Shown here piece after piece: positions 1 to 45,161 of a stretch of 45,161 bases of DNA (the stretch's first letter is position 1; each line of letters begins with the position of its first letter). The translations under genes and the position numbers were made by a program. Location: the NCBI GenBank assembly GCA_002841995.1, contig PHBS01000009.1, positions 1 through 45,161 of the forward strand. Reading direction: 5' to 3'. This stretch comes from Chloroflexi bacterium HGW-Chloroflexi-8. GTDB lineage: Bacteria > Chloroflexota > Anaerolineae > Anaerolineales > Anaerolineaceae. Below the pieces are notes generated by a model. The model made no database searches. It had not been told where the DNA came from and saw only the letters and a list, made by a program, of their open reading frames with translations.

Positions 1-45
1 ACTTGGATCCTGGAAGGTGAGGACGAGGTTTTGCATGTGGAATAA
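1..45 (+). CDS. Possible 3' end of an unidentified CDS (partial)
   Basis: Frame 1 is open from the window edge and stops at TAA 43-45, encoding 14 residues (TWILEGEDEVLHVE). Their composition looks protein-like, with an acidic, hydrophobic-alternating tail. This is too short for any family assignment. It could be chance, because the other two frames are also open or nearly so here. The upstream sequence would decide. Confidence 0.22.
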   Translation, partial: TWILEGEDEVLHVE

Positions 46-136
46 GTTTAGTACAGATTATGAAATTTTGAAAACAAGAATCTTTTTTCTTTTCCAGGTT
101 TCTTAAAGAAAAAGTCTTGCCGGATTTCACCTGCCT

Positions 137-142
137 TATAAT
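137..142 (+). promoter_or_regulatory. Candidate -10 box for the hydrolase gene
   Basis: A perfect TATAAT lies 36 nt before the hydrolase ATG. The best -35-like hexamer (TTGCCG, 117-122) is only 14 nt away, shorter than the usual 16-18 nt. The promoter call is therefore tentative. Confidence 0.3.
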
Positions 143-178
143 TAATGAAACAATTTGTCAGGAACAAGGAAATAAGTC

Positions 179-1033
179 ATGGAAATTTCACATCGATTTG
201 TAGATGTAAGATCTGTAAAAGTTCACTACCTGATGGCAGGGCGGGGGGATAAAACAGTTGTTCTATTACATGGCGGCGGATTGGATACCGCAGAGCTTTC
301 ATGGGAATTATTGATGCCGGATCTGACTGATAATTTTCGTGTAATTGCCTTGGATTGGCCGGGTTATGGGCAGAGTGACAAACCGGATGTGAAATTTACA
401 ATCGCTTACTATATCGAACTTTTTGATCAATTTCTGAGGATTCTGGGTGTGAGCAAAGCTTCTCTGGCAGGAATCTCAATGGGAGGTGCTATTGCGATCG
501 GATATTCACTTGAGCATCCTGAGGTAGTCGAAGATCTGATCCTGGTGGATAGCTATGGCCTTCAACGAAAAGTTCCGATGCAATTTCTGAGTTACTTATA
601 CGTGCGTACACCGGGTGTTCGTCGAATGACATACTGGTTGTTAAAGCAACGCGCTTTTGTCAAATACTCAATGGCATCGATCCTCAAACGCCCCGGATCT
701 GTGACTGAAGAACTGGTGGATCAAATCCATCAACAAGTCATGATTCCAGGTGTGGCAAAGGCATTCAGCGACTTGCAGGATAATGATGTTTCATGGAATG
801 GATTGAAAACCGTTTTTTTGGAGCAACTGCCAAATATTCGAGCGAATACTTTGATCATCCATGGCGAAAAAGATACACTGGTTCCTTTGGATTGTTCAAG
901 GGAAGCACATCAGCTTATTTCCGGATCCAGTCTTTATATCATGGAAGGATGTGGGCATTGGCCACAACGTGATAACCCGGAAGAGTTCAATCGGGTTGTT
1001 GGAGCATTTTTGAGACATGAATCCCAAAAATAA
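179..1033 (+). CDS. Alpha/beta hydrolase (284 aa)
   Basis: This is a cytoplasmic serine hydrolase of the alpha/beta-hydrolase fold. The sequence has an oxyanion-hole HGGG at residues 31-34, a nucleophile elbow GISMGG with Ser100, the acid Asp232 in GEKDTLVP, and the catalytic His260 in GCGHWPQRD. This is a complete triad, and the length is normal for the family. The Trp-Pro-x-x-(Asp/Glu)-x-Pro context after the histidine resembles C-C bond (MhpC/BphD-like) hydrolases and epoxide or haloperoxidase-type esterases. Substrate cannot be deduced. There is no signal peptide. The ATG at 179 is preceded by an AAGGAA ribosome-binding site about 7 nt upstream. It appears monocistronic, with about 500 nt of non-coding DNA after it. 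Confidence 0.93.
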   Translation: MEISHRFVDVRSVKVHYLMAGRGDKTVVLLHGGGLDTAELSWELLMPDLTDNFRVIALDWPGYGQSDKPDVKFTIAYYIELFDQFLRILGVSKASLAGISMGGAIAIGYSLEHPEVVEDLILVDSYGLQRKVPMQFLSYLYVRTPGVRRMTYWLLKQRAFVKYSMASILKRPGSVTEELVDQIHQQVMIPGVAKAFSDLQDNDVSWNGLKTVFLEQLPNIRANTLIIHGEKDTLVPLDCSREAHQLISGSSLYIMEGCGHWPQRDNPEEFNRVVGAFLRHESQK

Positions 1034-1546
1034 CTCAAAAATAAATTGAACAAATAACAGCCAGATAAAAAACATTTTTTCACCAATTCACTTGATTTGC
1101 AGAATATGGCAGATTTTACACGAAAGAAAACAAAATAGACTATTTTCAGCAACGAGGGGGCGAAAACCGGAAACGAATAAGGTAGCGGTGAAAATAGGCC
1201 ATTCTGTTTTTGGAAAAACACATCCATTTCATTTTCCAGATTGCAAGACATATTTCCCGTGAGGGGATAATACAAAACCAAGAAACCAATTTCTTAATAG
1301 TTATGTAAGATAATATTCATTAAATAACATAATAATATATTATGTTACGCTCAAATGCCAACAAAAATAGTTGAAATTTATACATGCATTTGAATCTGAA
1401 TGAAATCTGTCTATATTGATCCATAGTCGTTACTCTGATCATTCCAACCGGATTAATACATTGTTGTAAAAAATAGATAGATAAGTTATCTAATCAATTA
1501 AGAGGCCCGGTTCAAACCACCCATATATTTTTTAAAAGGAGTTGAT
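1034..1546. other. AT-rich intergenic region, no gene seen
   Basis: This is 513 nt between the hydrolase and the protease. A minus-strand reading frame here runs back into the hydrolase and is rich in Cys, Phe and Ser, so it is not a convincing gene. Near the protease there is a weak promoter-like pair, TTGTAA (1464-1469) and TATCTA (1487-1492), spaced 17 nt. The only structured element is the palindrome at 1326-1346. Confidence 0.6.
1326..1346. repeat. Short perfect inverted repeat
   Basis: The 9-nt arms AACATAATA and TATTATGTT are separated by ATA. There is no T-run suited to termination. It could be an operator for the protease gene 200 nt downstream or simply AT-rich chance. Confidence 0.35.
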
Positions 1547-2356
1547 ATGAAAAAATCTGTTTTGTCTCTCGTGTTGGTGCTAGTGTTATTAATCAGCACT
1601 TTCGGTGTGGCTTATGCAATCACTGATGGCGAGCCTGATGGAGAAGGTCATCCATACGTCGGATTGATGGTCGCTGATGATGCCAATGGTAATCCGCTCT
1701 GGCGTTGCAGCGGAACGTTGATTTCACCAACTGTATTCTTAACCGCCGGTCATTGTACTGAAGCACCGGCTGCACGTGCGACGATCTGGTTTGAAACAGA
1801 CGTTCAATCTAATCAGGTAGCGCTTGGTTATCCGTATGGTGGTTCCACAAGTGTAGATGGTACAACTTATACCCATCCTCAATTCAATCCGGCAGCTTTT
1901 TATCTCTACGATCTTGGTGTAGTTGTATTGGATACACCAGTTGTAATGCCTGTTTATGGTCAGCTCCCAGCATTGAATCAACTGGATGCGCTGAAAACCC
2001 AACGCGGAAAACAAGATGTGACCTTTACAGCCGTTGGATATGGATTACAAGCTAGTTTCCCGGATGCTGTTGCCTGGAAAAATTCATCCCTGAAAGTACG
2101 TATGGTCGCATATCCAAAATTAATCCAGATCAATGTCCCAGGCTACGGTGGTGATTTCTCCTTGTTACTATCCAATAATCATTCTACTGGAGGCACCTGC
2201 TTTGGAGATTCGGGCGGTCCCAATTTTGTCGGGGACTCGAATGTGATCGGCGGAGTAACATCCTTTGGAAAGAACGGAAACTGTGCTGGAACTGGTGGTG
2301 TTTACCGTATTGATCGGGCTGATGATCTGGAATGGTTAGCGTCATTCATGCCGTAA
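1547..2356 (+). CDS. Secreted chymotrypsin-fold (S1 family) serine protease (269 aa)
   Basis: This is an extracellular serine endopeptidase. The signal peptide spans residues 1-24 and ends AYA, followed by Ile25-Thr-Asp-Gly. The catalytic triad is His69 (TAGHC), Asp122 (YDLGVVVL) and Ser222 (GDSGGP). Cys54-Cys70 and Cys218-Cys246 match the two disulfides around the histidine and serine in S1 enzymes. The S1-pocket positions read as Gly (equivalent of 189), Gly (216) and Gly (226), so a trypsin-like Arg/Lys preference is unlikely and a hydrophobic preference is more likely (inference). Signal peptidase would directly create the Ile N-terminus that S1 proteases normally expose by zymogen cleavage. 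The start has an AAAGGAG ribosome-binding site 6 nt upstream, and a terminator follows at 2403. It is a single gene and is not linked to the type VII-like locus 27 kb away. Confidence 0.95.
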   Translation: MKKSVLSLVLVLVLLISTFGVAYAITDGEPDGEGHPYVGLMVADDANGNPLWRCSGTLISPTVFLTAGHCTEAPAARATIWFETDVQSNQVALGYPYGGSTSVDGTTYTHPQFNPAAFYLYDLGVVVLDTPVVMPVYGQLPALNQLDALKTQRGKQDVTFTAVGYGLQASFPDAVAWKNSSLKVRMVAYPKLIQINVPGYGGDFSLLLSNNHSTGGTCFGDSGGPNFVGDSNVIGGVTSFGKNGNCAGTGGVYRIDRADDLEWLASFMP

Positions 2357-2402
2357 GAAGAACCCTGCATAAGTAAAAAGACCTATCTACTAAATTGACG
2401 TA

Positions 2403-2432
2403 AAAAACAGGGCAGATTTTCGCCCTGTTTTT
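2403..2432 (+). terminator. Rho-independent terminator after the protease gene
   Basis: An 11-bp perfect stem (AAAAACAGGGC and GCCCTGTTTTT) with an 8-nt loop ends in a T-run. It lies 47 nt after the protease stop codon. The A-tract on the other side means it could also work in reverse, but no minus-strand gene ends nearby. Confidence 0.85.
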
Positions 2433-3315
2433 AATTTATCAAAAACAGCAATATTTCGCGTAGTATTTATTAGGAGAAAATGAAGATAATTGAATCCCCT
2501 GCCCCGGAAACGCAGACCGCTTATAAAAAACTAGAACAAAACTATGCGCAATTCCATTCGCTTATTAACCCACTCAATTTTTCATAAATATTTTAACGAT
2601 AAGAAAAACTTATAGTTGTGTGAAATTAATAGAACAAAACATTAAAATTCAATAGAAAAATAGGGAGTTCCGGATTTGATTCTTTATTTATTACCTTTAA
2701 AAGGGCAAAAACAGGACTTTTGCAGCTTTTGCGTGGCTAAGATTGTTGAAAGTTGGCTAATCAATTAAAATCCACGAAAACCGATGATTTATTTGATTCA
2801 TCCGGATTTTCAAATACTTCAGGAGAGGGTTTTGAGAATGTAGGATCGGGATCCTTGAATGGTGACCCAAAGAACCTGGTTTAGGTCAGTTATGGATCTG
2901 TTCTGATTTGGATATTTATTTACTTAAGAATACGCAAAATTATTTATGACCATCAAACAAAGTGGCGGGGATTGACTCCCCTGTTTACATGTCCTTTGTA
3001 AAAGATCCAATATTAAATTGAACCCGACGAATATTTAATCGGTAAGAAATATTTTTTTTCTTTCTTACTGGTGATTCTGTTTTGGACTATCGAAAATCAG
3101 AGAAGCACTTTTCTGCTGCATCATCACAGGCTTTGTATCGATGACACGAGGAAATTCAACGATCAGCTTAATCCTGACGAATGATGATAAACTACCAGTG
3201 AAAATATCCTGGAATATTCCTTTTTTAGCTGGTTGGAAATTCAGACATCGAAAAACAGCCTAAAAATTGTCAAATTTTATTACTACACGAAATTTCACTC
3301 ACTTTTTCTGATCTA
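2433..3315. other. Long AT-rich intergenic region between convergent genes
   Basis: About 880 nt separate the protease terminator from the 3' end of the surface operon. It holds a possible 35-codon ORF (2480-2587) and a GGGGA/TCCCC mini-hairpin near 2967-2981. It also has an 8-bp GTAAGAAA/TTTCTTAC hairpin at 3042-3068 with a T-rich loop. I see no RNA gene, no insertion sequence and no clear terminator for the minus-strand operon ending at 3316. It may be decayed coding DNA. Confidence 0.5.
2480..2587 (+). CDS. Possible 35-aa small ORF
   Basis: ATG at 2480 follows TAGGAGAA, a good ribosome-binding site 4 nt upstream. The reading frame runs 35 codons to TAA and begins MKIIESPAPETQ. It has no signal peptide, membrane segment or recognisable motif. 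It may be a real small protein or the remnant of a decayed gene in this otherwise empty stretch. Conservation in relatives would decide. Confidence 0.2.
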   Translation: MKIIESPAPETQTAYKKLEQNYAQFHSLINPLNFS

Positions 3316-6300
3316 TCAGCGCATGATATTGGGTAAATAAAGCCAAACCCAACCCGCATCCAGTGTAATTTCCACATTATCCAGGCCAAAGCGGGCACCG
3401 ACCGGTAAATTCTCAGCTAACCATGTCAGATCCAGGGTCTCATCCGTGTGGACAAAATTTGTGTCAAAATGGTATCTTGCTTCCTTTACGACAGTAGAAT
3501 CGTAACCAAGTCCCCCATATTCTTCTGCACCATAAAATGGAGGATAGGCATTCAAGAGAAATACACCTGGATAGGATTGTCGGCAGGTTGCTAAATTACA
3601 GAAAGTGGTCTGAACCATAACCGGCTCTCCACTTTCGCCAAAACTAAATATGGACGGGAGTATTAGGTCTGCTTCACCATTCCCCTGCCAGTCACCAATA
3701 ATATACAAATCAAAACTTACTTTTAGTTTTTTATGGGGTGGAATTGTGTCAAGGTTTAAGCGAATTGTTTGGGAAAATGGGTAATCACTTTCCAGATACT
3801 TTGGTCCGGATGGGGCTGAAACCAGGTTTCCACCTGACCAGACTGTCGAAAGATTATTTTCAAAATTGTCAGTGAACCACAAATTTGTATTTGCGATTTG
3901 AACACTTAATTCCTCTACATTATCCATTGGGTGAATTTCCGGCCAATTTGCTAAAGTTGGAATAATCTCCGCCGAAGTTGCCAGTTCCGAGCCAGTATCA
4001 CCTGTTACCAGCCCGTTAATTCGTAAGGTTTGCACTGAAGAAGCAGGGAAAGATGAAAGCGTGCAACGAACAAATGATCCGTCAATCACACAATCTGGCA
4101 TGCCCGCCAGGCTCACATTCTCCCAACCGAGTTGTGGGATTTCGATTTCAACTGACACATCTGGAATATCCAAAGGAGTGTGATTGCTAAATTTGTAATC
4201 AAAATAGAATGAATTATTATTCAAAGCTGCGGCCATATTTGCCGGGATGATTTCCACACTCAGATCAGCACCTGTAACTGTTAATGAATACGGCATATCC
4301 AGTAGTAAATGTGGTTGAGACGCATCTTTCCAACGTACTACGAAGTTGTATCGAGCCGGGTTGGTTGGTATGCCGTATGCCACCACTCCAGCAGGACTGA
4401 GCGTTGTATCAATTTCCAAAGCCACCCCTGTTGGAAGACTACCGGAAATTATCTCTGCCGTGTATGGTTTTATACCACCTATCGGTGAGAAATAATGTTC
4501 CCAATAATTACGGACAACAGTCTCTTCCGCAGAGAATGGGTTGACATGGATTTGTGGTGCTTCGCCATGTTCATTACCACCCCAACAGGAGATTTGATCA
4601 ACACTTCGTAAGGCACAGGTGTGATTACCATACCCATCCAAGACTGAATACACCCCAAAAGGAAGATTGGTTTGACCGGCAATATTTTCGCCCCAACACT
4701 CTATCTTGCCTGTATTGTCCAGGGCACAAGTGTGATTATCTCCGCTGGTAACTTGCGTATATATGGCACCAACTGGAACATCCGTTTGGCCATTCCCATT
4801 TTCACCCCAGCAAATCAAATTGCCATCTGCATCAATTCCGCAGGCATGACCATTCCCGACTGTTATAGTCTCGAGTTCAATTTCGGGCTCAGCGATTTCT
4901 GCTAAATTTCCCCAGCAAACGGGATGCTGATCACTGTTACGTAGACCACAGCTACCTTGATTGCCGCTCATGATTTTACTGAAGGATCCTGGAGGCGGGC
5001 TGGATTGCTCCAAATCATTATTTCCCCAACAAATGGCATTGCCCTGGATATCCAAAGCACAAACATGATTTGAACCGACACTCAGCGCAACAAATTGACC
5101 ACTTATCAAGCTGGAAACATTATTCTGAACACACAAAATGTTCCCGTCCATTTTCAGACCACAGGTGATATTGTTTCCTACACCAAATGCTGAATAAATG
5201 GCATTAAATGTCCCGGTCAGACAATGTTCGCCCAAACATAAAATACGGCCATCACTTTTATGAATATAGGTTTCGCTTTCGCCACTTACAATTCCCAATT
5301 CCTGTTCATAAGGTAGCACGACAAAGTTGACAGGATCAGTTTCGTTGTCTCCCGGTAAATAACGCTCATCGCCACTATAGTAGGCAATCAGGGATTTTTC
5401 TCCGGAATCGGTGAAATACACTGTACAACCAGCACCACCTGCTTGCAATGAAATGTCGCAAACCTCAACCCCGTTGATCTTAATTGCGACATTTCCCGTT
5501 GCAGGTTCTGAAAACAAATTGTTGGCAGCTGCTGAAACGCCAACAGAGATAGTAACCGGTTTACCCGCCATGCGTTCTGCGGGATAAACCGAATTTATCG
5601 TAACGATTGAATCCCCTTTTACACGTTGTGAATAAGTTTTATCCTGGACGAGTGCGGGTGATAAACTATTTTCAATTGCACGGATCGTGTAAGTATAATC
5701 ATTTCCCAATGTAGGTGTACCAAAAATTTGTCCATCGCTGGTAAATGTTAGGCCATCCGGTAACGTACCATTCTTAAAAAAGCTCAGGTTTGTTGTACGA
5801 GCTCCGTTGGCTGAGACCTGATTTGACCAATATTGATTGACCTGTAAGTCTGTTAATTGAGATGGATATATATTGATGACAGGAGCCTGACCATAGGCGT
5901 TATTTCCCCAACATTTCAAATAGCCATCCGGGTAAGTTAATGCGCAATTATGATTCGTGCCTGAACTGATGCTGCTAAAAAATCCCTCAATAGCCTGGGG
6001 ATATAATCCCCAACACTGTATTTCACGATTTTCATTAAGAGCGCATGCATGTGCATACCCGACACTGATAGAAAGAAACTTTCCTGTGGGTATCGTACTG
6101 CGGAATGACTCGGATCCTCCCCAGCATTCAATTTCATCATTTACATTCAAAGCACAGGTAGCCAACCCCCCAGCGCTGATTGTTTTGAGTGTACTGCTGG
6201 TTGTAATCGTCGTTTGTCCACTTGAATTGTTTCCCCAACAGTAAGGTTCTCCACCGGAAGTCAGTGCGCAGGTGTGTTTATTGCCTGCGTCAACCTGTAC

Positions 6301-9075
6301 AAAGTTAATTCTTGGGGGAGAGTATATTCTGCCGTCTGCTTCGTTACCCCAACAATGTAGACTACCGTGACTCGACAATGCACAACTATGTGTTTCACCG
6401 GAAGTTACATCTACAAATCCATAACTAGTTGGGCGTGCTGAAACCAATCCATAGCCATTCCATCCCCAACAAAAAATTTGACTGTTTACGCCCAATGCAC
6501 AAACATGCGAATTACCAGAACTAATTTCTTTATATGCATAAGTGACCGGATTAATTTGGCCGGCATTGTTATCTCCCCAGCAACTAGCATACCCGTTTCC
6601 ATTGATCGAACAATTAAAGAGATTTCCGGCACTGACTTTTGGATCAATGACAATTGGTGTAATGTTAGTGCTAGCAGATGCAGTATTATTTCCAGGGAGA
6701 TAAAATGAATCTCCATCATAGACAGCCGTGATCGATTGAGCGGTTCCGGCTTCACCAAAGTAAACGGCACAACTGGCAACACCAAAACCTCCAGATTCTG
6801 AAACCGTAGCCGAACATTCAGAAGTTCTTCCACTCACTGATTCGCGACCCGTGATCGTGACAGTTCCGCCTATCTCCGGGTTGGTTAGACCACCAACTTT
6901 AGTGATTCTGACAGTCACATTAACTGGAGAGCCCATGGATACATTGGTATCGCTGTTGGTAATTTGTATGGTTGTTTGAGGATTCTTTACAATCATGGTG
7001 TGGGACGTGACATAAGGTGCCAATTTCAGTGGATGAATTTCATCAACTGCTGGAAAGTTTTCATTGACACTCAATGTGAAATTATATGTACCTGCAATCA
7101 TTGGGCTACCCCCAAGCTGGAAATTTGACAGGATGACACCATCTGGTAAACCAGAACTTGCAGCTAAATTATAGGGACTAGACCCACCTGCAGGCGTGAA
7201 AGTCTGAGACCAGGATTGGGATAAAGGCAGATAAGCAGGCAGGGTCTCAGGCGAAAGGACAATTCTTGGGCTTTGCCCATATGGATTGCCTCCCCAGCAT
7301 TTCAGGAATGAGTCACCAATCCCAGGTTGTATGGCACAGCTGTGAAATGCTCCAATACTGATGTTATTGAACGTGTTGGTAGGTGTCGATTGAACAATGC
7401 TATTTGTTCCCCAACAGAGGACCTGGTTGCTACTATTTAATCCACAGGAATAATTCGATCCGGATCCAATTTCTTTGAACGTTGTGGTCGCTGGCAACGT
7501 CATCGCCGGTGTTCCCCAACAAACGACATGTTCATCACTTTTTCGGATGGCACAAGTATGCGTATTTCCGACATCAATCCGTTTTGCTTCGAAATTGGAT
7601 GGGACCGCCAATTGGCTGTTATTATTTAAACCCCAACAACTAACCCTGTCATTTGAGCGTCCAATAACACAATCATTGGTTGTTCCGACACTGACTGCTT
7701 TTACAGGTGTGGATGGTATTCCAGAGAGAATCTCAGGAATTATCTCTCCCCAACAGTGAAGACGGAATTTAGTGTCAATCGCGCAAACATGGTCGTCACC
7801 TGCATCGATATTGATATAATGGACCGTTTTTCCTGAAACGGAATTCGGAATGACGCTTGGGTCAGTTATTTCGATCGCATCTCCCCAACAATGGATCGTT
7901 CCATTGTTATCCAAAGCGCAAGTATGGTAACCACCAGCACTAATTTGCGAATAAGTGCCTGAGGTCACGCTGGAGAGAATATTGCCACTGGAATCTTTGA
8001 TGGTATAGGAATCTTCAAGACCCCAACAGGAGACCTGACCAGTTTCATCGACCATGCAAGTGTGATTGCGACCTGCAGATAAAGTTTTAACACGGTCATT
8101 TGCTAGAATTTGAATGGATTGGGTCGTTGAAGAAGCATCGAAATAAGTTGAGCCCGAAAAATTGGCACTCAGAATGTAATCTCCTGTGCTTGAAAATGTT
8201 ATTGTGCATTCTCCGGTGCCATCGGCACCCAGGGTCGCAGAACAGGAAGGTCCGCCATTATTACTGGTGATTTCGACAGTTTGGGATGGGCTGGCTGGCA
8301 GGTTATCGTCAGCATTCAAAGTAACCAGGACCCAGATCGAATATCCGGTGCGAAAATCTCCCAGGGGATGGCTCGAAGCTATGTCCAGAATTTCCAGATC
8401 CGTATGGGACATCACATGATAGGTATGGTTGGCCGTTAATTGTGCACCACCACCCACTGCAGAATCTGTTACACTGATGCTGAGTGGGTATGTGCCAATA
8501 TTCGTTGGTGTACCGCTGTAAGAAGCGTTTACATCATTTGATGAAAAACTTAATCCTGGCACACTGCCAGAGGTCAAAGAATAAGCATAAGGAGTCACAC
8601 CAGCAGAAGCAGCGTATGTAGCAGTCCAACTATCTCCTACGTACATCTGAGAGCCCCAGGTCGGGTTGAAAATAAGGGGTTCTGCAACGTAATAGGTGTG
8701 GCTGACCGTGACCGTGTTTGCAGTGGGTGTGGCGGAATCAGTCACCCGGATTGTTATCGAATAAGAGCCTTGAGTCGTCGGGGTACCACTAAAAGATGCG
8801 CTTAAGCTGCCCGAGATGAGATTAATTCCTGGAATATTACCTGAAGTTATGGCATAGGTATAATTTCCAATACCACCTGACGCTGTGAAGGTTTGTGACC
8901 AACTTTCACCGACATACATTTGGGTTCCCCAGTCTGGATTGAAAATGAGCGGAACTGGTGTTTGTGCATTTACTTTAGTTGCAGAAGAAATCAAAAATAA
9001 AAATAAAGTAATTATTAAAAGCAATTTCCCCGAATTCAGGACATTTTTTTTTCGTATTTGCATTCCCGGGATCAT
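3316..9075 (-). CDS. Secreted giant with three seven-bladed RCC1 propellers and Ig-like domains (1919 aa)
   Basis: This is a Sec-exported surface or extracellular protein, last in the 22-kb operon. I start it at ATG 9075, which has AGAAGG 9 nt upstream; earlier in-frame TTG/GTG codons overlap or abut that site. The signal peptide covers residues 1 to about 37, ending VNA. Two putative-Ig (He_PIG-type) domains and one Ig-like domain come first. Three blocks of RCC1 repeats follow (about 325-602, 812-1062 and 1255-1505), each of exactly seven units of the form G-x-x-H-x-C-A-L-x(8-10)-C-W-G. Each block is followed by an Ig-type spacer. The two cysteines per unit suggest a disulfide in each blade, sensible outside the cell. 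The first two blades of block three are degenerate. A DUF11-like domain and a C-terminal module ending WLYLPNIMR close the protein. Its ligand is unknown; RCC1-type propellers are generally binding platforms. Confidence 0.93.
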   Translation of the reverse strand: MIPGMQIRKKNVLNSGKLLLIITLFLFLISSATKVNAQTPVPLIFNPDWGTQMYVGESWSQTFTASGGIGNYTYAITSGNIPGINLISGSLSASFSGTPTTQGSYSITIRVTDSATPTANTVTVSHTYYVAEPLIFNPTWGSQMYVGDSWTATYAASAGVTPYAYSLTSGSVPGLSFSSNDVNASYSGTPTNIGTYPLSISVTDSAVGGGAQLTANHTYHVMSHTDLEILDIASSHPLGDFRTGYSIWVLVTLNADDNLPASPSQTVEITSNNGGPSCSATLGADGTGECTITFSSTGDYILSANFSGSTYFDASSTTQSIQILANDRVKTLSAGRNHTCMVDETGQVSCWGLEDSYTIKDSSGNILSSVTSGTYSQISAGGYHTCALDNNGTIHCWGDAIEITDPSVIPNSVSGKTVHYINIDAGDDHVCAIDTKFRLHCWGEIIPEILSGIPSTPVKAVSVGTTNDCVIGRSNDRVSCWGLNNNSQLAVPSNFEAKRIDVGNTHTCAIRKSDEHVVCWGTPAMTLPATTTFKEIGSGSNYSCGLNSSNQVLCWGTNSIVQSTPTNTFNNISIGAFHSCAIQPGIGDSFLKCWGGNPYGQSPRIVLSPETLPAYLPLSQSWSQTFTPAGGSSPYNLAASSGLPDGVILSNFQLGGSPMIAGTYNFTLSVNENFPAVDEIHPLKLAPYVTSHTMIVKNPQTTIQITNSDTNVSMGSPVNVTVRITKVGGLTNPEIGGTVTITGRESVSGRTSECSATVSESGGFGVASCAVYFGEAGTAQSITAVYDGDSFYLPGNNTASASTNITPIVIDPKVSAGNLFNCSINGNGYASCWGDNNAGQINPVTYAYKEISSGNSHVCALGVNSQIFCWGWNGYGLVSARPTSYGFVDVTSGETHSCALSSHGSLHCWGNEADGRIYSPPRINFVQVDAGNKHTCALTSGGEPYCWGNNSSGQTTITTSSTLKTISAGGLATCALNVNDEIECWGGSESFRSTIPTGKFLSISVGYAHACALNENREIQCWGLYPQAIEGFFSSISSGTNHNCALTYPDGYLKCWGNNAYGQAPVINIYPSQLTDLQVNQYWSNQVSANGARTTNLSFFKNGTLPDGLTFTSDGQIFGTPTLGNDYTYTIRAIENSLSPALVQDKTYSQRVKGDSIVTINSVYPAERMAGKPVTISVGVSAAANNLFSEPATGNVAIKINGVEVCDISLQAGGAGCTVYFTDSGEKSLIAYYSGDERYLPGDNETDPVNFVVLPYEQELGIVSGESETYIHKSDGRILCLGEHCLTGTFNAIYSAFGVGNNITCGLKMDGNILCVQNNVSSLISGQFVALSVGSNHVCALDIQGNAICWGNNDLEQSSPPPGSFSKIMSGNQGSCGLRNSDQHPVCWGNLAEIAEPEIELETITVGNGHACGIDADGNLICWGENGNGQTDVPVGAIYTQVTSGDNHTCALDNTGKIECWGENIAGQTNLPFGVYSVLDGYGNHTCALRSVDQISCWGGNEHGEAPQIHVNPFSAEETVVRNYWEHYFSPIGGIKPYTAEIISGSLPTGVALEIDTTLSPAGVVAYGIPTNPARYNFVVRWKDASQPHLLLDMPYSLTVTGADLSVEIIPANMAAALNNNSFYFDYKFSNHTPLDIPDVSVEIEIPQLGWENVSLAGMPDCVIDGSFVRCTLSSFPASSVQTLRINGLVTGDTGSELATSAEIIPTLANWPEIHPMDNVEELSVQIANTNLWFTDNFENNLSTVWSGGNLVSAPSGPKYLESDYPFSQTIRLNLDTIPPHKKLKVSFDLYIIGDWQGNGEADLILPSIFSFGESGEPVMVQTTFCNLATCRQSYPGVFLLNAYPPFYGAEEYGGLGYDSTVVKEARYHFDTNFVHTDETLDLTWLAENLPVGARFGLDNVEITLDAGWVWLYLPNIMR

Positions 9076-9093
9076 TAACACCAACCTTCTGAA

Positions 9094-10935
9094 TTACTTC
9101 ATATTAACCAATACTGCTTGAACAATAATGCGCCATCGGTAAGTTTGAGTCTTTTCAATGAACGATTTACAAGTCACCAAAGTCAACCAGGGTTCATCCT
9201 GATGGGATAAAATCGAAAGGTCATCCGGTTTTACCTTCTTCACATCACGAACTTCATAGATGGATGTGCTGCCAAATGCTGTGACCTCGATCCTATCTCC
9301 CCACTGAAGCTGATCCAAGCCAATGAAAGGTCCAGCGCTTCCATCCGCCAGGTAATTATGGGCAGCCAGGACGGAATTTCCCTGCCAGCCAGGGAAAGCA
9401 GTGCCATTCAACCATCCCGCCTGTTTGGTTAGCCAGTCTGTATTCCAGCCATCATCCCCGTAAGGGATACCTACCACTGGAATCGAAATCCCCAATCGCG
9501 GAATGCTTATAGTAACGTCTGTGCTTTGATATAGAACTTTTTGATCTGGAATCTGCGTAATTTGTCCCGCTGCAAAGCCAGTCTCTGGTAATTCCGGTGA
9601 ATTATCCACGACTCGGAGTGTCAGGACCTTTTCAAAAGTCAAGCCTGCCGAATCAATCGTCATAACGCGGAAACTAACGATTCCCGGTCTGGTTGGCAAA
9701 TTACCATGTGCGATTAATTGATTACCATCGATCCAGAATAGATCGTTATGATCCGCACCAATCCCATCAATTAACACAAATGAATGACTCTCATCGATGT
9801 TAGCGTCTAAAGCCGTTAATGCAGCCACAGGGGTATTTTTTCCTAAGAATGCATTCACTGTGTCCTTATTCAACTGTATATCCGTGGCTGCAACATTGAC
9901 TCGATGCAAAACAACGTCCGAGACACTCGGTTCCAGTTCGATCTGACCACCCATTTCACCCGTGTAAGAGGCGAAAACAGGTTGGATATGCGCCTGATTG
10001 ATTCGAATACTGCACTCACCAACATTTACAGGTGCCGTGCAATTGCCATCTGGTCCTGTGATCTCTACCATACCATTACTCGGTATTCCATCCGGAGAGG
10101 TGACAGTGAACTGTACCAATAAGAGTTCACCTGCCAGAGATGGCTCAGGTGATATGGATGTGATGGTTGTGAATGTATTTGAATTGCTGACCCGGTGCGG
10201 TTCTGCGGAGGAAATCGCTGTAAAATGGGCATAATCTCCGTCATAAGCAGAGCAAATGGATACGACTCCCTCCTGGGTTAATGGTAAAGAACACCCGCCT
10301 TCACCACTGGCATTTAATACAGCTGAACATTTATCGACAGCAGTTGAGGAATCAGGCGACAAACAGGTCGTATCGCTGCGATAAAGGATAACATTCCCGG
10401 AAGGAATGGGTCCAACAGAAGAGACCAGTACATTTGCGTAAATATCCCGGTTAAGAATGGAAGGATCCGGATCATCCTGAATAATCTCCACGAGTGGATG
10501 ATGTTTGTCCAACACGGTATGATAAATTGTTCTGGAGACTCCCGGTAAAATCGGGTTGATGCCTAAATAAAAAGCCTGAAAAGGAATTACACCTGGTTGA
10601 TCATATACTAATTGGCAGCTTGCCTGTCCAAAGGCGTTTAATTCCAAGTCACAAACTTTTTCGTCACCGGATCGAATCTCGACACTGCCACTTGCTGTTC
10701 CAGCAGACGAATCTCTTGGGGTCACGGACACTGTAAATACAATATTCTGCTCAATATAAGAAGGGCTTGGATTTGCAATTAAACTAACATCCACTTCGTA
10801 AGGTCCGGTCTGAAACAACTCAGAAGCGACGACATTACTGATTGGAAGCAGAGCAATAGCCAGAATCAAAATAATAACGATTCGGGAAACTGCAGTTTTT
10901 GGAAAAATTGATCTTCTGATAAGTCTTTTCCTCAT
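9094..10935 (-). CDS. Ig/cadherin-like surface protein with LPETG linker and C-terminal sortase domain (613 aa)
   Basis: This is a predicted membrane-attached or secreted transpeptidase. ATG 10935 is chosen because GGAAGG lies 7 nt upstream and it clears the preceding stop at 10952; upstream in-frame codons would overlap that gene. Residues 1 to about 37 form a basic signal peptide or anchor. Three Ig-like domains with paired cysteines (about 45-345) and a cadherin-like domain (about 350-445) follow, then ELPETGFAAG with LPETG at 449-453, then the sortase fold. Catalytic residues are His526 (AAHNYLADG), Cys589 (TLVTCKSF) and Arg600 or Arg602 (TYRWR). The order His-Cys-Arg and the TLxTC motif are diagnostic of sortases. 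No other protein in the window has a C-terminal LPxTG signal, so the substrate may be this protein itself or lie elsewhere. The gene sits 18 nt before the RCC1 gene. Confidence 0.93.
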   Translation of the reverse strand: MRKRLIRRSIFPKTAVSRIVIILILAIALLPISNVVASELFQTGPYEVDVSLIANPSPSYIEQNIVFTVSVTPRDSSAGTASGSVEIRSGDEKVCDLELNAFGQASCQLVYDQPGVIPFQAFYLGINPILPGVSRTIYHTVLDKHHPLVEIIQDDPDPSILNRDIYANVLVSSVGPIPSGNVILYRSDTTCLSPDSSTAVDKCSAVLNASGEGGCSLPLTQEGVVSICSAYDGDYAHFTAISSAEPHRVSNSNTFTTITSISPEPSLAGELLLVQFTVTSPDGIPSNGMVEITGPDGNCTAPVNVGECSIRINQAHIQPVFASYTGEMGGQIELEPSVSDVVLHRVNVAATDIQLNKDTVNAFLGKNTPVAALTALDANIDESHSFVLIDGIGADHNDLFWIDGNQLIAHGNLPTRPGIVSFRVMTIDSAGLTFEKVLTLRVVDNSPELPETGFAAGQITQIPDQKVLYQSTDVTISIPRLGISIPVVGIPYGDDGWNTDWLTKQAGWLNGTAFPGWQGNSVLAAHNYLADGSAGPFIGLDQLQWGDRIEVTAFGSTSIYEVRDVKKVKPDDLSILSHQDEPWLTLVTCKSFIEKTQTYRWRIIVQAVLVNMK

Positions 10936-10951
10936 GAATATTTCCTTCCAA

Positions 10952-12979
10952 TTATTGGCTAATGATTGGCATATACAGCCAGTCATAAAGTGCGTGATAA
11001 TAGATTTTTGCTTTGACATTGTCGATCGACCAGGTTTCTCCCTGATCACTTGCTAGATTTACCCCATAAAAAGTTGTTTTAAAGGAGTTCTGTTGATGTT
11101 TGCGTAAATAACAGAAGTCATAACGGGCATCATTGATCACACCATCGCTATCAAAATCACCAATGGCACGCGATCCTAACTGTGCGGGATGCTCGCCCTC
11201 CCTGTAATTATCCGGGAAGGATTGAAGAAATTGAGGCTGGTTGGAGAAAGAGGCTACAACCAGCCGATTGTTATCGATGTAATTGACCCAAATATCCGGG
11301 CCAATGGTTGGAACCGGCTCAGTAATACTGTCCGGATCTTTAAATTGGTTACCATCCCAATCCCCCATAACATAAAGCTGAAAACAAATTGTGATTTCGT
11401 CGTGCGGAGGCAGATTTTCAAAAGTAATCGAGACATTTTCATTAGAAAACCTCCCGAGGGTCTCACTTGCTGTTTCAGATGGAGTAATCTGCGTGTGGCT
11501 CCAGTATTCCTGTTCAGCTTCCACAGCAAAATTATTAAAATAATCAATAGATTGCCTGATATTTACTGTTCTGAATTGTCGATTATTCGTCGGCAGATAG
11601 TCTCCCGCGCCTAAATCAACCGAAAATGCGAGGCTGCGTTCCACAATGTAATCCGGTATTCTGGAAGCACGAAAGGTCGCTATGGCTTCAAAGGAACTGC
11701 TGGCTGGAATATTTCCAACCAGACAGATCACCTTTTGGGTTTCTATTTTGCAATCTTCTTCCGGAATTCCCTGGATTTCTACTAATTCAATGTTTTCATC
11801 CAGTTCCAAAGTTAAACTGACATCTTCTGCATCCTGACGGGACCAATTGATCAATTCTACGTTTTGATGAAACTCCCCGGCTGCAAGTACCTGCGGATAT
11901 TGTTTATCAAGGAAGATCTGCAGGTCTCTCATACCACTGTTTGGCAGTTGAATTTGAGCAATCGTATCATTGTTATTGTGCGTAAAAAGCATATTTGAGT
12001 CTGGTCCGGCAACTAACTGGGCACGACCTTCTCCTTCAAATATCTTCGGGTTGATTTCCATTTCTTCAAAATTTTGCGGACCAGAATCCGTAATATCAAA
12101 CCAACCAATCGATTCTGTCCCTAAAAGCCAGATTTTTCCATCCACACCTAATGCGATATCCACAAAGGAGCTGCTTAATTTCGAACCAATTTCGAAGGTT
12201 TCTATGATCTGTGTTGCCGGATTTAAACGCAATACTTTGCCCAGATTATCGAATAATACCCATAAATACCCATATTGGTCGCGTATCATTTCTGTAGGGC
12301 GGAAAATGGCTCCAGGAATTGGAATTTCAACCAGTTCACCTTCAGGATTAATTTTTCCGATTGCTTTTGTACCCCATTCTGTAAACCAAATATTGCCATT
12401 TTGATCCGAACTAATTCCCATAGGGCGTGCACCAGCACTCACTGCATATTCCTTCATCTCGCCACTAGGCGTTCTGAAGCCAATTTTGTTCGCATTAAAT
12501 TCTGTGAACCACAAACCACCCTCCTGACCAAACAGGATCTGGTTGGGATCTCGGCCTGAAGCAGGCAATTCATATTCGGAAATCAAGACAATTTGTTCGC
12601 CTGTTGGGGTAAGCCCGTCAAGTTCAATTTTTCCCAGGCTGCTGTTTTGGTTTTCTGTGAACCAGACAAGTTTGTCCGGTCCAACGACAGCATCATAAGG
12701 TTTTGAATTTTCGTTGAATAACGTTAATTCAGAAAGTGCATCCGGTTCCTGAAAAAAGGTGATTGCATTGCCCTCCATCTGGGATAGCCAATACGAATGA
12801 CCGGGTCCGTATACCAGTGCGCCTGGCAGGCTACCCGGTGGCAAAACCGCAAAAGTCTCGATAATCAAACTATATTGCGCCAGTGTCATCCCGGCAGGAA
12901 CGAGCAGAATCAGCAGCAATACTATTCCAGCTATTCTCAGCCACACCGTTTTTTTGTTGTCAACTCTAACCCTTTTCAT
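10952..12979 (-). CDS. Secreted Vgb-like beta-propeller protein with shared C-terminal module (675 aa)
   Basis: The protein has a clear signal peptide (residues 1-34, ending TLA). It then has repeated blades of the type (I/L)WFTE...N-K-IG, for example GGLWFTEFNANKIG and GNIWFTEWGTKAIG. These are characteristic of the virginiamycin B lyase/NHL/SMP-30 propeller group (about 35-350). True antibiotic lyase activity is not implied, because many surface proteins use this fold. A DUF11-like adhesive beta domain follows (about 360-475). The final 190 residues contain GDWDGN, a DNV-containing strand and the ending WLYMPIISQ. They match the C-terminus of the RCC1 protein. The start has GAGGAGAAGG 3-4 nt upstream. 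It is the second gene of the operon, 36 nt after the giant and 16 nt before the sortase gene. Confidence 0.92.
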   Translation of the reverse strand: MKRVRVDNKKTVWLRIAGIVLLLILLVPAGMTLAQYSLIIETFAVLPPGSLPGALVYGPGHSYWLSQMEGNAITFFQEPDALSELTLFNENSKPYDAVVGPDKLVWFTENQNSSLGKIELDGLTPTGEQIVLISEYELPASGRDPNQILFGQEGGLWFTEFNANKIGFRTPSGEMKEYAVSAGARPMGISSDQNGNIWFTEWGTKAIGKINPEGELVEIPIPGAIFRPTEMIRDQYGYLWVLFDNLGKVLRLNPATQIIETFEIGSKLSSSFVDIALGVDGKIWLLGTESIGWFDITDSGPQNFEEMEINPKIFEGEGRAQLVAGPDSNMLFTHNNNDTIAQIQLPNSGMRDLQIFLDKQYPQVLAAGEFHQNVELINWSRQDAEDVSLTLELDENIELVEIQGIPEEDCKIETQKVICLVGNIPASSSFEAIATFRASRIPDYIVERSLAFSVDLGAGDYLPTNNRQFRTVNIRQSIDYFNNFAVEAEQEYWSHTQITPSETASETLGRFSNENVSITFENLPPHDEITICFQLYVMGDWDGNQFKDPDSITEPVPTIGPDIWVNYIDNNRLVVASFSNQPQFLQSFPDNYREGEHPAQLGSRAIGDFDSDGVINDARYDFCYLRKHQQNSFKTTFYGVNLASDQGETWSIDNVKAKIYYHALYDWLYMPIISQ

Positions 12980-13015
12980 CGTCCTTCTCCTCGGTATTGA
13001 TTCGGTGTCACTGAT

Positions 13016-16000
13016 TTATTGAGACAATTCAACTTCAATCGTCTGCCAAATTGTCCTGACTTCTCCAGACCGATCGGTTAATGTGAATTCAAGATCGTAA
13101 TTTCCATCCGAAGGTGGAACTCCGGGAGGAAAGACCCAGGGAGCATTCCAGATATCGTTGAAAATGGCTGCTTGTGTTGTGGCGAGCAAAAGATCACCTG
13201 ACCAGATCTTGATTTCCAACGATTGCAATGCACTTCCGTTTGAAACAAAACCTTTGATATTCAAGTGCATGATACTGCGCTGGTCGACATAAGTGAGGGC
13301 AGAATGGTCGAGCCACACATCGGGTTTATCCACGACTTCATCCAACATTTGACTGGCTAGTAATGTGGGCCAGGATTTGGACGCTTCCAGGATTTCATTC
13401 AATTTGGGATTTGGTTCGCGTGAGGTTTGTTCACTTTCATAACCGGAACCACTTCCACCTGTGATCATTGGCAGGTAGATCTGGTATGGAAAACGTGCTT
13501 CAAACCACTGAGCAGAACAATTGCCGGCTACATCGCAGGCTGTCAGACCTGCATTTTCTGAAAATGGTTTTTGAGCTGTACAAGATCCGGTAATATGAAA
13601 AACTGCTGAATTTGGAGCAATTCCACCGGAGAGATACCAGGAACTGTTGAAGTATTCTTTTTCATAAACGATTTCTTCACACAAGCTCTGGTGGATGCTT
13701 GATTCATCCAGCATTGTATCGATAATTTCAAAATCATATCGAACCAGGTCAGGATTTTCTGGGTCAATTTCTGTTTGCGAGACTGTCAATCTGGGTGGGT
13801 AGCTGTCCACAGGGCCACCCCATTGGGTGATGCTATTTTGATTGGATAGATAATGACCACTTCCATCCCACGCCCGGATATTAACATTGAATGATCCTTC
13901 CAGCCCGTAAGGAACTGTAGCGTTCCAGCGTACCTGATTACCGTTGTTTTCGAGATTGGCTTCTTTCCAACCCATCTGGTAAAGTGCAAACAACTCTTCT
14001 TGTGATAATGGGCGGGCGAAGATCATGGCTTCGTCCAGAAGTCCATAGAAACTTTCACCGATATTAAATTGCTCGGATGAATATGGGATGACTCCGGAAA
14101 GACTTTCGTCACTCAGAACCAAATCGCCATTCAGATATATTTTGTAGGTGATCCCGTCAAAGGTCGCAGAAACAAGGCTCCAGGTGTTGTCAGGAACCAA
14201 CCCGGGATCTGTTTGTACTTCTACCCAATTATATCCATTCCCAAATCCAGCTTTGATAGCCCCGTCTCCGGTCAAAATTATCGATGGATAGCGCATTTCA
14301 GGGTTCTCGTTCCACTGACTGATGATGCCGGCATCCTTATCATTTCCAAAAGGATGGACCCAGGCAGATTGTGTGAATTGCGCGCGATTCAGGTTGAGAT
14401 TGTAATTTGGATAAACGGTTAATTTATCCCAACCATTCAAATCCAGTCCATAATCACCAATTTGTCCGGCATTAATTTTATTGGTGATGTCACCTTCGCT
14501 TGTAATCAACTCAGTACGATTAAAGAAACCAGAAATTTCCTCCAACAAATCCCCACCTTTTACAAAGGAATCCTTGACACTTAAATGATAAACGGATTGG
14601 AAGGCAGTGTATTGCTGACGGATTTCCTGTTCTTCCAATGCCCGGTCATAGATGACGAGTTCATCGAGATAGCCCTTGAAACTGCCAACCGGTGCCAGAC
14701 CAACATAAAGGTTTTCTTCCATGGACAAAACCGGTGCCACGGTATCAGAAATAATTGCTTTACCGTCCAACCAGATCGTCCTTTGTCCACTGCTATGATC
14801 ATACGAACAAGCCCAGTTATGCCATTCATTCGCTGGGTACGGTTGCGAAGTGACCAGATCTTTGCCGCCAAAACCACACACCACCTGATTGGTTGAATTG
14901 AAACCAAACAGGAAGCGTTGTTGAGCCATTGAGAGCGGACCCTGCCAAAGGATCGGGTCATTCCTGTCAATAACGTCCCGATTGGCCCATAATGAAATTG
15001 TAAAGGATTTGTTTGAAAGATCCACCTGGCTACCAAGATTTACATATTTATGGTCACCGTTAAAATACATAGATCCATTTTTGTGACCTACGGTTCCTGC
15101 CATTGGACAATCTTCCGTTTGACATTCTCCTGAGATTTGATAAGGTGAAATGTCCAGGTAATATCGAACTGCCGAATTTTCATCCGGATTGCCATCATTC
15201 CCGTTCGGAACTTCTTCTTTATCCAAAGGAAGCCACACCAGGAGACCATCCGGATAAGGTTCGTTGTAAAGATAGGAAATGCCTAACGAAGAATGGACAC
15301 CCATTTGAACCTGATCCACTCCGCTGACAGCTGCTGTACCGTTTTCAGACATATATATAAGATCAAGCCCAGGAATGTCACTGGCGCTGCCGCTCATTTC
15401 TTCTTCAGTCAATATGGATTCATTGCCATTCTTACTACCATCCATAAAGTCAGATAGACTAACCACGGGCATTGAACTTTCGTCCAGGTTGCTGAGTGGT
15501 GCTGTTGTATCCAGATAGAAAGTGATTGCTTTCTCTTCTAGATTTCCGACATTATCCATTGCCTTAATGACCAGAGTCATCGCACCGGTCGGTTCATTTT
15601 CCGGGAAAAAGTAACTTGATGACCACCCATACCCAATGGTTCGTTCTGTTAGAATTGGTTTTTGGGTTCCCCCACCTACTTTGGCACCACTCTGGTTGTA
15701 AATGGTCACAGAGACACTTTCGAGATCGATACCACTGCCAGGTGAATTATCACTCAGAGGTTCATCCTGGAGCGTGCCGCTCAGGTCGATTACCCAGGTA
15801 TTTTCCAATTCGGGATGGATTCTCCCCGCAACAACCTGTTGGTCAATGATATTGGCCGTCACCCTTGGTTTTGTACTGTCTACTAACAGAAGGTATGGTT
15901 GCGTTAAGGTTTGGTTTCCAACCAGGTCCATTGCTCTAAAGCTTACACGATAGGTTCCTTCTCCCACTTGAGGATTGAAAGTTGGGCAGAACGCGGTTCC

Positions 16001-19000
16001 ACTAATGGAATCAAGGCAAACCGGTGCTAGAAATCTTTGGGGACTTGATAAGTTATCGTGATCCACGATCATTTCAACTGCACTGATAGCAGAAGTCAAA
16101 TCATCCGCTTCGACGTGGACAATCCGATCGATATCCGAAACATAGGGGAAGACTGGATTGAATGTGACCAATTCCACTGTCGGATTATCTGCATCCACGG
16201 TCACGCCAATGGAATTTGATTCTTCCACACTTTCCATCTGGTAATGGAAGGTATCCCGCACATCAATCTCATTCAGCGCATAGGCGTAAAGTGAGACTTC
16301 ATCAATCAAACCAAGGTATGCTCCACCCGCTTGTGAACCTTCAATTCGATTGCCGAGTTCGAATTTGCCCAATCCGTTGCTGATTATTCTGTCACGCGCG
16401 CCCAGACCGCTTGAATCCAGATATCCGTTGATGTAGAGTTGATAACTCTCCTGAATGGAACTATCTCGATTTACCGTAAGTGTAATATTGTTCCAGACAT
16501 TCATGATAAGGTCGACGTTCGAGTTGGCATCACAGGTGTTTGGGTCAATTCCGGTCAGCAGGCATAATTTCATGCCATTCGGAATAATTCCGAGACTATA
16601 TTTGATCGCCGTGTTATTTGCATTCCATAAAGTCCAGAGTGTCTGCGTTGATGATAAAACATTTGTTGGTTTCACCCAAATAGATACTGAGAAACTTTGA
16701 ATACTGCCAGATAATTGCGATTGTCGCAGGCGCAAATAATCATTGCTCCCATCAAATTCCATTGCAGTGCCTAATCGTCCTTTCATTCCCGTCTTAGGGC
16801 AACTGTTGGAATCCGGATTGCAATCCAACATCCAATCAGCTGGTGTGTCTTCCAGAATTCCATCCGAAGCATCCGGATCATCCAAGTGCGATAAGAAGAA
16901 AGGTGCCCTTTGGAGTAATTGAGTCACAACTTCAGCAGCCTGGCTGTAGCGGAATACACGTACATCGTCCAATTGACCATTTAGATAGTCATTATTTGCC
17001 AGATCTGCCTGGCCAAGATAGACATGCCCGCCACCGCTGGCAACCAACGGTTGTCCGGATATTTGGTTGACAATGTCTCCATCCAGCCAAAAAGATGTAG
17101 CTCCAGCATTGTTGCTGTAAACAACATGGTGCCATTGACCATTAATCAGGGTGGCATTACGTGTACAGACTTCAGTATTTTGTACAGTAGAACAGATATT
17201 ACCCCCACGTAAATAAATTTGGTTTAATACGGTGCCAGAATTCGATTGTAAAGTATAAACACCGCAATCCGGACAGGATGTGTTGATCCATAATGACACC
17301 ATATAATCCTGTGTTGTATTGGTGGGGACGGAAATAACATCATCCTTTCCATCAAAGCGGACAGCCTGATTGATCAACCCTACCGTGCCTGCAGCTGGAC
17401 AATTTGTTCCTGAACACGTACCATCATCAATTTCACCGATGATGGCTTTATTTACAAACGAATCCGATGCAGGGCGATCATCTAAAGGCAAGCGGGCTGT
17501 GATCGGTATGGAATTATAGAGATCATAGACCAGTTCACTATCGATCGCATAACGATAAACCTGAAATTCATCGATCTTGCCAATAAATTGCACAGAGGTT
17601 CGGCTTAATGAATAAGTTAATCGTCCATCAAATCCATTGGAGAGGTAAGCAGTACCCGAGGTTGGCCAGTTGTACCAGTAAAAATTGACATCTCCACAGT
17701 AATCATTTGAGGAGGTGGAATCATCCTCCATAACTACATAGCGAACGTGGGCAAAATTCGTAATCGTATCGCCATGATCAACCGATTTTGTGTCTCCATC
17801 TTCCATGTCAGTGTCACCAAATATGGAATGATAATAACTTCCATTGCGATCTTCATACATATACACTTCGGCATTCGAGCCTGCATCATGTTCGTTGTCC
17901 ATGTACAGTGTCCCCAGATAACCATGATAGGAGCTACTTGAATGCCCAATATAAAAAGTGCTGGTGCTGACAGGTTTACTACTAAAAAGATAGGAATCTC
18001 TCAGCTCTGAGTTGAGGTAAAGCCGGTATTCATATTGCCCACTGCCATTCGGTTTAAAAGTAATTGCTACCTGGTACCAGGTATTATTACTAAGAATGTT
18101 CCCTGAGGTTTTCGACTGGTAACTGGAGCCATTTCCAAAACCAAATCTTAATAATCCTCCGGATCTTTCCAGCGTTGGGTAGGAATGGTTGGGATCATTG
18201 TATTCATGTTTTCCAAATATGCCTTCCCAATTACCATTTGTATTGATTTGTGGGTAAATCCACGTTGAAAAAGTGAAAGCACCATCATTCATATCCAACA
18301 ATGCGTTGCCATTGACCTGAATAAAGCCGGTGTCGGATCCATTAGAAGGCGATAATGAATAACCGCGAACCGAATTACTGCTTTGGTTAGGAGCTTGCAC
18401 TGGAATACTAACGGATTGGTTATAGACAGAACTATCACCAAAGGAGGTTGTTTCCATTTTTAATTCCAGGACCGGACGTTCTGCCAGCAGGTTGATATCC
18501 AGAATTGTTAAAGGACGATTGAATATCCGTAAATCATCGATCAGGTAATTGGTTCCTTGTGGAGAACCACCTAACCACAACGTGTTATCGCTATTGATTG
18601 GGGTAATAGCATTCGCTGTGGCTACCCTTGCCCCATTCACATATACCTCTAGCACCTGACTACCGTCGTTATATCGCAGAACGATGTGATTCCATTGACC
18701 ACCGGTTACATTTCTCCAGGAACTGAGCGATACCAGTGAACCATGCATGTAAACTTGTGGTAAATAATTTTGGCCGGAAGGAATCAAATTCAAGCTGAGT
18801 TGATTACCACTGGATTTTAAGATCGTAAGATTAGAAGTAGATCCTGCATTCGGTTTTACCCAAAATGCCACGGTAATTCCCCTATCAATCAGACCAAGAG
18901 TATCCAGAGTCGGAAGAACGAGAGGTGTATTCTGTCCTGCGTTAAACCGGATAGCATTATTGAGTATGCCGGTTTGTCCGCTTGTCGGACAGGTGCTGCA

Positions 19001-22000
19001 TGTAGCATCTCGTGGTGGCATATTCCCGGATGAATCGATGAAAGTTTCGAAAGTACTTGATTCGTTGAATTTCAACCATATTTGAGCAAAATTTGATTCT
19101 GTGCGTCGGTCCACAATTTGGGCGGAGGCAGTCTGATTGAATGTCACCTCTACAGATTCATCCAAATTTGGTTGGATTTGCAGTTGCTCAATGTTATTAA
19201 ATATATTCACGCCTGTCACAACCGGATTATCCGGGTACAACACAAAGGTTTTTGGGATCAGTTTTTCAGTCCAATCTACGATTGCCTCTGCGCCGTTTAT
19301 TACTGTATTTAACAAGCCATAAGCGAACCGGCTATTGAGTAAGTTTTTGACAATGGAAGTATATTCAATCACTTCAGCTGGGCGGACGAATGAATCCTGG
19401 GAATTGTACCGATGAGTCATTAATCGTGTCTTAATAAAAGATTGTTCGTCTAATTCAACATCAGCGAGCGTATGGTCAAAAACCTGAATTTCGTCCATTA
19501 ATCCGGTAAATCCATTTTCTGGGGCACCATTCTCATCGAGCGTAGATCCAACCGTGAGTGTGGATGCCATACGATCTGAGGTAAAGACATGTGTATTTTG
19601 CCAATTACAACTGCCTTCCGTACAGCTATCCTCTAATTCCCCATTCAAATAGAAACGCACACGAGTGCCGTCAAAACTGGCCGCAAGGTGTGACCATTCT
19701 TCTTGTGGTAAAGAGATGTTGGATGTAACGGATTGATCAGCGCTACGGATGATCGGATGGGCATTAACCAACTCCAGGATTATTTCCTGACGTTTATCTG
19801 CTCCGGTTTGCCATTTGCTGATTAAAGTACCATCTCCCTGGGGATATACCCAGGCAGCAAAGGTGAATTTTTGATTGTTCAGGAAGGAAATTTGTTTTGC
19901 ACTTGTGGGCAAATACAATACATCCTGACCATCAAAACGCACAGCATTTAAATAGACTCCCTCAAGCCCACTGACCGGGCAATAGTCTCCATCACAAAAT
20001 GCATCAAACTTAAAATTTGAATTGTCGTCGAATATAGTGGTTCCGTTAAATTCATCCAAAGTCAGGCTGACAATCGGGGCATCCAATTCGCGGTAGCTTA
20101 AACTGTAGTCCAGGATATCTGCATTTTCATATACATTTGGATTAAACCCGTAAATCTTTTCTTCGAGATCTGTAATACCATCCAAATCGGAATCAGGTAA
20201 AAGCGGATTTGGGTAGACCATCGTTTCTTTTGGTGAGCCGTCGCTGTAGAATCCATAAGTAAAATACCAACCCGCCACTTCGACCGCATCTGGAAGGCCA
20301 TCTCCATCACTATCTTTACGTTTTGGATCCGTTCCTTGCATTAATTCTTCCAGATCATAAAGTCCGTCATCATCACTATCAAACAGACGAGGGTTTGTCC
20401 CATAGCTGATTTCGTCGTAATCCGAAAGACCGTCCTGATCAGTGTCAAACAAAGAATCATCCGGGTCGTTACCGCCTTTTTGGCTTGTCTTGAGCATGTC
20501 GCCATCTGCATCGCTGAAGATCGGGAAAGATTTTTCAGCATCACGTCCCCAGGAAAGACTATAACCGCCATTACTTACTTCCACCAGAGAATAAAATGCA
20601 TCCAAAGAGACCGGGAACACATCCAAAGTTAAACTTGAATCCATCGGGATTTGGAAAGTTGCTTTTTCAGTGCGGATATAACAAACCGGTATTGGAAACA
20701 TGATTGGGAAGATAGGAGGAATTACCCAACATTCCTGAACGGGTACTGCACTTCCTTCACTGACATTTGCAATCGGATCACGGTTAATACCCGCAACCGG
20801 TAATTCGATGTCGTATCCATCTGTTTTTGCCACAAATTCAGCACTCCACATATCACTACCTGCGGATTGCCATACGTCCTTCATCGAACCACGACTCAGA
20901 TTATCATGAATATCGTTTTCACCTGCTTGAACTTTATACGCAAAAGTTGAGGTTTTTGCGTTCTTATTTGAATACTGCCAAAAATAGGCAGCAGCTTTCC
21001 AATCAAATGGTACATCTGAAAGCGTGACTGTATTCGTAATGGAAACTTCCACAGACATATGATTTCCCTGGGCAATTCCGAGGTATTTGTTTTGATAGTC
21101 TGTTTCAACACCATTAAATTCCAACCTGTCACCGTTGTCATAATCAATCAGATAGGTGTTGCTATAAATAAACCACTTAAATATTTTAGTAACCCATCCT
21201 GAAATTCCGATACAGACGTATTGTTTGGCAATATCGTCATCCTCCCGGTCATACACGCCAAAGGCGGCACAAAATGCGGTAATGATCGCATCGATAATGG
21301 CCACGACCGCAACAATAATGGCTCCCACTCCTGTACAGGCCAGAGCTGCCATAAGGATGATAGTCATGGTGGCAGCAATCGCATCTGCCAGTGCGCTATT
21401 GAATTGTAATGAACCTGCGGACATCCCGGATGATGCCCACTGGTAGATGAAAATTCCCCAGGTTATAACACCTGCAATTATTGCTCCAATGACAGCGGCT
21501 GTTTTTAAGGAATTACTAAGTGCTTTGCCAGCTTGAACTAATGGAATCACTTCTTTTAATGTCATTACTGAAGCTAAAATTGCCACAACACTCATCGTTG
21601 CGGTCAATATTTTTCCTAATATTTTACCGGTGGGTGAATTTGGATCTGTGAGATAGATGACGGCAATAACAATAATTGCAACTACAATCGCGGCAAGAAC
21701 GATGCCTGCGATCACTTTTAGGAGCGTATTCTTAAACAAATTTGCAAATTTAGAAGCTTTTTGCTGCAGGCCATCCCCCAGAGCGATGAAAAAACCTCTT
21801 ACTTTATCGGTTTTATTCCCTAAATTGAATAAAATCCAGGCGCTTAGATTATTATCCAGCCCATTAACCACTGCTCCTGCCAGCATTCCAACAATTTTAC
21901 TGGCTGCACTGCCTTTCTTTTGTAAGGAGAAGAATCCATCATATAAATTGATGTCGGACATTTCTGCAGCAGGATTGGATATGGGATTCCCATTTAATGC

Positions 22001-25000
22001 AACCAGACCAGCCATCCCATAAAATAAGTTTTGATAATAATAGCGGATGATGTAGATCTGACCGTCCACAAAATTTCGTTCATCACGAGTCTCATCGGCT
22101 GACTGGAAATCTTCAAGCGAACGGATACGAGACTCTAATAAATCCAAACTGGACTCCAATGGGGAGGTTTTCCAACTGTTATCAATAAAATGATAAGGTG
22201 CCCAGTTTAGCAATGTGTTTGTTAATGTACCTACACCATTGAAATCAAAAACGCAAATTCCATCGCTACAGTTACCTGCCTCGGTGCCAATGCTTACCGA
22301 TCTTTGATTGAATTGACGTGCAAACAGGAGATTGGTAAATGTGTAGCCAGAATCAGTAATTGCTCCCGGGAAATAAGTCTCAAATAATGTATGCACCTGT
22401 TCGCTGGAGAATTTTTGGAATTGGTCATAATAATCATAGTGGTAATTTTCAACCTGAAAGGAATCTTCCGGGATACCCCATAATTCCTGTGAACCATCTG
22501 AAAAAATGCCATCTTCACGGTCAAAACGCTCAGTAATATCTGTTATGTCAAAATCACTACGCCCAGCCAGGAAGGTTCCCTGCAACCCATAAGAGATTTT
22601 CCAGAGTGGATCATCAAATTCCGGTTCAGGGTCAATTTGGGGGTCTTCAAATATGACGGACATATCCATGCCGTGATCTTCAACGATGGTTGCACCCGTG
22701 AGCTTGAATTCGTCATTATATGAGTGTACAACTCTGGCAATATCTGTATACCAACGGTCACCGATTTTTGGATCACACCATGGTTTGTCATCCGTTTCTG
22801 TGTAACCTTCCTGCATCGGTTTGCAGACATCGGTCAGCATGTTCAAGAGCCAAACCATACGCACTTCCATATTCGTTTGGTTGAGGCGGTTATTTTGATT
22901 AGTCAATGGTACTTTAACAGTAAAAGCTACCGGATTGTTGCCGGAAATATCATTTAAGACGGATAAAGGCAGATATGAAAGCACGTTTCCCTGCGCGTCA
23001 TCACGCACAAAGCCTCCATAAGCTTCAATCATACCGGTATTAACAACCTGGTCTGGTAAATTTCCATGTGCATGTAAGGGTACAGAACAGGCAAGGTAAT
23101 TGGAATCGCTGGCATCTTTTACAAAGAAGGCATACTGGCTTTCAGCAACACTTCCCAGGTTTACGTTGATGTTATGGCTTGTCCCCTGGATATAACTGCC
23201 AATTAATTGAAGGTTGCTACTTTTATCGCAATCCCCCACCCCAAAGTAGATCCTGTAGGTTTCGGCTGGACTACTTAATAATTTCACTTCAGTCTGCATC
23301 GATCCGCCGATATTAACGGATGTAAATTGCAACTCACCTTGAAAGTCTTCACTTTCGATGATTGTGGTAAAAGAATTGGTTAATTCAAACGGAATATTAT
23401 TCTTAGACGTAATTTCCACCATTGGAATGAGGCGCAAATCACCAAAAGAAGGACGTGGATCTGCTTCCAGCGAAGCACTGGACATCTCATCCCCAAAAGT
23501 CGAATTGGTGACCCGCTGAATCTGACCGTCATCATCTTCATTTGGCCAATCCAATACATTTAAAATATAGGTTAAGTGTTTTGGATTATTAGGACGAAGT
23601 TGATACTCAACAAAAACCGGTAATCCATCAGCGATGTTGCGAATGGACATTTCCAGTGGATTGTTTGCATCAAATAATTCAGTGACAGAACCATTTGGGT
23701 CAGCATCTACAATGGTTGGAACACCATCGCCATCATCATCTGTGTCAAAAATGTCCGGATAGCCATCCTGGTCCAGATCCTGGCAGACCCCGGCTGTTGT
23801 CGTGTCATCATCTAAAACGCGTTGATCACATTCGACCCCATCCAACAGGCCATCCCGATCTGTATCCCGGTTCGTCGGGTCCGAATACCAATCACCGGAT
23901 TCCTGTTCCGGAGTATTGGCATTCCTGTAATAGAAGCTATTGACTTCATCAAAGTCCAGGATTCCATCACCATCGCTATCTGCATTTCCGGGTGCAGTTC
24001 CCAATTTCATTTCTTCGCCATCCAACAGACCATCATCGTCTGTATCAGGATCATCCGGGTTGAGAATGGAAATTTCAAATCCACTCTCGTACTCATCAGT
24101 TAAGCCATCCTGATCACGATCTGCAATTTCTTCATCCTCACTGGTCTGATTCAATGGACTTAATGAAATTGAAAAGAGCTGATCCGTTTTTATTTCAGAG
24201 CTGGCAATACTCAAGTTGGTTGTTGTGTCTGCACTTGGAGCCTGGTGCGGGTTCCAGTCACTGCTGTATAGTGTTTCGAAGACTTCCTTTTCACTTTTGG
24301 CTTCATCTTGCTTGGTTTTGATTAATGTTTGTCTTTCCTCAAGTTCACTGGCGAAAACGACAGTCTGGTAACTTTGCCAGAGTGGTGTAAATAAGAATAA
24401 CAGAATCAAAAGTACGGAAATAACAATGTTTACCAGCTTTTTACGGGATTGGGAACACATCCAAAAAATTCCGAAGCAAAAAAGGATGGCACCACTACTT
24501 GCAAAAACCTTCTCCTGCCATTGTTCGGTCGGCAAGATCAAACCCAATGTACTGGTTATCCGTACTGGTAGTGGGAGAGATGCGATCAATTTACCACGGG
24601 CAATACTGGTAAAGTCTGTCTTTACCAATGCTTCTACCTGTTCACCATTCTCCTCTTGAGGCATTAACATTGATATTTCCATATGAATTGGATATCCATC
24701 TTCCGATATCCATACTTCACCTTTAGAAACCATATTGCGGTATTCATCTGAAATGGATAATTCCATACCTAGCGGTAATTTACCAGCGCGATGGTATTCT
24801 TTAACCATTTGATCGCGCATATATACTGCAAACCGGGGTGAATCAATATTAAATGAAAAATGATTTACCAAAATGGAATTTCTCTGTCCATTTTTTTCGG
24901 TGATATTTCTTTTTTCGGATTTTATATACTTTACATTCGTAGCTGAAGTTAAAAATGAAGAAAAATCATTTCCTGGGGCAAAACCTTCGGTTGAAAAAGT

Positions 25001-25411
25001 ATCTAATTTGATCCATTCACTGTCTTGAGAACGACCATGAGTTTCACCATTTTCAATTCGAATCTCAATGGAATCACTTTTGTCTGTGAGGCTGCTGGAA
25101 TCCTGGAATAATCGCATGAACAATTCGTTGTTTCCCAGATCTGCATTTCCTTCCAAATAATAAATATCGCGTTTTGCAGAGCTACCAACATTGGTTAAGG
25201 CAGGTGCTGGATGAATTTCTTGTTCAACGACTGTAGAAAAGGAATATTCACCCGCTTTTTGAAGATTCATCCAAGCAGTTTCTACTTTCTCTTTGGGTTG
25301 TTCTTTTATTAGTATTTGAGAAAAAGATATGAATACCGGGATGAATCCAATTGCTATCAGAATAGACACCCAACGAAATGACATTTTAGCCCATGGCAAA
25401 GCACGCTTCAT
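13016..25411 (-). CDS. Giant membrane-anchored LamG / thrombospondin-3 surface protein (4131 aa)
   Basis: This is the first gene of the operon, with AGGGAG 7 nt before ATG. Residues about 14-34 form a signal anchor, followed by a beta-rich domain (40-300, perhaps LolA/LppX-like, uncertain). A TM hairpin with a basic SQSRKK turn lies at about 305-355. Ca-binding thrombospondin-3 repeats (DxDxDGLxD type) lie at 437-570. A hydrophobic region of about four or five TM segments lies at 1234-1387, and a second TSP3 cluster at 1644-1770. Seven LamG-like concanavalin modules follow between about 1775 and 3820. Several begin C-x(2-6)-C-P-x-x-G and continue with N-x-A-(V/I/M)-x-F-(D/N)-G; the third carries an inserted beta-rich segment. 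An Ig-like stretch (3070-3310) separates modules five and six. YQIYLPMITGG occurs near the end, then a final beta domain. LamG modules usually bind glycans or proteins, so adhesion or matrix building is the best inference. Confidence 0.93.
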   Translation of the reverse strand: MKRALPWAKMSFRWVSILIAIGFIPVFISFSQILIKEQPKEKVETAWMNLQKAGEYSFSTVVEQEIHPAPALTNVGSSAKRDIYYLEGNADLGNNELFMRLFQDSSSLTDKSDSIEIRIENGETHGRSQDSEWIKLDTFSTEGFAPGNDFSSFLTSATNVKYIKSEKRNITEKNGQRNSILVNHFSFNIDSPRFAVYMRDQMVKEYHRAGKLPLGMELSISDEYRNMVSKGEVWISEDGYPIHMEISMLMPQEENGEQVEALVKTDFTSIARGKLIASLPLPVRITSTLGLILPTEQWQEKVFASSGAILFCFGIFWMCSQSRKKLVNIVISVLLILLFLFTPLWQSYQTVVFASELEERQTLIKTKQDEAKSEKEVFETLYSSDWNPHQAPSADTTTNLSIASSEIKTDQLFSISLSPLNQTSEDEEIADRDQDGLTDEYESGFEISILNPDDPDTDDDGLLDGEEMKLGTAPGNADSDGDGILDFDEVNSFYYRNANTPEQESGDWYSDPTNRDTDRDGLLDGVECDQRVLDDDTTTAGVCQDLDQDGYPDIFDTDDDGDGVPTIVDADPNGSVTELFDANNPLEMSIRNIADGLPVFVEYQLRPNNPKHLTYILNVLDWPNEDDDGQIQRVTNSTFGDEMSSASLEADPRPSFGDLRLIPMVEITSKNNIPFELTNSFTTIIESEDFQGELQFTSVNIGGSMQTEVKLLSSPAETYRIYFGVGDCDKSSNLQLIGSYIQGTSHNINVNLGSVAESQYAFFVKDASDSNYLACSVPLHAHGNLPDQVVNTGMIEAYGGFVRDDAQGNVLSYLPLSVLNDISGNNPVAFTVKVPLTNQNNRLNQTNMEVRMVWLLNMLTDVCKPMQEGYTETDDKPWCDPKIGDRWYTDIARVVHSYNDEFKLTGATIVEDHGMDMSVIFEDPQIDPEPEFDDPLWKISYGLQGTFLAGRSDFDITDITERFDREDGIFSDGSQELWGIPEDSFQVENYHYDYYDQFQKFSSEQVHTLFETYFPGAITDSGYTFTNLLFARQFNQRSVSIGTEAGNCSDGICVFDFNGVGTLTNTLLNWAPYHFIDNSWKTSPLESSLDLLESRIRSLEDFQSADETRDERNFVDGQIYIIRYYYQNLFYGMAGLVALNGNPISNPAAEMSDINLYDGFFSLQKKGSAASKIVGMLAGAVVNGLDNNLSAWILFNLGNKTDKVRGFFIALGDGLQQKASKFANLFKNTLLKVIAGIVLAAIVVAIIVIAVIYLTDPNSPTGKILGKILTATMSVVAILASVMTLKEVIPLVQAGKALSNSLKTAAVIGAIIAGVITWGIFIYQWASSGMSAGSLQFNSALADAIAATMTIILMAALACTGVGAIIVAVVAIIDAIITAFCAAFGVYDREDDDIAKQYVCIGISGWVTKIFKWFIYSNTYLIDYDNGDRLEFNGVETDYQNKYLGIAQGNHMSVEVSITNTVTLSDVPFDWKAAAYFWQYSNKNAKTSTFAYKVQAGENDIHDNLSRGSMKDVWQSAGSDMWSAEFVAKTDGYDIELPVAGINRDPIANVSEGSAVPVQECWVIPPIFPIMFPIPVCYIRTEKATFQIPMDSSLTLDVFPVSLDAFYSLVEVSNGGYSLSWGRDAEKSFPIFSDADGDMLKTSQKGGNDPDDSLFDTDQDGLSDYDEISYGTNPRLFDSDDDGLYDLEELMQGTDPKRKDSDGDGLPDAVEVAGWYFTYGFYSDGSPKETMVYPNPLLPDSDLDGITDLEEKIYGFNPNVYENADILDYSLSYRELDAPIVSLTLDEFNGTTIFDDNSNFKFDAFCDGDYCPVSGLEGVYLNAVRFDGQDVLYLPTSAKQISFLNNQKFTFAAWVYPQGDGTLISKWQTGADKRQEIILELVNAHPIIRSADQSVTSNISLPQEEWSHLAASFDGTRVRFYLNGELEDSCTEGSCNWQNTHVFTSDRMASTLTVGSTLDENGAPENGFTGLMDEIQVFDHTLADVELDEQSFIKTRLMTHRYNSQDSFVRPAEVIEYTSIVKNLLNSRFAYGLLNTVINGAEAIVDWTEKLIPKTFVLYPDNPVVTGVNIFNNIEQLQIQPNLDESVEVTFNQTASAQIVDRRTESNFAQIWLKFNESSTFETFIDSSGNMPPRDATCSTCPTSGQTGILNNAIRFNAGQNTPLVLPTLDTLGLIDRGITVAFWVKPNAGSTSNLTILKSSGNQLSLNLIPSGQNYLPQVYMHGSLVSLSSWRNVTGGQWNHIVLRYNDGSQVLEVYVNGARVATANAITPINSDNTLWLGGSPQGTNYLIDDLRIFNRPLTILDINLLAERPVLELKMETTSFGDSSVYNQSVSIPVQAPNQSSNSVRGYSLSPSNGSDTGFIQVNGNALLDMNDGAFTFSTWIYPQINTNGNWEGIFGKHEYNDPNHSYPTLERSGGLLRFGFGNGSSYQSKTSGNILSNNTWYQVAITFKPNGSGQYEYRLYLNSELRDSYLFSSKPVSTSTFYIGHSSSSYHGYLGTLYMDNEHDAGSNAEVYMYEDRNGSYYHSIFGDTDMEDGDTKSVDHGDTITNFAHVRYVVMEDDSTSSNDYCGDVNFYWYNWPTSGTAYLSNGFDGRLTYSLSRTSVQFIGKIDEFQVYRYAIDSELVYDLYNSIPITARLPLDDRPASDSFVNKAIIGEIDDGTCSGTNCPAAGTVGLINQAVRFDGKDDVISVPTNTTQDYMVSLWINTSCPDCGVYTLQSNSGTVLNQIYLRGGNICSTVQNTEVCTRNATLINGQWHHVVYSNNAGATSFWLDGDIVNQISGQPLVASGGGHVYLGQADLANNDYLNGQLDDVRVFRYSQAAEVVTQLLQRAPFFLSHLDDPDASDGILEDTPADWMLDCNPDSNSCPKTGMKGRLGTAMEFDGSNDYLRLRQSQLSGSIQSFSVSIWVKPTNVLSSTQTLWTLWNANNTAIKYSLGIIPNGMKLCLLTGIDPNTCDANSNVDLIMNVWNNITLTVNRDSSIQESYQLYINGYLDSSGLGARDRIISNGLGKFELGNRIEGSQAGGAYLGLIDEVSLYAYALNEIDVRDTFHYQMESVEESNSIGVTVDADNPTVELVTFNPVFPYVSDIDRIVHVEADDLTSAISAVEMIVDHDNLSSPQRFLAPVCLDSISGTAFCPTFNPQVGEGTYRVSFRAMDLVGNQTLTQPYLLLVDSTKPRVTANIIDQQVVAGRIHPELENTWVIDLSGTLQDEPLSDNSPGSGIDLESVSVTIYNQSGAKVGGGTQKPILTERTIGYGWSSSYFFPENEPTGAMTLVIKAMDNVGNLEEKAITFYLDTTAPLSNLDESSMPVVSLSDFMDGSKNGNESILTEEEMSGSASDIPGLDLIYMSENGTAAVSGVDQVQMGVHSSLGISYLYNEPYPDGLLVWLPLDKEEVPNGNDGNPDENSAVRYYLDISPYQISGECQTEDCPMAGTVGHKNGSMYFNGDHKYVNLGSQVDLSNKSFTISLWANRDVIDRNDPILWQGPLSMAQQRFLFGFNSTNQVVCGFGGKDLVTSQPYPANEWHNWACSYDHSSGQRTIWLDGKAIISDTVAPVLSMEENLYVGLAPVGSFKGYLDELVIYDRALEEQEIRQQYTAFQSVYHLSVKDSFVKGGDLLEEISGFFNRTELITSEGDITNKINAGQIGDYGLDLNGWDKLTVYPNYNLNLNRAQFTQSAWVHPFGNDKDAGIISQWNENPEMRYPSIILTGDGAIKAGFGNGYNWVEVQTDPGLVPDNTWSLVSATFDGITYKIYLNGDLVLSDESLSGVIPYSSEQFNIGESFYGLLDEAMIFARPLSQEELFALYQMGWKEANLENNGNQVRWNATVPYGLEGSFNVNIRAWDGSGHYLSNQNSITQWGGPVDSYPPRLTVSQTEIDPENPDLVRYDFEIIDTMLDESSIHQSLCEEIVYEKEYFNSSWYLSGGIAPNSAVFHITGSCTAQKPFSENAGLTACDVAGNCSAQWFEARFPYQIYLPMITGGSGSGYESEQTSREPNPKLNEILEASKSWPTLLASQMLDEVVDKPDVWLDHSALTYVDQRSIMHLNIKGFVSNGSALQSLEIKIWSGDLLLATTQAAIFNDIWNAPWVFPPGVPPSDGNYDLEFTLTDRSGEVRTIWQTIEVELSQ

Positions 25412-25534
25412 TGCAAAACTCCCTAATCAAATTTATGGAGAATAAAAAATTATTGATTAAAATTGAAAAACAGTTAGTTTACAAAATGAACAAAAGATCC
25501 ATATAGGAATACAAAAAATAATAATGACATAAAT

Positions 25535-25540
25535 ATTATA
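25535..25540 (-). promoter_or_regulatory. Candidate -10 box of the surface operon
   Basis: A perfect TATAAT on the minus strand lies 124 nt upstream of the giant gene. The region 16-18 nt further upstream has no TTGACA-like hexamer (it reads GGTGAA). This would fit an activator-dependent promoter controlled from the overlapping GTGAA motifs. The leader would be long. Confidence 0.35.
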
Positions 25541-25601
25541 GTGAATTTGTGAAATTGTTCACCATAAATTATGCGTGAAACACCTTGCATAAACCTTTCA
25601 C
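25541..25601. promoter_or_regulatory. Cluster of GTGAA/TTCAC motifs in the divergent promoter region
   Basis: Five copies of the pentamer occur in 61 nt: GTGAA at 25541, 25549 and 25575, and TTCAC at 25558 and 25597. The pair at 25549-25562 forms an inverted repeat (GTGAA-ATTG-TTCAC). They lie between the surface operon and the response-regulator gene and overlap the expected -35 zone of the operon. They may be binding sites of the adjacent NarL-type regulator; this is inference from position. Confidence 0.4.
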
Positions 25602-25633
25602 TTGCTTATCTTTCTATACTTAGGGGGAATGGT

Positions 25634-25639
25634 TATAAT
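25634..25639 (+). promoter_or_regulatory. -10-like box just before the response-regulator start
   Basis: TATAAT lies 7 nt before ATG 25647, with no ribosome-binding site in between, so a transcript from it would be essentially leaderless. A second candidate, TATACT at 25615-25620, would give a 20-nt leader. Neither has a good -35, so this is tentative. Confidence 0.3.
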
Positions 25640-25646
25640 CAAAAGC

Positions 25647-26315
25647 ATGTCGAATCCTGAATTAACATTAATTTCCGTGATCCTGGCAGATGACCATGCC
25701 GTGGTTAGAGCTGGAATTCGCCAATTTCTGGAGCATTCAAAAAAAATCCAGATCATTGGGGAAGCCTCGGATGGAGAAGAAGTACTCTCAAAGCTAAAAT
25801 TCTTACAACCGGATGTGGTTGTATTGGATATTCAAATGCCAAAAATGAACGGTATTGCCGTGGCAGAATGGATTAAAAAAAATCACCCGCATATTGGTGT
25901 TCTCATTTTGACAGCTTACGATGATGATCCATATATTCAGGCGGTTTTAGATGCCGGTGCAAATGGTTATGTTCTTAAAACGTCAGAACCTCTTGAAATC
26001 GTCAAGGCGGTCCTGGATGTGGCAGAAGGCAAGGCTGTCATGGATGCAGTCCTCACCCGGCGCATGATGAATCAATACGCCCATCCAAAACCAACCATGA
26101 CTACCGAGCCATTAACCGAGAGGGAAATCGAAGTGCTTCGTTTGGCTGGAAAAGGATTTACCAATAAAGCCATCGCCATCCATTTAAGAATTTCCGATCG
26201 AACGGTTCAAAATCATTTAGCCCATATTTTTGATAAACTTCAAGCTGCCAGCCGCACGGAAGCGGTTATGCGGGCTGTTTCTCAGGGTATTTTGTCTTCG
26301 GACCTGGCAGGTTAA
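25647..26315 (+). CDS. NarL/LuxR-family response regulator (222 aa)
   Basis: This is a two-component DNA-binding regulator. The receiver domain has the acidic pair AspAsp in LADDHAVVRAG, phospho-acceptor Asp61 (VVLDIQMP), Thr89 (LTAYDDD) and Lys111 (YVLKTSEP). The C-terminal LuxR-type helix-turn-helix is recognisable by LTEREIEVLRLAGKG, then ISDRTVQNHLAHIFDKL. I start at MSNPEL (25647), where homologous receivers begin. In-frame upstream ATG 25629 and TTG 25602 lack a properly spaced ribosome-binding site. The kinase gene follows after 5 nt, so the two form an operon. Divergent orientation to the surface operon suggests that operon is its target, and autoregulation is also plausible. Confidence 0.95.
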   Translation: MSNPELTLISVILADDHAVVRAGIRQFLEHSKKIQIIGEASDGEEVLSKLKFLQPDVVVLDIQMPKMNGIAVAEWIKKNHPHIGVLILTAYDDDPYIQAVLDAGANGYVLKTSEPLEIVKAVLDVAEGKAVMDAVLTRRMMNQYAHPKPTMTTEPLTEREIEVLRLAGKGFTNKAIAIHLRISDRTVQNHLAHIFDKLQAASRTEAVMRAVSQGILSSDLAG

Positions 26316-26320
26316 ACCCA

Positions 26321-28018
26321 ATGAAAGAATCCGGATTGGGACGTATTCCACTCCCCTTTTTTCGATGGCGGGGATTCACGATCCGGATATTCTTAATCAC
26401 CATTTTGCCTGTTTTGGTTATTATTCTGGCAATTGTCTTTTTAAGCCAATACTTGCATTTGCGTGAGATGCGTATGATGGTTGGAGACCGAAATTTGCGT
26501 TCTGTACGCCTGGCCGCAGACAATATTGCCAACCAATTGCAGGATAAGCGTGAAATCTTATTGCTATACGAAAAAACAACGTCTCAAAATCCAAAATATC
26601 TGGATATTGAACCATATTTTGATCGTGGTATCGCGATCTTTGATATAAGCACAAACCATTTTCAGCCGATTACTTCAACATTCCCTCTGGAAAGTGTTGA
26701 TCCAGATACTGTAAGAACCTGGCAATCAATGCCAGTTGATACTATTTCTGATCCAATTTCGATTTCGATTGGTAAAGAATCTCTAGCCATAATCGCAGTT
26801 CCAGGTCCAGATGAAAAGATTTTTGTAGGTGCTTTTGACCCACAAAAATTTCTGAAAAATTCAGTTGAAAATCTGATGGCTGCTGCCAGTGTCAGCATCT
26901 GGATAAAAGATCCCCACCAGATTTTGTATGCTGCAACGACCACTGCTTACATCTCAGAAAATCCACCTAACATTCTGGACAACCAGGATTCTTCACATAT
27001 CCCGGATGGCATCCGTATCCTTCCTGCGAAAAATGGGGACCTGGTGATTTCATACACACCGATCGATGGAACAGATTGGTTGATCATTTATGAGGAGACC
27101 TGGGGGAGTGTTGCCAGTCCCCTCATCAACACGACATTCTATATGCCATTAATCCTGATCCCCTTATTTGTCATCGCGGTCATTGCGCTATGGTTTGGAG
27201 CACGGCAGATTGTCATACCATTGCAGAAATTACAACAACAGTCTCTCCAGCTCGGAAGGGGTGATTTTGCAGCGATTCAGGAAACAGTGGGCGGGATTGA
27301 GGAGATACAAAACCTCCAACAGCAATTAATTCAGGTATCTCAAGAGCTGCAATTGGTTCAGGGAAATTTGCATCAGTATATTGGTGCTTTGACAGCCGGT
27401 GTGGAAAACGAGCGTCAGAATCTGGCACGGGAATTACATGATGATACCTTGCAAAGTCTGATTGCATTGCAGCAGCGCGTTCAAATGTCGGAGTTACAAC
27501 AACAGCAAAAAGGCATTGAAAACCATCCTGATCTGGTTGAGCTCAAAGGATTGGTGCAAAAGAGTATCCAAAACCTGCGTAGATTGGTACGTGGTTTGCG
27601 CTCGGCTTATCTGGATGATTTCGGACTGGTTTCAGCTGTAAAAATCCTTGTGGAAGAAATGCGATCAGGGCAAAATATTTTAATTGAGTTGGAAGTTCAG
27701 GGTCAGGAACAACGCTTGCCTGAGACCGTTGAACTTGCATTTTATCGAATCACACAGGAAGCCCTCTCAAATGTTATCCGGCATTCGAACGCCAGACAGG
27801 CAGTGGTACTTTTTTCATTTTCGGATCCACTCGTTGTAATCGAAATTAAAGACGATGGAGAAGGTTTTAATGTACCTGACCAGATGGATGCCTTTGCTCC
27901 CAGCGGTCATTATGGGTTGTTAGGAATGTCTGAACGCGCTGATCTGGTGGGGGCAGAACTGGTAATATCTTCAATACCAGGAAAAGGGACCAGGGTCAGG
28001 GTCGAATACAGGAGATAG
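26321..28018 (+). CDS. Membrane sensor histidine kinase, HisKA_3 type (565 aa)
   Basis: This is the partner kinase of the preceding regulator. TM1 covers residues about 20-44. An extracytoplasmic sensor region resembling a Cache domain covers 46-268, and TM2 covers 272-293. A HAMP-like and coiled-coil Gln-rich linker follows (297-360). The dimerisation and phosphoacceptor motif is ARELHDDTLQSL with His373, typical of the NarX/DegS/LiaS group that pairs with NarL-type regulators. The ATPase domain has the N box at Asn484 (QEALSNVIRHS), the G1 box DDGEGF (511-516) and the G2 box GLLGM (532-536). All key residues are present. The ATG follows the regulator stop by 5 nt with only a weak ribosome-binding site, suggesting translational coupling. 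The ligand is unknown; a cell-envelope or small-molecule signal is plausible. Confidence 0.95.
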   Translation: MKESGLGRIPLPFFRWRGFTIRIFLITILPVLVIILAIVFLSQYLHLREMRMMVGDRNLRSVRLAADNIANQLQDKREILLLYEKTTSQNPKYLDIEPYFDRGIAIFDISTNHFQPITSTFPLESVDPDTVRTWQSMPVDTISDPISISIGKESLAIIAVPGPDEKIFVGAFDPQKFLKNSVENLMAAASVSIWIKDPHQILYAATTTAYISENPPNILDNQDSSHIPDGIRILPAKNGDLVISYTPIDGTDWLIIYEETWGSVASPLINTTFYMPLILIPLFVIAVIALWFGARQIVIPLQKLQQQSLQLGRGDFAAIQETVGGIEEIQNLQQQLIQVSQELQLVQGNLHQYIGALTAGVENERQNLARELHDDTLQSLIALQQRVQMSELQQQQKGIENHPDLVELKGLVQKSIQNLRRLVRGLRSAYLDDFGLVSAVKILVEEMRSGQNILIELEVQGQEQRLPETVELAFYRITQEALSNVIRHSNARQAVVLFSFSDPLVVIEIKDDGEGFNVPDQMDAFAPSGHYGLLGMSERADLVGAELVISSIPGKGTRVRVEYRR

Positions 28019-28119
28019 GACTCAAAAACAATATACGGAAAGCGCAAGTGGGAAAATACGGACGTCTATTTCAGCTAAAATAAGATCCCCGTTCCATTTT
28101 TTTAAAAATTCATGTTGTA

Positions 28120-28125
28120 TATAAT
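28120..28125 (+). promoter_or_regulatory. Candidate -10 box before the ferredoxin-like gene
   Basis: A perfect TATAAT lies 39 nt before the start codon at 28165. The -35 zone is a T-run without a TTGACA match. A second sequence, TGGATAAT, sits 3 nt before the ATG. This is weak evidence. Confidence 0.28.
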
Positions 28126-28164
28126 TAATTCAGTTTAATACAGATCCCATTCCTGGATAATTTT

Positions 28165-29085
28165 ATGTCCTCCCTTCTCAAGCCTTCCACCCGAGCATTT
28201 TTCAAAGAATGGCGGAAAGCCCCCAATTACAGCTTGATCAATTTCATGCATGGATATTTGTACGCCCGCTGGCCGTATCTTTATATAGGTATGGGCAAAG
28301 GCGATCATCCATTACGAAAAAAATTATCCTTCTTGAATCCTCTGATAGACCGACTTTTTCCTCCTCACCCGCTGCGGTCTTCCCAACACAGTCTGACACA
28401 ACCTAGCTATACCCATGCAGATGGCTATCATGGCAAAGTAATTCCACTTGAAACTGCCCGCGAAATCATTTCGGTGAAAGAACCGATTCGCATGCCGGAT
28501 CTGGAGCAGGTCATTCCTTATACTCAGGCCAGAGCAATTTTGGAACAAGACCCCGATCATATCGCTGTGCTGGATTGCCCCTGTCGGGCATATCAGGAAA
28601 ATCCTTGTTTGCCAATGGAAGTATGTATTATTGTGGGTGAACCTTTTGCCAGTTTCATTACAGAACATGAGCCAAAGAAGAGTCGTTGGATTAGCAGAGA
28701 CGATGCGCTCCAGATTTTAGAAGAGGAAGACCGTCGTGGTCATGTTCATCACGCATTTTTTAAGGAAGCCATGATCGGACGATTTTATGCAATCTGCAAT
28801 TGCTGCAGTTGCTGTTGTGGGGCAATGAAGTTCCATATGCAGGGTATTCCCATGCTGGTCTCATCTGGTTATCTGGCAGTGGTTGATCAAGATCAATGTG
28901 TTGGTTGTGGGGTTTGTCAGGAGTATTGCCAATTCAAAGCCCTTGATTTTAATGAAGAAAATCTGACCTTTGTGAATGAGTCTTTATGCATGGGATGTGG
29001 AATTTGTGTGAGCAAATGTCCACAGGAGGCCATCACATTACGTTTGGAGGCCAGTAAAGGCATCCCGTTGAGTGTAAATGGATAA
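28165..29085 (+). CDS. Cysteine-rich 4Fe-4S ferredoxin-type protein (306 aa)
   Basis: This is a predicted cytoplasmic iron-sulfur protein. The C-terminus carries two classical CxxCxxCxxxC ligand sets, Cys245-248-251-255 and Cys275-278-281-285, the second followed by Pro, as in bacterial 2[4Fe-4S] ferredoxins. Upstream is an unusual cluster CNCCSCCCG with six cysteines in residues 211-218, and another set CPC-x(7)-C-x(5)-C at 138-154 that may hold a further metal centre. The N-terminal 130 residues are basic and resemble nothing I can name. The ATG is the first in frame and has no clear ribosome-binding site. It is convergent with the type VII-like operon and separate from the two-component genes by 146 nt. 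An electron-transfer or anaerobic sensing role is inferred; no partner enzyme is nearby. Confidence 0.9.
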   Translation: MSSLLKPSTRAFFKEWRKAPNYSLINFMHGYLYARWPYLYIGMGKGDHPLRKKLSFLNPLIDRLFPPHPLRSSQHSLTQPSYTHADGYHGKVIPLETAREIISVKEPIRMPDLEQVIPYTQARAILEQDPDHIAVLDCPCRAYQENPCLPMEVCIIVGEPFASFITEHEPKKSRWISRDDALQILEEEDRRGHVHHAFFKEAMIGRFYAICNCCSCCCGAMKFHMQGIPMLVSSGYLAVVDQDQCVGCGVCQEYCQFKALDFNEENLTFVNESLCMGCGICVSKCPQEAITLRLEASKGIPLSVNG

Positions 29086-29095
29086 AAAAGCTTAT

Positions 29096-29143
29096 AAGCT
29101 CTTAAGCTCTTAAGCTCTTGAGCTCTTAAGTTCTTAAGTTCTT
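29096..29143. repeat. Tandem 8-bp repeat, six units of AAGCTCTT type
   Basis: Units run AAGCTCTT three times, GAGCTCTT, then AAGTTCTT twice, followed by a degenerate AAGAACTC. They overlap palindromes (AGCTTATAAGCT at 29089-29100 and GTTCTTAAGAAC near the end). They lie between two convergent genes and can form alternative hairpins that might terminate transcription from either side. Confidence 0.85.
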
Positions 29144-29192
29144 AAGAACTCAACAGCTTAATAACTTATCAGCTTTCTTGAACTTCCAGCTA

Positions 29193-29213
29193 CTCGCTAT
29201 CCGCTACCCGCTA
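29193..29213. repeat. Tandem 7-bp repeat, three units ending CGCTA
   Basis: The units CTCGCTA, TCCGCTA and CCCGCTA lie immediately before the stop codon of the FHA protein. A related stretch, CTCGCTACTCC, occurs at about 41971-41981 at the 3' end of the acetyltransferase gene. Confidence 0.7.
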
Positions 29214-29215
29214 AT

Positions 29216-30313
29216 CTATATCTCAAACCTCATCAGGACAAAGTGTCCCATGCCAATCTTCGTTCCGGGCACAATCTCATAAGGCGTATCGGGGTCAATC
29301 TTGACTCCATTCAGGGTGACTCCATTGGTGCTGTGAATATCCACAATTGTATATTGCCCATTGGTCGGATTCAGATCGATTTGGGCATGCTGCCGTGAGA
29401 CATCACTTTCGGAAGAAAGAATCGGAGTCGAGCGTCCCAGAATGAATGGAAAACTGGTCAATTCAATAATCTGGCCGATAATTGGAATATTGGTACAGCG
29501 CTCGATGATTAATTTGGCAGTTCGCAGATCACCTACCCCTACCCGAGTAGCAGAACCATCCCCCTGAGAGACAGGTGTTGCTGGTTGTGAGACTGGTTGT
29601 GAAATTGGTTGTGAAACAGATGCTGGTGCTTGCCTTTGCACAGGTTGAGAAGGCGGTCTTTGCTGTTGAGATGATGCCCTACCAGAGGATCCGGGAATAG
29701 CTCGAGCCTCAAAAACCATACTTACTTTGTGTTGTCCAAGCATAATCCGGTCCCCGTTTCGGATTTCACGTTCATTATTAAATGGGACCTCTTTTCCATT
29801 GATAAATGTGGGATTGTTTTCAGAAAGGGCTTCAATATAATATTTTCCATTGGAATAATTGATTTGGGCATGTCTTCGAGAAATTGTCATACCGGTAGGA
29901 ATCAGCTGCATGTTAACTGCCAGCATAATATTATGATTGACTTCAGTACTGGGTCGCCCTATGACGGCTGGATGCCATTGAATATCAAAAACCTTGCCGG
30001 TTGTTTCTTCGCGAAGTGTGGCGTAATGTTCCGGATCCAACATTTGGCGTATGGTTTGTTGAGCATAACCCAGTGTAAATTCATCCTGAGGTTGGATATC
30101 TAGCTGTTCCATGGTTAATGCAGGATTCAAAGGGCGGTCCACACCTTTTAATAAAAGTGTATATTTCTCGGAAGCATTCACACCAATGTCATCGAATTCT
30201 TTAAGAATTTCTTCAATTAAATTAGTGACTGTGAGTGATTTCCGGATTTGTGCATGTTGCCCGGTATGTTCAAAAACATTAATTTTTACATCAATATAAT
30301 CGTCCATCATCAT
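29216..30313 (-). CDS. YukD/EsaB-like ubiquitin-fold protein fused to two FHA domains (365 aa)
   Basis: Residues about 5-88 form a beta-grasp (ubiquitin-like) domain of the YukD/EsaB kind, a small cytoplasmic component of Firmicutes type VII systems. Evidence is the strand pattern IDVKINVFEHTG, then LIEEILKEF, then YTLLLKG-x-x-R-x-L with L-x(5)-D-E-F-x-L. FHA1 (about 110-205) has IGRPS, SRRHAQI and the Asn pair. A Gln/Pro/Ser linker follows (210-250). FHA2 (262-365) has LGRST, SRQHAQI and STNGVTLNG, the complete phosphothreonine-binding set. The gene overlaps the ATPase stop by 4 nt (ATGA). Three Met codons are consecutive; the third has the better ribosome-binding spacing (GAGGG, 6 nt). The FHA modules that are fused to EssC in Firmicutes are here on a separate protein with the ubiquitin fold. 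It probably bridges the ATPase to phosphorylated or pseudokinase partners. Confidence 0.92.
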   Translation of the reverse strand: MMMDDYIDVKINVFEHTGQHAQIRKSLTVTNLIEEILKEFDDIGVNASEKYTLLLKGVDRPLNPALTMEQLDIQPQDEFTLGYAQQTIRQMLDPEHYATLREETTGKVFDIQWHPAVIGRPSTEVNHNIMLAVNMQLIPTGMTISRRHAQINYSNGKYYIEALSENNPTFINGKEVPFNNEREIRNGDRIMLGQHKVSMVFEARAIPGSSGRASSQQQRPPSQPVQRQAPASVSQPISQPVSQPATPVSQGDGSATRVGVGDLRTAKLIIERCTNIPIIGQIIELTSFPFILGRSTPILSSESDVSRQHAQIDLNPTNGQYTIVDIHSTNGVTLNGVKIDPDTPYEIVPGTKIGMGHFVLMRFEI

Positions 30314-33300
30314 CCCTCACTTGGTTTTTGGTCTCCGAGCAATCCTAGACTTTTCGCATTTTCCACCAGGTCTGCGGGTGAAAGCATCGCTAATAACGAT
30401 TCAGGCATTCCATAATCGATCAGCATTTTCTTAATGGCAGGCATATCGAAATTGGATTCCTTGAAAGACTTATCCGAACCGGAATTTGCAACTGTCGCAG
30501 AATCATCTTCTACTGCTTCAGGAGATTTTTCTTCCGGGACTCGAATCCACTTTGCTTTTGTCTCTTTGAATTTCCTGTTGATATTCTTAACCCATGTATC
30601 TAAAGATCCTTCAATATCTTCATCGTTGGCATAAGGTGTAGCAATTTGTAACATCGAAGTGATACCGGATCGCACAATAAAGGCACGTCCCATGGGTAGT
30701 TCAACATCTGCCAGACTACGCGGGAACTTGCCATTCAAACGATTGACCGCGTCTGCACTCTTGAGACCGATTCCAAAATTAGGTGCTGTCACAACTTTTC
30801 TCAGATCATCAGAAGAGCTCATAATACTGACGGAGCCGGCAACGATCACGTACACTCCCGCGGTCTGATATTTGCGGATTAATTGAGCAATTTCCTCAAA
30901 GAAGGACATCTTTTTACGACTTGATTCGTCTGAGAATGCATCATAATTGTCGATCACGAGCATAATTTTGCGTCGTTTTGGATGTGTCTCAAAGTCAGTA
31001 CACTCTACTTTCATATTTTCGAGCAATTCATCCAATTGATCGATTTCAGAGATGGTATCGACCACATGTGGAAGATCTGCCAGGGAATAGTCGTTTCCTT
31101 TCCAAAGTTTCCTGGAATAATCAACCAAAATCATCATTAGTTCATCCGGGCTGTAATTGGTAGCCAATGAAAGGATGATACTTCGCAAAGCGGTTGTTTT
31201 ACCTGAAAATGGCTGACCTATGACCGTTAAATGGGGACCCATTCTTTCGATATCAACGATTGCTGCTTGCAGGCTGCGATCGTCAATACCCAGGATCGAA
31301 TATGGGCGCTTGATTTTTGGAACTTCATATTCGTGCAGTAATCCTTCAAGAGAAACACGCATTGGCAGAGTTTCGATTGTAGAAGGCTTTTCCCCTTTCC
31401 AGCCATTATTCCAGATTTCTTGCATGCGTGTGCACATTCTGGCAATTTTGGTTAAATTATCGGGGTCATTTTCTTCCGGCGTGAAAGATAACGCAGTCTG
31501 AAATTCCAGAGGCATGTTACCCACACGGACGTAACCTCGCCCTGGTACACTGCTTAAATCCGCAGGGACACCCCGGCCGACCACATTGGAATATTCTGAG
31601 GAATCTGAAAGTTTTAAGGTATAACGTTCTGTGATCAGATTAAAGAGCTTGCCGGTGAGTGCATTGGTAACGTCTGCAGTGATTAGGAAATGTACACCAT
31701 AAGCTCGCGCTTCACGAATCAATGAAATGAGTGGCCCCATCAAACCTTCGTAGTATTCTTTAAATTCAGCGAAGTTGTCTATGACGACCAAAATAGCAGG
31801 TAAAGTCTTTTCTTTATGGGTATTATTGTAGGAATCAAGATTATTGACTTTCGCTTCACTGAAGAGCATTTGGCGCTGGTCAATAATATCGTTAATCTTC
31901 CTCAAAACGCGCATAACCCGTTCATCTTCCTCTGATGTGATCACGGCACCAACATGTGGCAAATCCTGGAAAATGGTCAATGCGCGTCCACCAAAATCGA
32001 GGATATAAATGTGCAGCTCATCCGGTGAATGTGTCAGAACAAGGCTCGTGATGACAGTTCGGACAAAAGTAGTCTTGCCACGTCCAGAAGCACCAAAAAT
32101 GGTAGCATGCCCATTGGCAAAATTGACCATTAATGGTTTCTGGCTGGCTTGATAGGGATTATCGACAATGCCAACCAACGGACGCATGGAAGTTTTACCC
32201 CATTCCAGATCTCCCCAATGAAAATCATCCTCCCAGAAGCTGCTTGCTTTTTCGTTGAGAGCCATGCCGGTCATTTTTTCGCTATCGGTCCCTCTCAGAA
32301 GCTCAATATCTTCATCGTTCATGTAAGCAGTATCGAGTGGGGTTGTAAGGGTCAGGAAATTACTGCCACTTTGAGAAGGCAGAAATTCTGGCCATGGACG
32401 CCATTGCGGTTTTGATTCTTTCAGAGCTGTATTCGCCAGCATATCTACTATGACATCATAAAGTTTAGGCGGTTCTGTTGCTTTTTGCCCCGAGCTTTTC
32501 TTGGCGCGATCCAGCCAAATGACATTTGGCGCTACATTTTCCTCCTGTGGTCCTTTATAATCACCACCGGTATAAGCCGTCTGGATCAATTCAATATTCT
32601 CATTTCCCACTTGCAAATAACCGCGTCCCGGAATACCGGGTGGAAGGAATGCTGCGTCAGCTCGGCGTAACAATTCTCGGCTATCGTCTGGCGTTTCGAC
32701 TCGCAGACAGATTCGGAATTTAATATTTGCACGCATCTGGTCAGTAACACCCACCGGACGCTGGGCTGCCAGAATTAACGTGACCCCTAACGCACGTCCC
32801 AAACGGGTGATGCTTTCCAATTGGGCTTTGTATTCTGCATTTCCGGAGATCATTTCCGCAAATTCATCAATGATAATAAAAAGATGAGGATAAGGTGGCC
32901 GGCCGGCTTCCAGGTTTAATCCTTTTCGGCGGTAATGGACGATATCTTTCGAATTGGTATAGGTATTCAATTTCTGCCTGCGATCCAGTTCTGCAATAAT
33001 GGAAGCGAAGACACGGGCAGTGGCAGATTGATCCAGGTTGGTGACAATATCAACCTTGTGTGGCAGCTTTTTGAAGGGTTCGAAGGCAGCACCACCTTTA
33101 TAGTCGATCAGGACGAAATTCAATACATCCGGGTTGAAGTTCAATGCCATCCCGATGATCAGCGTCATGAGCAGCTCGGACTTTCCGGATCCAGTGGAGC
33201 CAGCAATCAATCCATGTACGCCATCTGCCTTGGCAGAAAAGGTCAACACGCGCGGTTCATTTCCCGAGAGCAAGCCGACAGCAGTATAAAGCCAGTCCGC

Positions 33301-34839
33301 TGATGCCGGGTTCATGCTTCGTTTCCAGTTCTCTGACGCATATTCCTGCAATTGATCAATGGTGCTCAAATTGAGCATTTCCAGCAAAGTGACTGTGGCT
33401 GCCAGGCTGGAACCATATCCACGCCGGATATCCAAAGGTTCCAAGCGTTTAGAGAAATTCCTGGCCATTTCCTGAGTCGTAACCAGTTTTGTTTTTCCAA
33501 CAAAGCGAATTGTATTAAATCCGGTTTCTGCATAACGGAAAACAGCACTTTCTTGATCCAGTTGATCGTAGCTGACTTCAATAATGGCTTCACATCGACT
33601 GGGCACTTTCTTGCGTTCCGGCACCACAAAAATGATCCCGGCACCCAATTGCTGTCCATCCAATAAGATCGTGGAAATGGTGGCTTCACCTTCCAGATCA
33701 CGTAAACAAGACCATTCTGGTGCTGCAGTTTGCACATCCACAACCACCAGCATAAAAGGAAGCTTGACGTCCGCTCCACTTTCTTTATCTTGTAGACGCA
33801 TCCTTCTGCGTTCCAGGATGGTGCGTACGTTTTTCCAAAACAAGCGCATTCGGTCGGCTTCATTCTCGCCGGGTTTTTCGTCACTTTCAAATTGCAACGT
33901 TTCATTCACACCAGATTCTTTACAATGCGGTAATGCATATGCCCAACGCCAATGCTTACGCATTTCGCTTGTACCGGCAACATACAACATGGTGTCCTGT
34001 GGAGAATGGAAGGCTGCATAATCAACCAGCATGGTTCGCAGATAGGCATGCACTATTTCTTCGGATTCTCCGGTAATGCCAATCGAATGTCGGATTTCAG
34101 ATTGTTTTATTTCAACGGTTTTCTCATCCGACCCTTGCTGTTCCTGGGTTTTTGATTCCACTTTTTTCTGTTCAGACTCATCCACCTGGAAGAATAAGGG
34201 AATAGTAACCGGCACATCAAATAAAAGGCGGGAATTTTCTGCCAAACGGGCTGCTTCTCGCATCAGTGGGTTGGAAACCTGCTCATTTTCGCTAATTTTA
34301 TAAATCACTGTGGAAGGACGGGTGCTGATTCCCAGACGCAGATTTAAGAAGTCGTGATCCGTTGGACGTCGTTCCCATAATCTTGTTCCCGAACGAATAT
34401 CTTCTTCTTTTGCATTATCCGGCCGTTCAATATCATCCGCAATCGCCATTGTTTTTTCAGGATTTGGATAATTATAGAAATAATAAATTCGCTGTTGTTC
34501 ATGCTCGCTTTCCATTTGACGACGCATCTCACTAATCCGACGCTTATAGGTGTCTTTCATCTCTTCGCGTTGCTTCTTATCCTGGCGATTGGTGTATATT
34601 GCCAGCGCTACCGAAGCGACTACTGAAAGTACCATTGGAACCATCATGAGCAGGCTCTTGCTTTGTCCAAACATGGAGACCATGATGTATCCCAGGATCA
34701 TGATCATGGGTAAAAACGCCTGAGCCATAATCTCGCCCGCTTTTTGTTCTGTATCCGGTGGATTAGGAATGTTACGAACCCCGGAGGGTAATTCGGGTTC
34801 AATTCGGGGTGGTCGATCGATATAGGTTTTTTGTGCCAT
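30310..34839 (-). CDS. Type VII secretion FtsK/SpoIIIE-type ATPase, EccC/EssC-like (1509 aa)
   Basis: This is the motor of the type VII-like system. The N-terminus has RPPRIEPE as in EccC, then two TM segments (about 39-58 and 61-85), a cytoplasmic stalk region and three FtsK-like ATPase domains. P-loops are GSTGSGKS (about residue 545), GASGRGKT (about 918) and GQPFSGKT (about 1208). The Walker B of domain 1 is IIIDEFAEM with a catalytic Glu. Domains 2 (VVIDNFAEF) and 3 (LVIDNYDAF) have Asn instead, so only domain 1 is likely to hydrolyse ATP. This fits known EccC behaviour, in which domains 2 and 3 bind nucleotide or substrate. There is no N-terminal FHA pair, unlike EssC. The ribosome-binding site GGGGAG lies 7 nt before ATG. 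It is 15 nt after the pseudokinase stop and overlaps the FHA gene. Substrates are expected to be the WXG100 proteins upstream. Confidence 0.96.
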   Translation of the reverse strand: MAQKTYIDRPPRIEPELPSGVRNIPNPPDTEQKAGEIMAQAFLPMIMILGYIMVSMFGQSKSLLMMVPMVLSVVASVALAIYTNRQDKKQREEMKDTYKRRISEMRRQMESEHEQQRIYYFYNYPNPEKTMAIADDIERPDNAKEEDIRSGTRLWERRPTDHDFLNLRLGISTRPSTVIYKISENEQVSNPLMREAARLAENSRLLFDVPVTIPLFFQVDESEQKKVESKTQEQQGSDEKTVEIKQSEIRHSIGITGESEEIVHAYLRTMLVDYAAFHSPQDTMLYVAGTSEMRKHWRWAYALPHCKESGVNETLQFESDEKPGENEADRMRLFWKNVRTILERRRMRLQDKESGADVKLPFMLVVVDVQTAAPEWSCLRDLEGEATISTILLDGQQLGAGIIFVVPERKKVPSRCEAIIEVSYDQLDQESAVFRYAETGFNTIRFVGKTKLVTTQEMARNFSKRLEPLDIRRGYGSSLAATVTLLEMLNLSTIDQLQEYASENWKRSMNPASADWLYTAVGLLSGNEPRVLTFSAKADGVHGLIAGSTGSGKSELLMTLIIGMALNFNPDVLNFVLIDYKGGAAFEPFKKLPHKVDIVTNLDQSATARVFASIIAELDRRQKLNTYTNSKDIVHYRRKGLNLEAGRPPYPHLFIIIDEFAEMISGNAEYKAQLESITRLGRALGVTLILAAQRPVGVTDQMRANIKFRICLRVETPDDSRELLRRADAAFLPPGIPGRGYLQVGNENIELIQTAYTGGDYKGPQEENVAPNVIWLDRAKKSSGQKATEPPKLYDVIVDMLANTALKESKPQWRPWPEFLPSQSGSNFLTLTTPLDTAYMNDEDIELLRGTDSEKMTGMALNEKASSFWEDDFHWGDLEWGKTSMRPLVGIVDNPYQASQKPLMVNFANGHATIFGASGRGKTTFVRTVITSLVLTHSPDELHIYILDFGGRALTIFQDLPHVGAVITSEEDERVMRVLRKINDIIDQRQMLFSEAKVNNLDSYNNTHKEKTLPAILVVIDNFAEFKEYYEGLMGPLISLIREARAYGVHFLITADVTNALTGKLFNLITERYTLKLSDSSEYSNVVGRGVPADLSSVPGRGYVRVGNMPLEFQTALSFTPEENDPDNLTKIARMCTRMQEIWNNGWKGEKPSTIETLPMRVSLEGLLHEYEVPKIKRPYSILGIDDRSLQAAIVDIERMGPHLTVIGQPFSGKTTALRSIILSLATNYSPDELMMILVDYSRKLWKGNDYSLADLPHVVDTISEIDQLDELLENMKVECTDFETHPKRRKIMLVIDNYDAFSDESSRKKMSFFEEIAQLIRKYQTAGVYVIVAGSVSIMSSSDDLRKVVTAPNFGIGLKSADAVNRLNGKFPRSLADVELPMGRAFIVRSGITSMLQIATPYANDEDIEGSLDTWVKNINRKFKETKAKWIRVPEEKSPEAVEDDSATVANSGSDKSFKESNFDMPAIKKMLIDYGMPESLLAMLSPADLVENAKSLGLLGDQKPSEG

Positions 34840-34854
34840 ACTTTTCTCCCCGTT

Positions 34855-35922
34855 CTAAGGAACCAAGGTTACGACAAACATGAGAATTAAAGAAATTGCC
34901 AACAAGGCACCAATAACAATGAAAGCCATTTTCCAATTCATTTTCCTGGGTTTCTTCTCTGCCGGTATGGGCGGGAAAAAGGGTTTTAACTCAGTCGCCA
35001 TAGCTAATACATCCGAATATCTGGATTGGGGCAGGCGTTGAATAGCTTTTTCTACAATCTCCGGGATTCCTTTTAAATCAATTCTGCCACTGGGTTTATG
35101 TTCTCCGCTAATAACGTTTCGATAGACTGCTTCATCCTTTTTGAGATGATATTCATAGACCGGCCGTCCAGCCAGCATTTCGTATAAAACCAGACCAATT
35201 CCGTACACATCCGCACTCACACCCACTGGTTTACCAGGTTCCAAAATTTCAGGTGCCGTATAAGCTGGCAGATTATAGCCATCAGTCCAGGTTGTATGAA
35301 TGTCCTGATTAAGATCCCCAACCCCCAAATCCAGCAGCAATGGTCTGGGAATTCCTTGTTTGTCAAATCGCAAAAAGATCACATCCGGGTTGAGACATAA
35401 ATGAATTTTCCCTGCTTTGTGAAGATAGTAAATAACATCAATGATGCTCATCGTTATCCAACCGCTGTGTTGATACCAGGGCTGTGGGTTTTTATATAAA
35501 TAATTTCGTAATATTTCACCTTCAACAAATTTAAAAACTGAATAATACTTGATTCGTCCTTCAATTACCGTCCATCCGTAAGGATGCTGTGTGACTGAGC
35601 TTTGTGGATGAGCCGGTAGCAGAACCGGTAATAATGGGTGTTGGCCACTTTTTGCTAATTTAAGAAAAGCGTGTGCTTCCTGGCGCAGCTTATCTTCACA
35701 TCCAAGGTTCGCAATTTTTAGAAGGACTAACTCTTCTTCCCGACGAGCCTGATAAACGATTGCAGAGCGTAAAATTACAATTGGCTGGATTATTTCAATC
35801 GGTCCGAACCATTCACCATTATTAAAAATTTCTGTGGCATTTTCGGCGGGACAATATTTTTCCTGGCACCACAAATTAAAGTCTTGCGAAATTACATTAC
35901 ATTTTAAACAAATCCGGTTCAT
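34855..35922 (-). CDS. Membrane-anchored pseudokinase, EssB-like component (355 aa)
   Basis: I start at ATG 35922, with GCGAGG 5 nt upstream; the in-frame TTG at 35979 has a ribosome-binding site only 1 nt away. The N-terminus holds Cys5-Cys8 and Cys19-Cys24, a likely zinc ribbon. A protein-kinase fold follows: beta3 Lys69 (LLKI), alphaC Glu82, DLG at 198-200, APE at 223-225, and SADVYGIGLVLYEML of helix F. The catalytic loop reads HLCLNPDV in place of HRDLKPEN, so the catalytic Asp, Lys and Asn are all lost, and there is no glycine-rich loop. A TM at 332-353 ends the protein, leaving almost nothing outside the cell. In Firmicutes type VII systems EssB/YukC is also a pseudokinase-TM protein, but with an extracellular domain. 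This is probably its counterpart, linking the ATPase with the FHA protein. Confidence 0.9.
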   Translation of the reverse strand: MNRICLKCNVISQDFNLWCQEKYCPAENATEIFNNGEWFGPIEIIQPIVILRSAIVYQARREEELVLLKIANLGCEDKLRQEAHAFLKLAKSGQHPLLPVLLPAHPQSSVTQHPYGWTVIEGRIKYYSVFKFVEGEILRNYLYKNPQPWYQHSGWITMSIIDVIYYLHKAGKIHLCLNPDVIFLRFDKQGIPRPLLLDLGVGDLNQDIHTTWTDGYNLPAYTAPEILEPGKPVGVSADVYGIGLVLYEMLAGRPVYEYHLKKDEAVYRNVISGEHKPSGRIDLKGIPEIVEKAIQRLPQSRYSDVLAMATELKPFFPPIPAEKKPRKMNWKMAFIVIGALLAISLILMFVVTLVP

Positions 35923-36039
35923 AAAGCCTCGCATCGAATCGTTTGGCTTTGAAAAACTAGCCGTTTGAGATATCAACAAACCTTTCCGAACTGTGCATTC
36001 GTTGGGTTGTTTGTTTATAAGAATTGGAAACGAAAAATC

Positions 36040-36084
36040 ACACTCAAACCTGTATTGATTATTTCATAATACAGGTTTGAGTGT
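36040..36084 (-). terminator. Strong hairpin terminator inside the type VII-like gene cluster
   Basis: The arms at 36040-36056 and 36068-36084 are perfect 17-bp complements (ACACTCAAACCTGTATT) with an 11-nt loop. On the minus strand the stem is followed by GATTTTT. It lies between the last WXG100 gene (ends 36130) and the pseudokinase gene. It would reduce readthrough, giving more WXG100 mRNA than ATPase mRNA. Confidence 0.85.
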
Positions 36085-36129
36085 TTCTAAACGAACTCCA
36101 ACGACTCTGGAAATAGAGTCAAAATAAAT

Positions 36130-36426
36130 TTAACGGAAACGACGAGATCCGGATTCATCACCGGTTTGATAATGATTAATTGCACCGGTCAAATCGCCTT
36201 TTAACTCATTCATCTTTTTGGCAAGGTTTTCAACCCGCGGTTTGATCATACTTAAATAGCGTTCCACCGCAAACCCACCTACCAGACCAACGAATGCAGT
36301 CGTTCTCAAGACCATGATGGCAACTTCCAATGCTTTTGCCACACCTTGTAATATCTCTCCAAAGTTTCCGAAAGACTCCGCCATTTTTTGGACTTGGGGA
36401 ATGTCCATATAAACTTCATCAGCCAT
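36130..36426 (-). CDS. WXG100-like small protein with LVG turn and YxxxD motif (98 aa)
   Basis: This is an all-helical, about 100-residue protein in the WXG100/Esx size class. The central turn reads FVGLVGGFAVERYL, so the Trp of W-x-G is replaced by Leu. The first helix has an unusually hydrophobic half (ALEVAIMVLRTTAFVGLVGGF). The C-terminus has Tyr-Gln-Thr-Gly-Asp, matching the YxxxD/E type VII export signal, and ends in a basic tail (SGSRRFR). There is no signal peptide. TAGGAG lies 8 nt before ATG. It is the last of the five WXG100-type genes before the terminator. It may be a secreted partner or a divergent structural member. Confidence 0.85.
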   Translation of the reverse strand: MADEVYMDIPQVQKMAESFGNFGEILQGVAKALEVAIMVLRTTAFVGLVGGFAVERYLSMIKPRVENLAKKMNELKGDLTGAINHYQTGDESGSRRFR

Positions 36427-36453
36427 TTTCGTTTCTCCTAGGTTATGGAAAGA

Positions 36454-36789
36454 TTAACTAAAGATCTTACCGAACACATCAAAAAGCTCATTGGCTTTGG
36501 ATTGTGCTTGTCGATCTGCCTGGTCCATGATATCCAGTGCTTTTTTGATTCCATTCCCAAATCCCATATTCATGCTGCCAATATTTACCAGGGAAGGGAT
36601 CACTTCCGATGTCATTTCCTGCACAAATCGGTTGGCTCCTTCACCTTTCCAAACGCCTCCTGTAACTTGCTGGACGATTCCGCGTAAGGGAGAGGTGACC
36701 GCATCTTGAATAATGTTGACTTGAGCGGTGATCATACTAATGACATGGTTGACGACACTTCGTACAATTCTTAGGATAAAACCTAACAT
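36454..36789 (-). CDS. WXG100-like protein (111 aa)
   Basis: A helix-turn-helix hairpin protein with TGGVWKGEGANRFVQEM, a clear W-x-G turn (WKG) followed by the amphipathic second helix with F-x-x-E-M, as in WXG100 proteins. The N-terminal helix is hydrophobic (MLGFILRIVRSVVNHVISMI), so it may associate with the membrane. No YxxxD/E is present at the C-terminus; it ends in FDVFGKIFS. AGGAGG lies 6 nt before ATG. It is 27 nt upstream of the 98-aa gene and 18 nt after the 97-aa gene. It is likely secreted as a heterodimer with a neighbour that carries the export motif (inference from Esx pairs). Confidence 0.87.
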   Translation of the reverse strand: MLGFILRIVRSVVNHVISMITAQVNIIQDAVTSPLRGIVQQVTGGVWKGEGANRFVQEMTSEVIPSLVNIGSMNMGFGNGIKKALDIMDQADRQAQSKANELFDVFGKIFS

Positions 36790-36807
36790 TTTTTACCTCC
36801 TCCTGCT

Positions 36808-37101
36808 CTAAAAGTGGCCAGCTGCGCCTTTATCCTGAGCTTGCATATCGGAAATTGCTGCAGTGATATCTTTGGCGATTTCTTCAAATTTTTGGCTCAG
36901 TTTATTGACAGCCGGGACGAAAGCGGATTGTAGGGCATTCGAAAATGCTTCACCTGCGTCACCCACCAAGGCACCATTTTGCATTTCTCCTGCAGCCTGT
37001 TGTGCAAGACGCACGGTTTCCAACAGACGTTGAGAGACTGCTTTACATTGCTGCGCCATTTCTTGCATGGCAGGGTAATTAAGTTTAATTACTTCAGACA
37101 T
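36808..37101 (-). CDS. WXG100-like protein with LVG turn (97 aa)
   Basis: A 97-residue, fully helical protein with NGALVGDAGEAFSNAL at the position of the W-x-G turn (Leu in place of Trp, G-D-A-G-x-A-F as in many WXG100 proteins). The second helix (AFVPAVNKLSQKFEEIAKDI) is typical for the family. It has no signal peptide and no YxxxD/E motif at the C-terminus, which ends DKGAAGHF. AAAAGGAG lies 8 nt before ATG. It sits in the middle of the five-gene WXG100 array. Confidence 0.88.
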   Translation of the reverse strand: MSEVIKLNYPAMQEMAQQCKAVSQRLLETVRLAQQAAGEMQNGALVGDAGEAFSNALQSAFVPAVNKLSQKFEEIAKDITAAISDMQAQDKGAAGHF

Positions 37102-37128
37102 AATTAGGCTCCTTTTAAATTACCTTGA

Positions 37129-37437
37129 TCATTCACCGAGCATTTTGAAGATTCCCTGCCCTTGATCTTCGGCATTATGGTAAATCTTCGCAATATTGTC
37201 GGCAGCACCTGCAGCGGTATGTAATGCCTGTACCAATCTGCCCATTGCCGGGAGTACGAGTTGCTCCATTTCTCCGAAGAACTGATCCGAGCCCCTTCCA
37301 ACCCAACCAGTTCCGTGCAAACCTTCCACCCGACCTTTGGTTTGAGTTAATAGTTGGTTTACGGCATCTGCTTCAGAACGGAAACGTTTGATGATGTTTT
37401 CCAATTGTTCGTAATTGACTTCTGATTTTTCAGCCAT
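37129..37437 (-). CDS. Canonical WXG100 protein with YxxxE export motif (102 aa)
   Basis: It has the classic arrangement: a first helix with NYEQLENIIKRF, the turn GTGWVGRGSDQFFGEM (WVG), and a second helix MEQLVLPAMGRLVQAL. The C-terminal Tyr-His-Asn-Ala-Glu matches the YxxxD/E secretion signal of type VII substrates. Its N-terminal half is closely similar to that of the larger Gly/Ser-tailed protein upstream (both begin MAEK...VNYEQL and share GSD-x-FF-x-EM), pointing to gene duplication. AAAGGA lies 7 nt before ATG. Predicted to be secreted or to act as a chaperone-like partner. Confidence 0.93.
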   Translation of the reverse strand: MAEKSEVNYEQLENIIKRFRSEADAVNQLLTQTKGRVEGLHGTGWVGRGSDQFFGEMEQLVLPAMGRLVQALHTAAGAADNIAKIYHNAEDQGQGIFKMLGE

Positions 37438-37439
37438 TG

Positions 37440-37529
37440 TTATTCCTTTCTAACCAATTTTGAAAAAAATATGGATATCTTCCGATGGATTGGAAACGCT
37501 GGAGATTTTGTGTCTTTGATATTTTTCAA
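37440..37529 (-). CDS. Possible 29-aa leader ORF with TTG start
   Basis: In the 156-nt gap between the two WXG100 genes, a strong AGAGGAGG ribosome-binding sequence (around 37542-37549, minus strand) has no ATG after it. A TTG 12 nt downstream opens a 29-codon frame (LKNIKDTK... ending LVRKE) that stops 2 nt before the 102-aa gene's ATG. It could be a small coupled peptide or a decayed gene start. Evidence is slight. Confidence 0.2.
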   Translation of the reverse strand: MKNIKDTKSPAFPIHRKISIFFSKLVRKE

Positions 37530-37593
37530 ACCTGATAATTACCTCCTCTAATCGCAAAACAGGATGAGAATAAATCAGCCATGAATCATCATA

Positions 37594-38655
37594 TTATTCA
37601 TCTTCATTTTTATCTTTGATAATTTTTGCAGCACCACCAGCTGCAGCACCTGCACCACCGACGACACCAGCAATCCCGGCTGCCGTCGAATTACCACCAA
37701 GTGTTTCACCCGAAACATCAGGAGTACCTGAAGTGCCACCAACAGGGCTTTGAGGACCAGAAGGCATTGAGCCTGATCCTCCGCCAGCACTCTGATAAAC
37801 GTGATCTGGCATTGCTGAGCCATCATTGCCTATTGCAGCACCTCCACCCCCGGCACCGGAAGAGCTGCCCGCAGCAACATTAGCTGCGTTTTTCAGTCCA
37901 GAACCCATTGAATCCAGGTTTCCTGAGGCTCCACCACTTCCACTTCCCCCACCTTCGGATCCTGAGCCGCTGCCGCCACTTCCCGCTCCTCCGGAATCTG
38001 ATCCGATACTTTCGCCGCCACTAGCTGCTCCTGTATCACCAGACCCCATTCCACTCGATTGCCCCCCAGAGGCTGGTGTGCCTTGTTCTGCTCCACTTGT
38101 TCCAGCAGATCCGCTCTCCCCAAATTGTCCGGCACCAAAGTCTGTTTGCCCAAGATTTGGTCCTCCGGAACCTTCAGTTGTTGGTGAATTGGTATCGCTT
38201 GTTCCACCTGCACCAGCAAATTGCCCAGCACCAAAGTCAGTTGAACCTAAATTGGGTTCGGAACCACTTGTGCCTGCGGCAGATCCTCCTAAAACACCTC
38301 CGAGATTACCAAATTGCCCGGCACCAAAATCAGTTGCACCCAAATTGACATTTTGGAAATCACTCTTAAAGATATTTTTGGATTCCTCTTCTGAGTTATT
38401 AAATATTTTGGTGATATCAATCAAAGTCTTTCCGGAAAACAACAATGCTTCGCTTAATCGCTGTACTGCGGGCAGAATTTCCATTTCCATTTCGTCAAAA
38501 AACGAGTCAGAGCCTGCCCCAATCCATTCGGACTGCATATGGTGCACTCTCTCCCGAAGTTTTCCTAGAATCTTTGCAATTTCTTCGCCTTCGTTATTAA
38601 ACTTTTTCACAATTGCTTGAAGTTGTTCATAATTGACGATGGTTTTTTCAGCCAT
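37594..38655 (-). CDS. WXG100 protein with long Gly/Ser-rich repeat tail (353 aa)
   Basis: ATG 38655 is chosen: AAGGATG lies 6 nt upstream and this start clears the upstream stop at 38669, whereas an earlier in-frame codon at 38706 would overlap it. Residues about 1-95 are a WXG100 domain (VNYEQLQAIVKKF, then SEWIGAGSDSFFDEM with the WIG turn, then MEILPAVQRL). A matching region reads FNNSEEES, close to but lacking the Tyr of YxxxE. Residues about 100-353 are low complexity. Three repeats of NLG-x-TDFGAGQF are followed by Gly/Ser-rich sequence and an Ala/Gly hydrophobic stretch (AAGIAGVVGGAGAAAGGAA) before a basic and acidic tail. WXG100 domains fused to long C-termini are typical of type VII effectors and surface proteins. 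No toxin domain is visible, so it may be a structural or extracellular polymer-like protein. Confidence 0.9.
   Translation of the reverse strand: MAEKTIVNYEQLQAIVKKFNNEGEEIAKILGKLRERVHHMQSEWIGAGSDSFFDEMEMEILPAVQRLSEALLFSGKTLIDITKIFNNSEEESKNIFKSDFQNVNLGATDFGAGQFGNLGGVLGGSAAGTSGSEPNLGSTDFGAGQFAGAGGTSDTNSPTTEGSGGPNLGQTDFGAGQFGESGSAGTSGAEQGTPASGGQSSGMGSGDTGAASGGESIGSDSGGAGSGGSGSGSEGGGSGSGGASGNLDSMGSGLKNAANVAAGSSSGAGGGGAAIGNDGSAMPDHVYQSAGGGSGSMPSGPQSPVGGTSGTPDVSGETLGGNSTAAGIAGVVGGAGAAAGGAAKIIKDKNEDE
38122..38348. repeat. Three imperfect 38-39 bp repeats inside the Gly/Ser-tailed WXG100 gene
   Basis: Copies at about 38311-38348, 38218-38255 and 38122-38160 encode the peptide NLG-x-TDFGAGQF. They are spaced about 94-96 nt apart, with Gly/Ser spacers between. 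DNA identity is high enough to suggest recent duplication or slippage. Confidence 0.8.
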
Positions 38656-38668
38656 TAGTTCATCCTTA

Positions 38669-40999
38669 TTAACGCGTTTCAAATGTGAATTCGATGATAT
38701 TTCCAACCCTGATCCGTGTTCCGGAGGTAATACTCACCGGCTGTCCAGGAGCAACTCTGCTACCATTCACCAGGCTGCCATTGCTGCTATTGAGATCTGT
38801 AAAGGCAAAACCACCCGAATAGGGATCAATCGTAATTTGAGCATGTTTCCGCGATACACTGGCATCACTCAATACCAAAGTTGTATCCTGTCTACCGATG
38901 GTAAACGGAAACTGATTAATCGATACCCGATTTCCTGTGCTGCCAATGGGTAAATCAAACACCAAAACCGGCATGATGGGTTTATTTGTGCCAACGACTG
39001 TGGCATTGTTGTTAATCCCGGGTATGCCAACGATCGTACTCTCTTGCATATTCATTGGCATAACTTCAGGTTGAGCTGGAGTCGGGACTGGCTGGGGTGT
39101 AGGACGCACGGGGGTTTGTGGTGGAACAACTCTTGGTTGTTGCTGAAACCCACCATTTCCAGCGTTTCGGTTCAGAATGGGTTCATCACTGGCCAATGGA
39201 TTCTGTCCGCTTTGTTTTTTGCTGCCTTTTATTTTTCTTCCCAGCCGACCTTGCATAACGGGAGTGCCGCTTAATGATTTTTCACGCATGCTATTGACCA
39301 TGAAGAATGCGACCACAACTAAAATGATACCAATAATAATAAATAGGTATAAGGGCGAAGCGATTAATGCCTTAATAATTTTTTGAATGACCGTTTGGCG
39401 GGTGGCTTTATAAACGATACCTTCGTATTGTTGCGTTGCATAAACCTGATTCTGGTTTCCCAGCGCACGAACAACAACTGTATAGGTCCCGTCAGCAATT
39501 TTATTGGCTTCCAGTGGTAATAGAATAGATCCGCTATTGGCGCCAAAACTTGCCTGACTGAAATTGGAATTTTGCACAACGGTCTTAGTACTTTCATCCA
39601 CCAACCAACCATCAAACCCATTCACCAGAGAGGAATTGGTCGTCTCGATATTGACTTGCAAATCATTGCCTTGTTGGACTACCGATTGAACCTTTACTTG
39701 CGGCAGAACGGCTGACGGATCGAATGTAAAAGTATGCACCATTTCGGTGATGGGTTTATTATCTTCGGATAGAATGGCAAATGGAGTATTATCTGCTTTA
39801 CTGACTGCAATGATCCGGATTTCATATTCTCGGCCTATCGTTAATTGGTCGGATGGGAAATTGAACGTATTATGTTCCGCAGGATCATTAAAAACGAATT
39901 CTGCTGTTTTTGATCCTCCTTTTTCATCCCATAAGGAGACTTTGACATATTGCACCAAATCAGGATAGGTCAGTGAAAGCTGTAAATCATAAGTTTGGTT
40001 TTGTGGCAGGAAAAACAAGCCATCCAATTGAGCACTGACCGGGCTGGAAGGACCGGGATAATCGGTATTTGAATTTATCACAAAAGCAGTATTAATCGTT
40101 TCATTTTCACTGACATTTAATGCCAGGACTGCGTTGTTTTCTCCATTACGGGGGTATAAATTGGATTCAACCATCCATTGGGCTTTCAATGCATTCATGA
40201 TCTCTGCAAAAGCCTTTTCCAGGTCACTTTGTTTACCAATGGCAGAGAAAGCGCCGGTACTGGCTGCCATACTCTGCAATTCATGCGTATTAATGTTGGC
40301 TTCTTTGGCCGATAGTCCAATGGTGTGGATGGGCACCTGATCTTTCATGGCTTTATCGACCAGTTCCTGATAACTATGCTTGCTGCAAACTTTGCCTTCA
40401 CGTGTTTCATCCTTGCCATCTGTGAAAAGAATGACTGCGCGTCTACCGGCAGGTGCTTTTTCCATGGCTTCCACGGCTGTATAAGCTGCATCGTACAGGC
40501 AGGTGCCACGTTGCGACACTTGCATTTGATCAATTGCAAAACTGAGTGCAGCGATATTTTCGGTGAAATCCTGCATGAGCTTGATTTCTTCATTAAACTG
40601 GACAATTGAAAAGAAAGAATTGTTTGGTGTGTTGCTGACAGCCAATTTTGCAGCATTCTTCAATATTTCTTCCGATCCAGCCATACTGCCACTGGTATCC
40701 AGGACCAAGGCGACGTAAATGGGTACATCTGGTTCTTTAAGTTCACCATTGGCAACCAGGTTGGTATTTAATAGCGTAATCTGTGCATTGGAAAGGGTCG
40801 CATCTGTGACCGCAGCCCCTGTGCTAGGATCGAACATATTGAAATAGACCTTCAGGATCATGTGATCTGGAGTCTCTACTGTGTTGATGGTGTTAATTCG
40901 TATGTCCCAGGTACTTTGAGCGTTGGTTGCAAGAAAAGGAAAAATGGGGATTAAGATCAGGAAAATTAAAAGGAAAATGACATAAAAGCAACGCTTCAC
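38669..40999 (-). CDS. VWA domain protein with TM and cytoplasmic FHA domain (776 aa)
   Basis: This is the first gene of the type VII-like cluster, starting at GTG 40999 with AAAGGAG 6 nt upstream. The signal peptide spans residues 1-28 (ending NAQ). An extracellular von Willebrand A domain follows with a complete MIDAS motif: DTSGSM at 101-106, a Thr in QRGTCLYDAA near 175 and Asp in LFTDGKDE near 200. Further beta-rich domains run to about 540. One TM covers about 548-567, then a basic and Pro-rich linker, then an FHA domain (about 690-776) with IGRQD, SRKHAQI and SSNGSLVNG. The protein thus has a metal-dependent adhesion face outside and a phosphothreonine-reading face inside. It could connect secretion to the wall or recruit the pseudokinase/FHA partners. 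It is not a known core component of described type VII systems. Confidence 0.93.
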   Translation of the reverse strand: MKRCFYVIFLLIFLILIPIFPFLATNAQSTWDIRINTINTVETPDHMILKVYFNMFDPSTGAAVTDATLSNAQITLLNTNLVANGELKEPDVPIYVALVLDTSGSMAGSEEILKNAAKLAVSNTPNNSFFSIVQFNEEIKLMQDFTENIAALSFAIDQMQVSQRGTCLYDAAYTAVEAMEKAPAGRRAVILFTDGKDETREGKVCSKHSYQELVDKAMKDQVPIHTIGLSAKEANINTHELQSMAASTGAFSAIGKQSDLEKAFAEIMNALKAQWMVESNLYPRNGENNAVLALNVSENETINTAFVINSNTDYPGPSSPVSAQLDGLFFLPQNQTYDLQLSLTYPDLVQYVKVSLWDEKGGSKTAEFVFNDPAEHNTFNFPSDQLTIGREYEIRIIAVSKADNTPFAILSEDNKPITEMVHTFTFDPSAVLPQVKVQSVVQQGNDLQVNIETTNSSLVNGFDGWLVDESTKTVVQNSNFSQASFGANSGSILLPLEANKIADGTYTVVVRALGNQNQVYATQQYEGIVYKATRQTVIQKIIKALIASPLYLFIIIGIILVVVAFFMVNSMREKSLSGTPVMQGRLGRKIKGSKKQSGQNPLASDEPILNRNAGNGGFQQQPRVVPPQTPVRPTPQPVPTPAQPEVMPMNMQESTIVGIPGINNNATVVGTNKPIMPVLVFDLPIGSTGNRVSINQFPFTIGRQDTTLVLSDASVSRKHAQITIDPYSGGFAFTDLNSSNGSLVNGSRVAPGQPVSITSGTRIRVGNIIEFTFETR

Positions 41000-41027
41000 T
41001 CTGTCTCCTTTATTCTTTTAATTAATC

Positions 41028-41055
41028 ATTATATTATCAATAAAAATTATAGCAA
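41028..41055 (-). promoter_or_regulatory. Sigma70-type promoter for the type VII-like gene cluster
   Basis: On the minus strand, -35 TTGCTA (41050-41055) and a perfect -10 TATAAT (41028-41033) are separated by 16 nt. The predicted start near 41021 leaves a leader of about 22 nt carrying the AAAGGAG ribosome-binding site of the VWA gene. Confidence 0.6.
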
Positions 41056-41199
41056 TTAAAAAAAAATAATCTATAAGGTATCGTTACAATTACCTGACAA
41101 AGTCTCTACAAATATGTAAATTCTGGATTTGAGAAAAAAAGTTTATTTAAAAATAAAAATTGGGGATTGATCAATAAATTTCCTCAATTCCATAAAAAA

Positions 41200-41835
41200 T
41201 CAGATGCGAAAAATGGTCTCCGGATTGCTATCGATAATAATCCCCTGGATCTGCCCACGTGTCAATTCGCTCAATTCCTGATTAAAATTCTGCACATAAT
41301 CCTGTATAAATTGAACCGTCAACGTTACATCTGCACCAAAGTCTTCGTCCAGAATCAAACCTTTATATTTCTGTATCAAAAGGCGAGTCTGTTCAAAGAG
41401 TCCATACGAAATGACAACCATCACCTGATGAGTGGGAACTTTTTCAGCGTGTGGTAGGATAGCTAGTACGGATTTGACCGCATCGGTATATGCCCGCACA
41501 AGGCCACCAGTCCCTAATTTGGTTCCGCCAAAATAACGGGTTACAACCACACAAATATCTCCTAACCCACTACCTTGCAAAACAGTCAGTGCCGGTCGTC
41601 CGGCAGTACCAGCTGGTTCTCCATCGTCGCTGCAATGCGCGGTTACAGAGGCGCCATGTCCAATTAAGAATGCAGGCACATTATGAGAAGCATCTGAAAA
41701 TTCATTTTTAATTTCATAAATAAAGGAACGTGCCTCCTCTACTGAAAATGCAGGTGAGACACTGGCAATAAAACGTGAGTTTACGACAATTATTTCGGCT
41801 CGGGATCGTTCTGCCGGGATCAAATGATGGATCAT
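41200..41835 (-). CDS. yigZ: YigZ / IMPACT (UPF0029) family protein (211 aa)
   Basis: The protein has the family signature SDDGEPAGTAGRP (residues about 69-81) and VVTRYFGGTKLGTGGLVRAY (about 97-116). Length and order match bacterial YigZ: an N-terminal ribosomal-S5-like fold and a C-terminal domain of ferredoxin-like fold (DUF1949). Family members are thought to act in translation-related RNA or protein regulation; the biochemical role remains uncertain. The start is ATG 41835, preceded on the minus strand by TATACT at 6 nt and no ribosome-binding site, suggesting a leaderless message. It is a single gene, 200 nt upstream of the type VII-like cluster and in the same direction, but that cluster has its own promoter. 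Confidence 0.95.
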   Translation of the reverse strand: MIHHLIPAERSRAEIIVVNSRFIASVSPAFSVEEARSFIYEIKNEFSDASHNVPAFLIGHGASVTAHCSDDGEPAGTAGRPALTVLQGSGLGDICVVVTRYFGGTKLGTGGLVRAYTDAVKSVLAILPHAEKVPTHQVMVVISYGLFEQTRLLIQKYKGLILDEDFGADVTLTVQFIQDYVQNFNQELSELTRGQIQGIIIDSNPETIFRI

Positions 41836-41841
41836 TATTTA

Positions 41842-41847
41842 AGTATA
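41842..41847 (-). promoter_or_regulatory. -10-like box just before the YigZ start
   Basis: TATACT on the minus strand ends 6 nt before ATG 41835, with no Shine-Dalgarno sequence in between. No convincing -35 hexamer is visible. If it is used, translation starts at or next to the mRNA 5' end. Confidence 0.3.
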
Positions 41848-41976
41848 ACTTAAGCTGATGAGAGAGGATTGAGCTAGAACTATGTTGTTGAAGATTGTAA
41901 GTGAAGATAATTAGGGTATTAATTGGCTATGCGAAGTTGTAGTTACTAATTAACGGTTCCTGCTGTCTTCTTCTCG

Positions 41977-42993
41977 CTACTCCCCGATCCTTGTTGTTCT
42001 GAGATCCAGACCTTCCCGTAGTGTTTTCTCAAAACGAATGAATTTCTCGACAATTGTCATGCCCACATTTTGATATAATTTTGTCGCTCCGGTTAGACTT
42101 TGGGCATCAACACTTAATCCCACTTTTGTGCTGCCCAACAATTGCAGTACATTGAACGCCTGTAATAACAAGGCTTTTCCCAATCCCAACTTCCGGTATT
42201 CGCGCAATACACCCAATGAACCAATCCAGCCGTAATCTTCACCGTATGAAGTCACAGACGTCCCGATGATCAATCCCACTATGTCCCCATCATGTTCAAT
42301 TACAAACCACAGTTCGGGCTGGAAAAAAGGGTCATTGATATAATTCGCTTGAAAAAGTTGGTATCCTTTTTCTAATGGGACTTCGATAAATCCCCAATGA
42401 TCCCGAAAACATTCTCTTTGCAGCTTATAAATATCCGGATATTCATCCTGTCTGGCCATGCGGATCGAAAAACCATCTGGCAAAGATGGTCCTTCAATGA
42501 TACCGCTTAGATCACGTTCCATGATCAGGGAATACCGTTCGATCTTTGATCCGAATTCATTCAGCAGTTTTACCGCTTCCTGATCCCGTGCGTTCACATA
42601 ACTACTCAAAAATACCCTTAACCCCTCTTGTGCTTTTTGCATTAACTCCTGAGCACGGCTTTCTGCCCAAACATTCAAAAGCCAACCAAAACCCATGCCG
42701 CGAAAATCCGGATGAACTTGAATCAACGTGTCATATCGCACAAAAGGTGGCACAACTCGCCAAATATCTGCGTATCCGACCAGTGTCGATTCTTGCAAAA
42801 TCAGTAATGAATCTTTTTCCAGATCGAATCCTTCCAAGCGCCAGTCGTTTTCCAGCTCATCTGGGTTCATCTCGTCTCTTCCGTACAGTTCCTGAGAGCA
42901 GATATTGATTAACTCAGTTACCTGGATAACATCCGTGCTGGAAGCGGGACGAATGATGTATGTTTTGCCATCGCGGTTAAAACTCAGTTTCAT
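41977..42993 (-). CDS. Tandem GNAT acetyltransferase (338 aa)
   Basis: This has two GNAT N-acetyltransferase folds in tandem. In the first (about 10-160), the acetyl-CoA loop region is VHPDFRGMGFGWLL, corresponding to the Q/R-x-x-G-x-G/A motif. In the second (about 165-325) it is LREYRKLGLGKALLLQAF, with SVDAQSLTGATKLYQNVGM, the typical C-terminal N-x-x-A-x-x-L-Y-x-x-x-G motif with Gln-Ser in place of Asn. The arrangement resembles mycothiol-synthase-like (MshD) and other double GNAT proteins, but the substrate is unknown. I start at ATG 42993, which has TTGGAG 7 nt upstream; the TTG four codons earlier is itself part of that ribosome-binding site. It overlaps the end of the upstream gene by 17 nt, so it is translationally coupled. 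Confidence 0.9.
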   Translation of the reverse strand: MKLSFNRDGKTYIIRPASSTDVIQVTELINICSQELYGRDEMNPDELENDWRLEGFDLEKDSLLILQESTLVGYADIWRVVPPFVRYDTLIQVHPDFRGMGFGWLLNVWAESRAQELMQKAQEGLRVFLSSYVNARDQEAVKLLNEFGSKIERYSLIMERDLSGIIEGPSLPDGFSIRMARQDEYPDIYKLQRECFRDHWGFIEVPLEKGYQLFQANYINDPFFQPELWFVIEHDGDIVGLIIGTSVTSYGEDYGWIGSLGVLREYRKLGLGKALLLQAFNVLQLLGSTKVGLSVDAQSLTGATKLYQNVGMTIVEKFIRFEKTLREGLDLRTTRIGE

Positions 42994-44047
42994 GATTTTC
43001 TCCAATACGGATTTGAGTTATTTGGGCCAAGATTCCCTGAACAGTTGTTCCGCTTTCATCCAGAACCATTTCACGCCATAGTTTATCATTTCTGCTGAAG
43101 TGTTGTAAAGCGTATAAATTATTTTCTGCTGCAGAAATAAAATAAGAAACCTGAAAGTTGAACCCCAGTTTGTTTGCTGCCTGGGCTGCTGACAAACACA
43201 ACACGGGTTTGGAAGTTAGTAGGACTCCGGGTAGTTCTTTCAACCAAAATAAGACTTCGAGCGGATCTGCTCCACTGGACGACCAGTCCTCCACTTTGTC
43301 CTGCAGAATTTCACCTGCCTGTTCAAAATCTTTATTATTCTGCATTAACCGCACAGCCTCCAACCATTCACCTTGATCTTGCAGCCAGTTGATCATACTC
43401 CGAATTTGTTGAATCAAAAGTTCCTGATCCTCCCTCCTGAGTTGATTCTGTAGAGAGGTGAGCAAATTTCTCTTTGGCAGGATGATTTCGGATGAAAAAT
43501 CTTTGATATTATTGGCTACGCGAAGTTTATGCCATAATTCTGTACAGTTCTCACCCGGAAATTCCTCCGAAAACCAGCGTGGCCACCATATTTCACTTGC
43601 TGTAAGCGCGATTCGTAACTTGGGAGAAATTCCGTGGATCAATTCCTCTCCTGCTTTTCTCATCATTTTCCCCGAATCTTCAAGGAAAACAATCGAATGT
43701 TTTTCCTTAAATGGTTGTAACCATTCCACAAAACCTGACCACCAATTCTCAGAGCTGATCAGGGATGAATTTTCCAGAATAAGCTCCCAGTTCTTTTGCT
43801 CAAGCTCGTTTGTAAGCTGGGCGATGGTTGTTGGAGCGGGTTGTTGGTGATGGTCCACAATACCAGCCAAGAATCTCTGACCAAAGCCGGGAAAAATTGT
43901 CCGAAAAGCGTGCAAAAATCCAATCCAGAATCTACCGACTTCCCGATCGGATTCTTCCAATTGAAATCGAATCACCGGAATTACACTTCCAGTAGTTGCC
44001 GGATGCTGCCTTGTTCGGTAGTTGAAATAGGAAAAAATGGGTGACAT
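42977..44047 (-). CDS. MalT-like regulator fragment lacking P-loop and DNA-binding domain (356 aa)
   Basis: Function is uncertain. Residues about 25-50 (IRFQLEESDREVGRFWIGFL) resemble the start of the MalT/LuxR STAND ATPase segment that normally follows the Walker A motif (W-L-x-L-D-x-x-D-N-x-x-x-x-F). Residues 100-170 resemble its Walker B and sensor area; SIVFLEDSGKM replaces the usual LVLDDYH. Residues about 220-300 resemble the helical linker, with INWLQDQGEWLEAVRLM and FWLKELPGVLL-x(3)-PVLCLSAA. The P-loop, most of the TPR array and the LuxR helix-turn-helix are absent. It either is a decayed regulator or has been repurposed as a scaffold. No ribosome-binding site is evident. The start is preceded by TATAGT at 14 nt, so a very short leader is possible. 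It is coupled to the GNAT gene. Confidence 0.75.
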   Translation of the reverse strand: MSPIFSYFNYRTRQHPATTGSVIPVIRFQLEESDREVGRFWIGFLHAFRTIFPGFGQRFLAGIVDHHQQPAPTTIAQLTNELEQKNWELILENSSLISSENWWSGFVEWLQPFKEKHSIVFLEDSGKMMRKAGEELIHGISPKLRIALTASEIWWPRWFSEEFPGENCTELWHKLRVANNIKDFSSEIILPKRNLLTSLQNQLRREDQELLIQQIRSMINWLQDQGEWLEAVRLMQNNKDFEQAGEILQDKVEDWSSSGADPLEVLFWLKELPGVLLTSKPVLCLSAAQAANKLGFNFQVSYFISAAENNLYALQHFSRNDKLWREMVLDESGTTVQGILAQITQIRIGENHETEF

Positions 44048-44061
44048 ACTACACAGATTTT

Positions 44062-44067
44062 ACTATA
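44062..44067 (-). promoter_or_regulatory. -10-like box before the MalT-like gene
   Basis: TATAGT on the minus strand ends 14 nt before ATG 44047, implying a leader of about 8 nt without a ribosome-binding site. No clear -35 is present. Confidence 0.28.
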
Positions 44068-44191
44068 GAAGAATCATTGAATTTAAGGTTCTAAATGAGC
44101 CTGATCAGACCTTTACAAGATAAGGATTAATAGACCATTTCCAGAAAAAGGTGACTTCCTTATTTCCACAATACAACCTTTCACAATTAAA

Positions 44192-44219
44192 TTGACGTAA
44201 ATCACTGGCGTGCTAGATT
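44192..44219 (+). promoter_or_regulatory. Sigma70-type promoter for the AhpD-like gene
   Basis: TTGACG (44192-44197) and TAGATT (44214-44219) are separated by 16 nt. The predicted start near 44226 gives a 23-nt leader that contains the GGAGG ribosome-binding site of the gene at 44249. The promoter therefore also argues against a start at 44222. Confidence 0.6.
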
Positions 44220-44248
44220 GAATGAACGATGGAAATCTGGAGGTAAAA

Positions 44249-44830
44249 ATGTGGTATGTGCCACCGGTTGCAGATAAAGATGCTGAGGGTGTACTCCTCG
44301 AATTGTATAACCAGGATCTGGAGAAAGACGGGTATATTTGGAATACTACCCGTGTCTGGAGTTATCGCCCCGAGCTGGCAGCCCCCTGGCGACAGGTGCT
44401 TAAGATCATTCGCTCCAATATGAGATTACGCGCTTATGAATTGGTCACAATTGCTGCTTCCAGAGCGATTGGTTGTGTTTATTGCATGTTAGCCCACGGA
44501 GAAGTGCTCCATAAAAATGGGTTCTCTGTCCAGCAAATTATTGCCATCCTGGAAGATTTTCACACTGCCGACCTGAGTCCCCTCGAAGTACATATGATGG
44601 ACTATGCCTTTAAGATCAGTACGGACACCAGTTTGATCACTCAAGCCGATATCGATCTTTTGCATCAGGACGGGTTGAACAATCAACAGATATCCGATAT
44701 TGCGATGGCTGCTGTCGCACGTAACTTTATGAGTCGTATGTTTGAAGCCTTTGGGGTCAACCCTGACCCGGAACTCCAGGTGCGTGAACCCGAGCTGTGG
44801 GATTATTTGAAAAAGTCTAGATTCAGTTGA
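44249..44830 (+). CDS. AhpD-like carboxymuconolactone decarboxylase family protein (193 aa)
   Basis: The motif ASRAIGCVYCMLAHGEVL carries Cys76-x-x-Cys79 and His83, the redox and proton-relay set of the AhpD/CMD family, often annotated as peroxidase-related enzyme. This fits a peroxidase or thiol-disulfide role, although the reductant and substrate are unknown. The protein is helical throughout, and its length fits the single-domain-plus family members of about 190 residues. The start at ATG 44249 has GGAGG 5 nt upstream; an earlier ATG at 44222 lies too close to the promoter and has no ribosome-binding site. It is divergent from the MalT-like gene and otherwise alone. Confidence 0.92.
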   Translation: MWYVPPVADKDAEGVLLELYNQDLEKDGYIWNTTRVWSYRPELAAPWRQVLKIIRSNMRLRAYELVTIAASRAIGCVYCMLAHGEVLHKNGFSVQQIIAILEDFHTADLSPLEVHMMDYAFKISTDTSLITQADIDLLHQDGLNNQQISDIAMAAVARNFMSRMFEAFGVNPDPELQVREPELWDYLKKSRFS

Positions 44831-44922
44831 TTGGGAGACCCGTGGACAAAGGAATGGTTTTATTTTAGGATCTGAAAATTAGGATTCTTTCTGTCTATCC
44901 CGGATAGTCGAATACAAAGAAT

Positions 44923-44987
44923 AAATCCGAGCATCTGCCGCAGTTCACTAAAGCACTATTTTCCTTCCATGCTTAATTTATAGATCC
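44923..44987. repeat. Degenerate direct repeat, copy 1
   Basis: About 65 nt beginning AAATCCGA and containing CGCAGT, AAAGC, TTTTCCTTCCAT and CTTAATTT. It matches 45100-45161 with scattered substitutions and small gaps. Confidence 0.7.
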
Positions 44988-45099
44988 GGATTCTCTGCTT
45001 TGATTACCATCTTAAGAAAGATGTTGGTTCCTTAATCTTTCTTAGTGAATCTTTTCTTAGCAAACTTAGCGGTTTAATGTTTCTCTTTAAACTTAAAAC

Positions 45100-45161
45100 A
45101 AATCCGACTCTAACGCAGTCCGCCAAAGCGCTTTTTCCTTCCATACTTAATTTTTAAGTCC
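45100..45161. repeat. Degenerate direct repeat, copy 2 (reaches the window edge)
   Basis: This is the partner of 44923-44987. It shares AAATCCGA, CGCAGT, AAAGCGCT, TTTTCCTTCCAT and CTTAATTT. It may continue beyond the window, so a longer array is possible. Confidence 0.7.

Follow-up and report, generated by a model that had tools for sequence, protein, structure and literature searches.

A pseudokinase family of Chloroflexota type VII gene clusters with EssB-like topology and a putative docking role

The window, which is the whole 45,161 nt stretch of DNA analysed here, encodes a pseudokinase whose catalytic loop reads as dead in all homologues examined and which is found as a near-constant part of type VII systems with one EssC subtype. 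By its sequence, the surrounding cluster is a Chloroflexota type VII system with a vWA-FHA protein, WXG100 proteins, the pseudokinase, an EssC ATPase and a ubiquitin-like-FHA protein (Table 1). In particular, it contains both an EssC/EccC FtsK-type ATPase, which exceeds the cut-off of TIGR03925, and WXG100 proteins, where three of the five WXG100 or WXG100-like genes (36130-38706) pass the PF06013 cut-off; export of these proteins by the cluster is putative. The pseudokinase appears to be a new type VII hub, similar to EssB in its topology and probable role, but its membership of the EssB family lacks sequence support. The preferred reading, held with moderate confidence, is that it is a membrane-tethered dead scaffold that docks EssC and the FHA proteins and is most likely switched in trans by another, active kinase.

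Docking between a pseudokinase and FHA domains is a key contact of the T7SSb, where the signalling chemistry has been lost on both sides, a loss that obscures whether docking arose from phospho-signalling. In the present clusters, the FHA sites are retained beside a kinase that is dead in all homologues examined, and the type VII systems of this phylum are little described. Three papers mention WXG100 proteins or type VII systems from Chloroflexi (PMC3935865, PMC3482391, PMC10765036), and a 2006 survey of ubiquitin-like proteins describes YukD operons in low-GC Gram-positives and actinobacteria (PMC1779556); neither the 2024 survey of T7SSc-j (PMC11217815) nor the 2025 review of bacterial pseudokinase families (PMC12599244) has the string 'Chloroflex' in its main text. 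A literature search, mostly of papers outside subscription, found no recognised description of such a Chloroflexota pseudokinase. The gene set would make it testable whether phosphorylation can switch type VII assembly, and it provides a pseudokinase family with retained ATP-site residues.

Table 1. Features of the type VII cluster, with positions in the window.
Feature	Position	Strand	Evidence or detail
Ubiquitin-like (YukD-like) domain (putative) and two FHA domains	29216..30313	-	FHA 4.7e-29
EssC/EccC-type FtsK ATPase, without FHA	30310..34839	-	TIGR03928, TIGR03925
Pseudokinase gene: four-Cys ribbon (putative), pseudokinase, one C-terminal membrane helix	34855..35922	-	355 aa
C-terminal membrane helix, model residues 330-353, without outer domain	34864..34935	-	hydropathy and model
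Degenerate catalytic loop HLCLNPD	35383..35403	-	Asp to Cys, Lys to Asn; next Asn position is Val
N-terminal ribbon (putative): Cys5, Cys8, Cys19, Cys24	35851..35910	-	four Cys in 62/63 distinct homologues
Terminator-like hairpin and U-run, between WXG100 block and pseudokinase gene	36040..36084	-	
WXG100-like small protein 1	36130..36426	-	sub-cut-off Pfam matches only; place conserved in relatives
WXG100-like small protein 2	36454..36789	-	TIGR03930 1.2e-4, below cut-off
WXG100 protein 3	36808..37101	-	PF06013 5e-8
WXG100 protein 4	37129..37437	-	PF06013 5.6e-12
WXG100 domain and long low-complexity Gly/Ser tail	37594..38706	-	PF06013 3.3e-8
vWA domain, membrane helix and FHA domain	38669..40999	-	VWA 1.1e-15, FHA 3.1e-16

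Layout and catalytic loop of the pseudokinase

The pseudokinase gene begins with an ATG at 35922, with a GAGG four bases upstream; the frame is also open up to an alternative TTG start at 35979. Its end is separated by 15 bases from the start of the ATPase gene, whose own end is overlapped by 4 bases by the start of the ubiquitin-like-FHA gene. The hairpin on the other side of the pseudokinase gene has a folding energy of -25.4 kcal/mol (z -5.8), a value that none of 200 shuffles reaches, and is absent from the sites of a simple terminator scan. A promoter scan was uninformative (11 found versus 12.6 expected). With this hairpin lying between the WXG100 block and the pseudokinase gene, the pseudokinase, ATPase and ubiquitin-like-FHA genes may share one transcript.

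The four N-terminal cysteines form a putative ribbon with putative zinc binding, and only one homologue among 63 (L088) lacks them, all four being absent. At the other end of the protein, a single hydrophobic helix has a 19-residue core that ends 4 residues before the stop codon. Across the family, 0 to 11 residues follow the helix core in 48 of 48 complete homologues by hydropathy, a count made on the first 51 homologues minus three truncated ones and before 12 more were added. The membrane orientation presumably leaves the kinase fold in the cytoplasm.

The Pkinase profile of Pfam matches the protein above its cut-off (2.2e-13), and the match spans only profile positions 71-207, as the N-lobe has diverged too far for the profile to recognise. 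On alignment, Lys69 (VLLK), Glu82 (LRQE), 198-DLG-200 and 223-APE-225 are present, the HRDxKxxN position reads 174-HLCLNPDV-181, and the position of the glycine loop reads VILRSAIVY. The functional roles of these motifs in protein kinases are well established. The initial annotation, made from the sequence alone, had described this same pattern of retained and missing motifs, together with the four cysteines and a single membrane helix directly after the kinase domain with no outer domain, and each of these features is borne out here.

Further, the pattern extends well beyond one genome. Homologues were collected from 41 related genomes, 396 genomes of the class, 400 of the phylum and one scan of a contig collection, using a threshold of more than 150 bits (more than 200 for the phylum search) and counting identical copies once, which gave 63 distinct sequences, including the window's own and three truncated ones. 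The residues expected of an active Ser/Thr kinase, namely the HRD Asp, the catalytic Lys and the metal-binding Asn, occur in 0, 1 and 0 of the 63; the Asp position holds Cys (25), Gly (20), Ser (7), Ala (6) or Asn (5), and nine different residues occupy the place of the Lys. At the same time, the His of HRD is kept in 62 of 63, Lys69 in all 63, the alpha-C Glu in 61 with Asp in the other two, and the DFG Asp in 62 of 62. Moreover, Arg52 (57), Tyr57 (all), Gln147 (58), Trp149 (59) and Trp155 (57) are near-invariant among 60 homologues, and may form a family-specific binding surface. A chance origin of the motif pattern is very unlikely because it is conserved in 63 distinct homologues.

The phylum search found no intermediates with an intact loop within the family; the tier of matches under the family (at most 118 bits) consists of 14 listed kinases, all with an intact HRD and all without the ribbon. 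The ratio dN/dS is 0.05-0.07 in the four of 15 pairs with unsaturated dS, which compare relatives with one another and do not include the window's gene; dS is saturated in the other 11 pairs. This indicates purifying selection on the pseudokinase among the few relatives open to such a measurement. The initial annotation had named homologues with an intact HRD/DFG set as the observation that would turn the case into decay in a single genome. Such homologues were sought, and with the catalytic Asp in none of the 63 and purifying selection among relatives, single-genome decay is rejected; nothing was found in its support, and its probability is negligible.

The conserved ATP-site residues bear on two other explanations. 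In the first, the protein would be a nucleotide-sensing pseudokinase in which Lys69, Glu82 and the DLG Asp bind ATP but no phosphate is transferred, and nucleotide binding would set the conformation of the scaffold. Its support lies in the near-complete conservation of these three positions while the catalytic loop varies, and in a difference from the known hubs: EssB is described as having lost all three motifs, VAIK, HRD and DFG (PMC12599244), and YukC as showing no ATP binding in vitro (PMC9600267). On the other hand, the glycine loop is replaced by another conserved sequence, which includes Arg52, the metal-binding Asn is gone, and the Lys-Glu pair and DLG may persist for the fold alone, leaving nucleotide sensing a doubtful explanation. 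In the second, the kinase fold would support a non-canonical enzyme, with AMP transfer as one example. SelO is a kinase-fold protein that carries out AMP transfer. A further precedent on the kinase fold is SidJ (PMC12599244), and the ATP-site residues are kept, but within the family's catalytic loop no polar residue is conserved as a replacement, as the varied residues at the Asp and Lys positions demonstrate, and a non-canonical enzyme is highly improbable.

Relation to EssB and other kinase-like components

The initial annotation had called the protein EssB-like, and the name appears valid for its place, topology and probable role, but not for its family. Like EssB/YukC of the T7SSb of Bacillota, the protein has a pseudokinase domain followed by one membrane helix and a probable role as a hub; it is likewise encoded beside EssC, in a WXG100 cluster with FHA domains and, as a putative component here, a ubiquitin-like protein. 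Unlike EssB/YukC, it has no outer domain, carries an extra four-Cys ribbon and does not match PF10140, and its full-size kinase fold keeps the Lys, Glu, DLG and APE motifs and has lost only the catalytic loop.

These similarities in domain order and gene neighbourhood would also fit a genuine orthologue of EssB from which the outer domain has been lost; however, profile and structure comparisons point the other way. PF10140 (EssB/YukC) has no match in the pseudokinase genome at E 1, and none in a Pfam scan at E 0.1. It passes its cut-off in 0 of 41 genomes, as compared to 1 of 14 control genomes; weak matches occur in 10 of the 41, the best (3.8e-4) being to a frame with seven stops, and none is listed at the place of the pseudokinase family. 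An hhalign comparison with a real EssB gives a probability of 0.4%, where the use of one EssB sequence and no positive control leaves the comparison weak in power.

Structure prediction gives a full-size kinase fold, with an AlphaFold pLDDT of 76.9 from 10 sequences, rising to 89.5 (pTM 0.84) from 44 sequences, where the first 30 residues reach only 53-63. The top solved match of the model is PknB (2fum_A; Z 26.8, rmsd 2.7, 251 aligned, 22% identity), which ties with other PknB entries, and Foldseek matches 6i2p_A with an E of 4.9e-15; the closest solved structures among the matches listed are PknB and other protein kinases. EssB is not among the best 50 matches of each structure search, a listing limited to Foldseek's top chains and compatible with a structural likeness to EssB. 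Overall, these results make an EssB orthologue without its outer domain improbable.

The nearest described topology is that of TshM of the T7SSh of Bacillota, which is weakly kinase-like with a single C-terminal helix and no outer domain (PMC11217815), a likeness by description rather than by sequence comparison. The T7SSh also resembles the present system in having an ATPase without FHA domains; in contrast, TshM is described as not confidently predicted, and the T7SSh has an EspG-like protein and adjoining Tad pilus genes (PMC11217815). The kinases TscD and TsdD of the T7SSc and T7SSd are, like the pseudokinase, membrane components of a type VII system with a kinase domain, and the T7SSc shares the presence of a vWA component; however, TscD is said to keep its active site, and in both TscD and TsdD the C-terminal region is helical and assigned to the envelope (PMC11217815).

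Outside type VII systems, MviN of M. tuberculosis combines a kinase-dead domain with an FHA partner, FhaA, and is phosphorylated in trans by PknB (PMC12599244). In contrast to the pseudokinase, MviN regulates peptidoglycan synthesis rather than secretion and has lost its ATP-site motifs (VALT, Y--) (PMC12599244). The GLW pseudokinases, which are mainly proteobacterial, carry GLW at the HRD position and lack the beta3 Lys (PMC12599244); in contrast, the present family keeps the HRD His and the Lys with the frequencies given above (62/63 and 63/63).

FHA domains, candidate kinases and docking

As the initial annotation had noted, three FHA domains are encoded alongside the pseudokinase, two of them in the ubiquitin-like-FHA protein and one in the vWA-FHA protein, whose topology was read by eye from the sequence. 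The assignment of the ubiquitin-like domain is weakly supported: its profile matches a redesigned ubiquitin with an E of 0.0028, and hhalign comparisons with two annotated YukD proteins give an E of 2e-4 (46% probability) and of 0.003 (11%). FHA domains are absent from the window's EssC among 25 of its 26 Pfam families, and a simple motif search finds none across 40 distinct EssC frames.

The residues through which FHA domains bind phosphothreonine are well established. In the ubiquitin-like-FHA family, FHA1 keeps Arg in 31 of 31, Ser in 31 of 31, His in 28 of 31 and Asn in 30 of 30 sequences, and FHA2, present in 14 of the homologues, keeps all four binding residues in 14 of 14; in the vWA-FHA family, the counts are Arg 25/26, Ser 25/25, His 25/25 and Asn 24/26. 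These counts cover homologues above 40 bits (ubiquitin-like-FHA) or above 100 bits (vWA-FHA), with gaps and more divergent sequences set aside. The arrangement differs from that of the T7SSb, where the FHA domains are part of EssC and are described as having lost their phosphothreonine residues (PMC9600267, PMC11217815), and where docking between FHA domains and the EssB pseudokinase is described as probably needing no phosphorylation (PMC9600267).

Seven further Pkinase matches occur in the genome, all of which keep the catalytic-loop Asp, Lys and Asn and the DFG motif, with Phe replacing the HRD His in one of them; the 45-kb contig has no Pkinase match besides the pseudokinase. More broadly, at least one Pkinase match at E 1e-15 is present in each of 40 pseudokinase genomes, a count that omits the 11 genomes of the phylum search and in which the window's pseudokinase (2e-13) falls outside the threshold and those of the other genomes may be included. 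Of 52 distinct loci, 15 have at least one kinase gene with an intact H/x-D-x-K-x-x-N loop in the stretch around the cluster (18 frames). Kinases occur near the cluster in 10 of the 40 loci with genome-wide kinase counts, versus 2.7 expected (simulated P 2e-4), in a test that uses two different thresholds, includes genomes with counts of at least 48 kinases, takes two loci each from two genomes, and could also respond if kinases clustered for other reasons.

These data shape the preferred reading, a dead scaffold gated in trans. The kinase fold would be held in the cytoplasm by its single C-terminal helix, where its surface would hold together the EssC ATPase, the ubiquitin-like-FHA protein and the membrane vWA-FHA protein, which is the job of EssB in the T7SSb. 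A separate active Ser/Thr kinase would then phosphorylate a component in trans and thereby gate assembly, on the model of the switch formed by MviN, PknB and FhaA (PMC12599244). The pseudokinase is probably a docking hub, as judged by analogy, and we infer from the retained FHA sites and the available kinases that a phospho-switch in trans is the most likely form of control. The linker before the helix contains no strongly conserved Thr, so the pseudokinase is no obvious phospho-acceptor and the phosphorylated partner may be another protein.

The same scaffold could instead work by phosphorylation-independent docking, where FHA domains bind the folded pseudokinase and the phosphothreonine residues serve another ligand. 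There is direct precedent in B. subtilis and S. aureus, where the FHA domains of EssC are described as binding partners of the EssB pseudokinase, alongside other subunits (PMC9600267, PMC9436818), and both the contig without another Pkinase match and the linker without a strongly conserved Thr are in keeping with it. However, the FHA residues lost in the EssC of the T7SSb (PMC9600267, PMC11217815) are kept here in two different proteins, and kinases are over-represented near the cluster in relatives; docking of this type is possible, and is entertained tentatively. The initial annotation had posed these same alternatives, that the FHA ligand is made elsewhere or that FHA binding is phospho-independent: the first gains from the retained FHA residues, the seven kinases with intact loops and the excess of kinases near the cluster, and the second keeps the standing just given. 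A subtype intermediate between phospho-dependent and phospho-independent docking is also conceivable but rather unlikely; in it, the pseudokinase would retain a nucleotide pocket and be unable to phosphorylate, the FHA proteins would still read phosphothreonine, and assembly would be gated both by the ATP state and by Thr phosphorylation through a kinase in trans.

Returning to the gated scaffold, the genome search for active kinases that the initial annotation had proposed identifies, within the seven, two that are similar to cluster-adjacent kinases of relatives. At locus L050, a kinase gene lies some 50-70 bases after the ubiquitin-like-FHA gene, and its product is 58% identical over 536 columns to the genome's kinase L003; at locus L046, the kinase is encoded beside the vWA-FHA protein and is 54% identical over 594 to the genome's kinase L001. 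Kinases L003 and L001 are candidate writers, no more.

Association with an EssC subtype

The window's EssC has a length of 1,509 aa and scores 370 bits against TIGR03925 (cut-off 347), 745 bits against TIGR03928, which is below the cut-off of 778, and somewhat below the cut-off of TIGR03924. Among the 396 genomes of the class, the pseudokinase is found in 31 and the EssC subtype (at least 260 bits, with a gap down to 192) in 31, both counts appearing to come from the same genome draw. Both are present in 30 genomes, the pseudokinase alone in one (G387, 67% complete) and EssC alone in one (G389). Similarly, among the 41 relatives, both are present in 10, EssC only in one (G034) and neither in 30. 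The two genomes with EssC only are both listed as 93% complete and have no member of the pseudokinase family anywhere; the frame adjoining EssC is CorA-like in G034, and a beta-eliminating lyase precedes EssC in G389.

The position of the gene is similarly regular. Across 52 distinct loci, a set that omits eight duplicates, the window itself, the G006 locus (L042) and the phylum loci, EssC lies within the fetched stretch in 43 and outside it in nine. The pseudokinase gene is at most 600 bases from EssC in 39 of these 43 and sits between the WXG100 block and EssC in 34, while its strand relative to EssC is the same in 22 and opposite in 21 (for example, L056, L094 and L099). Because the place is fixed even though the strand flips, a functional tie to EssC is suggested.

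Beyond these genomes, 24 contig-collection records contain a family member, of which 23 are taken from their titles to be Chloroflexota and one is titled Bacteroidetes bacterium. The latter record (L053) has the same cluster, with a pseudokinase of 67% identity, and could be a mis-binned contig or a transfer.

Among the lower-scoring EssC types of Chloroflexota, HRD-intact kinases are present in three of eight stretches examined (L199, L200 and L205). They were considered as intact members of the pseudokinase family and rejected, as they are not family members; their systems are possibly a phospho-regulated sister subtype.

Several loci encode longer EssC-type ATPases of about 2,845-3,019 aa with 6-7 Walker A motifs, which suggest serial repeats of FtsK-type domains; one is at L099:10696-19506, and others are in L059, L100, L101, L104-L106, L108, L113, L114, L117, L118, L120 and L121. 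The systems surveyed in PMC11217815 are described with four NTPase domains. A plasmid of Agathobacter rectalis (L142:6962-11390) carries, one after another, a YukD gene, a gene for a stand-alone FHA-domain protein and the gene for EssC, which recalls the split between FHA domains and EssC seen here.

Within the window, the WXG100 protein with the Gly/Ser-rich tail is a possible substrate. Further, the reverse strand of 3316-25411 encodes large surface-type proteins: one of 1922 aa with RCC1/Ig repeats, one that combines a sortase domain and an Ig domain, one that is Vgb-lyase-like, and a LamG protein of 4131 aa.
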